In this document: piece after piece, positions 1 through 64,000 of the stretch | Layout of the letters: each line of letters opens with the position of its first letter | Numbering within the stretch: position 1 is the first letter of the stretch | Origin: Lachnospiraceae bacterium | GTDB lineage: Bacteria > Bacillota > Clostridia > Lachnospirales > Lachnospiraceae | Direction: 5' to 3' | Assembly (NCBI GenBank): GCA_022510565.1 | Contig: JAFLTE010000003.1 | Location: forward strand, 1-64,000 | DNA length: 64,000 nt | The notes under the pieces: generated by a model | The model's input: only the letters and a program-made list of their open reading frames with translations | Told to the model about the DNA's origin: nothing | The model's database searches: none | Translations under genes and position numbers: made by a program

Positions 1-1361
1 AGAGAGATGTATACTGGATTCTTACCGGCAATTCCATTGCCTATATGAAGGATGAGAAAATACATACCTTGTCTAATTTTCCATACTCCAATAACTTTGA
101 TATGCAGTTCGACAATCAGGGCGGTATCTGGGTTTTAAGCAGCAACGGGATCTATTTTGTCAACGGCGACAACCTGCTTTCGGATGAAGAACTGGTGTAT
201 TCTTTTTATGATATCCGCAATGGTTTGCCAAGTATTGCAACAGCCAACTCCAGAAATTACATTTCGCCTGACGGAACATTGTATATTGCAGGTGGTTCCG
301 GCGTAAGCAGTATCAATATCAACACGGCGAGAGCAGGTAAGAATGACGCTAAGTTAGTTGTTCCGTTTATTACAATAGACGATGAGGAAGTTTATGTAAG
401 AATAGGCGATACAATCACCATCCCCTCCGACTGCAAACGTGTTACGATTCACGGTTTTGCAATGACATATGCACATGACCCTCAGGTAAGCTACTATATG
501 GAGGGCTTTGACGACAAGCCGATAATCGTTGCCAAGCATGATTTGCAGCCGATAAGTTATACGCGTCCACACAGCGGTGAGTATGTTTTCCATATGTCGA
601 TTATCGATGTCATGACCGGAGAGGACGTAAGTTCCCTTGCCGTAAAGATCGTAGTGGAAAAGGCATTCTATGAGCATGGTTGGTTCTGGATGCTTGTGCT
701 GGCAGTGATTGCCCTGGTGATATTTTTGATTGTTCAGGTGTATATTCGCAATAAAATGGCGAAACTGATCGAGGAAGAGGAGAGAGAAAGGACTTTCATA
801 AGGCAGATAATTCAGGTGTTTGCCAAGAGCATTGACGTAAAAGATAATTATACCAATGGTCACTGCTTCCGTGTGGCGGAATATACAAAAATGATAGCAG
901 AAAAAGCAGGATATAGTGAGGCAGAAGTTGAGAAGTTCTATAACATCGGATTGATGCATGATATAGGAAAAATCAACATACCGGATGAAATTTTGAAAAA
1001 ACCGGGCAGACTTGATGATGATGAATTTGCGAAGATGAAAATGCATGCCTCTTTCGGATATGATATCCTGAAAGAAGTTGAGATCATGCCGGAGCTTGCT
1101 TTGGGTGCAGGATACCATCACGAAAGAATAGACGGCAAAGGATATCCTTTTGGAAAGGCGGGCGATGAGATTCCGGATGTGGCGCAGATCATTGCCGTGG
1201 CAGATACTTTTGATGCTATGCATTCCACAAGATCATACCGCAAGAAGATGAAAATGGAAGATATCATAGCAGAGCTGAAACGGGTAGCGGGAACCCAGTT
1301 GAGTGAGAAATATGTGCAGGTGCTGCTGACGCTGATCGAAGAAGGGAAGATCGATGAGTGA
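1..1361 (+). CDS. Sensor protein with beta-propeller end, Y_Y_Y domain and HD-GYP phosphodiesterase (5' partial)
   Basis: The reading frame is open from base 3, so the true start lies upstream of the window. The visible part begins with propeller-type repeats (GGIWVLSSNGIYF is typical of Reg_prop blades), followed by a Y_Y_Y domain (about 400-660), one transmembrane helix (about 675-750), and a cytoplasmic HD-GYP domain. The HD pair is in LMHDIGK near 955 and HHERIDGKGYP lies near 1110-1145, so the metal-binding and GYP signatures are intact. HD-GYP proteins hydrolyse cyclic di-GMP; here the external propeller probably senses a ligand. It resembles two-component sensors whose kinase half is replaced by an HD-GYP output. 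Family is clear; ligand unknown. Confidence 0.9.
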   Translation, partial: RDVYWILTGNSIAYMKDEKIHTLSNFPYSNNFDMQFDNQGGIWVLSSNGIYFVNGDNLLSDEELVYSFYDIRNGLPSIATANSRNYISPDGTLYIAGGSGVSSININTARAGKNDAKLVVPFITIDDEEVYVRIGDTITIPSDCKRVTIHGFAMTYAHDPQVSYYMEGFDDKPIIVAKHDLQPISYTRPHSGEYVFHMSIIDVMTGEDVSSLAVKIVVEKAFYEHGWFWMLVLAVIALVIFLIVQVYIRNKMAKLIEEEERERTFIRQIIQVFAKSIDVKDNYTNGHCFRVAEYTKMIAEKAGYSEAEVEKFYNIGLMHDIGKINIPDEILKKPGRLDDDEFAKMKMHASFGYDILKEVEIMPELALGAGYHHERIDGKGYPFGKAGDEIPDVAQIIAVADTFDAMHSTRSYRKKMKMEDIIAELKRVAGTQLSEKYVQVLLTLIEEGKIDE

Positions 1362-1440
1362 GTAATTGCAAATCGATTCAATATTATATAATGCATATTA
1401 TCATATTTGACGTTAGTTTATTTCAGAAACGGGGACTATC

Positions 1441-1944
1441 ATGCACAACGAATTAACCAAGAAAGACATCGAAAAGATGGAAGAAGAAATCGAATACAGA
1501 AGGTTAGTGGTGCGTAAGCAGGCATTGGAGGATGTAAAAGAAGCAAGAGCCCACGGAGATTTGAGTGAGAACTTTGAATATTACGCCGCTAAGCGCTTCA
1601 AGAACCAGAATGAGAGCCGTATCCGCTATCTGGAGCGGATGATTAAGACGGCGGTGATTGTGTCCGACGAATCTGCGGAAGATGAAGTGGGAATGAACAA
1701 CACCGTGGAGGTTTATTTTGAGGAGGACCAGGTGACGGAGAAGTACAAACTTGTCACCACGGTTCGAGGTAATTCCCTGGAGGGACTGATAAGCACCGAG
1801 TCGCCGCTTGGCAAGGCGCTTCTGGGACATAAGGTGGATGATAGAGTTTATGTAGAAGTCAATGCCGGATTCGGCTATTATGTAGTGATTAAATCCATAG
1901 AGAACACCGTAGATGACGGTACGGATAAACTGAGGAGTTTCTGA
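1441..1944 (+). CDS. greA: GreA/GreB-family transcript cleavage factor
   Basis: This 167-residue protein has the GreA layout: an N-terminal coiled coil with EARAHGDLSENFEYYAAK (the acidic D and E at its tip support RNA-cleavage activity in RNA polymerase) and a C-terminal FKBP-like domain ending in SPLGKALLGHKVDD. The length fits GreA (about 158-165 residues). It should rescue backtracked RNA polymerase. The gene is monocistronic in appearance, with a strong hairpin overlapping its stop codon. GreA versus a GreA-like paralogue cannot be settled here, because the coiled-coil region is somewhat diverged. Confidence 0.85.
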   Translation: MHNELTKKDIEKMEEEIEYRRLVVRKQALEDVKEARAHGDLSENFEYYAAKRFKNQNESRIRYLERMIKTAVIVSDESAEDEVGMNNTVEVYFEEDQVTEKYKLVTTVRGNSLEGLISTESPLGKALLGHKVDDRVYVEVNAGFGYYVVIKSIENTVDDGTDKLRSF

Positions 1945-1968
1945 TACAGAAACTCCTCGCTTATTTTA
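1932..1968 (+). terminator. Intrinsic terminator overlapping the greA stop codon
   Basis: GAGGAGTTTCTG and CAGAAACTCCTC form a perfect 12-bp stem with a 3-base loop (ATA), followed by a T-rich run. The TGA stop codon (1942-1944) lies in the end of the left arm and the loop. Confidence 0.85.
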
Positions 1969-2081
1969 TAGGTAAGTCAGTCAGGCTGCCGAGCCTGACT
2001 TAGGTATAAATTGGACAGCCTCCGCATATACCTTACAAAGCGCACATGACGCGTGTATGGTTAAGTGCAGGAGGAAAAAGC

Positions 2082-4790
2082 ATGTATGAGGTGAAGACGG
2101 CGGCGGAAACGCTTCGTTTGCTTGAGACGGACAAGGATAAAGGCCTGGGGCGCAGAGAGGCGATGGAGCGCAAGACAAAGTACGGGGCAAACAGACTAAA
2201 AGATCAGGAGCAAAAGAGCCTCGCTCAGATGATTTTAGAGCAGCTCAACGACCCGCTAATCCTGATTCTGGTAGTGGCAATGGCAATCTCTATGATGCTG
2301 CGTGAATTCGGAGATGCAATCATCATTGTCACGGTGGTGGTGCTAAACGCCACGGTTGGCATTATTCAGGAGGGCAAGGCGGGCAAAGCGGTGGAAGCGC
2401 TCAAGAAAATATCTTCGCCGCAGGCTGTCGTTCTGCGGGAAGGTGGGCGTATGAAAATTCCTGCAGAAGATCTGGTGCAGGGCGATATTGTGTTGTTGGA
2501 AGCCGGAAATATGATTCCTGCAGACTTAAGATTAATTGAAACACAGGGTATTTGCATAGAAGAGTCTACCCTTACAGGAGAGTCTGAACCGGTAGAAAAG
2601 AATGCTGAATATATTGCAGATGCTGAGGGAGACCACAGCAGCATGAATATGGCTTATATGTCCACTTATATGACGAAGGGACGTGGTAAAGGTGTAGTGG
2701 TAGCCACCGGTATGGACACACGCATCGGGCATATAGCGGACATGCTGCATGAAGGGCGGGAGAAGCTGACCCCGCTTCAGGTAAAGCTGGGAGAACTTGG
2801 TAAAATTCTGAGCTTTCTGGCGGTAGGAATCTGTGTATTCCTGTTTATTGTGGCGGTATTGCAGAAGCGCGACGTGGGGGACATGCTTCTGACATCTGTA
2901 TCGCTGGCGGTAGCTGCCGTTCCGGAGGGACTTCCGGCAATCGTGACGATAGTGCTCGCTTTAAGCGTATCCCGCATGGTGCGCGCCAGAACAATTGTGC
3001 GCAAGTTGTCCTCCGTGGAGACGCTCGGAGCGGTGAATGTAGTCTGCTCTGATAAGACGGGAACGTTGACACAGAACAAGATGACTGTGACGGAGTGTTA
3101 TCTGGATGAAAAACTTGTCAGGAGAGAACAGTTCGGAGATCTGAAGGCAGTACAATTCATATTGGGATGTGTTCTGTGTAACGACGGTGTATTAATCGGC
3201 GAGGATAAAATCGGAGACCCTACGGAGCTGGCACTTCTGTATATGGCACGAGATTGCGGAGTGGATATCGAGCAGCTACGCACGGCAAATCCCCGTGTTG
3301 CGGAAAAGGGCTTCGATTCGGAGCGTAAGATGATGACCACGGTGCATCGAAAAGACGGAGGGCTTATCTCCTACACAAAAGGTGCGGCGGAGCGGGTGCT
3401 TGACAACTGTGACCGCATTTACAAGAAGGGACAATTGTGTGCTATGACGCAGTCTGACAGAGATGCTGTGACGAGAGTTCAGAAGCAGCTCATGGGAGAG
3501 GGAAGGCGTGTGATGGCACTTGCCATGGACACGGATGGCGGTATGCAGGAAAGAAATATGATTTTCTTAGGTCTTTTCAGTATGCAGGATCCGGTCAGAC
3601 CGGAAGCGGTGCAGGCAGTGGCGGACTTTGAGAAAGCGGGGGTTTCCACTGTGATGATTACCGGCGACCATCCGGACACGGCATACTCCATTGCCAGGGA
3701 GCTTGGCATTGCAGACAGCCCCAAACAGTGTATTACGGGCAAGGAACTGGATCACATCAAAGACCATCATTTTTTACAGAGGCTTAAGGAACTCAGAGTA
3801 TTTGCCAGAGTGACACCGGAGCATAAGGTCAGAATCGTGGAGGGGTATCGGACACTGGGGATGACGGTGGCTATGACGGGAGACGGTGTCAACGACGCAC
3901 CTTCATTGCAGGCGGCTGATATCGGAATTGCCATGGGACAAAACGGTACGGACGTGGCGCGTGGCGCAGCGGACTTTGTGCTGATGGACGACAACTTTGC
4001 AACCATCCATCTGGCCATCAAGGAAGGCAGAGGCATCTATGAGAATATCAGAAAATCCGTGATTTTCCTCTTGTCTTCCAATCTGGGGGAAATCATCACG
4101 ATGCTTCTCACCATTGTGGCGGGGCTGCCCAGCCCGTTAAAGGCGAGCTTTATTTTGTGGATTAACCTGATTACCGATTCGCTGCCTGCGCTTGCACTCG
4201 GGGTGGATAACAACGACGGAGAGAGACTGATGCAGGAAAAACCCCGCAGAAAGGAGGATTCCCTTTTTGCCAAAGGAGGATTGTTGTGTGTAATTTGCTA
4301 CGGACTGGTCATCGGCGGTGTGAGTTTGGCGGCTTTTTTGAAAGTGCCCTACGACAGAATTGTGGCTGAAAATCTCCCGGTTAGTTTACATAACGTAATT
4401 GAAGGGCTGAGAATTTCCTCGGTGCTTGCCAAGGCACAGACCCATGCTTTTACGGTACTCGGAATCAGTCAGCTTTTCCACGCCATCGGTATGCGGGACG
4501 TGAATCGCTCTGTGTTCAGAATGAATCACAAGAATAACCCTTATATGATTGGGGCATTTGTGATCGGAATTGCATTGCAGGCAGCGGTGACGGAGATTAC
4601 TCCGCTCATCAATCTGTTTGGCACGGTACGTCTCGAACTGGCAGAATGGGTGCAGCTTATGGCGCTGTCCGCCACACCGCTTATCGTTCACGAGCTGCTT
4701 GCACTGCCGATCTATAGCAAAGCCAGCACTGCCAGCAGCATAAGGAAAAGTCCGCTGAGCCAGGAAAGGTCCACGTTGAGCGTGGAGTAA
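2082..4790 (+). CDS. Calcium-transporting P-type ATPase (P2A/SERCA type)
   Basis: About 902 residues. The start at 2082 is preferred over the upstream ATG at 2046 because AGGAGG sits about 7 bases before it. The protein has a cation-ATPase N domain, the TGES actuator motif, the phosphorylated aspartate D324 in DKTGTLT, the KGAAE nucleotide site and TGDGVNDAP. The M4 motif PEGLP, the M5 NLGE and the M6 NLITD reproduce the SERCA calcium ligands, so Ca2+ export at the plasma membrane is the likely role. The last 79 bases overlap the 3' end of the convergent ytaF-like gene. Mn2+ as an alternative ion cannot be excluded. Confidence 0.9.
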   Translation: MYEVKTAAETLRLLETDKDKGLGRREAMERKTKYGANRLKDQEQKSLAQMILEQLNDPLILILVVAMAISMMLREFGDAIIIVTVVVLNATVGIIQEGKAGKAVEALKKISSPQAVVLREGGRMKIPAEDLVQGDIVLLEAGNMIPADLRLIETQGICIEESTLTGESEPVEKNAEYIADAEGDHSSMNMAYMSTYMTKGRGKGVVVATGMDTRIGHIADMLHEGREKLTPLQVKLGELGKILSFLAVGICVFLFIVAVLQKRDVGDMLLTSVSLAVAAVPEGLPAIVTIVLALSVSRMVRARTIVRKLSSVETLGAVNVVCSDKTGTLTQNKMTVTECYLDEKLVRREQFGDLKAVQFILGCVLCNDGVLIGEDKIGDPTELALLYMARDCGVDIEQLRTANPRVAEKGFDSERKMMTTVHRKDGGLISYTKGAAERVLDNCDRIYKKGQLCAMTQSDRDAVTRVQKQLMGEGRRVMALAMDTDGGMQERNMIFLGLFSMQDPVRPEAVQAVADFEKAGVSTVMITGDHPDTAYSIARELGIADSPKQCITGKELDHIKDHHFLQRLKELRVFARVTPEHKVRIVEGYRTLGMTVAMTGDGVNDAPSLQAADIGIAMGQNGTDVARGAADFVLMDDNFATIHLAIKEGRGIYENIRKSVIFLLSSNLGEIITMLLTIVAGLPSPLKASFILWINLITDSLPALALGVDNNDGERLMQEKPRRKEDSLFAKGGLLCVICYGLVIGGVSLAAFLKVPYDRIVAENLPVSLHNVIEGLRISSVLAKAQTHAFTVLGISQLFHAIGMRDVNRSVFRMNHKNNPYMIGAFVIGIALQAAVTEITPLINLFGTVRLELAEWVQLMALSATPLIVHELLALPIYSKASTASSIRKSPLSQERSTLSVE

Positions 4791-5347
4791 ATCAGATACC
4801 CGAGTCCGTATCCGGTGGAAAAGAGCAACAGATTAAACAGTGCAGACAGTAAGAAGAGCATGACGAGAGGAATTGTTGCTGTGGTGAAAGCCATACCCAC
4901 TAAAACACTGTCCAGGGAAAGCGCCAATGACAGAAGAAGGGCTTCCTTCGGGCTTAGAATCTGCAAGTCCTCTTGGTTGGCATCTTCCGGTGATAAATAT
5001 ACGGTAAAAATAATGTTAATTTGTTTGATTTTGCAGCCCCAGTTTCTGACAAGACTGGGGTGTCTGCGCGCTACAGCCCGAATCAGGCTCTCAGACAGCT
5101 TACTGAGGCCAAGCAGCATCAGCAGGAAAAAGGAGAGAAAGGGAAGAGCGGATTCGGGGAGAAAAAGGAAAATATAAGAACCTACGCGATTGGCGGCGGC
5201 GATGAAAGCAGCCGGGACACAGACCAAAATAAGATAGGCCGGAAGTTTGATACGTACCCGCCCCGTGCCGTAGGTCAATCCGGCGGTCAGGGAGTCGATG
5301 GATACGGCCGTCAGAAAGAGGAACAGGGCGGCAAATGTACCGAACAT
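4712..5347 (-). CDS. ytaF: YtaF-type sporulation membrane protein (MntP-like fold)
   Basis: A 211-residue membrane protein with two related halves, each carrying a short acidic motif in a helix (AVSIDSLTAG near the N terminus, ALSLDSVLVG near residue 145). This is the pseudo-repeat pattern of the MntP/YtaF family. I start it at the ATG at 5345-5347, since GAGGTG lies 9 bases upstream; a GTG four codons earlier has no good site. YtaF is known as a sporulation membrane protein in Bacillus; the transported substrate, if any, is not established. Its 3' end overlaps the Ca2+ ATPase gene by 79 bases on the opposite strand. Confidence 0.8.
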   Translation of the reverse strand: MFGTFAALFLFLTAVSIDSLTAGLTYGTGRVRIKLPAYLILVCVPAAFIAAANRVGSYIFLFLPESALPFLSFFLLMLLGLSKLSESLIRAVARRHPSLVRNWGCKIKQINIIFTVYLSPEDANQEDLQILSPKEALLLSLALSLDSVLVGMAFTTATIPLVMLFLLSALFNLLLFSTGYGLGYLIYSTLNVDLSWLSGLFLMLLAVLALL

Positions 5348-5427
5348 GGTGCAAATCACCTCGATAGAATAAGATTTATGATATATTGTATGGAAAAAAC
5401 GTCGGGAGTTGCCGAAATTTATTTACG

Positions 5428-5450
5428 CCCCATTCAAAAAATGGTATGAT
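5428..5450 (+). promoter_or_regulatory. Candidate sigma-A promoter for the MBL nuclease gene
   Basis: TTTACG (about 5422-5427) lies 17 bases from TATGAT at 5445-5450, about 50 bases before the start codon. The -35 match is weak and the -10 is good. Confidence 0.45.
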
Positions 5451-5502
5451 AAATAAACAGGAGGGTTCCTGTGCGGAAAAGCACTTCGGAACGTAAAAAT
5501 TT

Positions 5503-7104
5503 ATGGAACTTATGTTTATTGGGGCCGACCACGAAGTCACAGGCAGCTGCCACTATCTTCGTGTCGGGGAGAAAAATATATTAGTGGATTACGGTATGGA
5601 GCAGGGTGTCAATGTCTTTGAGAACTGCGAGCTGCCGGTGGATGCAGCATTGATTGACTACGTGTTTCTGACCCATGCGCATATAGACCATTCGGGTTTG
5701 CTGCCGCTTTTGTATTCCAGAGGATTTCGTGGAAATATCTACGCTACGGTGGCGACATGCGATTTATGCAGTATCATGCTTCGGGACTGTGCGCATATTC
5801 AACTGCAGGAGGCGGAGTGGAAGAACCGTAAGGCGAAGAGAAGCGCCGGAAACGAGATTACGGAGCCTCTCTATTCGATGGAGGATGCCGACGGAACGAT
5901 TAGGCGGCTTGTTCCCTGCGATTATGAGAGTGTAGTCACTGTCTGTGATGATGTGAAAATCAGGTTCACGGATATCGGACATCTGCTAGGATCTTCCAGT
6001 ATCGAGGTGTGGGCTACAGAGGACGGTGTAACCAAGAAACTGGTTTTTTCGGGAGACATCGGCAATGCCGGTCAACCCCTGATTAAGAGCCCTAAGCTGA
6101 CGGAAGAAGCCGATTATGTGGTGATGGAGTCCACCTACGGAGATAGGCTGCACAGCACGGACAGACCGGATTACATAGAAGAATTGACGAAGATTTTGCA
6201 GAGTACCTTTGATAAAGGCGGCAATGTGGTAATTCCTTCTTTTGCGGTCGGAAGAACACAGGAACTGTTATATTTCCTGCGTCAGATTAAGGCGGACAGA
6301 CTGGTGAAGGGACACGAAGATTTTCCGGTTTATGTGGACAGTCCGTTGGCGGTGGAAGCTACGGGTATTTTCCAGAAAAATGAATATGAGTGTTTTGACG
6401 AGGCGGCGATGGAACTAGTGAGACAGGGCATCAACCCTATCACGTTTCCGGGGCTTCGTCTTGCAATTACAAGTGATGAGTCCAAAGCAATCAACTTCGA
6501 GAACAGTCCCAAGGTTATTATTTCTGCTTCGGGCATGTGTGAGGCGGGACGTATCAGACACCATCTGAAGCATAATTTGTGGCGGCCGGAGTGCACGATC
6601 CTGTTCGTGGGTTATCAGGCAATCGGTACGCTGGGCAGAGCTATTGTAGAGGGTGCGGAGGAAGTTAAGCTCTTCGGGGAGCCGATTGAGATTCGCGCAC
6701 AGATTATGAAGCTGATCGGTATGAGCGGTCATGCAGATAAGAACGGACTGCTTCAGTGGATTGACGGATTTAAGGTGAAACCGCAGAAGGTATTTGTAGT
6801 GCACGGAGAAGACAGTGTTTGTAAGCTGTTTACGGAGTGCCTTAAGGTGGAGCACGATATGGATGCATATGCTCCCTACAGCGGAACTCGGTTTGACTTA
6901 ATTGAGGGCAGCTTCATCTACGAGGCGGAGCCGATTCCGGTGAAGAAGAAAGCGCGTGGTGTATCCGATGTCTTCGCGAGACTGCTTGCCAGTGGGCAGC
7001 GGCTTATCGCCATCATACACAAGAATGAGGGCGGCGCGAACAAAGATTTGGCGAAGTTTGCGGATCAGATTAACTCGTTGTGCGATAAGTGGGATAGGAC
7101 ATAA
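5503..7104 (+). CDS. Metallo-beta-lactamase/beta-CASP RNA-processing nuclease
   Basis: 533 residues. The metal site H58-A-H60-I-D62-H63 is present, followed by the histidine/aspartate motifs of the MBL fold (SGDIGN, ESTYGDR), a beta-CASP domain (PSFAVGRTQELLYFL, YVDSPLAVEAT) and the C-terminal RMMBL motif (SGHADKNGLLQWI). This is the layout of CPSF-73-like bacterial and archaeal RNases; RNase J is a more distant relative. It probably cleaves RNA in the cytoplasm. It has its own upstream promoter candidate and is followed at short distance by thyA. Confidence 0.88.
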   Translation: MELMFIGADHEVTGSCHYLRVGEKNILVDYGMEQGVNVFENCELPVDAALIDYVFLTHAHIDHSGLLPLLYSRGFRGNIYATVATCDLCSIMLRDCAHIQLQEAEWKNRKAKRSAGNEITEPLYSMEDADGTIRRLVPCDYESVVTVCDDVKIRFTDIGHLLGSSSIEVWATEDGVTKKLVFSGDIGNAGQPLIKSPKLTEEADYVVMESTYGDRLHSTDRPDYIEELTKILQSTFDKGGNVVIPSFAVGRTQELLYFLRQIKADRLVKGHEDFPVYVDSPLAVEATGIFQKNEYECFDEAAMELVRQGINPITFPGLRLAITSDESKAINFENSPKVIISASGMCEAGRIRHHLKHNLWRPECTILFVGYQAIGTLGRAIVEGAEEVKLFGEPIEIRAQIMKLIGMSGHADKNGLLQWIDGFKVKPQKVFVVHGEDSVCKLFTECLKVEHDMDAYAPYSGTRFDLIEGSFIYEAEPIPVKKKARGVSDVFARLLASGQRLIAIIHKNEGGANKDLAKFADQINSLCDKWDRT

Positions 7105-7146
7105 GAAGCGGTTTACATAACACTAGGCTGAGAAGAGGAGTAAGAT

Positions 7147-7995
7147 ATGAGTCTTGCTGATAAGATTTTTATAGATATGTGTAAGGATATCTTGGAGAAC
7201 GGAACAAGTACGGAGGGCGAGAAGGTGCGTCCTCACTGGGAGGACGGGACACCTGCTTACACGGTGAAGAAATTCGGCGTGGTAAATCGGTATGACCTGT
7301 CTTTGGAGTTTCCGATACTGACGCTTCGGAAAACCGCCCTCAAGAGTGCCACAGATGAGATGCTCTGGATTTGGCAGCAGAAGTCCAACAATATAAAAGA
7401 ATTGCACAGCCATATCTGGGATGAGTGGGCGGACGAGGACGGCTCCATCGGTAAGGCGTATGGTTATCAGATGGGTGTCAAACATCAGTACAAAGAGGGT
7501 ATGATGGATCAGGTTGACCGTGTTATCTATGACCTGAAGAATAACCCGTTCAGCCGCCGCATTATGACGAATATGTATGTCCATCAGGATTTGCATGAGA
7601 TGAACCTATATCCATGTGCGTACAGCATGACTTTCAATGTGACACAGAAGAAGGAACATGAGAAGCTGACATTAAATGCCGTTTTAAATCAGCGCTCTCA
7701 GGATGTACTGGCCGCCAATAACTGGAACGTGGTGCAGTATGCGGTGCTTGTACATATGCTTGCTCAGGTGTGTGATATGGAAGTGGGCGAACTGGTACAT
7801 GTCATTGCGGATGCGCATATCTACGATAGGCATATCCCTATTATTGAGGAACTGATAAGCAGACCGGTTTACGATGCACCGACTTTCCTGCTGAACCCAG
7901 ATATTAAGGATTTTTATCAATTTACCAGAAATGATGTCAAGGTGGAAAACTACGTTACCGGACCGCAGATTGAAAATATTCCGATAGCGATTTAG
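7147..7995 (+). CDS. thyA: Thymidylate synthase (ThyA)
   Basis: 282 residues with the catalytic cysteine C157 in LYPCAYSMTFNV, the RSQDVLAANNWNV substrate/folate-binding stretch and the ADAHIYDRH motif. It converts dUMP to dTMP using methylenetetrahydrofolate and produces dihydrofolate. The next gene is dihydrofolate reductase, which regenerates the cofactor, so the pair is a functional unit. The site AGAAGAGGAG about 6 bases before the ATG supports this start. Confidence 0.97.
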   Translation: MSLADKIFIDMCKDILENGTSTEGEKVRPHWEDGTPAYTVKKFGVVNRYDLSLEFPILTLRKTALKSATDEMLWIWQQKSNNIKELHSHIWDEWADEDGSIGKAYGYQMGVKHQYKEGMMDQVDRVIYDLKNNPFSRRIMTNMYVHQDLHEMNLYPCAYSMTFNVTQKKEHEKLTLNAVLNQRSQDVLAANNWNVVQYAVLVHMLAQVCDMEVGELVHVIADAHIYDRHIPIIEELISRPVYDAPTFLLNPDIKDFYQFTRNDVKVENYVTGPQIENIPIAI

Positions 7996-8055
7996 CAGGC
8001 GGAAGCGTGCTGAAAGCACGGGCTTGCGAGTTTAGGAAGAAATACGGAGGTTACC

Positions 8056-8547
8056 ATGAACATATTCGTAGCAGTGGACAGAAATTGGGCGATTGGCTGT
8101 AAGAACAGCCTGCTTGTCAGAATTCCGGCGGATCACAAAAATTTCCGTCTGGAGACCACCGGTAAGGTGGTGGTGTTGGGCAGGAAGACGCTGGAGACTT
8201 TTCCTCAGGGAATGCCTTTAAAGAATCGCACCAATATTATTATGTCAACCAATCCGAACTATCAGGTGAAGGACGCCATCATTGTGCACAGTAAGGAGGA
8301 GCTTCTGGAGAAGTTAAAGGACTATCCCAGCGAAGACATTTATATTATCGGCGGGGAGAGTGTTTACCGTATGATGCTGCCCTACTGTGATGTGGCGCAC
8401 GTGACGAAGATTGACCACGCATATGAGGCGGACACTTATTTTCCGAATCTGGACGAGGACGAGGAGTGGGAGATTACGGCGGACAGCGACGAACAGACCT
8501 ATTTTGATATAGCATACCAATTTGTTAAGTATGAGCGTAAGAAATGA
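8056..8547 (+). CDS. folA: Dihydrofolate reductase
   Basis: 163 residues, normal for the family. Visible are the N-terminal NIFVAVDRNWAIG strand and loop, active-site acid D26, the NADPH-binding GRKTLETFP and the conserved IIGGESVYRMMLPYCD. It reduces dihydrofolate to tetrahydrofolate, completing the thymidylate cycle with thyA 60 bases upstream. ACGGAGG sits just before the ATG. Confidence 0.95.
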   Translation: MNIFVAVDRNWAIGCKNSLLVRIPADHKNFRLETTGKVVVLGRKTLETFPQGMPLKNRTNIIMSTNPNYQVKDAIIVHSKEELLEKLKDYPSEDIYIIGGESVYRMMLPYCDVAHVTKIDHAYEADTYFPNLDEDEEWEITADSDEQTYFDIAYQFVKYERKK

Positions 8548-8616
8548 CTTGCTAGGGAAATTTTGATTTAAGGAATCAATATATAAGGGGATCATAATCA
8601 AGGAAGGGAAAACTAT

Positions 8617-10587
8617 ATGGGTCAGGAAACAAAACAAGAGGCGGGAAGTAAGGAGAAAAGAGTCTCCACACTGGGACAGGCGAAGAAGCAGCTGGAGCAG
8701 AAGAACGTGGAACTGGAAGAGGCAATCAGTGCTGCGGAGAAAGCGGAGAGTGCGCGGGATATCTTTCTTACAAATATGTCCCACGAGCTGAGAACGCCTA
8801 TCAACACAATTCTGGGATTAAACGAGTTGATTCTGCGGGAGAGCCAGGAGGAAGCAATTAAGGAGTATGCGTTGGATATCAGGCATGCGGGCAATGTTCT
8901 GCTCACGCTGGTCAGCGATATTCTGGATTTCACTAAGCTGGAAGCCGGACAGATGGAATTGATGGATGGAATCTACGATATCAGCTCGCTTTTAAACGAT
9001 CTGATTAACGGTATTTCTATTCAGCTTCGCAAAAAGAAGCTGGATTTGGAGCTTGATATCGCGCAGGATATTCCTTATAAACTTTCGGGCGACGAAATTC
9101 ATCTGAGGCAGATTCTCGGTAACATATTGTCAAATGCGGTCAAATATACGGAGCGGGGTAAGGTGACACTGCATCTTGGCTGGAAGAAGGTGAGCGAGGA
9201 CGAAATCACAATTGATTTTGCCGTGAAGGATACAGGTGTCGGCATTAAGGAGAAGAATATATCAAAGCTGTTTGGTGTCTTTCAGCGTATGCATACCATC
9301 ACCAGAAATCAGAACGACAGCACAGGCTTGGGGCTTGCCATTACGAATCGTCTTGTGGATATGATGGGCGGCAAACTTGAGGTGCAGAGTACTCCCGGCA
9401 AGGGTTCAACTTTCTCGTTCAGCATAAATCAGAAAGTGGTGGACAAAACGCCTTTGGGTGATTTTGAGAAACAGTACAATGAGAGTCTTCACAGCACAAA
9501 AAATTATAAGCAGAAATTTATAGCACCTATGGGAAGAATCTTGGTTGTGGACGATAATGCCATGAATCTGGCGGTGGCACAGGGACTTCTCAAGGAGACC
9601 AGACTGCAGGTCGATGTGTCGAGCAGCGGCGCGGAATGCTTGGAACTGCTCAAGAGAAAGACCTACCACGTAATCTGTTTAGACCATATGATGCCCGAGA
9701 TGGACGGTGTAGAGACGCTGCACGCAATCAGAGCGCTTGAGAACAATCCGTCTGCGGACACACCGGTGATTGCACTGACAGCCAATGCGGTGGCCGGAGC
9801 CAGGGAATTTTATCTCAAAGAAGGTTTTCAGGATTACCTGACGAAGCCTATTGATGCGGATAAATTTGAGAGCATGCTGATTGAGTATCTTCCCGATAAT
9901 GTAGTTTACCTGACACAGGAACAGAATGCATCGGGTGAAGGCGGAGAAGAGAACGAAGCCGAAATAACTATAATGGAGAGCAAATTAAGCGGTGTCGGTT
10001 TTAATGTTCGCAACGGTTTGAAATATATGGGTAACGATTTGGCTCTCTACGGCAAGGTGCTTCAGGATTTCCATTTGATTCTGAAGGAGAAGGAAGATGC
10101 ACTCAAGGATTTTCTGAAAAAGAGAGATATGCCGGGCTATGCCATTATCGTTCACTCCTTAAAGGGCAACGCCAGAAATGTAGGTGCCGATGACCTTGCG
10201 GATGAAGCGTTTGAGCTTGAGAAAATGAGCAAGGCGGGACAGCTTGAGGATGTGGAGGTTCGCTCCCCCATTCTCTTTAATCTTATGAAAAATATGAGAA
10301 AAGACTTGAAGGTCTATCTGGACAGTGAGAATAAAGCTGACAAAGAGAGTGCGGATTCAAAGGAAGAAGCGAATATAAAGATTTCAGACGACGACTGGAA
10401 GCAGGCACTCAGAGAACTCGCCGGCAGACTGGATGACTTCGATGGAGAAAGCGTCAATGAGAAGCTGAAAGAGTTAAAGCGTTTCGAACGTCCTGAGTCG
10501 GATAAGAAGATGCTGCGACTGTGCGAGAAGGCGGTTAAGGACTATGCCTACGACATTGCTTTGGAAGTGGTCAATGCGGTATTGTAA
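8617..10587 (+). CDS. Soluble hybrid histidine kinase with receiver and Hpt domains
   Basis: 656 residues. Order: N-terminal coiled coil (about 18-50), HisKA with phosphoacceptor H56 (NMSHELRTP), HATPase with N and G boxes ([25 protein letters not shown]), a receiver domain with D356 ([12 protein letters not shown]), then an Hpt domain with H513 ([13 protein letters not shown]). A C-terminal helical region follows. There is no signal peptide, transmembrane segment or recognisable sensor domain, so input must come from a partner protein or another domain in trans. No output regulator is adjacent. AAGGAAGGG precedes the start. Confidence 0.9.
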
Positions 10588-10622
10588 GCAGTTGTCACGG
10601 AGTAAAGCAAGGGAATTGTATC

Positions 10623-10650
10623 TTGACTTTTATATGTAAAGGTATAATAT
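10623..10650 (+). promoter_or_regulatory. Sigma-A-type promoter of ilvE
   Basis: TTGACT (10623-10628), 16-base spacer, TAATAT (10645-10650), about 35 bases before the ilvE start. The 97-base leader is too short for a T-box or long attenuator. Confidence 0.7.
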
Positions 10651-10684
10651 AAAAACAAAAACTTTGTGAAAAAGGAGTACTGAG

Positions 10685-11710
10685 ATGGAAAAGAAGAACA
10701 TCGACTGGGCGAATCTCGGATTCGGATATCAGGAGACAGACAAAAGATTTGTGGCTAATTATAAGAACGGAGCATGGGATGAGGGAGCACTTGTATCCGA
10801 CGCAACAATCTCGATTAATGAGTGCGCAGGAGTGTTTCAGTACGCACAGACGTGTTTCGAAGGTCTGAAAGCGTATACGACAGAAGATGGCCATATCGTA
10901 ACTTTCCGTCCGGACCTTAATGCACAGCGTATGGAAGATAGTTGTAAAAGATTGGAGATGCCGGTATTTCCTAAGGAGCGTTTCGTGCAGGCTGTGATTG
11001 ACACGGTGGCTGCGAACGAGGCATATGTTCCTCCCTACGGTTCCGGTGCCACACTGTATATACGTCCCTATATGTTTGGAAGCTCGCCCGTAATCGGTGT
11101 AAAGCCGGCGGAAGAATATCAGTTCAGGATTTTCACAACGCCGGTAGGACCTTACTTTAAGGGCGGCGTGAAACCTTTGACCATTAAAGTAAGTGATTTT
11201 GACAGAGCGGCACCGCACGGCACGGGACATATCAAGGCAGGCTTGAACTATGCCATGAGTCTGCACGCCATCATCACGGCGCACAATGAGGGCTTCGACG
11301 AGAATATGTATTTAGATGCTGCCACAAGAACCAACGTAGAGGAGACGGGCGGCGCTAATTTCCTTTTTGTGACGAAGGATAACAAAGTCGTAACACCCAA
11401 GTCCGACAGTATCCTGCCTTCTATCACGAGACGCTCTCTGATGGTAGTAGCGAAGGAGTATCTCGGTTTGGAAGTGGAGGAACGTGTCGTTCCTTTTGAG
11501 GAGGTACAGGAATTCGCAGAGTGTGGACTGTGCGGTACGGCAGCAGTTATCTCTCCGGTAGGTAAGGTGGTAGACCACGGCAAGGAGATTGTGTTCCCCA
11601 GTGGTATGAGCGAGATGGGACCGATCACTAAGAAGTTGTACGACACCCTGACGGGCATCCAGATGGGACGCATAGAGGCGCCCGAAGGATGGATTCAGGT
11701 AATCAAGTAA
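10685..11710 (+). CDS. ilvE: Branched-chain amino acid aminotransferase
   Basis: 341 residues, matching the longer (BCAT type II) form. The PLP-binding lysine is K184 in GHIKAGLNYA; EETGGANFLFV and GTAAVISPVG are the usual class IV aminotransferase motifs. It transfers amino groups between glutamate and Leu/Ile/Val keto acids. AAGGAG lies 7 bases before the ATG. The downstream PHP gene begins on the last base of the stop codon, so the two are probably cotranscribed. Confidence 0.95.
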   Translation: MEKKNIDWANLGFGYQETDKRFVANYKNGAWDEGALVSDATISINECAGVFQYAQTCFEGLKAYTTEDGHIVTFRPDLNAQRMEDSCKRLEMPVFPKERFVQAVIDTVAANEAYVPPYGSGATLYIRPYMFGSSPVIGVKPAEEYQFRIFTTPVGPYFKGGVKPLTIKVSDFDRAAPHGTGHIKAGLNYAMSLHAIITAHNEGFDENMYLDAATRTNVEETGGANFLFVTKDNKVVTPKSDSILPSITRRSLMVVAKEYLGLEVEERVVPFEEVQEFAECGLCGTAAVISPVGKVVDHGKEIVFPSGMSEMGPITKKLYDTLTGIQMGRIEAPEGWIQVIK

Positions 11711-12465
11711 TGCAGTCGATACGAGAACAATATCCATATTTATACGAAACGCATCTGCACACTTCAGAATCCAGCGCCTGCGCGAGAAGCACGGGCGCTC
11801 AAATGGCAAGAGCCTGTAAGGAATACGGTTATACAGGTATTTTTGTGACGGATCACAACTGGGGCGGCAATACTGCCACAGACAGGAGCCTGCCATGGGA
11901 ACAGTGGGTAGATGCTTTTGTGTTGGGGTATGAAAGCGCCAAAGCGGAAGGAGACAGGATCGGTTTGGATGTGTTCTTCGGCTATGAGGCGGGGTATAGA
12001 GGCACAGAGTTTCTCATATACGGCATTGATGCGGAATGGATGAAAACTCACCCGCAGATTCAGACAGCGACGGTGGAGGAGCAGTATCTTCTGGTGCACG
12101 ATGCGGGCGGTCTGGTGATGCATGCGCATCCATACAGAGAGGAGTCTTACATTCCCGAAATACGTCTCTATCCGGAGTGGGTGGATGGCGTGGAAGGTAT
12201 CAATGCCACGCACTCTAATCCGAACAGCACCGGACACAATAATCCCGCGTATGACGAAAGGGCAATCAAATATGCACGACTTAACAATCTGCCTATGAGC
12301 GCCGGCTCGGACATTCACGGAACGAATCTGTTCGGCGGCGGGGTTGCCTTCAGAAGAAGGCTGTCATCGTCGGCGGACTATGTGCACGCAATCCTGTCAG
12401 AAGAAGATTATGTGTTGACTGACGGCGTAAAATGGTATGATAAGTGCGGAAATATCATATATTAA
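11710..12465 (+). CDS. PHP-domain metal-dependent phosphoesterase
   Basis: 251 residues. The metal-binding motifs of the PHP superfamily are visible: TH-L-H (ETHLHTS), DH in VTDHNWGG, H-A-H-P in MHAHPYRE, and SDIH near the C terminus. I start at 11710 (TAATG overlap with ilvE) rather than at 11689, whose candidate ribosome site would touch the start codon. PHP proteins hydrolyse phosphate esters (histidinol phosphate, nucleotides and others); the substrate here is unknown. Coupling to ilvE may be only operonic. Confidence 0.8.
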   Translation: MQSIREQYPYLYETHLHTSESSACARSTGAQMARACKEYGYTGIFVTDHNWGGNTATDRSLPWEQWVDAFVLGYESAKAEGDRIGLDVFFGYEAGYRGTEFLIYGIDAEWMKTHPQIQTATVEEQYLLVHDAGGLVMHAHPYREESYIPEIRLYPEWVDGVEGINATHSNPNSTGHNNPAYDERAIKYARLNNLPMSAGSDIHGTNLFGGGVAFRRRLSSSADYVHAILSEEDYVLTDGVKWYDKCGNIIY

Positions 12466-12530
12466 GCGCAAGAGAAGTGCAGAATGCGCGAGCTTGCGAG
12501 TATCTATAATAGTTTCGTGTGGGGTAATAT

Positions 12531-13595
12531 ATGAGCGGTAACAGATTGAGAAAAGTTGTGGGATTACTGTCTGCGGTGATTATCGCTGCGGGAAGTCTGA
12601 CCGGATGCGGCAAAGCGGGCATCGGTACCAAGGTAGTTCTCACCACCGGATTTGATAAGGATGAAGTTTTCCGGATTGAGACAAGCGCGTGTACGCTTCC
12701 GGAAGTCATGGTGTATCTGACCAATATCCAGAATCGTTATGAGAGTGTGTACGGTGAGGAAATCTGGGGCACCAATGTAGGCGGCATGACATTGGAGCAG
12801 AATGTGAAAGATATTGCGCTTGCACAGATTGCGCAGATTAAAACCATGAATTTGATGGCGAAGCAGTATGAGGTGGAATTGAGTGACGAGGAGAAGGCGC
12901 AGGTGGAAAACGCGGCGAGTGCGTACTATAACTCCTTAAACGACACAGAGATAGAACGGATGGGAGTGTCCAAGAAGACAATCAATAACCTGTATACGGA
13001 ATTTGCGTTGGCGGAAAAGATGTATCAGTACACTATCAGGGATATCAATCCGGAGATCAGCGATGACGAGGCGCGTACGATTACCGTGCAGCATATTCTG
13101 ATTAAAACCTATGCTTTGGACGGAACAGGCAAGAAGATTGATTATACGCAGCATGCTAAGGAGGAAGCCTACAAGCAGGCGCGTCAGGTCCTTCAGCTGG
13201 CACAGGAAGGAGAAGACTTCGACGAGTTAATCCGCCGTTACAGTGAAGATGACAAGAGCACCTACTCTTTCGGCAAGGGTGAGATGGATGCGGCTTTTGA
13301 GACGGCGGCCTTTAATTTGGGTAAAGACGAGATTAGCGACATTGTGGAGACGGAGTTCGGGTATCACATTATCAAGTGTCTCAATACATTTGATAAGGAA
13401 GAGACCGATGCCAATAAGATAAAAATTGTGGATCAAAGAAGGGCTGAGGCTTTCGGGCGTGAGTATGATGCCTTTGTGGAGACGCTTACAAGAAATCTGA
13501 ATGAAGAACTGTGGGACAGTGTGAGTTTCATTCATGACGAGAATGTAACCACCAAGGACTTTTTTGACGTATATTCAGAGTATTTCGGAGTTTAG
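12531..13595 (+). CDS. Peptidylprolyl isomerase lipoprotein, PrsA/SurA type
   Basis: 354 residues with a lipoprotein signal peptide (helix about 9-22, lipobox LTGC with C26) and a parvulin-type PPIase domain at about residues 185-285 (TVQHILIKT, FDELIRRYSED, EFGYHIIKC). It should be anchored on the outer face of the membrane and assist folding of exported proteins. The N-terminal SurA-like helical region is present (EVMVYLTNIQNRYE). It sits just upstream of the chaperone htpG but is separated by the CIRCE control region. Confidence 0.88.
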   Translation: MSGNRLRKVVGLLSAVIIAAGSLTGCGKAGIGTKVVLTTGFDKDEVFRIETSACTLPEVMVYLTNIQNRYESVYGEEIWGTNVGGMTLEQNVKDIALAQIAQIKTMNLMAKQYEVELSDEEKAQVENAASAYYNSLNDTEIERMGVSKKTINNLYTEFALAEKMYQYTIRDINPEISDDEARTITVQHILIKTYALDGTGKKIDYTQHAKEEAYKQARQVLQLAQEGEDFDELIRRYSEDDKSTYSFGKGEMDAAFETAAFNLGKDEISDIVETEFGYHIIKCLNTFDKEETDANKIKIVDQRRAEAFGREYDAFVETLTRNLNEELWDSVSFIHDENVTTKDFFDVYSEYFGV

Positions 13596-13648
13596 AAAAA
13601 GTTTAGAATTGCGCAAGGCCGCATAAAATCAGTATATGGAGATAATTA

Positions 13649-13675
13649 TTAGCACTCAAATCTATTGAGTGCTAA
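13649..13675 (+). promoter_or_regulatory. CIRCE element (HrcA operator) upstream of htpG
   Basis: TTAGCACTC, nine bases, GAGTGCTAA: a perfect match to the CIRCE inverted repeat bound by the heat-shock repressor HrcA. It lies about 90 bases before the htpG start. hrcA itself is not in this window. Confidence 0.95.
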
Positions 13676-13682
13676 TTTTGTC

Positions 13683-13711
13683 TTGACTTCTTATTTTAAG
13701 AGTATTAAACT
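13683..13711 (+). promoter_or_regulatory. Sigma-A promoter of htpG
   Basis: TTGACT (13683-13688), 17-base spacer, TAAACT (13706-13711). The CIRCE lies immediately upstream of the -35. A second, weaker promoter (TTGCGC with TATATG, about 13608-13638) lies before the CIRCE, so repression could act on either. Confidence 0.6.
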
Positions 13712-13765
13712 ATTTTTTGTGAAAAAGAAAATTGCTCCGGCAGCAAAAGAAAAGGACGTGACGAC

Positions 13766-15835
13766 ATGGCAGTAAAACATGGCAACTTATCGATTAACAG
13801 TGATAATATTTTTCCCATTATCAAGAAATGGTTATATTCCGATCATGACATATTCTTCCGTGAGCTGATTTCCAACGGCTGCGACGCGATTACAAAGCTT
13901 AAGAAGTTGGATATGATGGGCGAGTATGCGCTGGCAAATGACTATAAAGCCAAGATTCAGGTAATTGTAAATCCTGAGGAGAAGACCCTTAAATTTATTG
14001 ATAACGGTATCGGTATGACGGCGGACGAGGTAGAAGAGTATATCAATCAGATTGCTTTTTCCGGCGCTACGGACTTTATCGAGAAGTATAAGGACAAGGC
14101 CAATGAAGATCAGATTATCGGACATTTCGGTTTGGGCTTCTATTCCGCCTTTATGGTAGCGGACGAAGTGCACATTGATACACTGTCCTATCAGAACGGC
14201 GCACAGGCGGTTCACTGGGAATGTGACGGCGGTACGGAATTCGATATGGAAGAGGGTACAAGAACGGAGGTCGGTACGGAGATTACCCTTTTTATCAATG
14301 ACGACTGCTTAGAGTTCTGTAACGAATATAAGGCGAAAGAAGTTATTAAGAAATACTGCTCTTTCATACCTACGGAAATTTATCTGTCTAAGGCCAATAA
14401 CACAGATACGCAGACGATTAAAGCTGACGAGAAGCTTGATACGGATGAGGTGGTTGAGGAGATTGCCAAGGAGAAAGAGGAGGACGAGCAGAAATTAAAG
14501 ATTAAGAAACGTCCCGAACTTCTCAATGAGACGCAGCCCCTCTGGACGAAACATCCCAACGAGTGTACAAGAGAGGAGTATCTGGAGTTTTACCGCAAGG
14601 TGTTTCAGGATTATAAGGAGCCCTTGTTCTGGATTCACCTGAACATGGACTACCCGTTTAATATGAAGGGAATTCTTTATTTCCCCAAGATTAACATGGA
14701 ATATGAGTCCATCGAGGGCACGATTAAATTATATAACAACCAGGTGTTTATTGCGGACAACATTAAGGAAGTTATACCTGAGTTCCTGCTTTTGTTAAAA
14801 GGTGTGATTGATTGTCCCGACCTGCCCCTTAACGTGTCCAGAAGCGCACTGCAGAACGATGGATTCGTACACAAGATCAGCGAGTACATCACGAAGAAAG
14901 TGGCAGACAAGCTTTCCGGTATGTGTAAGGCCGAAAAGGAAGAGTACGAGAAGTACTGGGATGATATCAGCCCGTTTATTAAGTTCGGTTGTCTGAAGGA
15001 TGACAAGTTCTGTGAGAAAATGACGGATTATATCCTCTTCAAGAATCTGGACGGAGAGTATATGACGCTTCCCGAATGTCTGGAAGTCAACAAGATTGAC
15101 CCCGACGAAGTAGAGGAAGGTGAGAGTGCTACGGATGAAAACGGCGAGAAAGTGGAAGCCGAGGTAGTGGATGAAAGCGACGAAGTCGTTAGTGGCGAAG
15201 AAGCAGCCGAGGAAGAGAAGAAAGAAAAAGTCATCTACTATGTGACGGACGAGAAGCAGCAGAGCCAGTATATCAATATGTTCCGCACCGCCAAGATGGA
15301 TGCGGTGGTGCTCACCCACAATATCGACCAGCCTTTTGTATCTCAGCTTGAGGCGAAGAACGAGGGCATTAAATTCCAGAGAATTGATGCGGACTTGACG
15401 GATGTCTTTAAGTCCAAGACCTCCAAGAAGGCAGAGAAAGAGATGGAGGAGCAGGCGGAAGCAATTGCCAAGCTGATGAAGAAGGTTCTCAAGAAGGATG
15501 CCATCAAAGTGAAGGTTGAGAAGCTGAAGAATAAGAAGATATCTTCCATGATTACCCTCTCCGAGGAGTCCCGCAGAATGCAGGATATGATGAAGATGTA
15601 CTCCATGCCGGGAATGGATATGGGTATGTTCGGCAAAGAGGGCGAGACGCTGATTCTCAATGCCAACCATCCGCTCGTGCAGTATGTGCTGGAGCATCAG
15701 GAAGGTGATAATGTGAAGATGATCTGTGAGCAGCTCTACGATTTGGCGCTGTTGCAGCAGGCACCGCTGGAGCCGGAGGCGATGACGAAGTTCGTGGCAA
15801 GAAGTAATGAGATTATGATGTTGCTGACAAAATAG
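13766..15835 (+). CDS. htpG: Molecular chaperone HtpG (Hsp90)
   Basis: 689 residues, longer than typical bacterial HtpG (about 620-640). The GHKL ATP site is intact: ELISNGCDAI (the usual NASDA is NGCDA), DNGIGM, and the GHFGLGFYSAFMV lid/glycine motif. The middle domain has LPLNVSRSALQ with the catalytic arginine. Two charged insertions are unusual: a Lys/Glu-rich N-M linker at about 217-250 and a strongly acidic stretch at about 440-488. The gene has its own promoter and CIRCE and ends in a clear terminator, so it looks like a single-gene heat-shock unit. Confidence 0.95.
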   Translation: MAVKHGNLSINSDNIFPIIKKWLYSDHDIFFRELISNGCDAITKLKKLDMMGEYALANDYKAKIQVIVNPEEKTLKFIDNGIGMTADEVEEYINQIAFSGATDFIEKYKDKANEDQIIGHFGLGFYSAFMVADEVHIDTLSYQNGAQAVHWECDGGTEFDMEEGTRTEVGTEITLFINDDCLEFCNEYKAKEVIKKYCSFIPTEIYLSKANNTDTQTIKADEKLDTDEVVEEIAKEKEEDEQKLKIKKRPELLNETQPLWTKHPNECTREEYLEFYRKVFQDYKEPLFWIHLNMDYPFNMKGILYFPKINMEYESIEGTIKLYNNQVFIADNIKEVIPEFLLLLKGVIDCPDLPLNVSRSALQNDGFVHKISEYITKKVADKLSGMCKAEKEEYEKYWDDISPFIKFGCLKDDKFCEKMTDYILFKNLDGEYMTLPECLEVNKIDPDEVEEGESATDENGEKVEAEVVDESDEVVSGEEAAEEEKKEKVIYYVTDEKQQSQYINMFRTAKMDAVVLTHNIDQPFVSQLEAKNEGIKFQRIDADLTDVFKSKTSKKAEKEMEEQAEAIAKLMKKVLKKDAIKVKVEKLKNKKISSMITLSEESRRMQDMMKMYSMPGMDMGMFGKEGETLILNANHPLVQYVLEHQEGDNVKMICEQLYDLALLQQAPLEPEAMTKFVARSNEIMMLLTK

Positions 15836-15846
15836 TTATGTAAACT

Positions 15847-15878
15847 AAAAAGACCGACAGAAAAATGTCGGTCTTTTT
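15847..15878 (+). terminator. Intrinsic terminator after htpG
   Basis: AAAAGACCGACA and TGTCGGTCTTTT form a 12-bp stem with a 6-base loop and a T run. Confidence 0.9.
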
Positions 15879-15992
15879 AGCATTTATATAATGCTTTCAT
15901 AGTAGTATAATTAATATAATAGAGGAAACCACATGGATTTTGGAAGGTGTCTGCTGAAAAAGAGAGATTTCAATATAAAGGAGGTACATACC

Positions 15993-17132
15993 ATGAAAGT
16001 AACTGTAGCAATCGATTCGCTAAAAGGAAGTTTGTCTTCAATGGAAGCAGGCGAGGCAATTAAAGAAGGCGTAAAACGTGTCTATCCTGATGCAGAAGTC
16101 TGTGTCCGTCCGTTGGCAGACGGCGGGGAGGGAACCGTGGAAGCTTTGACCTGCGGCATGGGCGGCGAACTGCAGACCGTAACTGTAACCGGACCGTTAG
16201 GATCTCCTGTGGACTGTCAGTATGGTATTATAGAGGACAGTCATACAGCCATCATCGAGATGTCCGGAGCTGCCGGAATCACTCAGGTGCCGAGCAGTCT
16301 TCGCAATCCCATGAATACGACAACTTATGGCGTGGGAGAGGTTATATGTGACGCTATTAAGAAGGGCTGCCGCCGTTTTATCGTGGGTATCGGCGGAAGC
16401 GCTACCAATGACGGCGGCATTGGAATGCTTCAGGCACTGGGGTACGGCATTTTGGATGAGGATGGAGAACCGGTTTCCCGTTACGGTAAAGGACTTAAGG
16501 ATATTGCACGGATTACGAACGATAATGTGATTCCTGAACTTTCTCAGTGTTCATTTAAGATTGCATGCGATGTGACGAATCCTCTATGTGGCGATCAGGG
16601 GTGCAGCGCAATTTACGGACCACAGAAAGGTGCAACACCTGAGATGATACGTGAAATGGATGGATGGCTTGCTCATTTCGCAGAAGTGGCGAAGGAAACT
16701 TATGATAATGCCGATCCGGAGGTGCCGGGAACAGGTGCTGCGGGAGGCCTGGGATTCGCGTTTCTGACGTTCACCAATGCCGTTCTGGAATCGGGCATCA
16801 AAATTGTGCTGGAGGAGACTCATCTGGAAGATTACGTAAAAGATGCGGATATTGTAGTGACCGGAGAAGGCAGACTGGACGGTCAGACGGTTATGGGAAA
16901 AGCCCCCATCGGTGTGGCTGAGACAGCCAAGAAATTCGGAAAGCCTGTTCTGGGGTTTGCCGGCTGTGTAACCAAAGATGCGGTTGCATGCAATTGTGGA
17001 GGTATCGATGCGTTCTTCCCGATTCTTCAAGGTGTAGTGACACTGGAGGAGGCTATGGCAGCAGAGAATGCAAAATACAACATGGCTGCTACGGTTGAGC
17101 AGGTATTTCGCGTGTTAAGAATGTCGGAATAG
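15993..17132 (+). CDS. Glycerate kinase
   Basis: 379 residues. Signature stretches are IDSLKGSLSS near the N terminus, PLADGGEGT, GIGGSATNDGG and VVTGEGRLDGQT, all typical of the GarK/GlxK family that phosphorylates D-glycerate using ATP. The start at 15993 is chosen because AAAGGAGGT lies 7 bases upstream; an in-frame ATG at 15933 lacks a site. The next gene is a GntP-family permease 15 bases downstream, so the pair probably imports and phosphorylates glycerate or a related sugar acid. Confidence 0.92.
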   Translation: MKVTVAIDSLKGSLSSMEAGEAIKEGVKRVYPDAEVCVRPLADGGEGTVEALTCGMGGELQTVTVTGPLGSPVDCQYGIIEDSHTAIIEMSGAAGITQVPSSLRNPMNTTTYGVGEVICDAIKKGCRRFIVGIGGSATNDGGIGMLQALGYGILDEDGEPVSRYGKGLKDIARITNDNVIPELSQCSFKIACDVTNPLCGDQGCSAIYGPQKGATPEMIREMDGWLAHFAEVAKETYDNADPEVPGTGAAGGLGFAFLTFTNAVLESGIKIVLEETHLEDYVKDADIVVTGEGRLDGQTVMGKAPIGVAETAKKFGKPVLGFAGCVTKDAVACNCGGIDAFFPILQGVVTLEEAMAAENAKYNMAATVEQVFRVLRMSE

Positions 17133-17147
17133 GGGGAGATACATAAA

Positions 17148-18410
17148 ATGGCTGATTTTACAACACTCGGAGCCTTGATAGGCTTAGCAATTGCTATTGC
17201 TTTAATTTTGTTAAAGGTGCATCCGGCATATAGTTTGATTCTTGGTGCGCTTATTGGCGGTCTGCTTGGCGGCGGTGGTCTGGAACTGACGGTAAATACT
17301 ATGGTGAGCGGTGCGCAGAGCATGATGTCTTCGGTTTTGCGTATTCTGACATCGGGTATTCTGGCGGGAACATTGATTAAGACCGGTGCCGCGGAAAAAA
17401 TCGCAGAAATGATTGTAACGAAGCTCGGCGAGAAGCGGGCTATTGCGGCTGTGGCAATCGCCACGATGATTATATGTGCTGTAGGTGTATTTGTGGATAT
17501 TTCGGTTATCACGGTGGCTCCAATAGCATTGGGAATCGGCAAGAAGGCCGGCTATCATAAACCGGCGATTCTCTTGGCAATGATTGGCGGCGGCAAGGCA
17601 GGAAATATCATTTCACCGAATCCAAATACCATTGCAGTTTCGGAAGCATTTGGTGTAGATTTGACGTCCGCAATGATGAAAAATGCAATTGCCGCAGTTG
17701 TAGCGCTTATCGTGACCGTTATTATATCCGGTATGTTGGCAAAAAAGAGCCTTGCAGCTGTGACAGAGCAGGATTTGGAAAAAAGAGATCAGGACAAGGA
17801 ACTTCCGTCTTTTCTGGCAGCAATCAGCGGTCCTGCTGTCGTAATTATATTACTGGCGTTGCGCCCCATTGCAGGAATTTCTGTTGATCCTTTGATTGCT
17901 TTGCCGGTCGGTGGTCTGATATGCGCCATTGCAACAGGCAATATCAAGAAAATGATTTCTTTTGCTGAATTTGGTTTGAGCAAGGTGGCAGGCGTGTCTA
18001 TACTGTTAGTCGGTACAGGAACTATTGCCGGTATCATCAAGGCATCGGCACTTCAATATGATGTGATCAATGTGCTGGAGGCATTGAATATGCCTGCCTT
18101 TATTTTGGCACCGTTATCAGGTGTTTTTATGGCGGCAGCCGCGGCATCAACAACGGCAGGAGCTACCATTGCTGCAGAGACGTTTGCACCTACGCTCATA
18201 GCGGCGGGAGTTCCGGCGGTATCGGCGGCAGCGATGGTCCATGCAGGTGCTACGGTACTGGATTCACTGCCGCACGGTTCTTTCTTCCATGCCACCGGCG
18301 GTTCGGTCAACATGAGCATCAAGGAGCGTATGGCACTGATTCCTTATGAGGCCTGCGTTGGTTTGACCAGTACTGTTGTGGCCGTGATATTGTATCTGGT
18401 CGGAATGTGA
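17148..18410 (+). CDS. GntP-family gluconate/glycerate permease
   Basis: 420 residues, almost entirely hydrophobic, with about 11-12 membrane helices. ISPNPNTIAVSEAF and the C-terminal DSLPHGSFFHATGG are characteristic of the GntP family of sugar-acid:H+ symporters. Placed directly behind the kinase gene, glycerate is a more likely substrate than gluconate, but this is inference from context. The unit ends in a strong hairpin. Confidence 0.88.
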   Translation: MADFTTLGALIGLAIAIALILLKVHPAYSLILGALIGGLLGGGGLELTVNTMVSGAQSMMSSVLRILTSGILAGTLIKTGAAEKIAEMIVTKLGEKRAIAAVAIATMIICAVGVFVDISVITVAPIALGIGKKAGYHKPAILLAMIGGGKAGNIISPNPNTIAVSEAFGVDLTSAMMKNAIAAVVALIVTVIISGMLAKKSLAAVTEQDLEKRDQDKELPSFLAAISGPAVVIILLALRPIAGISVDPLIALPVGGLICAIATGNIKKMISFAEFGLSKVAGVSILLVGTGTIAGIIKASALQYDVINVLEALNMPAFILAPLSGVFMAAAAASTTAGATIAAETFAPTLIAAGVPAVSAAAMVHAGATVLDSLPHGSFFHATGGSVNMSIKERMALIPYEACVGLTSTVVAVILYLVGM

Positions 18411-18431
18411 GTGAATATGCTGAGTTTTTAG

Positions 18432-18466
18432 AAGGCTGGCAGGTGTAAATACTGCCAGCCTTTTAT
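18432..18466 (+). terminator. Intrinsic terminator after the glycerate operon
   Basis: AAGGCTGGCAG and CTGCCAGCCTT pair over 11 bp with a 9-base loop, followed by TTTTAT. Confidence 0.9.
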
Positions 18467-18530
18467 GTTAATGTGGGCAAAATTGATCTTATTGCATATC
18501 CTGCAGGCGATGATTGCCAATGCATTCCTA

Positions 18531-19292
18531 TCACTCTACGACGTATCGTGCCAGTTCCAATGCGATATCAAAATGCCCTGTATCGTGCTGAGTACCCTCT
18601 GTCTGCCCGTCTTTGTGTCTGGCATCCCATTCGGGTGCGTCAAGCAGATCACCGCTCGTAAAGAAGGTGTACAAATTTAATCCTCTGAAATCACACATTG
18701 CCTGCAAAGCAGCGCATTCCATTTCTACGGAAATACAACCATCCGCTTTATGCTTTTCAAAGTTATTGACGGTTTCCCTGTAGAAAGAATCGGTTGTCCA
18801 TGTCTTTCCTTTCACATAAGGGATACCGTTTTTCTGCATAAATCCGGCAACAACGTCAGCATTCTTAACCGTGATATAATCCGATGCAGGTGCGTAGTGA
18901 TAGGATGTACCTTCATCTCGATAGGCTTGTGTGGGTATCATAACTTTTCCATGTGCGATCTCTTTATTCAGGCATCCTGCGCCGCCGAATACGATATATT
19001 TATCCGTCTTTATTTCAGACAAAGTATCTTCCACCGTGCCGACACACGCAGGAGCGCCTACATAAGTTTTGTAAAACGCAAATTTCTTTCCCTTGTAATC
19101 CATGCAGTAAATTGGCGTATTGCCCGTTGCAAACCAAAAGGATGCAATCTGTTTGCAGTCGTAATGATCCAGAACGAACTTCTCAATAACATGTGAAAAG
19201 GTCAAAATACACGCATCGACTTGCGGCGCATTTTCATTGACACATGGGTTTATGATTGCCGGTGACTGGTTGTCAAAAGATTCTGTTATCAT
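18531..19292 (-). CDS. Nucleoside phosphorylase family protein
   Basis: 253 residues. The phosphorylase superfamily signature is seen in GGAGCLNKEIAHGKVMIPTQ, RDEGTSYHY and SVEMECAALQAM, where the Met-Glu pair contacts ribose in known enzymes. It is closest in feel to uridine-phosphorylase-like proteins, but the C-terminal SGDLLD region differs and substrate cannot be assigned. Candidates are nucleosides or methylthioadenosine. AAGGAGG precedes the start. The 384-base leader contains a T-box-like attenuator, which would be very unusual for a nucleoside salvage gene and hints at a link to amino acid (perhaps methionine) metabolism. Confidence 0.82.
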   Translation of the reverse strand: MITESFDNQSPAIINPCVNENAPQVDACILTFSHVIEKFVLDHYDCKQIASFWFATGNTPIYCMDYKGKKFAFYKTYVGAPACVGTVEDTLSEIKTDKYIVFGGAGCLNKEIAHGKVMIPTQAYRDEGTSYHYAPASDYITVKNADVVAGFMQKNGIPYVKGKTWTTDSFYRETVNNFEKHKADGCISVEMECAALQAMCDFRGLNLYTFFTSGDLLDAPEWDARHKDGQTEGTQHDTGHFDIALELARYVVE

Positions 19293-19322
19293 GTTTTTTC
19301 CTCCTTAAAATAAATAATAAAA

Positions 19323-19358
19323 GACAGCCTTTTTGTATAAATACAAATGTTGGCTGTC
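19323..19358 (-). terminator. Attenuator terminator hairpin of the T-box leader
   Basis: On the minus strand GACAGCC pairs with GGCTGTC, with an inner TTTGTAT/ATACAAA helix, followed by TTTTATTATTTATTTT and then the ribosome site of the phosphorylase gene. Its left arm includes CAACAT, which can instead pair with ATGTTG after the TGGT bulge. Confidence 0.8.
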
Positions 19359-19581
19359 AGAATATATTCCCGGGAAATCCATATACAACATACCAACATA
19401 TGCGTTCTCTGTTACGGGAGAAAACCGTCAGCATCTACTTACTCTCGCTTTCGTGCTGCAACTCGGGAGGGATCATATATTTAATCTACTTGTGCCGTTT
19501 CTCAGCAAACGCGGCTCTCTGTAACTTTCAAAATAAATATACCGTCTCCGTCATCGTCTTTATGATTTCGAAGTATGAATT
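19359..19581 (-). ncRNA. T-box leader (tRNA-sensing riboswitch), diverged T-box sequence
   Basis: Read on the minus strand, the leader has the stem I distal hallmark AGAGAGCCG..GCTG..CGGC (plus-strand 19494-19522), upper-stem pairing TATATTTA/TAAATATA, and a stem III-like GACGG..CCCGTAACAGAG. The antiterminator region is TGGT followed by ATGTTG, with CAACAT further downstream to pair with it. The canonical TGGNACCGCG is not kept, but the TGG that contacts the tRNA CCA end is, with compensating pairing. The specifier is tentatively ATG followed by A (Met). The tRNA identity is the least certain part. Confidence 0.72.
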
Positions 19582-19587
19582 TATCAT

Positions 19588-19616
19588 ATTGTATTGCGAA
19601 GATGTATCCGTGTCAA
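19588..19616 (-). promoter_or_regulatory. Sigma-A promoter of the T-box leader
   Basis: On the minus strand: TTGACA (19611-19616), exact 17-base spacer, TACAAT (19588-19593). Near consensus, so expression would be set by the downstream attenuator. Confidence 0.85.
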
Positions 19617-19676
19617 GCTTTACGGAACAGTTATACGCATAATTTGTTATATCCGATACAATACTCTTTTCACTTA

Positions 19677-20852
19677 TCATTTATAACAATGCCAAAATCC
19701 GCTGTAACTCTCGACGACGATGACGCCGTCCTCCGCCATCTTTTTCTCAAAATACTTGATGAGCTTTGTTTTTTGCATATTTAAATATTTTGCCCCATCG
19801 GGATATCTCTGGAGCACTCGATCAAATAAACGCTCCGGGTCATCATAGGTAAGGGGACCGGGGATTTTTATAAACTCTAACTTTGTAAAATACTTGGAAA
19901 GCAGCGTCTCCAGTTCCTCCTGCTGCAGTTCCCGTACGTGACGCTTCTCTTCCGCAAAGGAAATATCCATGCCAAGCTGTGCAAAAATTACTTCCCAGTA
20001 TTCATACTCAGCCGTCGTCCCATAGTAATTCATGGAAAACATGCCGCCCGGTATCAGCACGTTTGCCGCCCTCTTCACTAGTATTTCCATATCCTTGATG
20101 ACGGACATGAGATAATGCGCAATTACCTTGGAGTAGCAAGGCTTGATATCGTCCCAAGTATCCTCTGACTCCACGTCCTTCCAATATACCCGGATGTCCG
20201 TGCCATGAGGCAGGCTTTCCCGATTCTCTTCTATATATTTCTCAAAATCCTCTGCCCAGCTCTCGTGGAGATCATACCCATCCACTAAAAGATTTTGCGG
20301 GATCCTCTCCCAATTGTTTCTCCACAGCTTCGCATAGCCACAGCCCAAATCCAGTACCCTGTCATTTTCCCTGAAACCTAAAGAATCATATATCTTTTCA
20401 TACCAGTCCAGACCATCCGCTGCATGATTCACCGCATACATATGTCGCTCATCTGCCCCTTGATCGGCTTCCATCTTCTTAATGATATCCGCTACGTCGT
20501 CCCAATCCGGCTTTCCGTCCGTTCGCGCCAACACTGCCTGAATGCATTTCACGATCTTTTGCAGCGCCCAAATCTTCTGCTCCATCATCTCCACCTGATT
20601 TTGCAGGATTCCCGGAATCGATTCATTATCACTGTTCTCCAGATTGTCCTTGATCTCCTCCAGACTGAATCCCACGTGTTTTAAGGCAATGATCTTTTCC
20701 AGAATGATAAGCGAATCTTCATCATACAAGCGGTAATTCTTCTCGGAATACGCTGTGGGTTTCAGCAGCCCCTTTTCATCATATAATCGAAGTGCCTTCT
20801 GTGAAATTCCTGCCTTGCAGGCTATCTCGCCCGACGTCATTTTCTTTTCCAT
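19677..20852 (-). CDS. MerR-type regulator fused to a SAM-dependent methyltransferase
   Basis: 391 residues. Residues 1-75 form a MerR winged helix (GEIACKAGISQKALRLYDEKGLL, NYRLYDEDSLIILEKI) and about 80-115 a dimerisation helix. From about 140 a class I methyltransferase follows (RVLDLGCGYAKLW SAM motif I; VLIPGGMFSMNYY). Typical MerR activators carry a drug- or metal-binding domain here, so the enzyme domain in the effector position is unusual. The enzyme's substrate is unknown. The upstream region has a MerR-style promoter with a 19-base spacer, suggesting autoregulation. GGAGG precedes the start. Confidence 0.85.
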   Translation of the reverse strand: MEKKMTSGEIACKAGISQKALRLYDEKGLLKPTAYSEKNYRLYDEDSLIILEKIIALKHVGFSLEEIKDNLENSDNESIPGILQNQVEMMEQKIWALQKIVKCIQAVLARTDGKPDWDDVADIIKKMEADQGADERHMYAVNHAADGLDWYEKIYDSLGFRENDRVLDLGCGYAKLWRNNWERIPQNLLVDGYDLHESWAEDFEKYIEENRESLPHGTDIRVYWKDVESEDTWDDIKPCYSKVIAHYLMSVIKDMEILVKRAANVLIPGGMFSMNYYGTTAEYEYWEVIFAQLGMDISFAEEKRHVRELQQEELETLLSKYFTKLEFIKIPGPLTYDDPERLFDRVLQRYPDGAKYLNMQKTKLIKYFEKKMAEDGVIVVESYSGFWHCYK

Positions 20853-20898
20853 AGCTTTCCTCCTTTGACATGTCTCTATTTTAAGCTTCTATGACTAA

Positions 20899-20929
20899 AA
20901 CTTAAAGGGTACCCTAGGGGCAGAGTCAA
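20899..20929 (-). promoter_or_regulatory. MerR-type promoter (19-base spacer) of the MerR-methyltransferase gene
   Basis: On the minus strand: TTGACT (20924-20929), 19-base spacer, TAAGTT (20899-20904). The spacer holds the palindromic core CCCTAGGG overlapping AGGGTACCCT. A lengthened spacer with a dyad is the hallmark of MerR-family target promoters. Confidence 0.7.
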
Positions 20930-21165
20930 TACAAAAGTTAAAAAAGTTTTGTTCTCTCCTGTCTGTTGTAAACCAACTCGTTATAGAAGCATCTCCGAAA
21001 GGATAGAAAATTAACTGTTGAAATAATCTTCCCGGGAGTATATCATGTCAATAAAGAGACATTTAATGCACAGATTATCGTCACAAACAGACTGTTTCCG
21101 GAGATGGAAAATGATTCTGAATCAGTGTAGGTATAGGAGCGGAGCAAAAAGAGGAGAAGCTTGTA
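20930..21165. other. Intergenic region between divergent MerR-methyltransferase and GH28 genes
   Basis: The rest of this 313-base gap shows no convincing gene or terminator. It ends with AGAGGAG before the GH28 start. I could not assign a clear promoter for the GH28 gene. Confidence 0.5.
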
Positions 21166-22419
21166 ATGAATAAAGAATATTTTCCGGATAACACACCGAT
21201 CGATGATTGGTTTTATGACTATGCCGTCCCCGAACTTGAAGATATGGGAAAGCAGTATATTCTGACAGAATACGGAATACTTGACGATGGGAAAATTTAC
21301 ACCGTAGAAATACAGAATTTGATAGACACTGTGTACGAAAACGGCGGCGGTGTAATTGTCGTACCGGAGGGAACGTATATGACAGGTTCTCTTTTTTTCA
21401 GGCAGGGAGTCAATCTCTATATTTCAGAGGGTGGAGTGCTGAAGGGAAGCAGCGATATCAATGATTATGAGATTAGACTGACACGTATTGAGGGTGAGAC
21501 CTGCTTATATTTTACTGCGCTCATCAATGCTGACGGGGTGGATGGGTTTACTATATGCGGACCGGGTACCATCGACGGCAACGGATTAAAATCCTGGAAG
21601 GCATTCTGGCTTAGGAGAGCATGGAATCCTGATTGCACTAATAAGGACGAGCAAAGACCGAGGCTTATCTATATTTCCAACAGCAAGAATGTGCTTATAG
21701 CTAATCTGCATTTGATTAACTCTCATTTCTGGACAACCCATATATACAAGTGCGACCATGTTAAATTTCTTCATTGTTATATTTATTCTCCGGCGGCACC
21801 TGTGAAAGCTCCCAGTACAGATGCCATCGATATAGATGTATGTACCGATGTGCTTATTAAGAATTGTTATATGGAAGTCAATGACGATGCCGTGGTATTA
21901 AAAGGCGGCAAAGGACCCTGGGCAGACAGTGCGGAGGAAAACGGTTCCAACGAAAGGATTATCATTGAAGACTGTGAATATGGGTTTTGTCATGGATGTT
22001 TGACTTGTGGCTCGGAATCCGTACACAACAGAAATATTCTTATGAGAAGGATTCGGGTTCATACAGGAAACAACCTGCTTTGGCTGAAAATGAGGCCGGA
22101 TACGCCGCAGCATTACGAATATATTACGGTTGAGGATGTAGAGGGAAAGGCAGCTAATTTTATTTACATCAATCCATGGACGCAGTTTTTTGATCTAAAG
22201 GGAAGAAAAGATATTCCCTTGTCAAGAGCAGATCATATTGTGATAAGGAATTGCCGCTGCGAATGCGATACCTATTTTAATGTGAAAAAGGATGATAACC
22301 AGTATCTGCTTACGGATTTTACATTTGAAAATCTTTCCGTCAGGGCGAAGCATAATGGATTTGCAGAGGATGTGGTGAAGGACATGGTGGTAAGTAATGT
22401 CCTCATATGCGTTCAATAA
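21166..22419 (+). CDS. Glycoside hydrolase family 28 (polygalacturonase-like)
   Basis: 417 residues. The pectate-lyase-type beta-helix is led by ENGGGVIVVPEGTYMTGSLF. The GH28 catalytic pattern is visible as STDAIDID (about 215-222), NDDAVVLKGGKG (about 236-247) and GFCHGCLTCGSE (about 270-282). These correspond to the NTD, DD and GHG motifs with the general acid and base aspartates. There is no signal peptide, so it probably acts in the cytoplasm on imported galacturonide or rhamnogalacturonide oligomers. No pectin-transport genes are adjacent. Confidence 0.88.
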   Translation: MNKEYFPDNTPIDDWFYDYAVPELEDMGKQYILTEYGILDDGKIYTVEIQNLIDTVYENGGGVIVVPEGTYMTGSLFFRQGVNLYISEGGVLKGSSDINDYEIRLTRIEGETCLYFTALINADGVDGFTICGPGTIDGNGLKSWKAFWLRRAWNPDCTNKDEQRPRLIYISNSKNVLIANLHLINSHFWTTHIYKCDHVKFLHCYIYSPAAPVKAPSTDAIDIDVCTDVLIKNCYMEVNDDAVVLKGGKGPWADSAEENGSNERIIIEDCEYGFCHGCLTCGSESVHNRNILMRRIRVHTGNNLLWLKMRPDTPQHYEYITVEDVEGKAANFIYINPWTQFFDLKGRKDIPLSRADHIVIRNCRCECDTYFNVKKDDNQYLLTDFTFENLSVRAKHNGFAEDVVKDMVVSNVLICVQ

Positions 22420-22527
22420 ATCGACATGACGACAGGATTCGAGCAAAAAATAAAGGTTATTTTGTTAAAATAGGCATCACTTGTTTTAAAAGTTTCATAA
22501 TATGCTGATAAAAGGAGGATAAAAACT

Positions 22528-23355
22528 TTGAAAAACAGTGATGAAGGTAGAATAAAGGAATTTGAAGAATGGTTGTGCGATTTACATATGAGTAAAAACA
22601 CTGTAAATGTGTATGTCAGGGCTGTCAGATATATGCTGGAGTATGTGGATGGAAGAGAGCAGGAGAAAAATGGACTGACGGGTTTTCGGGAATATCTTAC
22701 GGGGAAATACAAACCCGGAAGTGTAAACCTTTACTTGATAGCGTGCCGCAAGTATCTTACATATTGCGGCTGTGACAGGGGAAAACTGCCAAAACCTGTT
22801 CGCATCCAGCCGGGACAAAGTGTAGAAAATATCCTGTCACTGGATGAATATGAAAAAATGCTGGACTACGCCAGAAAGAATCATAAATGGAAAGATTATC
22901 TGATCATGCGCACGTTAGCCTGTACCGGTATGCGGGTGAGCGAGTTGTCATACATAACGGTTGAAGTATTATCAGCGGGTAAAGTACAGGTATATAACAA
23001 GAATAAATACCGGGAAATCTATCTTCCGGATAAGCTCATAGCTGATTTGAGGGACTACTGTCGGAGCAACAAACTGACTGAAGGCCCTATTTTTTTGGGA
23101 AGCCTTGGGACCGGTATCGATCGGAGGAGTGTGTGGGAGATGATACAGAGAACAGCGCAGCACTGTGGGATTGAAAAAAGTAAGGCACATCCCCACAGCT
23201 TCCGGCACCTGTTCGCCAAAATTTTCATGGGACAATATGCAAATCTGGCGGAGTTGGCAGATATCCTCGGACACAGCAGTATTGAAACCACCAGACGCTA
23301 CACTATGTCTTCCATGGAGGAAAAACGCGAAAAAATAGATAGATTACCGCTGTAA
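22528..23355 (+). CDS. Tyrosine recombinase (candidate DNA invertase)
   Basis: 275 residues, XerC/D size. N-terminal SAM-like core-binding domain (about 8-90), then a catalytic domain with R136 (CTGMRVSEL), K160, H223 and R226 (HPHSFRH), H249 (LGHSS) and nucleophile Y258 (ETTRRYT). All catalytic residues are present. The start is TTG at 22528 with AAAGGAGG 8-9 bases upstream. It stands alone with no phage or conjugation genes. The stop codon is 26 bases from an inverted repeat that bounds an apparent invertible promoter, so a dedicated role in flipping that segment is likely. Confidence 0.9.
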   Translation: MKNSDEGRIKEFEEWLCDLHMSKNTVNVYVRAVRYMLEYVDGREQEKNGLTGFREYLTGKYKPGSVNLYLIACRKYLTYCGCDRGKLPKPVRIQPGQSVENILSLDEYEKMLDYARKNHKWKDYLIMRTLACTGMRVSELSYITVEVLSAGKVQVYNKNKYREIYLPDKLIADLRDYCRSNKLTEGPIFLGSLGTGIDRRSVWEMIQRTAQHCGIEKSKAHPHSFRHLFAKIFMGQYANLAELADILGHSSIETTRRYTMSSMEEKREKIDRLPL

Positions 23356-23380
23356 ACAGGATATATGGCGCAATGTGCCC

Positions 23381-23404
23381 GACATAATACAATAGAATGT
23401 CAGG
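23381..23404 (+). repeat. Left inverted repeat (IRL) of the invertible element
   Basis: 24 bases whose reverse complement matches IRR (23526-23549) at 22 of 24 positions; the two mismatches are adjacent. It contains the -10 ATAATA/TATTAT of the leftward promoter. Outside the 24 bases, similarity stops at once on both sides. Confidence 0.85.
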
Positions 23405-23412
23405 TGTGTCAA
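23384..23412 (-). promoter_or_regulatory. Invertible sigma-A promoter, currently pointing at the recombinase gene
   Basis: On the minus strand: TTGACA (23407-23412, inside the segment), exact 17-base spacer, TATTAT (23384-23389, inside IRL). As given it would transcribe leftward, antisense to the recombinase. After inversion the same -35 would join the TATTAT in IRR (23541-23546) and read toward the gene at 23627. Confidence 0.85.
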
Positions 23413-23525
23413 TCTATTTTTTAAAAATTATTTTATTTTTTTTCACCCAGTATTTTCAATAGTGTTAAAAAGGGAAGAGAAAATGGGAAGGATGCGGTGT
23501 TTTGAAGCCGATCAAACTACATTTA
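23405..23525. other. 121-bp invertible segment
   Basis: AT-rich DNA between the inverted repeats with no gene. Its only clear signal is the TTGACA at its left end on the minus strand. The right end (bases 23518-23523, TACATT) has no -35 match, so the gene at 23627 has no promoter in this orientation. Confidence 0.8.
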
Positions 23526-23549
23526 CCTGACATAATATTGTATTATGTC
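23526..23549 (+). repeat. Right inverted repeat (IRR) of the invertible element
   Basis: Partner of IRL. Its core, 23529-23549, is itself a perfect palindrome of two 9-base arms around TTG, as expected for a tyrosine-recombinase core site with two inverted binding arms. It supplies a TATTAT -10 for rightward transcription. Confidence 0.85.
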
Positions 23550-23626
23550 CTTAGGCGGTAAGAGAACCGGGAGCGGCCGCACAGTGATCTTATCGTACTT
23601 TAAATAATAAAAGGAGAGTATTAAAC

Positions 23627-24247
23627 ATGTCACATTACAAATTAAACGTAGACTTTTCGGATGCTGCACTGCAGAGTATTTACGGAGCAGGTATGAAACT
23701 TGCCATCGTAAAAACCGTGGAAGGGGACAAAGGTTCACCTGTCATTTGGGTTTCTACCCTGCCCTTTGAAAACAATACGATAGAATGGGAGGAAGAGTAT
23801 CAGCTTTATGCTTCCAGACAGGAGGCAATGCATGGTGCCACCATCAGCAAGCTGTCTGAGACAGCGGGAATCACCAACCTTTCTTTCGACTTCAAAGACG
23901 GTATCTTCCAGAATGCGCATTCCAGCGATGCTGTGGGAGAGAATGAATATGGCCTTCGCAATGCAATGAACGCATATTCCAGTCTGACCTTCGGTCTGTC
24001 AGAGGCTGTACGTGTGAACGGCGAACTGCAGAAAGGCAAACCCATCAATGCGGTTTCTGTACTTTACAATCATCAGGCGGTTATGTCACCCATTGAGAAG
24101 GTTCAGGTATTCCTGGCGAACGATATCAATGACGGAGTAGTACATACCAGAGAGTTCAGCAATGCGATTGAAGTCGTATATGAAGACAATGATGTCGAGA
24201 AGTCAATCCGGTATGATGAATCCAAGGGAATCTTTGTTCCGGTCTAA
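23627..24247 (+). CDS. Uncharacterised 206-residue protein, apparently phase-variable
   Basis: I do not recognise a named family with certainty. The protein is soluble-looking, with no signal peptide or membrane helix, and rich in beta-type sequence (KLAIVKTVEG, VIWVSTLPFENNTIEWEEEYQLYAS, NAVSVLYNHQAVMSPIEKVQVFL). AAGGAGAG lies 9-10 bases before the ATG. Its own upstream region lacks a promoter as given, but IRR of the adjacent invertible element lies 77 bases upstream and would provide one after inversion. It is followed by a terminator, so it would be the only gene controlled by the switch unless there is read-through. Confidence 0.8.
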   Translation: MSHYKLNVDFSDAALQSIYGAGMKLAIVKTVEGDKGSPVIWVSTLPFENNTIEWEEEYQLYASRQEAMHGATISKLSETAGITNLSFDFKDGIFQNAHSSDAVGENEYGLRNAMNAYSSLTFGLSEAVRVNGELQKGKPINAVSVLYNHQAVMSPIEKVQVFLANDINDGVVHTREFSNAIEVVYEDNDVEKSIRYDESKGIFVPV

Positions 24248-24260
24248 GCAAAATGGAAGA

Positions 24261-24297
24261 ACACAAAAGGGGCGGAGAAATCCGCTCCTTTTCGTGT
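24261..24297 (+). terminator. Intrinsic terminator after the 206-residue protein gene
   Basis: AAAAGGGGCGGA and TCCGCTCCTTTT pair over 12 positions (one G-T) with a GAAA loop; flanking ACAC/GTGT can extend it. Confidence 0.85.
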
Positions 24298-24351
24298 CAA
24301 ATGCCTGTGTAAATCAAAAATAGCTGCATGGACAGCAGAATGGAGGCTCAT

Positions 24352-26373
24352 ATGAACACAATGTATAGAAATAATGAAACCGGATATCGGCAGGTCAAAG
24401 ACGCAATTGAAAAACATCAAGAGATACTGCCATCGCCAATAATCACAAATAAGGCTTTATTTAGAGAGCAATTGTTGGACGAGTTCAATTATGGAGATAA
24501 AGAAAAAGAACTGAAAAACACACTTTATAATTCTGCGAAAGCGACACGGAACGAACCGTGGTCAGTGAAAGTGCCATCGGACGAGTCGCGGTCAGTGGAT
24601 ACGCGGGAAATGGTGAATAAAAATTTTGCCTATCTCAAAGATGCACCGAAGGCGTTGTTGCATGTGCACAGCACGGTAGGTCTGTCGGTGGAGAATCTGG
24701 GTGCGCTTATTGAACAGTGGAATGTTGAACAGGAGAAGTTGGAGGAGGAGAAGGAGAAGGCAAGGGAGCCCTATATTGATTTAAAGATTTATTATGCCAC
24801 AGTACAGACACCGGATTATAACGATGATGTTGAGAATGTTCTGTTGTACGGGGAACAGGTGGTACTCTTGGTAGAGGAAAAGGCGGATCCCGGATGGACC
24901 TTGGTGGATTTCGAACCGGTAAATCAAGGCTGGTTTAAAAATAATATATCCAGCTTCTGCTTGTCAGAGCCGGATGATATAATCACAAATTGGACAGAAT
25001 TCGGCAAAATATTTATGAGAACGAACCACCTGTTTCGAGACAGGGGGTTTTATGAAAAATACCACACGTGCTTTCTTGAGGAATGCATGTATGATAATAT
25101 CGGCTATGTGGAACTGCGGACCGGTTTTGCGGAATTTGCAGATTGGACAAAGAAGGAGGAGATAAGAAACAGCATCTTGTTTTTGCGACCGGATTTCAGT
25201 ATGAAGGATTATTTCTATCATGCCGATATGGTAGACCGTCTTGACCCGGTCACTCCGGATGCGGAATTTTTGGAATTGATATTAAGTGCTAGGGATCAAG
25301 CCATGGTTAATTGGATTAACGCAGGTAAACCCGATAAGGAGCTGGTGGTCAAAGTCATTCTGACAGCAAACAGAAATAAAGCGCAGACTAAGCCGGAGGA
25401 AGCCGGTCAAAAGATTGATGCAGCAATTTCTATGAAAAACGGTCTCGCATCAGTAAAGCACAATACTCCTCAAGACTTTATCGCAGATATGATTATCGGA
25501 TTTGACTTTGTGGACAGGGAAGATTCGTTAAACGGACTGACGGATACGCTTCACGGGATTATGTATGGTACATTTCCTTATGAGGATAAAGACCATCCCG
25601 AGTCTAAACTGAATATGCTTAAGGATAAATGCAGGATGGAGCTGATGCGGTTTTTCCTCCACGACGGGGAAAGTATAGCATCCATCAGTGATATTCGCAG
25701 CAATGCGGTCACAGGACCGATTTGCTCCCGCCACCGTATCGGACATGGTTTTCAGATGGGTACCGCTGAGAATCTTGCCTCCAATACAGACCTATACGGC
25801 AAACATATTATGCATTACATTCTGAACGGTTGCAGCAATGATGTAGACAAGCCGGGCGATTACCCCATCAATAATATCAACGACGACATCATAAGAAAGG
25901 ATTATATCACTGAGCCGGTAATCGAACTATGCCCCATAAGCAATTATATGCTCGGTTATGTAAAGAATCTGGAAGAGCATCCCGCTATTTCACTGATGGA
26001 GAATGGGATTCTTGCCGTGATCTGCAACGATGATCCCCAGATTTTTGGCAGCAGAGGATTAAGCCATGATTATGCCGTGATGTACATGGCTCTAAAGAAA
26101 CATTTTGAAAACAGGAAAATGAATGCACAGACAAAGGCATATGAGTATCTGAAGATAAGTTTCTTTCTGGGATATTTTTATGAGGAAATGAGCAAGAAAT
26201 ATTATAAAAAATTAAATGGAGAAAATAGTATCAACGTGGTAAATGACGACCTGTCAATGGAAGATGAGTGGAATGTTTTCACGGCCGCGTTATGCAAATT
26301 TAAAAGAGATTGGAGCAAATTTGTCAATCCTCCCACTAAGAAGGACCTCCCCACACCGGAAATAGTTCCATGA
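24352..26373 (+). CDS. Adenosine deaminase-like protein (ADGF/ADA-AMP deaminase superfamily)
   Basis: About 673 residues, roughly twice a normal adenosine deaminase. Metal and catalytic motifs of the superfamily are in order: LLHVHST (H104, H106), HRIGHGFQM, PVIELCPISNYMLGYV and NDDPQIFGSRGLSHDY. GFDFVDRED matches the substrate-loop motif. A large insertion (about 125-215) containing a charged coiled-coil stretch separates the first histidine pair from the rest. The layout recalls ADGF/CECR1-type deaminases, but there is no signal peptide. The start at 24352 has GGAGG 5 bases upstream. Substrate (adenosine or a relative) is inferred. Confidence 0.78.
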   Translation: MNTMYRNNETGYRQVKDAIEKHQEILPSPIITNKALFREQLLDEFNYGDKEKELKNTLYNSAKATRNEPWSVKVPSDESRSVDTREMVNKNFAYLKDAPKALLHVHSTVGLSVENLGALIEQWNVEQEKLEEEKEKAREPYIDLKIYYATVQTPDYNDDVENVLLYGEQVVLLVEEKADPGWTLVDFEPVNQGWFKNNISSFCLSEPDDIITNWTEFGKIFMRTNHLFRDRGFYEKYHTCFLEECMYDNIGYVELRTGFAEFADWTKKEEIRNSILFLRPDFSMKDYFYHADMVDRLDPVTPDAEFLELILSARDQAMVNWINAGKPDKELVVKVILTANRNKAQTKPEEAGQKIDAAISMKNGLASVKHNTPQDFIADMIIGFDFVDREDSLNGLTDTLHGIMYGTFPYEDKDHPESKLNMLKDKCRMELMRFFLHDGESIASISDIRSNAVTGPICSRHRIGHGFQMGTAENLASNTDLYGKHIMHYILNGCSNDVDKPGDYPINNINDDIIRKDYITEPVIELCPISNYMLGYVKNLEEHPAISLMENGILAVICNDDPQIFGSRGLSHDYAVMYMALKKHFENRKMNAQTKAYEYLKISFFLGYFYEEMSKKYYKKLNGENSINVVNDDLSMEDEWNVFTAALCKFKRDWSKFVNPPTKKDLPTPEIVP

Positions 26374-26395
26374 ATTTGCAGGACTTTCCATATAA

Positions 26396-26436
26396 AAAGC
26401 GGACAGCTGCCCCTTATACGGGGTGCTGCCCGCTTT
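26396..26436. terminator. Bidirectional terminator between convergent genes
   Basis: AAAGCGG-CAGC-CCCC pairs with GGGG-GCTG-CCGCTTT as a long interrupted stem with A and T runs on both sides, suiting both the deaminase gene and the convergent SpoIID-like gene. Confidence 0.85.
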
Positions 26437-26437
26437 C

Positions 26438-27700
26438 TTACTGTCCCGGCTCCGCAATTCTGCTGACACCCACATAGACATCCGAAATCTTATACCATGT
26501 GGGATAGTCTACGATACCTGTCTGTGGCAGATTGAAGACACCTTGGAAGACCCGAACCGAATTGGCAGTTCCGGAGCCGTAGATGCCGTCCTCTGCGACA
26601 CGCGGAATTGCAGGATAATTCTGGGCGATGCGGTTTAACTGCTGCTGAATCTGCAGCACTTTATCACCGGATGCACCGATGTTCAGATTGTAGCCGGGCC
26701 ACGAGGATGGCACACCCGATATTGCCGTGGCGGTATTGATATACATATCGTTGCCGTAGTAGTAATGGATAATCTCAATAGCGGAATAGCCCTCATCGCC
26801 AAGGTACTTGGAGCCCCACTGGCTTAGGCCGTTGCATGTCACAGTCCTGCCGTCACAGTAGGAAGTGAGAATAGGCTGGCGCACGCCGGGGCGGGAGAGA
26901 AAATTGGCGAAGATGGTGTCTACCAGTCTGTCGATATTGCTGTAGATATTCCTGCCGTATATCCATTTCTGGTCGTAGGCGGTGGAGGAAGTAATGGTAA
27001 AATTATAGCCTCTGTTGCGATACCATTCCGTGTAAACACGATTCAGGGTAAAGGACATAATGGCAAGTGTGTTGGCATAGATAGCACTTTCGGGCCATGT
27101 GGCATAAATCTCAGAAGAAACTACATTTTTAATATAGTCTTGATACCTGACATAGTAATTGGGAGCAGTGGAGTCGGTCGGTGCTCCGTCGTGCACAACA
27201 ATATATTCGGGTATGACAACACGGCTTAGGACGATTTCACCTGATTCGTCCATGGGTTTAATCTCGTCCTCGGGGATTTTGGGCGGATAATCGCCGTAGA
27301 GTGTGTGGTCCGGAATGACAATCGTCTCATCATCTCCTGTCGCAGTCTCGGTGGGAGTCATCTCAATGTTCTGCAAGGCGGTCACGTCGGGCAGCACTTC
27401 AACACCTGACACGGACACGGGCTCATAACCCGGCGCGGTGACATTCAGAGTGTACTCCGAGTATGGCATGGGAGAGTTGGGGGTCAGACTGTACTCAAGG
27501 GGAGGTGCATCGAGGGATACGGTATCTGTCTGACCGGAGGAATCGGTAGTCAAAGTCTCTAAGGTGTTGTTGGGATCTCCGGTATAAGAAATGGTTATGT
27601 TGGCATTCTGAATCGGTATCAGCCCTATATTGGCAGTCACATTGACCTGCAGTCTGCCTTGTGCCGAACCGTTGGGCTGTGTACTGTTTAAGACATCCAT
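26438..27700 (-). CDS. SpoIID-like protein with carboxypeptidase-regulatory-like and peptidoglycan-binding domains
   Basis: 420 residues. N terminus (about 10-110) is a beta-sandwich of the CarboxypepD_reg/Cna-B kind. The middle (about 180-320) resembles SpoIID: NVVSSEIYATWPESAI with the conserved glutamate, then LSQWGSKYLGDEGYSAIEIIHYYYGND. A PG_binding_1 domain closes the protein (IGASGDKVLQIQQQLNRI). SpoIID-type proteins cleave glycan strands during engulfment. There is no signal peptide. A longer paralogue is at 49387. I start it at 27700, where GAGG is 6 bases upstream, not at the GTG four codons earlier. Confidence 0.75.
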   Translation of the reverse strand: MDVLNSTQPNGSAQGRLQVNVTANIGLIPIQNANITISYTGDPNNTLETLTTDSSGQTDTVSLDAPPLEYSLTPNSPMPYSEYTLNVTAPGYEPVSVSGVEVLPDVTALQNIEMTPTETATGDDETIVIPDHTLYGDYPPKIPEDEIKPMDESGEIVLSRVVIPEYIVVHDGAPTDSTAPNYYVRYQDYIKNVVSSEIYATWPESAIYANTLAIMSFTLNRVYTEWYRNRGYNFTITSSTAYDQKWIYGRNIYSNIDRLVDTIFANFLSRPGVRQPILTSYCDGRTVTCNGLSQWGSKYLGDEGYSAIEIIHYYYGNDMYINTATAISGVPSSWPGYNLNIGASGDKVLQIQQQLNRIAQNYPAIPRVAEDGIYGSGTANSVRVFQGVFNLPQTGIVDYPTWYKISDVYVGVSRIAEPGQ

Positions 27701-27823
27701 ATAAAACCTCACGGTATTCTCTTCTTATTATGCTATGTGAAAGCCTAAGAAGCGTTACCGCATGGGAAGTTGAATACCCTGGTTGGAAAACAGCGCTTGG
27801 GTTGAGTATAATTGGATTTGAGG

Positions 27824-27853
27824 TTGCACTGCCTACCTGATAAATGGTATAAT
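27824..27853 (+). promoter_or_regulatory. Candidate promoter of the DUF5717 operon
   Basis: TTGCAC (27824-27829), 18-base spacer, TATAAT (27848-27853), about 33 bases before the GTG start. Confidence 0.65.
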
Positions 27854-27886
27854 TTTAATAACTATGTAGAAAGGTAAATCGAAAGC

Positions 27887-30800
27887 GTGAGACAGGCTGC
27901 TGATGAGATTTTAAACGGAAAATTTAATGTCGATAACGGTTCTCTGGACTTTTCCTGTCCACGCATTGATATATCGCTCCATGCGGACACGGTGGCGGAG
28001 GACTCTTTCACGGTGTACGGACCTGAAGGATACATGACGGAGGGACGTGTCATATCAAGTGACCTTCGCATGGAATGCCTGACACAGTCTTTTAGCGGAA
28101 GTCAGGACGAGATTCATTACCGCTTTGACGCTCACGGTATGGAAGTGGGGGAAGAGGTCAAGGGAGCGTTCAACATTATCTCCAATCAGGGTGAGTATTA
28201 TCTTCCTTTTACAGTGACAATTGCGCCTCAGACCGTCACATCCAGTTTAGGAGGTATCAAGAATCTGTTTCACTTCACGAATCTTGCCAAGAGTAACTGG
28301 GAGGAAGCGGTGAAGCTGTTCTATTCCGATGAGTTTCAGGCGGTGTTTGAGGGCAATGACCGGCAGTATTATGCCGCCTACCGAGGACTTTCGGCAGTTA
28401 AGGGCAATGAGCACAACATGGAAGAATTCCTGTTGGAAATCAATAAGAAAAAGCCTGTAGAGTTTATACCGGAGGAAACGGAGATTAAGATAGAAGACCC
28501 TCTGGATGAGATACGCTATGCTCTTGTAATAAACCGCAACGGGTGGGGCTACACTCATTTGCAGGTTGAGACGGAGGGCGAGTTTTTGCGCGTGGAGGAG
28601 GATAGTGCCTCCGACGCATCTTTTCTGGGTAACATCTACAGGGTATATTACTATGTAGATCGAGAGAAGCTGCATGCCGGCAATAACTACGGCTGTATTC
28701 TGTTAGTACAGCAAAACCGGACAATTCGCGTGCCGGTTACGGTGGTAGTACATAGAACCGGAAGAAAAGCTCTGGGCATCCATAAAGAAAAAAGGCGGCT
28801 GACGGTGGAGATGATGGAATATTATCAGGCATTCCGCCTTAAGAAAATCAGTACCAAGACGTGGATGACGGAGACAAATAAGCTCTTAAACCGCATGATG
28901 GAACTGGATGATAAGGATATTACCTACAAACTTTTCCAGGCACAGATTTTGCTCACAGAAGAGCGCTATAACGAGGCAAAGTGGCTGATTGAAAAACAGG
29001 AGGAGCAGGTTCTTGCCAGGCAGAATGATTGTCCTGAGTTGTGGTGTTATTATTTGTATCTCACGACCTTGTACAGCAGGGATGTCCGATATGTAGACAA
29101 TGTTGCCGCGGAGGTGGCGCAGGTTTATGAGCGCAATAGAGGCAACTGGCGGATTGCGTGGCTTCTTTTGTACTTGTCCGAGGAGTATGTCAAAAACCCT
29201 TCGCGCAAGTGGGAACTGCTGGAAGAGTTGTTTCGGTATCGCTGTACTTCCCCTGTAATCTATATTGAAGCATGGCATCTTCTGTGCATGAATCCCGCCA
29301 TGTTGTTAAAGTTAGATACTTTTGAGAAGCAAATACTCCTCTACGCGGTCAAAAACGACCTTATGAAAGAGGAAATCATTTTACAGATTGTCTATTTGGC
29401 GCAGAAACAGAAGACTTACTCCGACAGTGTTTTTCGCATTCTGGCAGGCTGTTATACCACAAGGCCGCAGAATGATATTCTGTATGCCATCTGCACGCTG
29501 TTAATTAAAGGAAATCGATACGGGGAAGAATATTTTGAATGGTATCGAGCGGGTGTGGAGCAAAATCTGCGGATTACCCGTCTGTATGAATACTATATGA
29601 TGTCTGTCTCTCTGCAGAGTGACACTCCTCTGCCGAAGATCATATTGATGTATTTCGCCTATCAGAGCGATTTACATTATGAGATTACTGCGTATTTGTA
29701 CGCCTATGTTTATCGGCACAGGGAAGAAATAACGGATATTTATGTAAACTATTCTGCCGCTATGGAGCGTTTTGTCGCGGAGCAGATAAGACGGGGCAGA
29801 ATCAATAAGGATTTGGCTTATCTGTATCGCAATATGGTCAGTCTGCCCATGATTGACGAGGAGAGTGCCGTACAACTTGCGTCTTTGCTTTTTATGAAGG
29901 AAATCAAAGTAGATTCTAAGCAAGTCAGGGAAGTGATTCTCGTATATCCCTACGGTCTGGGGGAAGAAGTATATCCTGTCACAAACTGCCGTGCGCAAGT
30001 ACCGGTTTACAATTCTGATTGTAAAATGATGTTTGGTGACGGAGAGGGCAATCGTTATACGGTGAGTGTGGACTGTCAGGTACAGACGCTTCTTACACCG
30101 GCTAAACTGGCGCTCATGATTTCGCCTTTTGTTCGGGATAATCCGGGCTATGCACTGTATGCTTGTTTTGAATCCCGGAATACTTTCACTGTGCAGGACG
30201 ACAATGCAGACCTTTTTAAATTTCTTGCCGGTTCCGATCTGATTGCGGAGCACATGAAGCGGCAAATCCGCATGATGTTGGTGAATTTTTATTATGAAAA
30301 GGACAGGATGCGGGAGTTGGACGACTATCTGATTGAGTTGACACCTGAGGATGTGTCCAGACAGGACCGTAAAGAAATTATACGGTACATGATTGTTCGG
30401 GGAATGTACGAGGAGGCTTACAGCTGGGTACGCCGTTATGGGCCCTACGGTGTTGATGCTAAAATCTTAGTCAAACTGTGCAGTCGACTTTTGGATGAGG
30501 AAATTGTAGACGAAGAGCCGATTATGACCGGCATACTTCATTATGTTGTAAAAAAGGGCAAATACGACGAGAATATTCTGAATTATTTGATACGCAATTT
30601 TAACGGAAGCATTAAAGATATGCGCGATATCTGGAAAATTGCGGAAGATTTCGGCGTGGATACCTATGCGCTGTGTGAGCGTCTGATTGTGCAGATACTC
30701 TACACGGGAGCTCACGTGGGCGAGAAGATGGATATTTTCAGGGCCTATGCCAAATGCGGTGGTAATGTGACACTGATGGCAGCGTTTGTGTCCCAGTGCT

Positions 30801-31450
30801 GTTACGATTATGCAATCTGCGGACAGATTACGGAGCCATACATCTTTAAGTGTATTTTACAGCTTCATTATGATGATGTGCCTCTTCATACGATATGCAA
30901 GATTGCCTTTCTGCAGTACTATGCGGAGAACAAGCAGGAGCAGAATGAGGCGGTACGTCAGGCATGCTGTGACTTTTTACGGACGCTGCTTGACGAAGGT
31001 ATTGTTCTGCCGCTCTATAAGGAGTATCAGGGATTTATCCCGCAGATGGATGAATACCAGGATAAGACTATGGTGGAATACCGGGCAAAACCTAATGCGA
31101 AAGTGGTTATACACTATGTGATTCAAGGTGAGGGCACCGAGGAAGCCGAGTACCGTAAAGAAGAGATGAAGGATATGTTTGCGGGTCTGTGTGTTAAGGA
31201 ATTCATTCTCTTTTTCGGAGAGAGATTGCAATACTATATCACTGAGGAGTCGGATGGTACAGAACAGTTGACCCAAAGCGGCGCGATCAATAAGAGTGAT
31301 ATCGGGCAGGATAACTTCGAGAGTCGGTTTACCTTGCTCAACGACATTATGATTGGCAGAACATTACATGACTACGATACGGTGGATAATCTGCTTAGGG
31401 AATATTACAGGCAGGATTACATGACGGATACCATCTTTCGAGTGCGCTAG
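27887..31450 (+). CDS. DUF5717-type large protein (beta-sandwich plus TPR-like helices)
   Basis: 1187 residues, no signal peptide or membrane helix. The first roughly 290 residues hold two beta-sandwich-like units (SLDFSCPRIDISLHADTVAEDSFTVYG; YALVINRNGWGYTHLQVETEGEFLRV). The rest is mostly helical, with Tyr/Leu-rich repeats suggestive of TPR or similar solenoids, interrupted near 685-770 by another beta region. It matches what I know as the DUF5717 family of Lachnospiraceae, usually next to DUF5716. Function unknown. The start is GTG; an in-frame stop lies four codons upstream. It begins a four-gene unit with 8-66-base gaps. Confidence 0.75.
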   Translation: MRQAADEILNGKFNVDNGSLDFSCPRIDISLHADTVAEDSFTVYGPEGYMTEGRVISSDLRMECLTQSFSGSQDEIHYRFDAHGMEVGEEVKGAFNIISNQGEYYLPFTVTIAPQTVTSSLGGIKNLFHFTNLAKSNWEEAVKLFYSDEFQAVFEGNDRQYYAAYRGLSAVKGNEHNMEEFLLEINKKKPVEFIPEETEIKIEDPLDEIRYALVINRNGWGYTHLQVETEGEFLRVEEDSASDASFLGNIYRVYYYVDREKLHAGNNYGCILLVQQNRTIRVPVTVVVHRTGRKALGIHKEKRRLTVEMMEYYQAFRLKKISTKTWMTETNKLLNRMMELDDKDITYKLFQAQILLTEERYNEAKWLIEKQEEQVLARQNDCPELWCYYLYLTTLYSRDVRYVDNVAAEVAQVYERNRGNWRIAWLLLYLSEEYVKNPSRKWELLEELFRYRCTSPVIYIEAWHLLCMNPAMLLKLDTFEKQILLYAVKNDLMKEEIILQIVYLAQKQKTYSDSVFRILAGCYTTRPQNDILYAICTLLIKGNRYGEEYFEWYRAGVEQNLRITRLYEYYMMSVSLQSDTPLPKIILMYFAYQSDLHYEITAYLYAYVYRHREEITDIYVNYSAAMERFVAEQIRRGRINKDLAYLYRNMVSLPMIDEESAVQLASLLFMKEIKVDSKQVREVILVYPYGLGEEVYPVTNCRAQVPVYNSDCKMMFGDGEGNRYTVSVDCQVQTLLTPAKLALMISPFVRDNPGYALYACFESRNTFTVQDDNADLFKFLAGSDLIAEHMKRQIRMMLVNFYYEKDRMRELDDYLIELTPEDVSRQDRKEIIRYMIVRGMYEEAYSWVRRYGPYGVDAKILVKLCSRLLDEEIVDEEPIMTGILHYVVKKGKYDENILNYLIRNFNGSIKDMRDIWKIAEDFGVDTYALCERLIVQILYTGAHVGEKMDIFRAYAKCGGNVTLMAAFVSQCCYDYAICGQITEPYIFKCILQLHYDDVPLHTICKIAFLQYYAENKQEQNEAVRQACCDFLRTLLDEGIVLPLYKEYQGFIPQMDEYQDKTMVEYRAKPNAKVVIHYVIQGEGTEEAEYRKEEMKDMFAGLCVKEFILFFGERLQYYITEESDGTEQLTQSGAINKSDIGQDNFESRFTLLNDIMIGRTLHDYDTVDNLLREYYRQDYMTDTIFRVR

Positions 31451-31458
31451 GAGGCAGT

Positions 31459-32772
31459 ATGTTCTTAGAACATAAAGATAAAGACAAACTGCATAAGGGA
31501 AGTGTTCTGGTAGGCTACGATTTGGGGGAGCAGTACTCTCAAATCAGTTATCTCGTCTACGGTCAGGAGGATGTGGATACGGTTGCCACCGTGGTGGGGA
31601 CGAAGCAGTATAATATTCCGACCATGTTATGTAAACGAGAAGGGGTCAATCAATGGTTTTATGGCAAGGATGCCGTAAAGAATGCCGACGAGGAGGGTAT
31701 GATTCCGGTGGAAGGTCTGCTGTCTCTTGCCAGAAAAGGTGAAGAAGTCACATTGGACGGCGAAAACTTCGACCCGGTAGCACTTCTGACACTGTTTCTT
31801 AAGCGCAGCATGACATTAATGAATTTTATCGCTACCGTTGATAAAATCGATGCAATCATGTTTACGGTGGACGAGCTGGACGACCGAATGGTGGAAATTC
31901 TGTCGCGTGCATCAGTCAATTTGGGGCTGAAAACCACACAGATTTATTTTCAGAGCCATACGGAAAGCTTTTACTACTATATGCTGCATCAGCCTGCGGA
32001 GCTGTGGAATTATCAGGTGCTTGCGTGTGAGCACGACGGTATGCGCCTAAAAACCTACCGCATGGAGTGCAATAAGCGAACGACACCTATTGTGGTTCTG
32101 ATTGAGGAGCAGATTTACGAGACGTTGATTATTCCTGAGGAGACTGAGGAGGAAGCCATTAAGCAGGATGCCTATCGTCTGGCGGATGAGCGTTTCTTAG
32201 GGATTCTTAAGAAAATGTGTGAGGGCAGGATTGTATCCTCGGCGTATCTTTTGGGTGACGGCTTTCGGAGCGGGTGGAACAAGGAATCTTTGCAATTTCT
32301 CTGCCATAATAGGAGAGTATTTCAAGGAAATAACCTTTTTAGCAGAGGAGCATGCTATGGACTGCAGGAGAAGCTGGAGCCGAGTGAAGAGGGCGCAAAG
32401 CATGTATTTCTCGGAAAAGACAAGTTGAAATCCAATGTCGGCATGAATGTGCTGCGGCAGGGCAAGGATTCTTACTTTGCACTTTTGGATGCCGGTGAGA
32501 ATTGGTATGAGGCCACGAAGAAATGTGAATTTCTGTTAGCGGGAGAAAGGGAGATTTCTTTTGTGATTACGCCGCTGACAGGTAAAAATATAGAAACCAA
32601 AAAGATGATTCTTACAGGAACGGACATAAATAACGCACCCTATACAAGATACCGTCTGGAAATGACAATGAGCACGCCGGAGACTATGCGTGTCACTGTG
32701 ACGGACTTAGGATTCGGAGAGTTGTTTGCGTCATCCGGTCAGGTGTGGGAAGAATTTTTTGAGGTGTCATAA
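31459..32772 (+). CDS. DUF5716-type protein with degenerate Hsp70/actin-like fold
   Basis: 437 residues. The order of motifs follows Hsp70: phosphate-1-like VGYDLGEQYSQ (D21), IPTMLC...YGKDAV, IDAIMFTVDELDDRMVEILSRASVNLGL, a helix-linked NEPT-position analogue (FQSHTESFYYYML), and LLGDGFRSGW...FSRGACYGL in the adenosine-motif position. The phosphate-2 motif is not recognisable and the second glycine signature is changed, so ATP hydrolysis is doubtful. The last 80 residues resemble a short substrate-binding sandwich. I take it to be the DUF5716 family; the Hsp70 relation is my inference. Eight bases separate it from the DUF5717 gene. Confidence 0.72.
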   Translation: MFLEHKDKDKLHKGSVLVGYDLGEQYSQISYLVYGQEDVDTVATVVGTKQYNIPTMLCKREGVNQWFYGKDAVKNADEEGMIPVEGLLSLARKGEEVTLDGENFDPVALLTLFLKRSMTLMNFIATVDKIDAIMFTVDELDDRMVEILSRASVNLGLKTTQIYFQSHTESFYYYMLHQPAELWNYQVLACEHDGMRLKTYRMECNKRTTPIVVLIEEQIYETLIIPEETEEEAIKQDAYRLADERFLGILKKMCEGRIVSSAYLLGDGFRSGWNKESLQFLCHNRRVFQGNNLFSRGACYGLQEKLEPSEEGAKHVFLGKDKLKSNVGMNVLRQGKDSYFALLDAGENWYEATKKCEFLLAGEREISFVITPLTGKNIETKKMILTGTDINNAPYTRYRLEMTMSTPETMRVTVTDLGFGELFASSGQVWEEFFEVS

Positions 32773-32802
32773 CATTGAAGTACAGAGGATAAGGCTGAAA
32801 GC

Positions 32803-33648
32803 ATGAGTCAGATTATTTTGGGGACAGGCGAATATGCATCGACCCCGTACTATATGGAAAAATTTTATGTAAACCTATATTCGGTGGAAGAACTCTGCGT
32901 TCTGTTGGTGGAAAAGGCGGAACTTTTGGACCAGGATGTTATGCAGCGGGATTTGGTTAAATGGCTGGATGAGCAGTGTGGACTGAATCAGTTGGCGCAT
33001 ACGCTTTACTCACTGTTAAATCAGAATGGTTCTATCGTGGCTTTTGCGGGAACAATCTTAGAGTACGTAAATCTCTATTCGGCGGAAGTGATTTCGCAGG
33101 CAGAGCAGATCATCAGGAATAACGAGGGGCTAAATCCCTACGAGCGGGGCAAAGCCAAGGCAGATTATATGCTGCAAAACCGCAAATATTTTACGGCACT
33201 CGGGCAGTACAATAGTCTGCTTAGCCGGATTCCGGAAACGGAAAGTCTGCTGCGTGCAGGAATTCTTCACAATATGGGCGTGGCGTGCGCCAAGCTTTTT
33301 ATGTTTCTGCCGGCGGCGGAAAGGTTTATGGAAGCGTATGAGACAGATGGAAGTGAGGAGAGTCTGGAGATGTATCTGGCATCCCTTCGTATGCACCACG
33401 AGGACAAGGACTATGTGTCGTATATCGCTGAGCATCCGGAATACCACGACGCGTCTCTGAGAGTGGAGAGACGAATGGAACGTGCCTACGGACAATTTGA
33501 GGGAACGGACGCAAATCGTATGCTTTTTACATTACAGGTATTTAAGGAAGAAGGCAACAGTACGGTAGGCAGCAACGCACAGTATTATCAGGAAATCGAA
33601 AAACTGACATCCGGGTTAAAAGAGGCGTACAGAGATATGTATCATTGA
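32803..33648 (+). CDS. Uncharacterised TPR-like protein of the DUF5716/5717 locus
   Basis: 281 residues, soluble and helical. Several repeats with TPR character are seen (ALGQYNSLLSRIPETESLLRAGILHNMGVACAKLFMFLPAAERFMEAYETDG, split here by reading rather than a single motif). No catalytic motif recognised. It follows the Hsp70-like gene by 30 bases, so it may act as an adaptor for it, by analogy with TPR co-chaperones. Confidence 0.7.
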   Translation: MSQIILGTGEYASTPYYMEKFYVNLYSVEELCVLLVEKAELLDQDVMQRDLVKWLDEQCGLNQLAHTLYSLLNQNGSIVAFAGTILEYVNLYSAEVISQAEQIIRNNEGLNPYERGKAKADYMLQNRKYFTALGQYNSLLSRIPETESLLRAGILHNMGVACAKLFMFLPAAERFMEAYETDGSEESLEMYLASLRMHHEDKDYVSYIAEHPEYHDASLRVERRMERAYGQFEGTDANRMLFTLQVFKEEGNSTVGSNAQYYQEIEKLTSGLKEAYRDMYH

Positions 33649-33713
33649 CGCAGCAAATGTGTGCAGGAATAGAGTACAGTGTGAAAAGATTTTCACGCGG
33701 GAATGGAGCAAAA

Positions 33714-34907
33714 ATGGGTTGGTTTCAGAATTTAACGGCTAAATTATTCAGAAGAGACGAAGAAGACGGTTACGGCGATGAGTGGGATGACGAGGAGGCT
33801 TCGCATCAGGTCGATTACCACGATAAAGAGCAGCGGAACGACTATGTCAGAAATTGCCTTGAGAGGATAGGGGATGCCACGAAAGAAGTGGAAAATCTGA
33901 CTTTTGAGTATGATATGGTCACATCCTATCTGAAAGATATGGAGGAAATTGAGGCGCTCCCACCGGAGGAGAGCGAGCAGCTTAAGGAGTGTGCCAAGCG
34001 CGTGGCGCTTTTGCAGGACAGCAAGGCGGACTTCATGGAACGGCCGCACCGCATTACCGACGAGAAGTATCAGCAGATAGATCGAATGGTGGACGAGGTA
34101 GAAGAAGGTTATCGGAAGCTGAGCGAGACGGAGGAATACCAGGAGTTGATCAGACAGGACTTAAGCCGTCTGGACGGTGAGAAACATGCGTATTCGTACC
34201 GTAGAAATGAAGTGATGCACACGATTATGGACACGAGAGGCATGGCGGTCATCTGTGTGGTAGCCCTCGGACTTTGTGTTTTACTTTTGCTGTTCCTGCA
34301 GTTTTTCCTCGATATGGATACAAGAGCAGGGTATCTGGTGACGGCAGCGGCAGCGGCTTTGGCAATCACCCTTATCTATGTCAAGCACGTAGATGCAAGG
34401 CGTGAATTACATCGTGTAGAGACAGGCATTAATAAGATTATTCTGCTGCAGAATAAGGTGAAAATCAGATATGTCAACAATACCAATCTGCTGGACTATC
34501 TGTACCTGAAATACGGTGTCTCAAGTGCACAGGAATTGCTGGATATGTGGGAGAATTATAAGATTGAGAAGGAGGAGCGGGAGAAGTTCCGCAAAGCGGA
34601 GCTTGATTTGGATTACAACCAACAGGAACTTTTGCAGATGTTGAAACGTTATCAGATTAAGGATCCTGCTATATGGCTGCACCAGACCGAAGCTATTCTC
34701 GATTCTAAGGAAATGGTGGAAATCCGTCATAACCTGATTATCAGAAGGCAGTCGCTTCGCCGAAGAATGGATTATAATAAGGAAGTGGTGGCGGCCGGTT
34801 CCCAGAAGGAAATCAAGGAACTGGTGGAGCTGTATCCGCAGTACGCCAAGGAAATTGTGGCGACCGTGGAAGAGTATGAGAAAAAGTTTAATAATAAAAA
34901 AACATGA
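33714..34907 (+). CDS. Uncharacterised coiled-coil protein with two central membrane helices
   Basis: About 397 residues. Charged coiled-coil N-terminal half, two adjacent transmembrane helices (about 177-200 and 206-224; GMAVICVVALGLCVLLLLFL and GYLVTAAAAALAITLIYV), then a second coiled coil. Both ends would face the same side, probably the cytoplasm. The start at 33714 has GGAG 5 bases upstream; a longer reading would start from a TTG overlapping the previous stop. It completes the DUF5717-DUF5716-TPR set and may anchor it to the membrane. Confidence 0.7.
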   Translation: MGWFQNLTAKLFRRDEEDGYGDEWDDEEASHQVDYHDKEQRNDYVRNCLERIGDATKEVENLTFEYDMVTSYLKDMEEIEALPPEESEQLKECAKRVALLQDSKADFMERPHRITDEKYQQIDRMVDEVEEGYRKLSETEEYQELIRQDLSRLDGEKHAYSYRRNEVMHTIMDTRGMAVICVVALGLCVLLLLFLQFFLDMDTRAGYLVTAAAAALAITLIYVKHVDARRELHRVETGINKIILLQNKVKIRYVNNTNLLDYLYLKYGVSSAQELLDMWENYKIEKEEREKFRKAELDLDYNQQELLQMLKRYQIKDPAIWLHQTEAILDSKEMVEIRHNLIIRRQSLRRRMDYNKEVVAAGSQKEIKELVELYPQYAKEIVATVEEYEKKFNNKKT

Positions 34908-34948
34908 AGAAAACATGAAGTTACACTAAGACATGGAGAGGTTTCGGA

Positions 34949-36385
34949 ATGAACACGGAGACAGAACAGACAGACAAGTTGGGCGAGGAGTGCGGTGTAT
35001 TCGGTATCTATGATTTCGACGGCTGCGATGTGGCATCCACCATTTACTACGGACTTTTCGCCCTGCAGCACAGAGGACAGGAAAGCTGCGGCATTGCGGT
35101 CAGTGACACGGCAGGTCCCAAGGGCAAAGTGCTAAGTGCCAAGGAGATGGGGCTTTTAAATGAGAACTTTACGCCGGAAGTGTTAAACAAGTTAAAAGGC
35201 GATATCGGTGTAGGTCACGTGCGCTATTCTACAGCGGGCAGCAGCACAAGAGAAAACGCGCAGCCCCTTGTTCTCAACTATGTAAAAGGCACATTGGGAC
35301 TGGCACACAACGGCAACCTCATCAACGCGACTAAGTTGCGCCGTGAGTTGGAATATTCCGGTGCAATTTTTCAGACGACCATAGACTCAGAAGTCATCGC
35401 ATACCATATTGCCAGAGAACGCTTAAACAGCAAGACTGTCGAGGAGGCGGTAAGGCGGGCAATGCACAAAATTGAAGGTGCATACTCCCTGATTGTCATG
35501 TCGCCCCGTAAGTTAATCGGTGCAAGAGATCCCTACGGCTTCAGACCGCTGTGCATCGGTAAACGGGACAACGCATATATTCTGGCATCCGAGACCTGTG
35601 CGCTGGACACCATCGGCGCAGAGTTTGTGCGGAACGTGGAGCCGGGCGAGATTGTCACCATATCGCCGGACAAAGGAATTGAGTCGGATAGGAGTATGTG
35701 TCTGCCGAAAGAGCAACACGGCAGATGTGTGTTTGAGTATATATACTTTGCCAGACCGGACAGCCATATTGACGGTGTCAGCGTCTATGACTCACGTATC
35801 ATGGCAGGTAAGTTCTTGGCGATGGATTCGCCGGTGGAGGCGGACTTGGTAGTGGGTGTGCCGGAGTCCGGTAACTGCGCAGCACTGGGCTATTCCATGC
35901 AGTCCGGAATACCTTACGGACAGGCATTTGTGAAAAACGCTTACGTGGGACGTACCTTTATCAAGCCCGGACAGAAGAGCCGTGAGAGCAGCGTACAGGT
36001 CAAACTCAATGCGATCAGAGAAGCGGTAAAAGGCAAGCGCATTATTATGATTGATGATTCCATTGTCAGGGGAACGACTTCAGACCGCATCGTGCGGATG
36101 CTTCGCGAGGCAGGTGCCAAAGAAGTACATATGCGCGTCAGCTCTCCGCCATTTCTGTGGCCCTGCTATTTCGGCACCGACGTTCCTGCCAGAGAGCAGT
36201 TAATCGCACATAACCGCAGCGTGGATGAAATCTGTAAGATTATCGGCGCGGATACGCTGGCCTATCTGAAAATGGAGCGTCTTGATGAGATTGCGGGACA
36301 TCTCGGTATCTGCAGAGGATGCTTTACCGGGAAGTATCCGATGGAGCCGCCCACGGAGGATATTAGGGGAGAGTATGAGCAATGA
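34949..36385 (+). CDS. purF: Amidophosphoribosyltransferase
   Basis: 478 residues. A short propeptide (14 residues) precedes the catalytic cysteine C15 in GEECGVFGIYD, the Ntn glutamine-amidotransferase nucleophile. The C-terminal phosphoribosyltransferase domain has the PRPP motif IIMIDDSIVRGTTS. Conserved cysteines near the C terminus (GICRGCFTGKYP) suggest the Bacillus-type enzyme with an Fe-S cluster. It makes phosphoribosylamine, the first purine step. Followed by purB, 58 bases on. Confidence 0.96.
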   Translation: MNTETEQTDKLGEECGVFGIYDFDGCDVASTIYYGLFALQHRGQESCGIAVSDTAGPKGKVLSAKEMGLLNENFTPEVLNKLKGDIGVGHVRYSTAGSSTRENAQPLVLNYVKGTLGLAHNGNLINATKLRRELEYSGAIFQTTIDSEVIAYHIARERLNSKTVEEAVRRAMHKIEGAYSLIVMSPRKLIGARDPYGFRPLCIGKRDNAYILASETCALDTIGAEFVRNVEPGEIVTISPDKGIESDRSMCLPKEQHGRCVFEYIYFARPDSHIDGVSVYDSRIMAGKFLAMDSPVEADLVVGVPESGNCAALGYSMQSGIPYGQAFVKNAYVGRTFIKPGQKSRESSVQVKLNAIREAVKGKRIIMIDDSIVRGTTSDRIVRMLREAGAKEVHMRVSSPPFLWPCYFGTDVPAREQLIAHNRSVDEICKIIGADTLAYLKMERLDEIAGHLGICRGCFTGKYPMEPPTEDIRGEYEQ

Positions 36386-36443
36386 AATTGCGAGCTGAAC
36401 GCTATCGTGAAATATATTATATATAGAATAGGAGAAGCACATT

Positions 36444-37895
36444 ATGAGTACAGACAAATACGTAAGCCCTTTATCGGAGCGATATGCGAGCAAGGAGATG
36501 CAGTATATCTTCTCGCCCGATATGAAATTCAGAACATGGAGAAAATTGTGGATTGCACTGGCGGAGACAGAGATGGAGCTGGGCCTAAGCCAGAACGGAA
36601 TCCCTGTCATTACACAGGAGCAGATTGACGAACTCAAAGCCCATGCCGAGGATATCAATTATGATGTGGCGAAAGCACGCGAGAAAGAGGTGCGTCATGA
36701 CGTGATGAGCCATGTATATGCTTACGGGCAGCAGTGTCCCAAGGCAGCAGGCATCATCCATCTGGGAGCGACATCCTGCTATGTGGGTGACAATACCGAT
36801 ATCATCGTGATGAATGAGGCATTAAAGCTGGTGAAGAAAAAACTGGTGAATGTAATTGCCGAATTGGCGAAGTTCGCGGGTCAGTATAAGAATCTGCCTA
36901 CCCTTGCATTTACCCATTTCCAGCCGGCACAGCCCACCACGGTAGGTAAGAGGGCAACCTTGTGGGCACAGGAGTTCTGTCTGGATTTGGAAGACCTTGA
37001 TTACGTGTTGTCCACTATGAAACTGCTCGGTTCCAAGGGAACTACCGGAACGCAGGCATCTTTCCTGGAACTCTTTGACGGAGATCAGGAGACGATAGAT
37101 AAAATTGATCCCATGATTGCGGCGAAGATGGGATTTGATAAGTGTTATCCGGTGTCCGGACAGACCTACTCCCGCAAGGTAGATACAAGAGTGTGCAATG
37201 TGCTGGCAGGTATTGCGGCATCTGCTCACAAGATGTCCAACGATATCAGACTTCTGCAGCATTTGAAAGAGGTGGAAGAACCCTTCGAGAAGAGTCAGAT
37301 CGGTTCCTCTGCCATGGCATATAAGCGTAATCCCATGCGGAGCGAGCGTATCGCTTCACTGTCCAGATATGTTATGATTGATGCCTTAAATCCTGCCATT
37401 ACATCCGCTACACAGTGGTTTGAGAGGACACTGGATGATTCCGCCAACAAGAGGCTTTCCATTCCGGAAGCATTCTTAGCTGTGGACGGTATCCTGGATT
37501 TATGCTTGAACGTGGTGGACGGACTGGTGGTATACGATAAAGTAATCACAAAACGACTTATGAGTGAGCTTCCCTTCATGGCTACGGAGAATATTATGAT
37601 GGATGCCGTTAAGATGGGCGGCAACCGTCAGGAGCTGCATGAGAAAATCAGGGAGTTGTCTATGGAAGCGGGAGCCAATGTGAAGCGTGAGGGCAAAGAC
37701 AACAATCTGCTCGAGCTGATTGCGAAAGACCCTGCCTTTAACATGACAGAGGAAGATTTGCAGAAAACGATGGATCCCTCTAAATATGTGGGGCGTGCAC
37801 CTCTTCAGGTGGAGAAATTCCTAGATGAAGTGGTGAATCCGATTCTTAACGAAAATAAGGAGTTACTTGGTTTAAAAGCGGAAATTAACGTGTGA
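36444..37895 (+). CDS. purB: Adenylosuccinate lyase
   Basis: 483 residues with the fumarase/aspartase signature (GSSAMAYKRNPMRSER) that holds the catalytic serine loop, and THFQPAQPTT. It acts twice in purine synthesis, on SAICAR and on adenylosuccinate. The size matches the longer PurB seen in many Clostridia. It follows purF and ends in a terminator. purA is elsewhere in the window (57563). Confidence 0.95.
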   Translation: MSTDKYVSPLSERYASKEMQYIFSPDMKFRTWRKLWIALAETEMELGLSQNGIPVITQEQIDELKAHAEDINYDVAKAREKEVRHDVMSHVYAYGQQCPKAAGIIHLGATSCYVGDNTDIIVMNEALKLVKKKLVNVIAELAKFAGQYKNLPTLAFTHFQPAQPTTVGKRATLWAQEFCLDLEDLDYVLSTMKLLGSKGTTGTQASFLELFDGDQETIDKIDPMIAAKMGFDKCYPVSGQTYSRKVDTRVCNVLAGIAASAHKMSNDIRLLQHLKEVEEPFEKSQIGSSAMAYKRNPMRSERIASLSRYVMIDALNPAITSATQWFERTLDDSANKRLSIPEAFLAVDGILDLCLNVVDGLVVYDKVITKRLMSELPFMATENIMMDAVKMGGNRQELHEKIRELSMEAGANVKREGKDNNLLELIAKDPAFNMTEEDLQKTMDPSKYVGRAPLQVEKFLDEVVNPILNENKELLGLKAEINV

Positions 37896-37900
37896 AAAAG

Positions 37901-37936
37901 AAGAAATCGGCTTCGCGTGAAGCCGGTTTCTTCTTA
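37901..37936 (+). terminator. Intrinsic terminator after purB
   Basis: AAGAAATCGGCTTC and GAAGCCGGTTTCTT pair across a GCGT loop (one G-T), followed by T-rich sequence. Confidence 0.88.
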
Positions 37937-38082
37937 TAAGGCCGGAGTTTTTGATTTCATAACTCAAGAATGATATTGATTTGTATATAGAAGTATGATA
38001 TATTTCTATAAACTACAAAAATAGTAAAAATAAATGTTGTATAATGCACACAAGTGAACACAAATATGATGGAGTATGATAA

Positions 38083-38643
38083 ATGAAAAAATTTTCAGAG
38101 AACGAAGGAGTTAATTATTTATTCGGCAGAACGGAAATCCGTGAAATCAATTTCCTGCTGGAGGAACAGGATAAAGAGGAAACTGAGGAGAGGAGTAAGA
38201 AGAGTCCAAAGAAACTTATAAACGACAGGGCGGTTTCCTGCCTGAAATGGTATATTCATAAGGCATGTTCATACAGGTTCATGTTTTACTTCTGCTCTAT
38301 AATAGCGCTGTGTGCTCCGCTGATTTCTTCCGTTATAGTAGGCTATAATTCATCAAAAACTTGTTCTTGGAGTATACCGTCGATTATAACCGCTGTTCTG
38401 GGTGTTGCATCCAGTGTGGCCACGGGTATTCTTGCGCTTTATCATGCTCAGGAAAAGTGGACCAGATATCGTTCGGCTTCGGAGTACTTAAAGAGAGAAC
38501 TTGTATTATATAAGGCGGGTGTTGGCAAGTATAGCGACGGTAACGCACAGACTCTGTTTTTAGAGACTATTGAAGAGTATATGGTGAATGAACATATGGA
38601 ATGGCGGGATAATCAAAAGTCCGATACGTCAAATGGTGGTTGA
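38083..38643 (+). CDS. DUF4231/SLATT-type two-helix membrane protein
   Basis: 186 residues. Two membrane helices (about 66-86 and 98-122) are followed by WTRYRSASEYLKRELVLYKAGVGKY, the conserved post-membrane motif of the DUF4231/SLATT group. SLATT proteins were proposed from comparative genomics as pore-forming effectors in nucleotide-signal defence systems. No cyclase, SLOG or nuclease partner lies nearby, so a defence role is only a possibility. Upstream AT content is high. Confidence 0.65.
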   Translation: MKKFSENEGVNYLFGRTEIREINFLLEEQDKEETEERSKKSPKKLINDRAVSCLKWYIHKACSYRFMFYFCSIIALCAPLISSVIVGYNSSKTCSWSIPSIITAVLGVASSVATGILALYHAQEKWTRYRSASEYLKRELVLYKAGVGKYSDGNAQTLFLETIEEYMVNEHMEWRDNQKSDTSNGG

Positions 38644-38692
38644 TTTCTCTCATAATCTGTCTGCATGTCCCTTCAAAACTTTCTTGAACAAA

Positions 38693-38747
38693 ATATCCAT
38701 ATTCTATATAATGGATATATCCATATGAGGATATATCCATTTATAAT
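38693..38747 (+). promoter_or_regulatory. Palindromic operator-like repeats before the two-component operon
   Basis: ATATCCAT (38693-38700), the perfect palindrome ATGGATATATCCAT (38711-38724) and GGATATATCCAT (38729-38740) precede TATAAT at 38742-38747. No good -35 is present, so a bound regulator may be needed. Confidence 0.5.
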
Positions 38748-38783
38748 GTTTTTTTGTGAGACAAAAGAAAAGCGGGTGTTTGA

Positions 38784-39908
38784 TTGCACAGGATGAATTC
38801 TAAAATTAGGTACATATGCAGTGTTCTGGCAGCGATAATGCTGGCTTGTTTTGTTATGCCTGCTTATGCCAAGGAAGATGATGCGCGGGTAGCGGAGGCC
38901 GAGGCAAACAGAAAGCTGCTTTTGGACTATCAGGATTATCAGGAGCGGTTGAATGCCATAGCGGGCGAGTGGGAGATAGACGATTACGGATTTACTGTAA
39001 TAGAAAACCACATTTTCCCGATTGAGACGGAGTGCTTCGGCAACGTGTGGTTGGTGCCCGCTATGGAGGAGCAGTATCATCGTCTGGCACTTTTTTTAGT
39101 GACGGAGGACGGAGAAATCGTCTACCGGACGGATCAGCTTGCTGTCAACAGCTGGAATGTGGGCAGCTTAGAGCAGCCTATCCGGGGAATTTCCGCCGTT
39201 TCTTTTCAGGATCTCAACAGGGATGGAAGAATTGACATTGTCTTGATTGCCGATTGCAGGAACAAAACCGGCTCCTATGCGGGTAAAAGCTACAAGGTAG
39301 GCGACGTGTTGTTCCAGAGCGATGATGGATTCTACCGTGATTACCGAATTGCGGACAAGATTAACAGATTCGGTATGAATAAGAGTGCAGAGAGCATTGC
39401 CGCGTACGTCAGGGATGGCTATTCGACGGAGTTTCTCTACACCGCATCGACTAAGTCGGAGCTTATAAGAAACGGATTTAAGGTTGTGGAGGAGCAGGAC
39501 TATTCCAGACAATTTGAGAAATTGGGTTATCTGGAAGTAATGCCGGGTACATACACGATGGCGGAATATGCCACTTTTATGATTTATCTGATAAACGAGC
39601 AGGGGGACATCGTGTGGAGTTTTCAGCCTATGGGTGATTTCGACAATCTGTATGCACTCAAGGGAATCAGATGTGTCGATATCGACGGAGACGGTATGAA
39701 GGATATTCTGGTGCTTGCCAGATACAGCTATGCGGGCGCCAACAATGAGCTGCTCACCAAGAGCGATTATACGATTTATTATCAGCGTACAGGCGGATTT
39801 GAGACGGATACGGAAGTGAAGCGTAAGGTTTCCTGCAATGATGAAGATACGGTAGCGGGACTTGTAGAGAAGGCAAGAGCCTATTGGGGATGGAGCCCGG
39901 AGACATGA
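38784..39908 (+). CDS. Secreted protein of unknown function, first gene of a two-component operon
   Basis: 374 residues with a signal peptide (hydrophobic about 13-25, likely cut after AYA). The body has two Ca-binding-like loops, DLNRDGRID and DIDGDGMKD, of the kind found in FG-GAP/VCBS beta-propeller repeats. The start is taken as TTG at 38784; an ATG three codons later lacks a properly spaced site. Its stop overlaps the response regulator start (ATGA), so this exported protein probably belongs to the signalling pathway as sensor ligand-binder or target. Confidence 0.72.
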   Translation: MHRMNSKIRYICSVLAAIMLACFVMPAYAKEDDARVAEAEANRKLLLDYQDYQERLNAIAGEWEIDDYGFTVIENHIFPIETECFGNVWLVPAMEEQYHRLALFLVTEDGEIVYRTDQLAVNSWNVGSLEQPIRGISAVSFQDLNRDGRIDIVLIADCRNKTGSYAGKSYKVGDVLFQSDDGFYRDYRIADKINRFGMNKSAESIAAYVRDGYSTEFLYTASTKSELIRNGFKVVEEQDYSRQFEKLGYLEVMPGTYTMAEYATFMIYLINEQGDIVWSFQPMGDFDNLYALKGIRCVDIDGDGMKDILVLARYSYAGANNELLTKSDYTIYYQRTGGFETDTEVKRKVSCNDEDTVAGLVEKARAYWGWSPET

Positions 39909-40558
39909 TTAAGATACTGATTGTAGATGATGAAAAACCGATTTGCGATTTAATAGACATGAATTTATCCGCGGCGGGCTATTCCTGCGTGGCGGTACAG
40001 GACGGGCTTGCGGCAATCGATGCGATTGAGCAGGGTGCGTTCGACTTGGTGCTTCTTGACATCATGCTGCCCGGTGCGGACGGTTATGATGTGATGGAGT
40101 ATATTAAGCCATACAAGGTACCGGTCATTTTTATCTCGGCGAAGCATGAGGTAAAGGATAGGGTCAAAGGCCTAAAACTGGGTGCGGACGATTATCTGAT
40201 TAAACCGTTTGACGTGACAGAGCTTCTTGCCAGAGTGGAGGCAGTGCTTCGCAGGTACAACAAGGCGGACAGAAAGCTGTCTGTAGGTGAGATTGAGATT
40301 GACATAGAGGCAAGGCGTGTGACGCGCTCGGGGAATCCCGTACCGCTCACCAGTAAGGAGTTTGACCTTCTTATGCTTTTTGCGGAGAACAGAAATGTGG
40401 CATTGTTTCGTGAGAATTTGTATGAGAAAGTCTGGGATGACGAGTACTACGCCAACAGCAGGACATTAGACCTCCATGTGCAGAGACTCAGGCGCAAATT
40501 AGGCTGGGAGAAAAACCTTGTGGCAGTATATAAAGTAGGATACCGGCTGGAAATTTAG
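39905..40558 (+). CDS. OmpR/PhoB-family response regulator
   Basis: 217 residues from the start at 39905 (ATGA overlap with the previous gene). Receiver domain with phosphoacceptor D52 (LVLLDIMLPGADG) and K102-type ISAKHEVKDR, followed by a winged helix (PLTSKEFDLLMLFAENRN, SRTLDLHVQRLRRKLG). Probable DNA targets are tandem 11-bp direct repeats, as for PhoB/PhoP; such an array lies at 42801 upstream of the amidase gene. Partner kinase follows by 10 bases. Confidence 0.93.
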   Translation: MIKILIVDDEKPICDLIDMNLSAAGYSCVAVQDGLAAIDAIEQGAFDLVLLDIMLPGADGYDVMEYIKPYKVPVIFISAKHEVKDRVKGLKLGADDYLIKPFDVTELLARVEAVLRRYNKADRKLSVGEIEIDIEARRVTRSGNPVPLTSKEFDLLMLFAENRNVALFRENLYEKVWDDEYYANSRTLDLHVQRLRRKLGWEKNLVAVYKVGYRLEI

Positions 40559-40568
40559 GAGTATCAGA

Positions 40569-41999
40569 ATGAAATTTTCACACAAACTTTTGCTGTGGAC
40601 TACGATTATCATAGCCCTCACGCTAGGCTTTAGCGGTTATTATTTTGTCAACTACGTGTTTGAGACCTCGCTGGAGAGAGAGGTCGGTCAGGCGTTGGAT
40701 GAAAACAGCATACTGCGGTTTGCTTTCGAGACGGCAGCATTAAACGTACCTGTAAAATATGATCTTTTGCAGGATAGTTCGGTGGAGCAGATAGCCTCCA
40801 ATCTGGAGACGAGCGGACAGGGATCCGGACGTCTGCTTCGAATTTCCGATGAGCAGAAGCAGACCATCTACGCAAGCGACGGCTTTGATACGGACGATGA
40901 ATTGCTTGGTTCGGTGCAGGAGAATCAGTACTCTTACCGTGTGATTTGGTCAAATGAGCATTATTATATCCAGACCGGCAGCAGTGTCAATGCTTTGGGA
41001 AGAACGCTGTATCTGGAAACCATGAGGGATGTGTCACAGGTTTTCGAAGAGCGGGAGACAGGATTCATGGTCTATCGGCGTTTGATGATTCTTATGCTGA
41101 TTCTCGGCATTGCGATCATGTACTTTATCGCATCCCAGTTGACGAGGCCGATTAGGAATTTGGTGCGCGCCACGAAAAGGATGACTTTCGGAGAATACAG
41201 CTATCGTGCTAAACAGGTCAGCAACGATGAGCTGGGACGATTGACACAGGATTTCAATCATATGTCGGAAGCTTTAGAGCAGACTATCGAGCGGTTGGAG
41301 GATGAGGTGCAGGCGAGAGAAGATTTTGTGGGCGCTTTTGCACATGAACTCAAGACTCCGCTGACTTCGATTATCGGCTATGCGGATATGCTGCGGTCCA
41401 GAAAACTGGACGAAGAGAAAAGTCTTCTCTCCGCCAACTATATCTACACGGAAGGCAAGCGGTTAGAGACTATGTCGTTGCGGCTGCTTGATATTATTGT
41501 GACGAAAAAAGAGGGGGCGAAGCTTCAGAAAGTGCCGGTAGCGTCCCTATTTGAATATTTGCGCAGCATGTTTCTGCCAAATGGCAACATGGAGTTTGTT
41601 TTTGAATACGATGAGGGGTATGTACTGGCAGATCCCAGTCTGATTCAGACTGTACTTGTTAATCTGCTCGATAATGCCTGTAAAGCGTCCGAGGAGGGCG
41701 GCAGGATTGAGATAAGCGGCTATTCCGAGGAAGAAGGTTATCGGTTCACAGTGAGGGATTACGGTATCGGTATTCCCGAAGAAGAACTGTCCAAAATCAC
41801 ACAGGCCTTTTATATGGTGGATAAGTCCCGATCCCGCAGCAGGAACGGCGCGGGACTGGGTTTGGCGCTGTGTACGGAGATCATAGCTCTGCATGAGAGC
41901 AGACTGGAAATAGAGAGCACGCTGGGCGAAGGAACTTCGGTAGGATTCCTCCTGCCGGAGGCGGGAAAGGAGGCAGCATATGAAGAAATACATTCTTAG
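40569..41999 (+). CDS. Membrane sensor histidine kinase
   Basis: 476 residues. Two membrane helices (about 8-28 and 171-189) enclose an extracellular domain of about 140 residues; then HAMP (TRPIRNLVRATKRM), HisKA with H259 (FAHELKTPLTSIIG) and a HATPase domain (LLDNACKASEEGG, DYGIGIPEE, GAGLGLAL). Partner of the regulator just upstream. The last 20 bases overlap the next gene. Confidence 0.94.
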   Translation: MKFSHKLLLWTTIIIALTLGFSGYYFVNYVFETSLEREVGQALDENSILRFAFETAALNVPVKYDLLQDSSVEQIASNLETSGQGSGRLLRISDEQKQTIYASDGFDTDDELLGSVQENQYSYRVIWSNEHYYIQTGSSVNALGRTLYLETMRDVSQVFEERETGFMVYRRLMILMLILGIAIMYFIASQLTRPIRNLVRATKRMTFGEYSYRAKQVSNDELGRLTQDFNHMSEALEQTIERLEDEVQAREDFVGAFAHELKTPLTSIIGYADMLRSRKLDEEKSLLSANYIYTEGKRLETMSLRLLDIIVTKKEGAKLQKVPVASLFEYLRSMFLPNGNMEFVFEYDEGYVLADPSLIQTVLVNLLDNACKASEEGGRIEISGYSEEEGYRFTVRDYGIGIPEEELSKITQAFYMVDKSRSRSRNGAGLGLALCTEIIALHESRLEIESTLGEGTSVGFLLPEAGKEAAYEEIHS

Positions 42000-42804
42000 T
42001 CTTGCGCTCCTTGCACTGACCGCCATGGTAGTTGTTATTTCAATATGGGGACCGGAGGCGTTAGCTGTCTATAAAGACCGGGACGTGCTGAATGCAATCA
42101 GAACGCAGGAGGAAGAGACGGGAGGCGTGGGCTACCGTTATCAGTTGAGCAGTAATGAGAAACTCTATATTCTGTCCCAGTGTCTGAATTCCCAAAGCGT
42201 GGCAGGCACGGAGCAGAGCGTACAGACACGGGAGACAGATATTACGTATCAGGAGTTGACGGGCACCTATGCCTTTGTAGTCAATCATAACGGTCCGTCG
42301 GGGCAGGAGATTACCGATGAGGAAATCTACGAGTCCACCAATGAGGGGCTTGCCGTGTTGAAAGAGATGGGTGTTCTGCCGGACGAAATCAAGGAAGTAC
42401 AGGCCGGTTCTTACGAGGCCACTCTGTACTCCGCCATCGATGTGCCGGAGCCGAGAAATAACGTGGCTGTCTGGAAGCTGAGTCTGGTTGGCAGTCTGCA
42501 GAACGCCAATAAGGAAAACCGTCTGATTGACGCATATGTGGATGCGGACGATGGCAAAATCTATGAGTTTTATGTGCGCTCTAAACTGAAATGGGAAGAG
42601 ATTGATCCGGACGAATTGATTGAGAAATGGAGCTCCTATATGGGGCTGACCGCTCCCGAAGCATATGAGAATGACAACCCGCTTCTGGAAACTACGCCCT
42701 ACTATAAGAAATATGTTTTCACGACTGCAGGCGGTGAGAGAACTATCGTGACGGTGGGATTTTATGACGGTATCAACGAACTTTTCCTGAAAATATCCAA
42801 ATGA
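41980..42804 (+). CDS. Exported or membrane-anchored protein of the two-component operon
   Basis: 274 residues. One N-terminal hydrophobic segment (about 5-22), signal peptide or anchor, then a soluble outer domain (KLSLVGSLQNANKENRLIDAYVDADDGKIYEFYVRS is PepSY-like in feel). I do not recognise a named family. The 20-base overlap with the kinase suggests translational coupling and a role in the same pathway, perhaps modulating the kinase from outside. Its stop codon lies in the first unit of the downstream 11-bp repeat array. Confidence 0.7.
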   Translation: MKKYILSLALLALTAMVVVISIWGPEALAVYKDRDVLNAIRTQEEETGGVGYRYQLSSNEKLYILSQCLNSQSVAGTEQSVQTRETDITYQELTGTYAFVVNHNGPSGQEITDEEIYESTNEGLAVLKEMGVLPDEIKEVQAGSYEATLYSAIDVPEPRNNVAVWKLSLVGSLQNANKENRLIDAYVDADDGKIYEFYVRSKLKWEEIDPDELIEKWSSYMGLTAPEAYENDNPLLETTPYYKKYVFTTAGGERTIVTVGFYDGINELFLKISK

Positions 42805-42866
42805 TGCAAAAATGATGCAAAAATGATGTAACTATGTTACAAAAATGATGAAACTTTGATGCACCT
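42801..42866 (+). promoter_or_regulatory. Six tandem 11-bp direct repeats (response-regulator box candidate)
   Basis: Units starting at 42801, 42812, 42823, 42834, 42845 and 42856 follow ATGATGNAAAN in exact 11-base phase; the first two are identical, the fourth is ATGTTACAAAA and the last TTGATGCACCT. A -10-like TATGCT follows near 42873. OmpR/PhoB regulators bind such 11-bp tandem repeats on one face of DNA. Confidence 0.7.
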
Positions 42867-42910
42867 TTCCTGTATGCTGTTAGCAAATACAGGAGAGGAG
42901 CATCATTTTT

Positions 42911-43744
42911 ATGTACAGAAGCAGGAGAAGCTATTACAGAGAACGAAGAAGAGAAAAGATAAAGGAAGGTTTAAAAACCGTCTTGTGGGTTGTGACGGTT
43001 ATCTGCATTATAGTCGTCTGTGTCACGATGGCATTACAGACGAAAGCATCGCAGGTAGTGGCGGCAGAGTCTCATGTAGTGCAGCAGGTTTCTCCGATTG
43101 ATGTAAATAAAGCAGTGGATGTTGTGCAAGCCATGAATACAGGGCAGGAACTTGTAGAGGTGGCAATAGTAAATAGGGCAAAAGCGGAAGCGGAGCGCGT
43201 GATTGTAATCGACCCGGGACACGGCGGCATGGACGGTGGGTGTGTCTTTGACGGGGTATTGGAAAAAGATATCAACAGGCAGATTGCGAATAAGGTTGCC
43301 AAAAACCTGACAGATATGGGATACAAGGTCAAGCTGGCAAGAGCAGGCGACAATTATATAGAAAAGGCGGATAGGGTGGAACAGGCAAATTTGGAAAATG
43401 CCCTTCTTTACGTCAGTATCCACCAGAATTCCTGTGAGGTCAGCAGTGTCTCAGGCATCGAGACGTGGTATGGTGAGAATGACCTGACGGACGAAAGCAG
43501 GCGATTAGCGCAGTTTGTACAGCAGGAGACGATTAGCGCTACCGGAGCTGTGTGCAGGGAACTTGTGTCGGACGATGAAATGTGCGTAATCAATAAGAGT
43601 AATATGCCGTCCTGTCTGATTGAGACAGGTTTCCTATCCAATAAAGCAGAGCGTGAGAAGTTATGCACGGAAGAATACCGGGATCGGCTGGCGGAAGGAA
43701 TTGCCAAGGGAATTGATATGTACTTAAGTTCCGAGAGTGAATAG
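42911..43744 (+). CDS. N-acetylmuramoyl-L-alanine amidase (Amidase_3)
   Basis: 277 residues. One N-terminal membrane helix (about 24-45), then an Amidase_3 catalytic domain: VIDPGHGGMDGG (zinc His), ekDINRQIA (Glu), SIHQNS (His) and the catalytic glutamate in CLIETGFLSN. It cleaves the bond between muramic acid and the stem peptide at the cell surface. The upstream 11-bp repeats suggest control by the neighbouring OmpR-type regulator, tying the two-component system to cell-wall remodelling. Confidence 0.92.
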   Translation: MYRSRRSYYRERRREKIKEGLKTVLWVVTVICIIVVCVTMALQTKASQVVAAESHVVQQVSPIDVNKAVDVVQAMNTGQELVEVAIVNRAKAEAERVIVIDPGHGGMDGGCVFDGVLEKDINRQIANKVAKNLTDMGYKVKLARAGDNYIEKADRVEQANLENALLYVSIHQNSCEVSSVSGIETWYGENDLTDESRRLAQFVQQETISATGAVCRELVSDDEMCVINKSNMPSCLIETGFLSNKAEREKLCTEEYRDRLAEGIAKGIDMYLSSESE

Positions 43745-43757
43745 AGCCATGTATTTG

Positions 43758-43786
43758 TTGAGGAATCGGATTCTTTGTGTTATACT
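43758..43786 (+). promoter_or_regulatory. Promoter of the LytTR two-component pair
   Basis: TTGAGG (43758-43763), 17-base spacer, TATACT (43781-43786), about 50 bases before the response-regulator start. Confidence 0.65.
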
Positions 43787-43836
43787 TGCATAAGGTGACA
43801 GAGTTAATATATTGTGCCTTGCAATGGTGACATAAG

Positions 43837-44574
43837 ATGAAGATAGCAATTATTGAGGATGAACAAGCGCACACTGATCTTTTGTGCCGGTATCTTGAAG
43901 CTTGGAGCAAATACAGGGACATTCCTGTAAACATTATGTCTTTTCCAGATGCAGAGAGTTTTTTGTTCACATGGATGGGAAATCGAGATTATGATGTGTT
44001 ATTCGTGGACATTCAGATGAAGAAAATCAATGGCATGGAGATGGCAAAACGAGTCAGAGAGCAGGATCCCGATATTGCTATCGTCTTTACTACGGCTGTA
44101 GAAGATTATATGGCAGAGGGGTATGAGGTGGAAGCGATGCGCTATCTGCTAAAGCCCATCAGTCAGAAAAAACTGTTTCAATGCATGAATCGGGCGCTTG
44201 AAAGAGGAGGGCGCGAGCGGTATGTACTTGTACAGACTAAAGATGAGATATTGAAGCTTGCCGTGAACAAAATCATGTATGTGGAGGCCAGAGGGCACGG
44301 ATGTGTGATTGAATTTTGTCCGCAGCTGAGCAGTACATTTCAAGTGGAAACTACGGACAGCATTTCGGTATTGGAAGAACGGCTGGGGAAAAAAGACTTT
44401 GTCAGATGCCACAGGTCCTTTATATGCAGAATAGATAAGATTCGGTATATCAGGCGCGCGTGGATTGAATTGGACAACGGCAGCAGAATACCGGTGAGTC
44501 GGAGAGAATATAGTGATGTGAATCAAGCGTTTATCCGGTATTATAGACGGGAGAGGGTGAAAAATGGGCGATAA
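43837..44574 (+). CDS. LytTR-family response regulator (AgrA-like)
   Basis: 245 residues. Receiver domain with D58 (VLFVDIQMKKINGMEMA) and a LytTR DNA-binding domain from about 140 (IMYVEARGHGCVIEF, KDFVRCHRSFICRIDKIRYIRR, RIPVSRREY). Such regulators bind pairs of direct repeats just upstream of the -35 of activated promoters; a matching repeat pair lies at 45317, before the ABC genes. The stop overlaps the start of the kinase gene by 11 bases. Confidence 0.93.
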   Translation: MKIAIIEDEQAHTDLLCRYLEAWSKYRDIPVNIMSFPDAESFLFTWMGNRDYDVLFVDIQMKKINGMEMAKRVREQDPDIAIVFTTAVEDYMAEGYEVEAMRYLLKPISQKKLFQCMNRALERGGRERYVLVQTKDEILKLAVNKIMYVEARGHGCVIEFCPQLSSTFQVETTDSISVLEERLGKKDFVRCHRSFICRIDKIRYIRRAWIELDNGSRIPVSRREYSDVNQAFIRYYRRERVKNGR

Positions 44575-45310
44575 AGTGTGGCTCATTCTTGTAGGAATTA
44601 TAGCGACGCTTGCTTTGGCAGGTCTGTGCATCTTTTGGCTGCGCAGACTATTTTTTGCTGTAGTGGACAGGCATACATTGGCATATCAGAGTGATTTGAT
44701 GGAGAAGCACTGTCAGGAAGTGGAGAGTATGTACCGCCAGACCAGAGCATGGCGGCATGATTATCACAACCACATCCAGACGATGAAAGCCTATCTTGCC
44801 ATGGGACAGATAGAAGAGCTGGATGCCTACTTAAATGAACTGGATCAGGATCTGACGGTGATTGATACGGTAGTAAAGACAGGGAATGTAATGATTGATG
44901 CAATCTTAAACAGTAAGATATCTCTGGCAAAACGGAGGGGAATTGCGGTGGATGCGAAGGCCATTGTGCCGAAAGAACTGGGAACATCCATCTCGGAAGT
45001 GGACTTGAGTTTAATCATCGGCAACCTGATGGACAATGCCATGGAGGCATGTATGCGGGTGGATGATCCCGGGCAACGCTTCATCAGAGTGTATATTGAT
45101 ATCATGAAAGGTGAGCTCTACATCTATGTGATGAATGCCACCTCGGGGACACTCAAACGGATAGGAAAGATATATGAAACATTAAAGGACAGCCGCCACC
45201 ACGGGTTTGGACTTATGCGCATCGACAAGGTGGTGGAGCGATATCACGGCTACCTGGAGCGGGCGGACGAGGAAGGCGTGTTTGCCACAGAGGTGCTCCT
45301 GCCCTTATAG
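44564..45310 (+). CDS. GHKL sensor kinase (AgrC-like C-terminal type)
   Basis: 248 residues. A single N-terminal membrane helix (about 5-27), then the AgrC-type phosphoacceptor H65 (WRHDYHNHIQ), N box NLMDNAMEAC and G box HHGFGLMRI. It lacks the six-helix sensor of AgrC, so it may receive its signal through another membrane protein, such as the adjacent ABC exporters, as seen in some peptide-sensing systems. Pairs with the regulator upstream. Confidence 0.9.
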   Translation: MGDKVWLILVGIIATLALAGLCIFWLRRLFFAVVDRHTLAYQSDLMEKHCQEVESMYRQTRAWRHDYHNHIQTMKAYLAMGQIEELDAYLNELDQDLTVIDTVVKTGNVMIDAILNSKISLAKRRGIAVDAKAIVPKELGTSISEVDLSLIIGNLMDNAMEACMRVDDPGQRFIRVYIDIMKGELYIYVMNATSGTLKRIGKIYETLKDSRHHGFGLMRIDKVVERYHGYLERADEEGVFATEVLLPL

Positions 45311-45316
45311 AATACC

Positions 45317-45375
45317 ATTCGTGCACGATACGAACCGTTCGTGCACGTTTTTTCTTTTGTGGGGATGGATATGAT
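45317..45375 (+). promoter_or_regulatory. LytTR-type direct repeats and promoter before the ABC exporter genes
   Basis: TTCGTGCACG occurs at 45318-45327 and 45338-45347, 20 bases apart, followed by a T-run and TATGAT at 45370-45375. The repeats end where a -35 would sit, the arrangement of AgrA-type activation. CGTGCACG is self-complementary, so the two copies can also form an 8-bp stem followed by TTTTTTCTTTT and act as a terminator for the kinase gene. Both roles may apply. Confidence 0.6.
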
Positions 45376-45447
45376 ATATTTTACACGAAAGCAAACCAAG
45401 GGTTTTTCGAGGTCGCACGCCGAAGCAATACTGGGAGGATGAAGATT

Positions 45448-47334
45448 ATGGAGACAGAAAAAGAGGGTTTTGTTCCGAAGCATTATTCCATTTTAAGTGA
45501 TATTCTTTTTTTCGCCGATTATTTCAAGAGGGAAGAGCCGATGGTGCTTGTGCTTAGCGCACTTGAGATTCTTCTGAAATCGGTGACACCGCTGATCGGA
45601 ATCTGGCTGCCTAAATTGACGATTGATTTAGTGGAGCAGGGAGTCACGGTGACACGGGCGGCAGCAGTGCTTGGCGGTTTCGTACTGGTGATGATTATTG
45701 TGAACGGTACCGGCCAGACGGTACAGGGCGGCAAGTACAATCTGTACAACCAGCAGAGAATTACTGTAATGGGAAAACTTTTTTTAAAGAGCCTGCGGAT
45801 ACGGTATGCGGATGTGGAATCGAGCGAAATGAAGAAAATATATGTGAAGGCTCAGGGAAGCGTCAACGGCGGAGACTGGTCCGCCATGAGCAAAACCGTG
45901 TCAGGGACAGTTGATCTGCTCGTGAACATAATTAGTTTTGCCCTATATTCCACACTGCTCGGATTTTTGAATATATGGGTGTTAGCGGTGTTGATTGGGC
46001 TTTCGTTGATCAACTACGCTCTGAGTTTGAGACATATTAGAAAGCAGGAAGCTTACCGTGAGGAAGATGCTGCTACATGGAAACATTTTAACAGTGTCAG
46101 CAATGCCATGGGTAATCCTATGGGCGCAAAGGATGTTCGAATCTTCGGGATGAAGCATTGGCTTCTGCAATTGCGGGAGATTGTACTCGGAGAACGGGCT
46201 GCGGTACAGAAAAAAATCCAGCGGACAGCCGCATTTTACTTCGGAATTGGGTTGTTGCTGTCGGCAGTCAGGGATCTGGGTGCCTATGCATGGCTCCTAT
46301 ATCAGGCATCAAATGGGAGACTGCGTGCCGGTGATTTCGTTTTGTATTTTGGAGCAATTACCGGGTTTTCCGTTTTTGTGAACGGTGTTATGAACGCAAT
46401 TGCAGATTTGAGGCAGGCTGCAAACGGTACAGATTATCTCAGGGCATACCTGGAATTGCCGGAGGAAGACAGGATAAGCGGCAACAGACATGTAGAAGAA
46501 CTTGCGAGATTGATTTCCATCGAATTTCGGGATGTGAGTTTTTCCTACGGACATCGACAGGACGTGCAAGATGAGGAGCAGGGGCATGGGGAGGATATTA
46601 CGGAAGGAAAGCAGGTTTTCAGCCATCTGAATCTGACGATCCATGCAGGAGAGAAAATTGCTCTGGTGGGAATCAACGGCGCCGGTAAGACCACCTTAGT
46701 GAAACTGTTGTGCGGTATGTACGATCCGGATGAAGGTCAGATTCTGATAAACGGTATAGACCGCAATGAGTTTCCCAGGGAGGAACTGTATGAGCTATTT
46801 TCCGTTGTCTTTCAGGAAACGATGATTCTTCCGTTTACCGTAGGAGAAAATCTGAGTATGGATCGCATAGAGCGCATAGACGAGGAGAGGGCATGGGAGT
46901 GTCTTGATAAGGCGGAGCTGGGTGATTTCTTTAGGGAGCAAAATATCGATTTACACCGGTATATGACAAGAACCCTGATGAAGGACGGACTGGAACTCTC
47001 CGGCGGTCAGAAACAGCGGTTTCTTCTGGCGAGGGCACTATATAAGGACTCACCGATTCTGATACTGGATGAACCCACCGCGGCGCTTGACCCCATCGCA
47101 GAAAGTCAGGTCTACGACAGCTATCGGCAGTATACGGAAGGGAAAACGGCCGTTTTCATCTCTCACAGACTTGCCAGTACACGGTTTTCGGACAGAATCC
47201 TGTTGCTGGACGACGGCCGGATCGTGGAGATGGGAACACATGAGGAACTGATGCATAGAGGTGGGGCGTACGCTGAAATGTTTGAACTGCAAAGTTCCTA
47301 CTATTCGAAGGATAGTGAGATACAGGAAATATAA
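45448..47334 (+). CDS. ABC transporter, fused permease and ATPase (first of pair)
   Basis: About 628 residues. Six-helix ABC exporter domain (about 35-330) then an ATPase with Walker A GINGAGKTT, signature LSGGQKQR, Walker B ILILDEPTAALD and the H-loop FISHRLAS. I start at 45448, since GGAGG lies 9 bases upstream of it but abuts the ATG at 45439. With the next gene it likely forms a heterodimeric exporter of a peptide or drug. The LytTR repeats and signalling pair upstream suggest a regulated peptide or antibiotic response. Confidence 0.9.
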   Translation: METEKEGFVPKHYSILSDILFFADYFKREEPMVLVLSALEILLKSVTPLIGIWLPKLTIDLVEQGVTVTRAAAVLGGFVLVMIIVNGTGQTVQGGKYNLYNQQRITVMGKLFLKSLRIRYADVESSEMKKIYVKAQGSVNGGDWSAMSKTVSGTVDLLVNIISFALYSTLLGFLNIWVLAVLIGLSLINYALSLRHIRKQEAYREEDAATWKHFNSVSNAMGNPMGAKDVRIFGMKHWLLQLREIVLGERAAVQKKIQRTAAFYFGIGLLLSAVRDLGAYAWLLYQASNGRLRAGDFVLYFGAITGFSVFVNGVMNAIADLRQAANGTDYLRAYLELPEEDRISGNRHVEELARLISIEFRDVSFSYGHRQDVQDEEQGHGEDITEGKQVFSHLNLTIHAGEKIALVGINGAGKTTLVKLLCGMYDPDEGQILINGIDRNEFPREELYELFSVVFQETMILPFTVGENLSMDRIERIDEERAWECLDKAELGDFFREQNIDLHRYMTRTLMKDGLELSGGQKQRFLLARALYKDSPILILDEPTAALDPIAESQVYDSYRQYTEGKTAVFISHRLASTRFSDRILLLDDGRIVEMGTHEELMHRGGAYAEMFELQSSYYSKDSEIQEI

Positions 47335-47384
47335 TTCGTGCGATAAGTTTTCCGAAGCGCAGGGAAAGGAGAAAAGGTATAAAA

Positions 47385-49277
47385 ATGGAGACAGATTTGA
47401 TGAGCAAGCTGCCTCTGCGGGAGCATATCAGGAATATTAAGAAAATGTTTGTGTTGATTAACGGTATGGACAGGCGATTTCTGCAGGGCAAAATATATGT
47501 TGCACTTTCAGACGCGGTCGTTCCCTATACGGAGCTGCTGTTATCGGCTTATGTTTTAGACGGAATCAGCGAGGGGAAAAGCTTTCAGGATATGATGAGA
47601 ATCGTGGCAGTATCTGTCGCGGCTATACTGCTGTTCCGATGCTTAAGCGACATATTGAATCGCAGTATGATCGTGCGTGCAGATCGCATATGGTATCTTT
47701 ATGAGTGCATTACACAGACGAAGATGCTTGACATGGATTATTCGAGAATCGACAGTCCGGAGATTAAGGATCTGAAAGAAAAAATTCGGAAAGATAATAA
47801 CTGGGGTGCAGGCATCAGTACGGTTTTCTGGCAGTTCAGCGGTCTGGCATACCGCTTTTTGATGCTTGTCATTGCACTTGTTCTGGCCATGCCGGTAATC
47901 GGACATATCATTCGTGCCGGGAGATATGAGACATTGGCAGTATTTCTCATTATGTCAGCATTGGTGGCGTTGTTCCATCGTTTTTTACTGCATTTTCGTA
48001 AGAAATCGATGAATTATATGTTTAGCAGTTTAAAGGAGGAGGAAAAAGAAGAGCAGGCGGATTTTTGCTGGCCTTTTGCCAACGGAGACGGTTTTGATTA
48101 CAGATACGGCAAGGATATACGTATCTACGGCAGTTATGATCTGATGAAACGCTGGACAACGGATGTACTGAAAAACAGGAAATTCCGTTCCAGATTATTA
48201 AATGGGATTGTAGGCGATGCAGGGGAGATGGGATTTAGCGCCGGCAATAACAGCATACTCACCGGGGCGGCCTATCTGATCGTGGTGATTGTCGCGCTGG
48301 GCGGCGTGATAACCGTGGGCAGCGTGATTCAGCTTGCGGGGGCCCTGAATCATCTTTTTACCTCAGTATATGCATTGATTTATCATGCATCTGAGCTGGC
48401 GCTGGCATCCAGAAAACAGCTCAGCACTCTGGAACTTCTGGAGTTGGAAGATGAGATGTACAAAGGGCGGCTGCCCATGGAGAAACGCAGCGACAATCAG
48501 TATCAGATTGAGTTTAAGAATGTTTCCTTTCGTTATCCGGGCAGGGAGGATTGGGCGCTTAAAGATCTTTCGCTGAAACTGACGATAGGTGAAAAGCTTG
48601 CAATCGTTGGCATGAACGGTTCCGGTAAGACCACCATGATTAAGCTTCTTTGCAGGCTCTATGATCCGCAAGAGGGCGAGATTCTGTTAAACGGAGTGGA
48701 TATCAGAAAGTTTAAGCAGGCGGATTATCTAAGGCTTTTCTCCGTGGTTTTTCAGGATTATGTACTTTTTCCTTTTCAACTGGGAGAGAATGTAGCGGTG
48801 GATAGGGAATATGAGGAACAAGTGGTTCGTACCTGTCTTATGGACGCAGACTTTGGGGAACGTCTGACGGAGATGGAAGACGGTGTCCATACCTATCTCT
48901 ATAAGGATTACGACGACAGCGGTGTGGAGGTTTCCGGTGGAGAAGCGCAAAAGATTGCAATTGCCAGAGCAATCTACAAGGACGCGCCCTTTATCCTATT
49001 GGACGAGCCTACTGCGGCTCTCGATCCGAAAGCGGAGTATGAGATCTATACAAATTTTGACAAGATTGCAGGTGATAAGACTGCTATTTACATCTCCCAC
49101 AGACTTTCCTCCTGCCGGTTCTGTGAGAAGATTGCGGTATTCCACGAGGGGCGCCTGATACAGATGGGCAGTCATGAGGAACTTGTGAAGGATAAGGACG
49201 GGAAATATTATGAGATGTGGAGCGCACAGGCGCAGTATTATAGGGAAAAAGGATTTGACATAGAGGGTGCAGTGTAA
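47385..49277 (+). CDS. ABC transporter, fused permease and ATPase (second of pair)
   Basis: 630 residues with the same layout: exporter membrane domain (about 25-330), Walker A GMNGSGKTT, a signature changed to VSGGEAQK, Walker B ILLDEPTAALD and YISHRLSS. The signature motif differs from the partner's (LSGGQ), which fits heterodimeric exporters with one degenerate ATP site. The gap to the first gene is 50 bases, so they are probably cotranscribed. Confidence 0.9.
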   Translation: METDLMSKLPLREHIRNIKKMFVLINGMDRRFLQGKIYVALSDAVVPYTELLLSAYVLDGISEGKSFQDMMRIVAVSVAAILLFRCLSDILNRSMIVRADRIWYLYECITQTKMLDMDYSRIDSPEIKDLKEKIRKDNNWGAGISTVFWQFSGLAYRFLMLVIALVLAMPVIGHIIRAGRYETLAVFLIMSALVALFHRFLLHFRKKSMNYMFSSLKEEEKEEQADFCWPFANGDGFDYRYGKDIRIYGSYDLMKRWTTDVLKNRKFRSRLLNGIVGDAGEMGFSAGNNSILTGAAYLIVVIVALGGVITVGSVIQLAGALNHLFTSVYALIYHASELALASRKQLSTLELLELEDEMYKGRLPMEKRSDNQYQIEFKNVSFRYPGREDWALKDLSLKLTIGEKLAIVGMNGSGKTTMIKLLCRLYDPQEGEILLNGVDIRKFKQADYLRLFSVVFQDYVLFPFQLGENVAVDREYEEQVVRTCLMDADFGERLTEMEDGVHTYLYKDYDDSGVEVSGGEAQKIAIARAIYKDAPFILLDEPTAALDPKAEYEIYTNFDKIAGDKTAIYISHRLSSCRFCEKIAVFHEGRLIQMGSHEELVKDKDGKYYEMWSAQAQYYREKGFDIEGAV

Positions 49278-49386
49278 GCGTGAGAATTTATTCCGCATGA
49301 TATTCTTTTGCCTAGAACTTTTTTTCTTATGCTTTATATAATAAAACATGAGAAAATAGTACCGGTAAAAGGAGAACTTGACATTT

Positions 49387-51216
49387 ATGGCAATCGGATA
49401 TTTGATGATACAGGCGCGAATCGCCAATGATGCGATTCCGCTTGAGAATGTGCAAGTCAGAGTGTTGGATAACCAGGGACGAAGTCTGTATAGTATGGTT
49501 ACGGATGAAAGCGGTGAGACACCGCTTGTTTCATTGGAGACGGTGGATGCAAGTCTGTCTCTTGACCCGAACTATGTGGGCACGCCGTTTGTAGCATATA
49601 ATGTACTGGCGCAGGCAGAGGGATTTCAGACGCTCTATGTAGACAGTATCCCCATCTATGACGGGGAGACTGCCGTACTGCCCCTGACAATGATTCCCAT
49701 GCAAGAGTCCAATCCGCAGCGAAGCGGTGAGGTGACGAGGATAACTTTAGGGAAGCCTGCCGTGGCAAGTCAAGAGCCGCGATATCAGGAAGGGCCTGAT
49801 TCCGGCATTCAACCATATGTGCTTCGTCAGGTGGTGATTCCCAGTACAATTACCGTACATCTGGGAGGGCCCGCATCCTACGCATCCAACGTGCGAGTGT
49901 CTTTTACGGATTATGTTAAAAATGTAGCAAGCAGTGAAATCTATCCCACGTGGCCGGATGCGTCGCTGCGGGCAAATATATATGTCATTATTACTTTTGC
50001 ATTAAACCGTATCTATACAGAGTGGTACAGGGCCCAAGGGTATGACTTTGATATTACAAACAGCACCGCTTATGATCAGGCTTTTGTGTATGGAAGGGCG
50101 ACCTATGAATCCATCAATAACATTGTGGATCAGATTTTTAATGAATATGTAAGACGGCAGGGTCAGAATGCACCTTATTTTACATCCTTCTGTAATGGAA
50201 CTACCGTCACCTGTTCCGGGTTGTCTCAGTGGGGTACAGTCAGTCTGGCCAATCAGGGGTTGACACCTTTGCAGATTCTGCGTTCCTATTATCCGAATGA
50301 TATTGAAATTGCCGAGGCACAGGCAGTATCTGATGCTCTCACCTCCTATCCGGGTACGCCGTTGAGGGTCGGCAGTACAGGTCTGGATGTTCAGTACATT
50401 CAGAATTATCTTAGCAGAATCCGCAGAAATTACCCTGCAATTCCGGCAATCACCGATACTGCGGGAGTATTTGGCAGCAGTACGGAAGCTGCGGTTAGAA
50501 AATTCCAGAGTATCTTTAACCTGACGTCTGACGGTATTGTGGGAAAAGCCACATGGTATAAGCTTTCCCAAATCTATACAGCCGTGACGAGGTTGGCGGA
50601 GCTTGACAGCGAAGGCACGGATCTCGGAATCGGTACGGTTCCGCCAAGCACTGTTCTACGGCAGGGTTCCCGTGGAAACGATGTGCTGACACTACAATAT
50701 CTTTTGAACGTCATATCACAATTCTATCCGGGTATCCCAAGCGTTTCACAGGACGGTATCTTTGGCAATGCGACAAGGCAGGCGGTAATTGCATTTCAGC
50801 AGATGATGCAGTTAAGTCCCGACGGTATTGTCGGACCTGCCACATGGCAGGCGATTTATAATGTTGTTTTGGGCATTCAGGGAAATATACCGTCCACAAG
50901 TCCGGGTTTCGATTATTTCGAATATACGGTTCGCTCGGGAGATACGCTGTGGATACTTGCACAGAGATACGGGACGACAGTAGATACCATTAAGCGATTG
51001 AACGGACTGACGAGTGATATATTGCGTATCGGGCAGGTGCTGAGGATTCCCACATCCACATCCTATCCGTATTTTGAGTATACGGTCCGCTCGGGGGATA
51101 CGCTGTGGCTGCTTTCCCGAAGATTCGGGACCACGGTGGATGCAATCAAGAGTCTGAACGGTCTGACAAGTGATGCGTTAAGTATCGGGCAGGTGCTTTT
51201 GATACCGGAAAGCTGA
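49387..51216 (+). CDS. SpoIID-like protein with PG-binding and LysM repeats
   Basis: 609 residues from the ATG at 49387 (AAAGGAG 12 bases upstream; a TTG three codons earlier is too close). Order: carboxypeptidase-regulatory-like sandwich (about 5-105), SpoIID-like region (NVASSEIYPTWPDAS; LSQWGTVSLANQGLTPLQILRSYYPND), two PG_binding_1 domains (about 320-395, 415-490), and two LysM domains (about 510-555 and 562-608) that are near copies of each other (YTVRSGDTLW). Paralogue of the protein at 26438, which has one PG-binding domain and no LysM. No signal peptide is present in either. Confidence 0.78.
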   Translation: MAIGYLMIQARIANDAIPLENVQVRVLDNQGRSLYSMVTDESGETPLVSLETVDASLSLDPNYVGTPFVAYNVLAQAEGFQTLYVDSIPIYDGETAVLPLTMIPMQESNPQRSGEVTRITLGKPAVASQEPRYQEGPDSGIQPYVLRQVVIPSTITVHLGGPASYASNVRVSFTDYVKNVASSEIYPTWPDASLRANIYVIITFALNRIYTEWYRAQGYDFDITNSTAYDQAFVYGRATYESINNIVDQIFNEYVRRQGQNAPYFTSFCNGTTVTCSGLSQWGTVSLANQGLTPLQILRSYYPNDIEIAEAQAVSDALTSYPGTPLRVGSTGLDVQYIQNYLSRIRRNYPAIPAITDTAGVFGSSTEAAVRKFQSIFNLTSDGIVGKATWYKLSQIYTAVTRLAELDSEGTDLGIGTVPPSTVLRQGSRGNDVLTLQYLLNVISQFYPGIPSVSQDGIFGNATRQAVIAFQQMMQLSPDGIVGPATWQAIYNVVLGIQGNIPSTSPGFDYFEYTVRSGDTLWILAQRYGTTVDTIKRLNGLTSDILRIGQVLRIPTSTSYPYFEYTVRSGDTLWLLSRRFGTTVDAIKSLNGLTSDALSIGQVLLIPES

Positions 51217-51263
51217 ATGTGGCAGGGATAGGGAAATTATCGTTTAATCATATTTGACGTGAT

Positions 51264-51296
51264 AGGGTGCTTGATTTCTCAGGCACCCTTGTTTAT
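51264..51296 (+). terminator. Probable terminator after the LysM protein gene
   Basis: AGGGTGC and GCACCCT form a 7-bp stem with a 12-base loop, followed by TTGTTTATCTTC. Confidence 0.6.
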
Positions 51297-51304
51297 CTTC
51301 TTAT

Positions 51305-51337
51305 AGAGTTGACCGTCGGGTCAACTCTTTGTATAAT
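51305..51337 (+). promoter_or_regulatory. Strong promoter with a perfect palindromic operator
   Basis: TTGACC (51309-51314), 17-base spacer, TATAAT (51332-51337). AGAGTTGACC and GGTCAACTCT (51305-51314 and 51319-51328) form a perfect 10-base-arm inverted repeat covering the -35 and part of the spacer, as expected for a TetR-like repressor site. Confidence 0.8.
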
Positions 51338-51363
51338 CTGGATAGAAAGAGAGGATTAAGCAT

Positions 51364-52153
51364 ATGGAATGGGGAACGGTTTCAGCGGCAAACATGATGG
51401 GTATGGTGTTTTCATTGGTAGTTTCTGTGGGACTTCCGATTGCACTGGGAATTATCGTGTATAAGAAGACCCACGCATAAGTATCTTCCTGCTTTGTCGG
51501 CGCAGGAATATTCGTAGTATTTGCATTGATATTGGAACAGATACTGCATGCGATTGTATTGGCGATTATGGGTCCGGACTTCCAGAGTAGAACAGTATTG
51601 TTCGGCTTGTATGCTGCTCTGGCTGCAGCGTTGTTTGAGGAGACGGGTCGTTTTGGTTGCCATGAAATTCTTTATGAAGAAAAATCTTGATAAGGGCAAT
51701 GCACTGATGTACGGTGTCGGGCATGGCGGTGTGGAGGCAATTCTCCTGGTAGGTCTTACTTATGTCAATAATATTGCAATAGCCATAATGATAAATACCG
51801 GTACCATACAGCTGTCCATGTCGCAGCTTGAGCCTGCGATGCAGAAAGCGACATATCAGCAGCTGCAGCCTTTATGGATGTCACCGTCCTATGTATTCTA
51901 TATGGCAGGAGTGGAGAGAGTGGCAGCCGTCATACTCCAGATTTGTCTTTCCATACTGGTATATAAATGTGTGAAAACGGGACAGAAGAAATTTATTGCG
52001 GGAGCAATTCTTCTGCATTTTCTGGTAGATTTCGTAACGGTTGTGACAGCGGGATTTGGCATGCCGATATGGGCGGTAGAGATTGAGGTTGTTGTAATCG
52101 TAGTAATTGTCGCTTGGTGGTGTGTGAGGATATATGCAAAGGATGAGATGTAG
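51364..52153 (+). pseudogene. Broken YhfC-family membrane metalloprotease gene
   Basis: Frame from 51364 encodes a YhfC-like start (SLVVSVGLPIALGIIVYKKTHA) and stops at TAA 51478-51480. The same frame continues VSSCFVGAGIF...HAIVLAIMGPDF...FEETGRF, so the stop looks like one base change (AAA to TAA). At 51655 an extra G shifts the frame; continuing one base over gives VAMKFFMKKNLDKGNALMYGVGHGGVEAILLVGLTYVNN through to 52153. EETGR and GHGGVEA are the metal-site motifs of the family. Two separate lesions argue for a pseudogene. The upstream promoter and operator remain intact. Confidence 0.85.
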
Positions 52154-52210
52154 TTCATGGAATTTTACAAGAAGTATCGTCGAATAATCGAGTAGTATAG
52201 AGGATAATAC

Positions 52211-53143
52211 ATGGAAAGTGCAGAGACAAATCAATCGATTGAAAATATAGCAGCTATGCAGAATGTACAGGATTACGAGAAAATCGCATTGCGGGTATCG
52301 AGAACAAGCATTGTATCGAATATTGTGCTTACAATATTTAAACTGTTGGCGGGTGTGATTGCTCATTCCGGTGCCATGGTGTCGGACGCGATTCACTCGG
52401 CATCGGATGTATTCAGCACGATTATTGTCATTATCGGTATCAGAATATCAGGCAAGGCCTCGGATAAGGACCATCCATACGGACATGAGCGCATGGAGTG
52501 TGTTGCCTCCATTGTACTGGCAACGATTCTTGCCGGTACGGGCTTGGGGATCGGCTATGCGGCAGTGAATAAAATTGTGGGCGGAAATTATGCGAATTTG
52601 GCGGTGCCGGGGATACTGGCTCTGATTGCGGCAGTGGTATCCATTCTGGTTAAGGAAGGGATGTATCAATATACACGAATCTATGCAAAAAAGATTGACT
52701 CCGGCGCACTTATGGCGGACGCATGGCATCATCGCTCCGATGCATTGTCATCTATCGGTGCTTTGATTGGTATTGCGGGTGCCAGAATAGGTTTCCCGTT
52801 TTTAGACCCTGTTGCCAGTGTGGTAATTTGTGTTTTTATTGAAAAAGCAGCTTACGATATTTTCAGGGACGCAGTAGACAAGATGGTCGATAAAGCCTGT
52901 GATGACGAGGTGGAATCGATGTTGCGGGAACGTGCGCTTGCGCAGGACGGTGTGTTGGGGGTAGATTTGTTACATACTCGCGTTTTCGGCAATAAGATTT
53001 ATGTGGATATTGAAATCAGAGTGGACGGCGACATGAAACTGCGGGAGGCGCATGGTATAGCGGAGTGTGTGCATGATGCCATCGAACGGGCTTTTCCGAA
53101 AGTGAAGCATATCATGGTACATGTGAATCCGGCGGATAGATAG
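52211..53143 (+). CDS. Cation diffusion facilitator transporter
   Basis: 310 residues. Six membrane helices with the CDF zinc/manganese sites HSGAMVSDAIHSASDV in helix 2 and DAWHHRSDALSS in helix 5, and a C-terminal cytoplasmic domain (LLHTRVFGNKIYVDIEIRVDGD, HIMVHVNP). It exports divalent metal (Zn, Fe or Mn) using proton exchange. The HxxxD/DxxxD pattern alone does not settle the ion. Confidence 0.92.
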   Translation: MESAETNQSIENIAAMQNVQDYEKIALRVSRTSIVSNIVLTIFKLLAGVIAHSGAMVSDAIHSASDVFSTIIVIIGIRISGKASDKDHPYGHERMECVASIVLATILAGTGLGIGYAAVNKIVGGNYANLAVPGILALIAAVVSILVKEGMYQYTRIYAKKIDSGALMADAWHHRSDALSSIGALIGIAGARIGFPFLDPVASVVICVFIEKAAYDIFRDAVDKMVDKACDDEVESMLRERALAQDGVLGVDLLHTRVFGNKIYVDIEIRVDGDMKLREAHGIAECVHDAIERAFPKVKHIMVHVNPADR

Positions 53144-53168
53144 ATGCTTTCTGTTATAACATTCGTTC

Positions 53169-53197
53169 TTGTCAGAGCGCAGATTTGTGGCTATAAT
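53169..53197 (+). promoter_or_regulatory. Sigma-A promoter of the DUF5722 gene
   Basis: TTGTCA (53169-53174), 17-base spacer, TATAAT (53192-53197). Confidence 0.75.
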
Positions 53198-53266
53198 AAA
53201 GCACAGGGAAAATATGGATGCATATATTTTATGTATAGTTTAGAAAGATTCAGAATGGAGTAAAAG

Positions 53267-54967
53267 ATGAAAAAAGACAAAAGAGAGAATGGGTATATGA
53301 TTGGTCAAAATAAGAAAAAAGCAGGCCAAAGAGCGATGGCCGCAGTTTTGACGGCAGTGGTTACGGCGGTTTTTATAATGGGCGGAGCGCTATTTGGAAT
53401 AGATAATACTATGTATGTCAAGGCGGACGGTCGTCCGGTTGCCATTCAGTCCTGTACCATATCGGGTTCAAATGTTGTATGTCAGCTGAGCGCCGGCAGT
53501 GTGCCCTCCAGCGATGACGGCAAGTATTATATCTATGCGGACGAAGTTTATCAGGACGGAACGGCCGGCAAGGTCGTAGCGACAGTGGATGCAGGGGCTT
53601 CTGCCACTGCTGTATTCCCGTTAAACTATAACAGTGCTGATTCCAACTTGAGCCGGAAATTTTTAGTTGCTGTAAAGCGCGGCGGTCAGATGGTTCAGGT
53701 CAGCAATGAGCACTACATTACCAATCCGGAAGCGATTGCGACGCACACGTCGGCCCGCAGAGACACCGGAATAAAAGGCATATTGCCTGACCTCACCAAG
53801 TGTTCCAACGGGGAATTGCAGGATCTTGGTATTCAGCAGGTTGTATACAATATAGATATGGACGAAATTTGCGTCGATGAGACGGTTGCCGGGGCAATTC
53901 CTTTTAACTATAACGGGCAGACCTACTACTTTAACGGCGGAAGAATTAATTCCTTTGATTCCATGATTAAGAGTTTCAACAGCTACGGAATACAGGTGAC
54001 TCTGGTGTTGCTGAACGGCGGCCAAAGTCCTTATGCACAGGATTTGGTTCATCCGGCGGCGCGGGGCGGCGACTGTCCGGGATATGCACTAAATGTGGCG
54101 GATGCTGCCGGAACGAATCATTTAAAAGCAATCGGTGCGTTTCTGGCGCAGCGGTATTCCGGTCAGATGGGCTGCGGACAGGTGGATAACTGGATTGTGG
54201 GCAACGAAGTCAATGCGAGAACATCATGGTGGTACACCAATTCCACATCGCTTGATTATAATGTAAATATTTATGCCAAGGCGTTCCGCATTATCTATAA
54301 TGAGATGAAGAGCCAGAATGCCAATGTGCGGATTTACAATTCCATCGATCAGGAGTGGAACCGAAAGTCCAATCCCGGCAGTTTTCTGGCGAAAGCCTAT
54401 CTGGATCAATTTAACTACTATATGCTCAGAGAGGGAAATATTGATTGGGGACTTTCGTTCCATCCTTATAACTCTCCGTTGTATGATCCTTATGCATGGA
54501 ACGGCCCTGCGGTATGGGTGGGAAGCGGAATTACAACACCGTATATTACGATGCAAAACATAGATATATTAATCAATTATATGCATCAGTCACAGTTCCT
54601 GAGCCCGAGCGGGCAGGTCAGGAGTATTTCTCTGGCGGAGATTGGCTATACGTCCAGCTTCGGAAATGAAAAGCAGGAGGCTTCCATTGCCTACGGTTAT
54701 CTGAAGGCGGCATCCCTTCCGGATGTGGATTCATTTATGCTTTTCAGACAGACTGATGATGCCCATGAGATGGAGAGTCATCTTGCAATGGGGCTGTATG
54801 ATTTGAACGGCAACAAGAAACCTTCCTACAATATTTACAAGAATCTGGGTACTGCCAATGAAGCGGTGGCTAAAGCGAGGGCATCGGAGATTATCGGCAT
54901 GGATATCGACCAGATGATCAGTCAGAATATTGTATGGACGAGAAGCGGCACCGGAGTGGTGCAGTAG
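53267..54967 (+). CDS. Secreted DUF5722-type protein (glycoside-hydrolase-like barrel)
   Basis: 566 residues with an N-terminal signal (hydrophobic about 22-42). A beta domain (about 55-140) precedes a TIM-barrel-like region. NWIVGNEVNA and SLAEIGYTS place two glutamates where clan GH-A enzymes carry the acid/base and nucleophile; the GLSFHPYNSPLYDPYAW stretch between them fits a barrel strand. I believe this is the DUF5722 family. Hydrolase activity is inference; the substrate is unknown. Confidence 0.75.
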   Translation: MKKDKRENGYMIGQNKKKAGQRAMAAVLTAVVTAVFIMGGALFGIDNTMYVKADGRPVAIQSCTISGSNVVCQLSAGSVPSSDDGKYYIYADEVYQDGTAGKVVATVDAGASATAVFPLNYNSADSNLSRKFLVAVKRGGQMVQVSNEHYITNPEAIATHTSARRDTGIKGILPDLTKCSNGELQDLGIQQVVYNIDMDEICVDETVAGAIPFNYNGQTYYFNGGRINSFDSMIKSFNSYGIQVTLVLLNGGQSPYAQDLVHPAARGGDCPGYALNVADAAGTNHLKAIGAFLAQRYSGQMGCGQVDNWIVGNEVNARTSWWYTNSTSLDYNVNIYAKAFRIIYNEMKSQNANVRIYNSIDQEWNRKSNPGSFLAKAYLDQFNYYMLREGNIDWGLSFHPYNSPLYDPYAWNGPAVWVGSGITTPYITMQNIDILINYMHQSQFLSPSGQVRSISLAEIGYTSSFGNEKQEASIAYGYLKAASLPDVDSFMLFRQTDDAHEMESHLAMGLYDLNGNKKPSYNIYKNLGTANEAVAKARASEIIGMDIDQMISQNIVWTRSGTGVVQ

Positions 54968-55104
54968 AGTACGCGATATAAGCAGAGTCAGAAGGAATGC
55001 GGCACAGGCATCATGGTACATGAGGGCGTGTGCCGTATGACTTATGACGAGCAACACGAATGAGAGATACGTAGTATCTCGAATCTGCTTATAAACAAAT
55101 TTTC
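54968..55104. other. Hairpins in the gap after the DUF5722 gene
   Basis: CGGCACA pairs with TGTGCCG (about 54998-55036) and GAGATAC with GTATCTC (55064-55080). Neither has a T-run, so termination here is uncertain. Confidence 0.4.
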
Positions 55105-55140
55105 TTGACAAACAATTAAATATATGTTTAAATGTACATA
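55105..55140 (+). promoter_or_regulatory. Promoter and possible ArsR operator of the metal ATPase gene
   Basis: TTGACA (55105-55110), 17-base spacer, TTAAAT (55128-55133). The imperfect dyad TATGT..ACATA (about 55123-55140) covers the -10 and is a plausible site for the ArsR-family protein encoded downstream. Confidence 0.55.
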
Positions 55141-55178
55141 CAAGATTTTGACATGAGGTAAGAGAAAGGAAAGACATT

Positions 55179-57065
55179 ATGACTAAGAAACAGAAGAAAG
55201 TATTGATTCGTATTATTGCATCCGCCGTATTGGTGCTGGTATTCAGTCTGATTCCGGTGGAAAATTCTTATATAAGATTGGCGCTGTTCATGATACCGTA
55301 CCTGATTATCGGATATGATATTTTGAAAAAAGCGGTATTGGGTATCGTCCATGGAGAGGTTTTTGATGAAAACTTCTTAATGGCAGTGGCAACCGTGGGC
55401 GCCATAGCGTTGGGAGAGTATGTGGAAGGAACAGCGGTTATGCTCTTTTATCAGATAGGTGAGCTGTTCCAGAGCTATGCGGTAGGAAAAAGCCGCAGAA
55501 ACATAACGGAGCTGATGGATATACGTCCCGACTATGCCAACGTGGAGCAGGATGGGGAGCTGGTGCAGGTAGACCCCGACGAGGTGGCAGTAGGTACGAT
55601 TATTACGGTACAGCCGGGTGAGAAGGTGCCCATCGACGGTGTGATTGTGGATGGTTCTTCTTCTTTGAATACGAGCGCGCTGACCGGAGAAAGTCTGCCC
55701 AGAGAGGCACATGAAGGTGATGAAGTAATCAGCGGGTGCGTCAATATGTCCGGCGTACTGCGGATTAGGACGACGAAGGAATTTGGAGAATCCACAGTGT
55801 CCAAGATTCTGGATTTGGTGGAAAATTCCAGTATGAAGAAATCCCGTTCCGAGAATTTCATCACAAGATTTGCAAGATACTATACACCTGCAGTCTGCAT
55901 CGGTGCATTGGCGTTAGCGGTTCTGCCGCCCGTGACCAATTTGCTTATGGGTAATTCCGCTAACTGGTCACAGTGGGTGATTCGGGCGCTAACCACACTT
56001 GTAATCAGTTGTCCCTGCGCTCTTGTCATTTCCATTCCGCTCAGTTTCTTCGGTGGTATCGGCGGAGCTTCCGCCAAGGGTATTCTGGTGAAAGGTTCCA
56101 ATTATCTGGAGGCACTTTCCGAGACGGCTTATGTGGTCTGTGATAAAACCGGAACACTCACTAAGGGCGTGTTTGAAGTGACACAGGTAGAGGCTGCAGA
56201 GGGCTTTTCTAAGGAAGAACTTCTTAAGATGGCAGCATATGTAGAGCATTACTCTAATCATCCCATCAGCAAGAGCTTGAAGGAAGCGTATGGCGGAGCA
56301 ATTGATTCTGCGGTAATAGGCGACGTGGAGGAAATCAGCGGTCATGGGGTGACAGCGATTGTGGACGGCAGAAAAGTGGCAGCGGGCAATGTGAAGCTGA
56401 TGAAGCAGTTGGGGATTTCATATCAGGCACCACAGCAAGTCGGCACGGAGGTCCATGTAGCGATTGACGATAAATATGCCGGATATATTTTGATTTCCGA
56501 TGTTATTAAACCGGGTGCAAAATCCGCCATAGCCAACATGAAGGCGGCAGGAGTAAAACAAGTAGTTATGTTAACCGGAGATGCAAAGAATGTGGCGGAC
56601 GCAGTGGCGAGTGAACTGGGGGTAGATGTGGTTAAGAGCGAGCTTTTGCCCGCCGATAAAGTGAGTGAAGTCGAGGCGTTGCTTGAAGCGAAAGGGAAGA
56701 AAGAAAAACTGGCGTTTGTCGGTGACGGCATTAACGATGCGCCGGTACTTTCCAGAGCGGACCTGGGAATTGCCATGGGAGCACTGGGATCGGATGCGGC
56801 AATTGAGGCGGCGGATATCGTACTGATGGACGATGATCCGAGGAAGATTGCGACGGCAATCGGCATTTCAAGAAAGACGCTTCGCATCGTACACCAGAAC
56901 ATCATATTTGCTCTGGCAATCAAGTTCGGCTGTCTTGCACTGGGCGCGGTAGGTGCGCTGAATATGTGGTGGGCGATTTTCGCAGATGTGGGAGTTATGA
57001 TTATCGCGGTGTTGAATGCCACCAGAGCGTTGCGGTATAAGGAAGGGGTTCTATATGACAATTAA
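55179..57065 (+). CDS. Zn/Cd/Pb-type P1B-ATPase
   Basis: 628 residues. Motifs: actuator TGES, CPC metal site (C278-P-C280), phosphorylated D322 in DKTGTLT, the SE-HP motif as NHPISKSLK, and GDGINDAP. The region after GDGINDAP has KFGCLALGAVG, consistent with the P1B-2 (Zn/Cd/Pb) group. There is no N-terminal metal-binding domain. The regulator gene overlaps its 3' end by 11 bases, so the efflux pump and its sensor are coupled. Confidence 0.92.
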   Translation: MTKKQKKVLIRIIASAVLVLVFSLIPVENSYIRLALFMIPYLIIGYDILKKAVLGIVHGEVFDENFLMAVATVGAIALGEYVEGTAVMLFYQIGELFQSYAVGKSRRNITELMDIRPDYANVEQDGELVQVDPDEVAVGTIITVQPGEKVPIDGVIVDGSSSLNTSALTGESLPREAHEGDEVISGCVNMSGVLRIRTTKEFGESTVSKILDLVENSSMKKSRSENFITRFARYYTPAVCIGALALAVLPPVTNLLMGNSANWSQWVIRALTTLVISCPCALVISIPLSFFGGIGGASAKGILVKGSNYLEALSETAYVVCDKTGTLTKGVFEVTQVEAAEGFSKEELLKMAAYVEHYSNHPISKSLKEAYGGAIDSAVIGDVEEISGHGVTAIVDGRKVAAGNVKLMKQLGISYQAPQQVGTEVHVAIDDKYAGYILISDVIKPGAKSAIANMKAAGVKQVVMLTGDAKNVADAVASELGVDVVKSELLPADKVSEVEALLEAKGKKEKLAFVGDGINDAPVLSRADLGIAMGALGSDAAIEAADIVLMDDDPRKIATAIGISRKTLRIVHQNIIFALAIKFGCLALGAVGALNMWWAIFADVGVMIIAVLNATRALRYKEGVLYDN

Positions 57066-57417
57066 GAAGCTTCCCCATGACCATGGGCAGAATATTGATA
57101 TCGTATTGGAGAAATTGCCGAGTCAGGAAGACTGTGCACAGGTAGCGGAGACTTTCAAGCAAATCAGCGACGGCAGTCGGTTGAGAATCCTGTGGCTTCT
57201 GTGTCATTGTGAGGAGTGCGTCAGCAATATTGCGGCGGCTATGGATATGAGCGACCCGGCGGTGTCTCATCATCTGAAATTGCTGCGTAAGAGTGGCTTG
57301 ATTGTGAGCAGACGGGATGGCAAAGAAGTGTATTATAAACTGGCAGATACACAGCAGGCACAGCTTGTGCATCACGTGTGCGAGGAGATGTTTCGGATAT
57401 CGTGTCCGTTAGAATGA
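57055..57417 (+). CDS. ArsR/SmtB-family metal-responsive repressor
   Basis: 120 residues from 57055. Winged helix with recognition stretch MSDPAVSHHLKLLRKSGLI and the SRRDGKEVYYKL wing. LLCHCEECVSN supplies cysteines at the CadC/ArsR-like alpha-3 position, and HH and CEE near the C terminus offer an SmtB-like alpha-5 site. It probably represses the metal ATPase operon and is released by Zn, Cd or Pb. Placed downstream of, and overlapping, the ATPase gene, so it is made from the transcript it controls. Confidence 0.9.
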   Translation: MTIKKLPHDHGQNIDIVLEKLPSQEDCAQVAETFKQISDGSRLRILWLLCHCEECVSNIAAAMDMSDPAVSHHLKLLRKSGLIVSRRDGKEVYYKLADTQQAQLVHHVCEEMFRISCPLE

Positions 57418-57456
57418 TAAGATTAAATTATATCATATATAATAAATATTGATTTT

Positions 57457-57490
57457 ACTTATGATTAAACATGGTTTATAATCATAAAGT
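57457..57490 (+). repeat. Inverted repeat in the gap before purA
   Basis: ACTTATGATTA pairs with TAATCATAAAGT (one bulge). AT-rich with no T-run; role unclear. Confidence 0.4.
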
Positions 57491-57500
57491 AAGAAACAGT

Positions 57501-57530
57501 AAGTGGGTTTTTTACGACCCACTTATTTTG
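57501..57530 (+). terminator. Terminator-like hairpin before purA
   Basis: AAGTGGGT and ACCCACTT form an 8-bp stem with an 8-base loop followed by ATTTTG. It probably ends the metal operon. Confidence 0.65.
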
Positions 57531-57562
57531 TGTAAAGAGGTTTGTAATAAGGAGGAATTATC

Positions 57563-58855
57563 ATGGTAAAAGCAGTGGTGGGTGCCAACTGGGGAGATGA
57601 AGGCAAGGGTAAAATTACGGATATGTTAGCCGAGAAGGCTGATATTATCGTGCGCTTTCAGGGCGGTGCCAACGCAGGACATACAATTGTAAACAATTAC
57701 GGCAAGTTTGCGTTACATACGTTGCCGTCAGGGGTTTTCTATGACCACACGACAAGCATTATCGGCAACGGTGTAGCGTTAAATATTCCGATTTTGATGA
57801 ATGAGATTAAATCGATTACGGACAGAAATGTGCCGATGCCCAAGATTCTCGTGTCTGACAGATGTCAGATTGTGATGCCGTATCATATACTGTTTGATCA
57901 GTATGAGGAGGAACGGCTTGGCGGCAAGTCCTTCGGCTCTACGAAGTCAGGAATTGCACCGTTCTATTCCGACAAATATGCGAAGATTGGTTTTCAGGTG
58001 AGCGAGCTTTTTGATGATGCACTCTTGCAGGAGAAAGTGCCGCGCATCTGCGAGACGAAGAACGTGCTTTTAGAGCATCTGTATCATAAGCCGTTGATTG
58101 ATCCGAAGGAACTGCTCGAGACGCTGAAAGAATATAAAGAGATGATAGCACCCTATGTCTGTGATGTATCCGCATACTTAGATCAGGCGTTAAAAGAAGG
58201 AAAGACGGTTCTCTTAGAGGGCCAGCTTGGAACATTAAAAGACCCCGACCACGGCATCTACCCGATGGTAACCTCATCTTCAACACTTGCGGCATACGGT
58301 GCAATCGGCGCAGGACTGCCGCCCCATGAGATTAAGGAAATTATCACGGTATGTAAAGCGTATTCTTCGGCTGTGGGAGCGGGTGCGTTTGTATCGGAAA
58401 TCTTCGGTGATGAGGCGGATGAGCTTCGCCGTCGCGGAGGAGATGGCGGAGAGTACGGTGCGACCACAGGACGTCCCCGTCGTATGGGATGGTTCGACTG
58501 TGTGGCTTCCAAGTACGGCTGTCGTCTGCAGGGAACCACAGATGTGGCGTTCACGGTGCTTGATGTACTGGGCTATCTGGATGAGATTCCGATCTGTGTC
58601 GGTTACGAGGTGGACGGAGAGGTTACGACTGACTTCCCTGTTACCTGTAAATTGGAGAAAGCGAAACCGGTACTGAAAAAGATGCCGGGCTGGAAGTGCG
58701 ATATCCGCGGAATCAAGAATTATGATGAGTTACCGGAAAACTGCCGCAAATATATAGAGTTCATTGAAGAGCAGATTGGTTATCCGATTACGATGGTATC
58801 AAACGGACCGAGCAGAGATGATATAATTTATCGTAAGAGCCCGTTGAAAAAATAG
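57563..58855 (+). CDS. purA: Adenylosuccinate synthetase
   Basis: 430 residues. GTP/IMP site VGANWGDEGKGKITD at the N terminus, RFQGGANAGHTI, GSTKSGIAPFYSDK and TTGRPRRMGWFD. It joins IMP and aspartate using GTP to form adenylosuccinate, the substrate of PurB (gene at 36444). AAGGAGG is 8 bases before the ATG. Flanked by hairpins on both sides, so it is monocistronic. Confidence 0.96.
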   Translation: MVKAVVGANWGDEGKGKITDMLAEKADIIVRFQGGANAGHTIVNNYGKFALHTLPSGVFYDHTTSIIGNGVALNIPILMNEIKSITDRNVPMPKILVSDRCQIVMPYHILFDQYEEERLGGKSFGSTKSGIAPFYSDKYAKIGFQVSELFDDALLQEKVPRICETKNVLLEHLYHKPLIDPKELLETLKEYKEMIAPYVCDVSAYLDQALKEGKTVLLEGQLGTLKDPDHGIYPMVTSSSTLAAYGAIGAGLPPHEIKEIITVCKAYSSAVGAGAFVSEIFGDEADELRRRGGDGGEYGATTGRPRRMGWFDCVASKYGCRLQGTTDVAFTVLDVLGYLDEIPICVGYEVDGEVTTDFPVTCKLEKAKPVLKKMPGWKCDIRGIKNYDELPENCRKYIEFIEEQIGYPITMVSNGPSRDDIIYRKSPLKK

Positions 58856-58882
58856 TGTTGCAGCATTTATCGCTATGGTATA

Positions 58883-58920
58883 ATAAAAGGCAATGGAAGT
58901 AATTCTCCATTGCCTTTTAT
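58883..58920 (+). terminator. Intrinsic terminator after purA
   Basis: ATAAAAGGCAATGGA and TCCATTGCCTTTTAT form a perfect 15-bp stem with an 8-base loop; A and T tracts on either side make it bidirectional in form. Confidence 0.9.
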
Positions 58921-58922
58921 TA

Positions 58923-58973
58923 AGTTATGTAAACTATATAGGTTGTTTTGTTGCATGGAGTTATGTAAACTAT
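58923..58973 (+). repeat. Two 15-bp direct repeats before the LysR gene
   Basis: AGTTATGTAAACTAT at 58923-58937 and 58959-58973, 36 bases apart. The second copy runs into the start codon (58972). AGTT/AACT ends give it partial dyad symmetry, as in LysR-type operators. Confidence 0.6.
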
Positions 58974-59850
58974 GAACAATATGGAATATTACAAAGTATT
59001 CTATCACGTTGCGAAGTCGGGCAGTCTGACCGTGGCGGCGAAAGAACTGAATATTTCACAGCCTGCAGTCAGCCAGTCTATTAAGCAGCTTGAGGGTGCG
59101 CTGGGTACGAAACTTTTTACCAGGGTATCTAAAGGCGTGCGCATGACGGGGGAGGGTGAGCTGCTCTACCGCTATGTGGCGAAGGGGTATGAGCAGATTG
59201 AACTGGGTGAGCAGAAGCTGGAACAGATGTTGAACCTGGAACTTGGGGAGATTCATATCGGCGCCAGTGATATGACGCTACAGTTTTATCTGCTCCCGTA
59301 TTTGGAACAATTCCATGAAAAATATCCGCACATCAAGGTTGTCGTAAGCAATGCAACTACCCCGGAGACACTGAACAATCTAAACGAAAATAAGATAGAT
59401 TTCGGAGTAGTCAGTACACCTTTTGACAATGAGGCCGGGCTGAAAACAGTAAACGTACGGGAGATAGAAGATGTCTTTGTTGCGGGAAGAAAGTTCATCC
59501 AGTACAAGAATCGTATGCTCGATTTGCAGGAACTTGAGAAAATGCCCATTATTTTTCTCGAAGGAGCTACCAGTACCAGAAGCTATATGGATGCCTTTTT
59601 GCGGAAAAATCACGTGGAAATTCAGCCGGAGTTTGAACTGGCGACCAGCGATATGATTGTGCAGTTCGCGCTGCGCAATCTGGGTGTGGGATGCGTAATA
59701 AGGGACTTTGCCAAGGAGTACTTGGAGGACGGCAGGTTGTTTGAACTGCGGTTTAATATGATTATCCCCAAGCGGCATTTCAGCGTGGTGACAAACCCCA
59801 GAAATCCGCTGTCGGCAGCGGCGAGGAATATGTTGGAGTTATTATATTAG
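58972..59850 (+). CDS. LysR-family transcriptional regulator
   Basis: 292 residues. N-terminal helix-turn-helix (SGSLTVAAKELNISQPAVSQSIKQLEGALGTKLFTR) and a periplasmic-binding-like effector domain from about residue 90. The direct repeat overlapping its start suggests autoregulation. Regulated targets and effector are unknown. GGAG lies 11 bases before the ATG inside the second repeat. Confidence 0.92.
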   Translation: MNNMEYYKVFYHVAKSGSLTVAAKELNISQPAVSQSIKQLEGALGTKLFTRVSKGVRMTGEGELLYRYVAKGYEQIELGEQKLEQMLNLELGEIHIGASDMTLQFYLLPYLEQFHEKYPHIKVVVSNATTPETLNNLNENKIDFGVVSTPFDNEAGLKTVNVREIEDVFVAGRKFIQYKNRMLDLQELEKMPIIFLEGATSTRSYMDAFLRKNHVEIQPEFELATSDMIVQFALRNLGVGCVIRDFAKEYLEDGRLFELRFNMIIPKRHFSVVTNPRNPLSAAARNMLELLY

Positions 59851-59868
59851 ATAAGGGAGGAATATCCG

Positions 59869-60471
59869 ATGATTACAACGATTATATTTGACATCGGCAA
59901 CGTGCTTGCTGATTTTACATGGAAAGAGCATTACAGAAGTTTCGGTTATGATGATGCGATGGTGGAACGTATTGCAAACGCCACTGTACGGCATCCGATG
60001 TGGAATGAAAATGACAAGGGTGTTATCAGTGTTGAGGAGATTATTCAGGCATTTGTGGATGCCGACCCCGAAATTGAGCAGGATATCCGCAGGGTTTTAG
60101 ATAATGTCAAGACGATAGTCAGCCGCAATGACTATGCGATTCCGTGGATTCAGGATTTAAAGAGCAAGGGATACCGCTTATTATATTTATCCAATTTTTC
60201 CGAAAAGGCGGAGACGGAATGTGCCTATGCCCTCGATTTTATTCCGTATCTGGACGGGGGTATTCTCTCTTATCAGGAAAAGCTTATCAAGCCCATGCCG
60301 GAAATCTATGAGCTTCTGATTAAGCGGTATCATCTCGTGCCTGAGGAATGTGTGTTTATAGACGATATGCCCGCCAATGTGGAAGCTGCAGAGAAGTTCG
60401 GCATCCACACGATTTTGTTTAGTAATCAGGCACAGGCAATAGAAGAACTGCGGAAGTTGGAGGATTTATAA
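59869..60471 (+). CDS. HAD-family phosphatase (YihX-like)
   Basis: 200 residues. Motif I FDIGNVLADF with the nucleophile D, motif II YLSNFS, lysine in the KPMPEIYELL motif III region and motif IV FIDDMPANV. The layout fits the HAD-IA/YihX subgroup that dephosphorylates small sugar phosphates. It follows the LysR gene by 18 bases, and its stop codon shares a base with the next start (TAATG). Confidence 0.88.
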   Translation: MITTIIFDIGNVLADFTWKEHYRSFGYDDAMVERIANATVRHPMWNENDKGVISVEEIIQAFVDADPEIEQDIRRVLDNVKTIVSRNDYAIPWIQDLKSKGYRLLYLSNFSEKAETECAYALDFIPYLDGGILSYQEKLIKPMPEIYELLIKRYHLVPEECVFIDDMPANVEAAEKFGIHTILFSNQAQAIEELRKLEDL

Positions 60472-61112
60472 TGAACGACCCATTATCGGCTATATTATCC
60501 GGGAATCCCCAATATAAGGAGGCATACTATGGTTTTCTTGAGATCCACAAGAAAAACCGTGGCGGCACTCCGGAGGAACTTGCAGAATTTGAAAAATTTT
60601 ATGCTAAGGATTTCCTAAACGGTATTAAGAATAACAGTGCAGAACGAAAGGTACTCATTAAAGGTGAACGGCTTACAATTCGCAAGGCATGTATTGAAGA
60701 TGCGGATTTTATGCAGAGTGTAGAACTTGATGAGGATAACTCGCCGTGGGTTGCAAACTGGCCTCTGGGTTGGAGAATTGCTAAATTCGGAGATGAGGAT
60801 TTCCTGCAAACTATTATCGAAAGGGAAGACGGGACTCCGATAGGGCTTATTATATTTTGTGATATGAGAGCGGTAAAGGAACAGATGCAGCTAAAAAGAA
60901 TTGCCATAATTGATAAGGGTAAAGGTTATGGTAAAGAAGCCTTGCTTCTCGCACAGAGGTTAGCGTTTGAGGTGTTCGGTACAAAATACCTTTACCTTGG
61001 TACAAAAGAGGCTAATCTGCGAGCACAGTCGATTTATAAAGCGACAGGTTTTATTCCCGATATGCCGGACCCTTGTACGAAGTTTCATATGAATAATACG
61101 AATGATATATAA
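60471..61112 (+). CDS. GNAT-family N-acetyltransferase
   Basis: 213 residues. The N-terminal ~60 residues are extra to the fold; then RLTIRKACIEDADFMQ opens a RimJ/RimL-like GNAT domain. The acetyl-CoA loop is seen around DKGKGYGKEALLLAQRLAFE, and NLRAQSIYKATGFIP is the typical last strand-helix. Substrate unknown. Confidence 0.82.
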   Translation: MNDPLSAILSGNPQYKEAYYGFLEIHKKNRGGTPEELAEFEKFYAKDFLNGIKNNSAERKVLIKGERLTIRKACIEDADFMQSVELDEDNSPWVANWPLGWRIAKFGDEDFLQTIIEREDGTPIGLIIFCDMRAVKEQMQLKRIAIIDKGKGYGKEALLLAQRLAFEVFGTKYLYLGTKEANLRAQSIYKATGFIPDMPDPCTKFHMNNTNDI

Positions 61113-61135
61113 AGGAGAAGTTTTGGGAGGTAAAA

Positions 61136-62098
61136 ATGCGCAGACTCAGAATAGGAATATTTCTTTCTTTTGTTGTTATGTTAACCGCGTGTGCGAGCGA
61201 TGTAAATTCACCGGAAGATACCGAACTGTCTCAATTAGAAGATTATGTTTTTGAACCAGACAGAGATGATAATACGGCAGACTCAAGCGAGACAGCACAG
61301 GCAGAGGATAAAGCAGAGGATATGACTGATGCAGCACAACCAAACGAAACATCAGAAGATTTAACCGAAACATCCCAACCGGATGAACTGGCAAAAGATT
61401 CAACCGAATCGGCAGAAAACAACGAATCAGACGAACCCGACACAATCTATTTTAAACCCAGCAATACCTATCAGGATATCTTGGATAATGCCTATGAAGT
61501 GATTATCCATAGGGGCGCTGATTTTGTTGAAGCCGATGAAATATTCAGTTCTATCGGAATCTGGGAGTCAGGGTTAGGTCGTAATACTGAAGAAGCTTTA
61601 GCAGGCATCGGATATACCTTTTATGATGTAGATGGCAACGGAATCGAAGAACTGATTATCATGGATACGGACGAAGATAGTGACATATGGGATAACAGAA
61701 TTCTTACTATGTATTCACTTCTTGATGGCAAGCCTGTCTTAGTCATAGACGGATGGGCGAGGAACAGATACTATCTGCTAAATGACGGTACTTTTTATAA
61801 CGAAGGTTCGGGTGGCGCGGCATATACCATATTTGCAACCTATCGTATGGCAGCGGACGGAGTCAATATTGAGGTAATAGATTATTATTTTTCGGATTAC
61901 CGGGATGATTCGTTTAAAGAATACTGGCTTGCAGAGGGGAACTGGGGCTGGTTTCATAATACGACAGGTGTGCATAAGAAAGATGAGAGTGAGTGGATGG
62001 AATTTGAGAATGAAGATGTACCGTGGGAGATGATGGAGAATTATATAGCACAGGTGAAACAGTTGGATTTAACGTTTTTTGAAACGATGCGACCATGA
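61136..62098 (+). CDS. Lipoprotein with acidic linker
   Basis: 320 residues. Lipobox LTAC with the modified cysteine at C19, then an Asp/Glu/Ser/Thr/Gln-rich disordered linker to about residue 100 with repeated ETS/ES-DE motifs. The globular part contains DVDGNGIEELIIMD, a calcium-loop-like motif, and is rich in aromatic residues. Cell-surface protein of unknown function. The linker would hold the domain away from the membrane. Confidence 0.75.
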   Translation: MRRLRIGIFLSFVVMLTACASDVNSPEDTELSQLEDYVFEPDRDDNTADSSETAQAEDKAEDMTDAAQPNETSEDLTETSQPDELAKDSTESAENNESDEPDTIYFKPSNTYQDILDNAYEVIIHRGADFVEADEIFSSIGIWESGLGRNTEEALAGIGYTFYDVDGNGIEELIIMDTDEDSDIWDNRILTMYSLLDGKPVLVIDGWARNRYYLLNDGTFYNEGSGGAAYTIFATYRMAADGVNIEVIDYYFSDYRDDSFKEYWLAEGNWGWFHNTTGVHKKDESEWMEFENEDVPWEMMENYIAQVKQLDLTFFETMRP

Positions 62099-62141
62099 TG
62101 GTATTCAGCTTGCCGTAAATGATTTGAAACGGAGGTATAAC

Positions 62142-63074
62142 ATGAAAATCGCAGTAATCGGACCCGGAGCCATGGGGCTTTTATATGGCGCGAAGCTTTC
62201 GCAGTGTGCCGAGGTTGTCTTGGTTGGAAATAACGCAGAACATATCAAAGGAATCAATGACAACGGTATTACGCTGATAAGAGATGCAAAAGAGGCAGTA
62301 TATCATGTTCCGACGGTTTTAAGCGGACAGATAGACGAATCGGCAGACATGGTAATTCTGTTTACGAAAGCATATTTGACCGAGGCGGCATTAGAACAAA
62401 ACAGAGCCCTACTTGGTCCGCACACCGTGCTTCTTACCCTGCAGAACGGTGCGGGACATGAAGAAGTGCTGAGTAAATTTACGGATAGAAAGCATATTCT
62501 GATTGGAACGACAGCCCAGGGAAGCTATCGGGAAAACGCCCATACGATTGTAAACAGTGGACTGGGTGATACCGCAATCGGGGCAATATCCGATAACTTT
62601 GCCGGAACAGAAGAAATTATCGGGATAGAAGAAATCAGAGAGGTTTTTGAAAAGTCCGGTTTTCCATGCATAATCAGTGATAATATCAAACAGACGGTGT
62701 GGAATAAGCTGATGATAAACGCCTCCTCCAGTGTGCTTTCCGGTGTACTTGGGGTTAATCAAGGATATGTGGTGGAAAACAACTACGCGTGGGGGATTTG
62801 TAAGGATTTGATTCGGGAAATCTGTGAGACCGCCGCAGGGGAGGGTTGTTCTTTTGATGTAGGGGAACAGACAGAACGTATTGCGAGCCATCTAAAGAAT
62901 GCACCCGGCGGATATACAAGCATCTATGCGGACCTTAAGAACGGCAGGAAGACGGAAGTGGATTATATAAGCGGCGCTGTAGTAAAGGCCGCCGAGAAAC
63001 AGGGAAATACAGTGCCGACACAGGCATTGATGGTACGCATGGTTCATGCAATGGAAGAAAGGGAGAGATTATGA
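62142..63074 (+). CDS. panE: 2-dehydropantoate 2-reductase family (PanE/ApbA)
   Basis: 310 residues from 62142, where GGAGG lies 7-8 bases upstream. An earlier in-frame ATG (62079) is inside the preceding gene. The N-terminal Rossmann motif is VIGPGAMGLLYGAKL; conserved LTLQNGAGHEE, KLMINASSSVLS and the catalytic lysine region KQTVWNKL follow. It reduces ketopantoate for pantothenate synthesis, but many paralogues have other substrates. It overlaps the next gene (ATGA). Confidence 0.85.
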   Translation: MKIAVIGPGAMGLLYGAKLSQCAEVVLVGNNAEHIKGINDNGITLIRDAKEAVYHVPTVLSGQIDESADMVILFTKAYLTEAALEQNRALLGPHTVLLTLQNGAGHEEVLSKFTDRKHILIGTTAQGSYRENAHTIVNSGLGDTAIGAISDNFAGTEEIIGIEEIREVFEKSGFPCIISDNIKQTVWNKLMINASSSVLSGVLGVNQGYVVENNYAWGICKDLIREICETAAGEGCSFDVGEQTERIASHLKNAPGGYTSIYADLKNGRKTEVDYISGAVVKAAEKQGNTVPTQALMVRMVHAMEERERL

Positions 63075-64000
63075 TTAAGACAGCGGTAATCGGAGTAGGA
63101 AATATGGGAAGCAAATATGCCTCATTAATTCAGGATGGTCTGATTCAGGGCATGGAATTAAGCGCCATTACCAGAGTGCGCGGTACATACAGAGAGATGC
63201 TTCTTCCGTCTATTGAGGCGGGTATTCCCGTATATGAGACTGCGGATGAGCTTTTCCGTGCGGTGGAAAATAAAGAGTTATCGATAGATGCCGTTGTGAT
63301 TGCAACGCCTCACTATGCTCATGAGGAGTTGGCAGTCAGAGCTTTTCGGAACGGATTACATGTGCTGTGCGATAAGCCGTCGGGCGTATACAGCAGGCAG
63401 GCGAGAAACATGGAAGATGAAGCCGAGAAATCGGGCAAAGTATTCGGCATGGTGTTTAATCAGAGAACGCTTCCGATTCATATGCAGCTGCATGAGTTGG
63501 TAAACAGCGGGAAATACGGTGCACTAAAAAGGGTAAACTGGGTTGTCACGAACTGGTACAGACCGGAGCAATATTATACTTCCAGTGCTTGGCGTGCAAC
63601 ATGGGAGCAGGACGGCGGTGGTGTCTTGTTGAACCAGTGCCCGCACAATCTGGACCTGCTGCAGTGGATATGCGGAATGCCGGTCAACGTTCAGGGATTT
63701 TGTATAGAGGGACACTTCCATGATATTGAAGTGGAGGATGATGTGACGGCATATTTTGAGTGGGAAAATGGTGCGACGGGCACATTTATCACCTCTACCG
63801 GAGATGCACCCGGCATAAACCGTTTGGAAATATCACTGGAGGAGGCCATGCTTGTCTGTGAAAACGGGAAATTAAGGATTGGGGAACTTGCTCAGGAGAT
63901 GGGTGGTAAAGAGGCAGATTACCGCAAAAGTTCCAATGATTATTTTAAAAAGATAAAAGGAACATGGACAGAAATTACGCCCGTAAAGGAAGATAAGCCA
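63071..64000 (+). CDS. Gfo/Idh/MocA-family oxidoreductase (3' partial)
   Basis: Open from the ATG at 63071 to the window edge (310 codons so far); the stop lies beyond. Rossmann start TAVIGVGNMGSKYA, the CDKPSG motif (EKP type, with catalytic lysine) and GGVLLNQCPHNLDLLQWICG, the expected G-G-x-L-x-x-x-x-x-H motif. NAD(P)-dependent dehydrogenase of sugars or cyclitols. The ATGA overlap shows operon linkage with the upstream reductase. Confidence 0.88.
   Translation, partial: MIKTAVIGVGNMGSKYASLIQDGLIQGMELSAITRVRGTYREMLLPSIEAGIPVYETADELFRAVENKELSIDAVVIATPHYAHEELAVRAFRNGLHVLCDKPSGVYSRQARNMEDEAEKSGKVFGMVFNQRTLPIHMQLHELVNSGKYGALKRVNWVVTNWYRPEQYYTSSAWRATWEQDGGGVLLNQCPHNLDLLQWICGMPVNVQGFCIEGHFHDIEVEDDVTAYFEWENGATGTFITSTGDAPGINRLEISLEEAMLVCENGKLRIGELAQEMGGKEADYRKSSNDYFKKIKGTWTEITPVKEDKP

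Follow-up and report, generated by a model that had tools for sequence, protein, structure and literature searches.

The stretch of DNA analysed here (the window), 64,000 nucleotides from a Lachnospiraceae bacterium, contains a tyrosine recombinase gene, a short element bounded by inverted repeats and, beyond it, two genes read in the same direction as the recombinase. The recombinase gene (22528..23355, plus strand) encodes 275 amino acids and starts at a TTG codon, preceded by an AGGAGG ribosome-binding site; its stop codon ends at 23355, leaving 25 bases to the left repeat. Its product, the presumed invertase, belongs to PF00589 (E 8.7e-25; 87.9 bits against a cut-off of 27.1). Residues R136, K158, K160, H223, R226, H249 and Y258 are invariant in a seven-row alignment of this protein and six relatives, and we take them to form the catalytic R-K-H-R-H-Y set. 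All its scores against the XerA, XerD and XerC equivalog models lie below the NCBIfam curated cut-offs (136.2 of 220, 108.4 of 329.6 and 102 of 335.15, respectively), so that it is not assigned to any of the three. The open frame adjacent to the element bears out the first-pass annotation, which had placed a recombinase with all catalytic residues there. Relatives at E <=1e-50 are present in 100 of the 397 genomes of the family, and at E <=1e-80 in 18 of the 77 genomes of the genus, while a single pattern-based scan of viral contigs did not find any.

Between the recombinase gene (22528-23355) and the following gene (23627-24247) lie two inverted-repeat arms of 25 nt each (left, 23381..23405; right, 23525..23549), complementary at 23 of 25 positions and spaced by 119 bp. 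As in an inverton, these repeats surround a short segment, presumed to be invertible (23406..23524, coordinates taken from arm symmetry). This is the same object described earlier as 24-bp repeats, identical at 22 of 24 positions, around 121 bp, which had been trimmed by one base. A feature absent from that description is that both arms are near-palindromic about a 7-bp core, which reads TACAATA at 23388-23394 in the left arm, a presumed recombination site, and TATTGTA at 23536-23542 in the right arm, which contains a perfect 9-3-9 palindrome. A seeded scan of the 64-kb window yielded no second inverted repeat of at least 22/24 with a spacing of 30-300 bp, and no repeat of such quality appeared when the 400-bp region was shuffled 150 times under a first-order Markov model. 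In the genome searched, which is about 90% complete, the site motif at 0-2 mismatches is confined to these two arms; when up to 3 mismatches are allowed, 15 matches are obtained, against 24 for a reversed-pattern control.

The promoter elements of this region are distributed between the segment and the arms. On the minus strand, TTGACA (23412-23407), located inside the segment, is followed after a 17-bp gap by TATTAT (23389-23384), a -10 element in the outer half of the left arm that overlaps the core by two bases. This TTGACA (23407..23412) is the sole consensus -35; it currently faces the recombinase, and the promoter that it forms with the left -10 points away from the gene at 23627. The right arm carries its own -10 on the plus strand (TATTAT, 23541..23546), which in the present orientation lacks a -35, the corresponding position being occupied by TACATT. 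Hand calculation based on arm symmetry places TTGACA, after a flip, at 23518-23523, with 17 bp separating it from the right -10, and the promoter of the inverted form would then lie about 80 bp ahead of the start codon at 23627. Thus, promoter direction would depend on orientation through one movable -35 and two fixed -10 elements. The minus-strand promoter, TACATT at the right end, the geometry after inversion and the OFF orientation of the window had all been pointed out in the first-pass annotation, and each was recovered on re-reading the sequence. No terminator is predicted in the window's own segment.

The first gene of the putative target operon (23627..24247, plus strand) encodes a protein of 206 amino acids for which no match was obtained in Pfam, NCBIfam or PADLOC at the thresholds used. 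It is predicted to be mostly beta (mean pLDDT 81, pTM 0.74), with fair confidence in two of the five models, and comparison of the predicted model with other structures did not give a convincing neighbour. The gene occurs in 5 of the 77 genomes of the genus and in 5 of the 397 of the family, its own genome being counted in both. The second gene (24328..26373, plus strand) encodes an adenosine-deaminase-related (ADGF/CECR1-like) protein of 681 amino acids, which matches PF00962 (E 1e-10) and TIGR01431 (E 7.9e-22, yet under its cut-off), and whose C-terminal part (residues 531-590) matches a CECR1 chain (E 6.1e-13). It retains HxH, GHG and DDP motifs. The same pair, a homologue of the 206-aa protein and then an adenosine-deaminase-related one, occupies this position at the related loci L040, L047 and L097, as well as at L094, which lies outside the set of 38 loci described below. 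Other homologues of the 206-aa protein have no such recombinase recognised alongside, as in G029 and G074, or no adjacent one recognised, as in L205 and L206. In G029 and L205, small genes nearby match sigma-70 region 4 and helix-turn-helix models, and G074 and L206 look alike by eye.

For comparison, 127 loci were examined, duplicates included: the window, 80 from genome contigs and 46 from whole-genome searches. Six were dropped, their recombinase motif giving no match; no paired site of this type reached the threshold in 73, and 48 had a pair. Subtracting 10 duplicates leaves 38 distinct loci, including the window and mostly from Lachnospiraceae, judging from record titles or genome kinship. 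Pairs were searched with the cores TACNATA and TATNGTA and with similarity of the arms, the -35 being left out of the criteria; an ON (inverted) element keeps the same cores and is hence detectable by this search. This search held constant six of the seven positions of the core, together with the initial TA of the -10 element in each arm; free variation was thus confined to the central base of the core and to four bases of the -10. Choosing the best-matching pair also biases slightly toward core agreement. Moreover, the loci are related, and counts over the 38 are not independent trials. The same layout is found in L039 and L094, both dropped by the recombinase motif. When 138 genomes from another genus were searched, 14 gave matches, and 12 of the 13 loci beyond the existing set were copies of loci already counted; the remaining one, L233, has the same left-facing orientation, with TTGATT. 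Same-clade recombinases without a paired site at the threshold also exist (L059, L062, L067, L068, L078 and others), and in L059, L062 and L078 the downstream gene resembles a ZIP-type transporter by eye.

The central core base is equal in both arms at all 38 loci (G in 24, A in 9, T in 5), an agreement reached in 0 of 100,000 permutations. On the recombinase tree, six or more changes of this base are needed, and a match maintained through such changes is what would be expected if two recombining sites must share their crossover sequence. The left site is accompanied by TTGACA in 30 loci, TTGACT in seven and TTGCAT in one (L070), so that 37 of 38 lie within one mismatch of the consensus. At the right site, no locus has a -35 within one mismatch at 17-bp spacing, and two have one with 2 mismatches. 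The right -10 is closer to TATAAT than the left one in 28 loci, equally close in 8 and less close in 2; a better -10 at the end without a -35 makes sense if the segment flips. At one locus, L038, the right site is decayed.

Two further features accompany the sites. The 20 nt upstream of the -35 have an A+T fraction of 0.79, against 0.63 in the 20 nt inside the right site, and this stretch may resemble an UP element. An intrinsic terminator (<=-10 kcal/mol) facing the target as the segment now lies is predicted in 25 of the 38 segments and one on the other strand in 4, with a baseline of 1.8% in 380 Markov shuffles. In the relatives that carry it, OFF would be a double lock, with the promoter directed away and the terminator blocking. 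In a promoter scan that was confined to the trimmed arms and not anchored to the sites, the minus strand did not outscore the plus strand in 9 of the 47 rows of this site type (a count that includes duplicates); the advantage of the plus strand there was 0.0-3.1 bits, in part because the scanned range ended with the trimmed arm and left out the left -10. For other arm types, the minus strand scored higher in 25 of 27 rows (some of them duplicates or doubtful repeats), in five cases by less than 1 bit; L137 and L100 scored plus. The arms at L137 consist of three palindromic sites in tandem, and TTGACA-17-TATTAT is found internally on the plus strand; this may be a multi-site inverton. In L090, L093 and L122 (Lachnospira), an inverted repeat with different arms lies beside a related recombinase, and in L090 it lies ahead of a short peptide that looks like a bacteriocin by eye and has a leader of the double-glycine type.

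A plus-strand open reading frame starts within about 114 bp past the right arm in 37 of 38 loci, the exception being L044, where the first ORF is on the minus strand. Proteins of an endolysin-type BLAST cluster, with amidase and/or phage lysozyme domains according to Pfam on examples only, are encoded by the first ORF in 18 of 38 loci and by the first or second in 20, and a DUF2589 cluster, likewise Pfam-confirmed on examples only, is present in 21. Other targets include a TcdA/TcdB-type glycosyltransferase domain, an endonuclease/exonuclease/phosphatase and an HNH protein. By a crude measure, a hydrophobic N-terminus occurs in a single first ORF of the 38 (L070).

Operons combining an endolysin-type amidase/lysozyme with DUF2589 are found in L037, L041, L049, L063/L194, L079/L201, L091/L198 and others, and those of L194 and L201 add an uncharacterised protein of 340-351 aa. 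Downstream of the inverton-linked operon, L194, L198, L200 and L201 encode a large sensor-like protein, with Cache, HAMP, SpoIIE and HATPase domains by Pfam in L194 and a similar appearance by eye in the other three. The endolysin/DUF2589 operons could possibly constitute a lysis or effector-release programme. The same inverton type also stands ahead of DUF2589-cluster genes and a further protein family in L069, L073, L077 and L089; the L069 member of this family matches the TcdA/TcdB glycosyltransferase domain.

With regard to inversion itself, no ON-oriented member of this site type appears among the 38 loci, and the additional locus L233 also faces left. Segment matches of at least 32 nt between different same-type loci all run in the same direction, the sole listed exception of that length, 96 nt inverted between L084 and its duplicate L120, reflecting a self-complementary segment; opposite-direction matches of up to 31 nt occur between some same-type segments. 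In a sister lineage with other arms, L100 and L103 share segment sequence over 191 bp, at 81% identity and in opposite orientation, their recombinases being closely related (tree end branches of 0 and 0.05). This pair supports, on comparative grounds, the occurrence of inversion in that lineage. Plus and minus promoter candidates differ by just 0.6 bits in both, and we are unsure which of the two would be ON. Finally, L114 has one hybrid site ahead of an amidase-like gene, compatible with a past deletion between arms or with other routes.

Taking all this together, the element of the window is best explained as a split invertible promoter that acts as a phase-variation switch, a reading to which we assign a probability of about 0.88. 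The first-pass annotation had already proposed a phase-variation switch, and the open recombinase frame, the core agreement in 38/38 loci, the left -35 in 37/38, the quality of the right -10 and the downstream ORF in 37/38 support that proposal. The adjacent recombinase would recombine the two near-palindromic arms and thereby invert the 119-bp segment. Each arm would contribute a fixed -10 in its outer half and the segment one strong -35. In OFF, this -35 would pair with the left -10, directing transcription toward the 3' end of the recombinase gene and away from the target; a flip would bring it into register with the right -10, and transcription would then enter the genes for the 206-aa and the adenosine-deaminase-like proteins. 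In most relatives, although not in the window, a terminator in the segment would also stop read-through in OFF. The anatomy, its conservation, the matching core base, the one-sided -35 and the excess of terminators can be read directly from the sequences. For this site type and this strain we infer that the segment inverts, and for the strain also that the recombinase acts on these arms and that the ON form is expressed.

Three further points go beyond the earlier annotation: each arm supplies its own -10, many relatives add a terminator, and OFF, as judged from predicted promoter direction, is the state of all the loci compared. Assemblies should display the majority orientation, and ON would thus be the minority form in these populations. 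Antisense feedback, a costly or sacrificial ON state or regulated recombinase activity may bias the switch to OFF, the first two being given equal weight.

It is possible, at odds well short of even, that OFF is stabilised by feedback, the RNA from the OFF promoter being antisense to the recombinase, so that OFF cells would rarely switch and ON cells would revert fast. This would be an addition to the split-promoter switch and not an exclusive rival. It would account for the uniform OFF state, and in 37/38 loci a promoter with a consensus -35 does face the 3' end of the recombinase gene in OFF, 35/38 having no predicted antisense terminator before the recombinase stop codon. However, the gap is mostly short, and the absence of a terminator would be expected anyway; moreover, three of the 38 do carry one there.

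The costly-ON proposal, equally tentative and also compatible with the split-promoter switch, holds that the operon would encode cytoplasmic effectors or cell-wall lysins and that ON cells would be lost. The frequency of the endolysin and DUF2589 clusters among the targets (18/38 as first ORF or 20/38 as first or second, and 21/38, respectively) and the near absence of hydrophobic N-termini (1/38 first ORFs, by the crude measure) agree with it. Nevertheless, the window locus has no lysin, and in Clostridioides difficile cwpV, which encodes a surface protein, is also mostly OFF (96% in strain 630, according to the available text of PMC2784873).

Two readings deny a working switch. That the sites are fossils, formerly inverted and now fixed, with a left promoter making only antisense or regulatory RNA, would fit the absence of an ON form from this site type, the single hybrid site of L114 and the decayed right site of L038, but is very unlikely in view of a free core base that still matches between the arms after six or more changes, of the open recombinase frames in the 38 loci and of a right -10 preserved better than the left. 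That the arms are operator or terminator hairpins rather than recombination sites, as the near-palindromic form of each might suggest, can hardly be correct, since the core base changes in step in both arms, a recombinase adjoins them and the motif within 2 mismatches occurs only as this pair in the genome searched (about 90% complete).

Returning to the split-promoter switch, a wider and rather improbable generalisation would be that of a widespread Lachnospiraceae inverton, locked OFF by promoter direction and mostly also by a terminator, in which rare ON cells would release a cytoplasmic-effector operon (endolysins, DUF2589 proteins, nucleases, glycosyltransferases, adenosine deaminases), with ON being transient or sacrificial and genomes therefore showing OFF. 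In practical terms, the recombinase family, the site grammar (outer -10, 7-bp core, inner -35 and often a terminator) and the target operons make such switches predictable from sequence. The uniform OFF state across the species compared directs attention to the rarity of ON and to the role of the effector-like operons.

As for known systems, literature searches found no description of the split-promoter layout, and on that basis such promoters may be new. In Escherichia coli, FimB and FimE differ in switching bias. The fimS element on which they act is, like that of the window, an invertible promoter element with dedicated recombinases, although its promoter lies between the repeats and two recombinases are involved, as described in the available text of PMC2784873. 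In C. difficile, the inverting element of pdcB also contains a promoter and is OFF in the reference genome; it differs from the window in that no recombinase had been assigned to it, its target is a c-di-GMP phosphodiesterase and a second promoter lies upstream, and the available part of the report makes no mention of a split promoter (PMC9286219).

The cwpV switch of C. difficile would involve an intrinsic terminator toward the gene in OFF; none is predicted in the window segment, although target-facing ones are predicted in 25/38 loci. The gene of the cwpV recombinase, recV, lies away from cwpV. Both systems combine an XerC/XerD-family tyrosine recombinase with imperfect repeats, of 21 bp around a 195-bp segment in cwpV (PMC2784873, as far as its accessible text goes). 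According to the same text, the cwpV promoter lies outside the inverted region, whereas in the window the -35 moves; a terminator has been proposed to form in OFF, and genomic DNA of strain 630 was 96% OFF (PMC2784873).

A candidate for the same family is inverton group 139, associated with invertase group 35, a tyrosine recombinase, with 32 of its 33 members from Clostridia and two reported to change orientation in culture, in the available text of PMC11892184, a survey of invertible promoters in gut bacteria. It shares with the window short inverted repeats, the segments of two examples measuring about 205 and 227 bp by coordinates, and a nearby tyrosine recombinase (PMC11892184). That text mentions neither a split promoter nor a fixed OFF state (PMC11892184). 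In sum, the switch of the window is very likely a split-promoter, OFF-biased variant of the known invertible promoters, in which the recombination sites hold the -10 elements and the -35 alone changes place.
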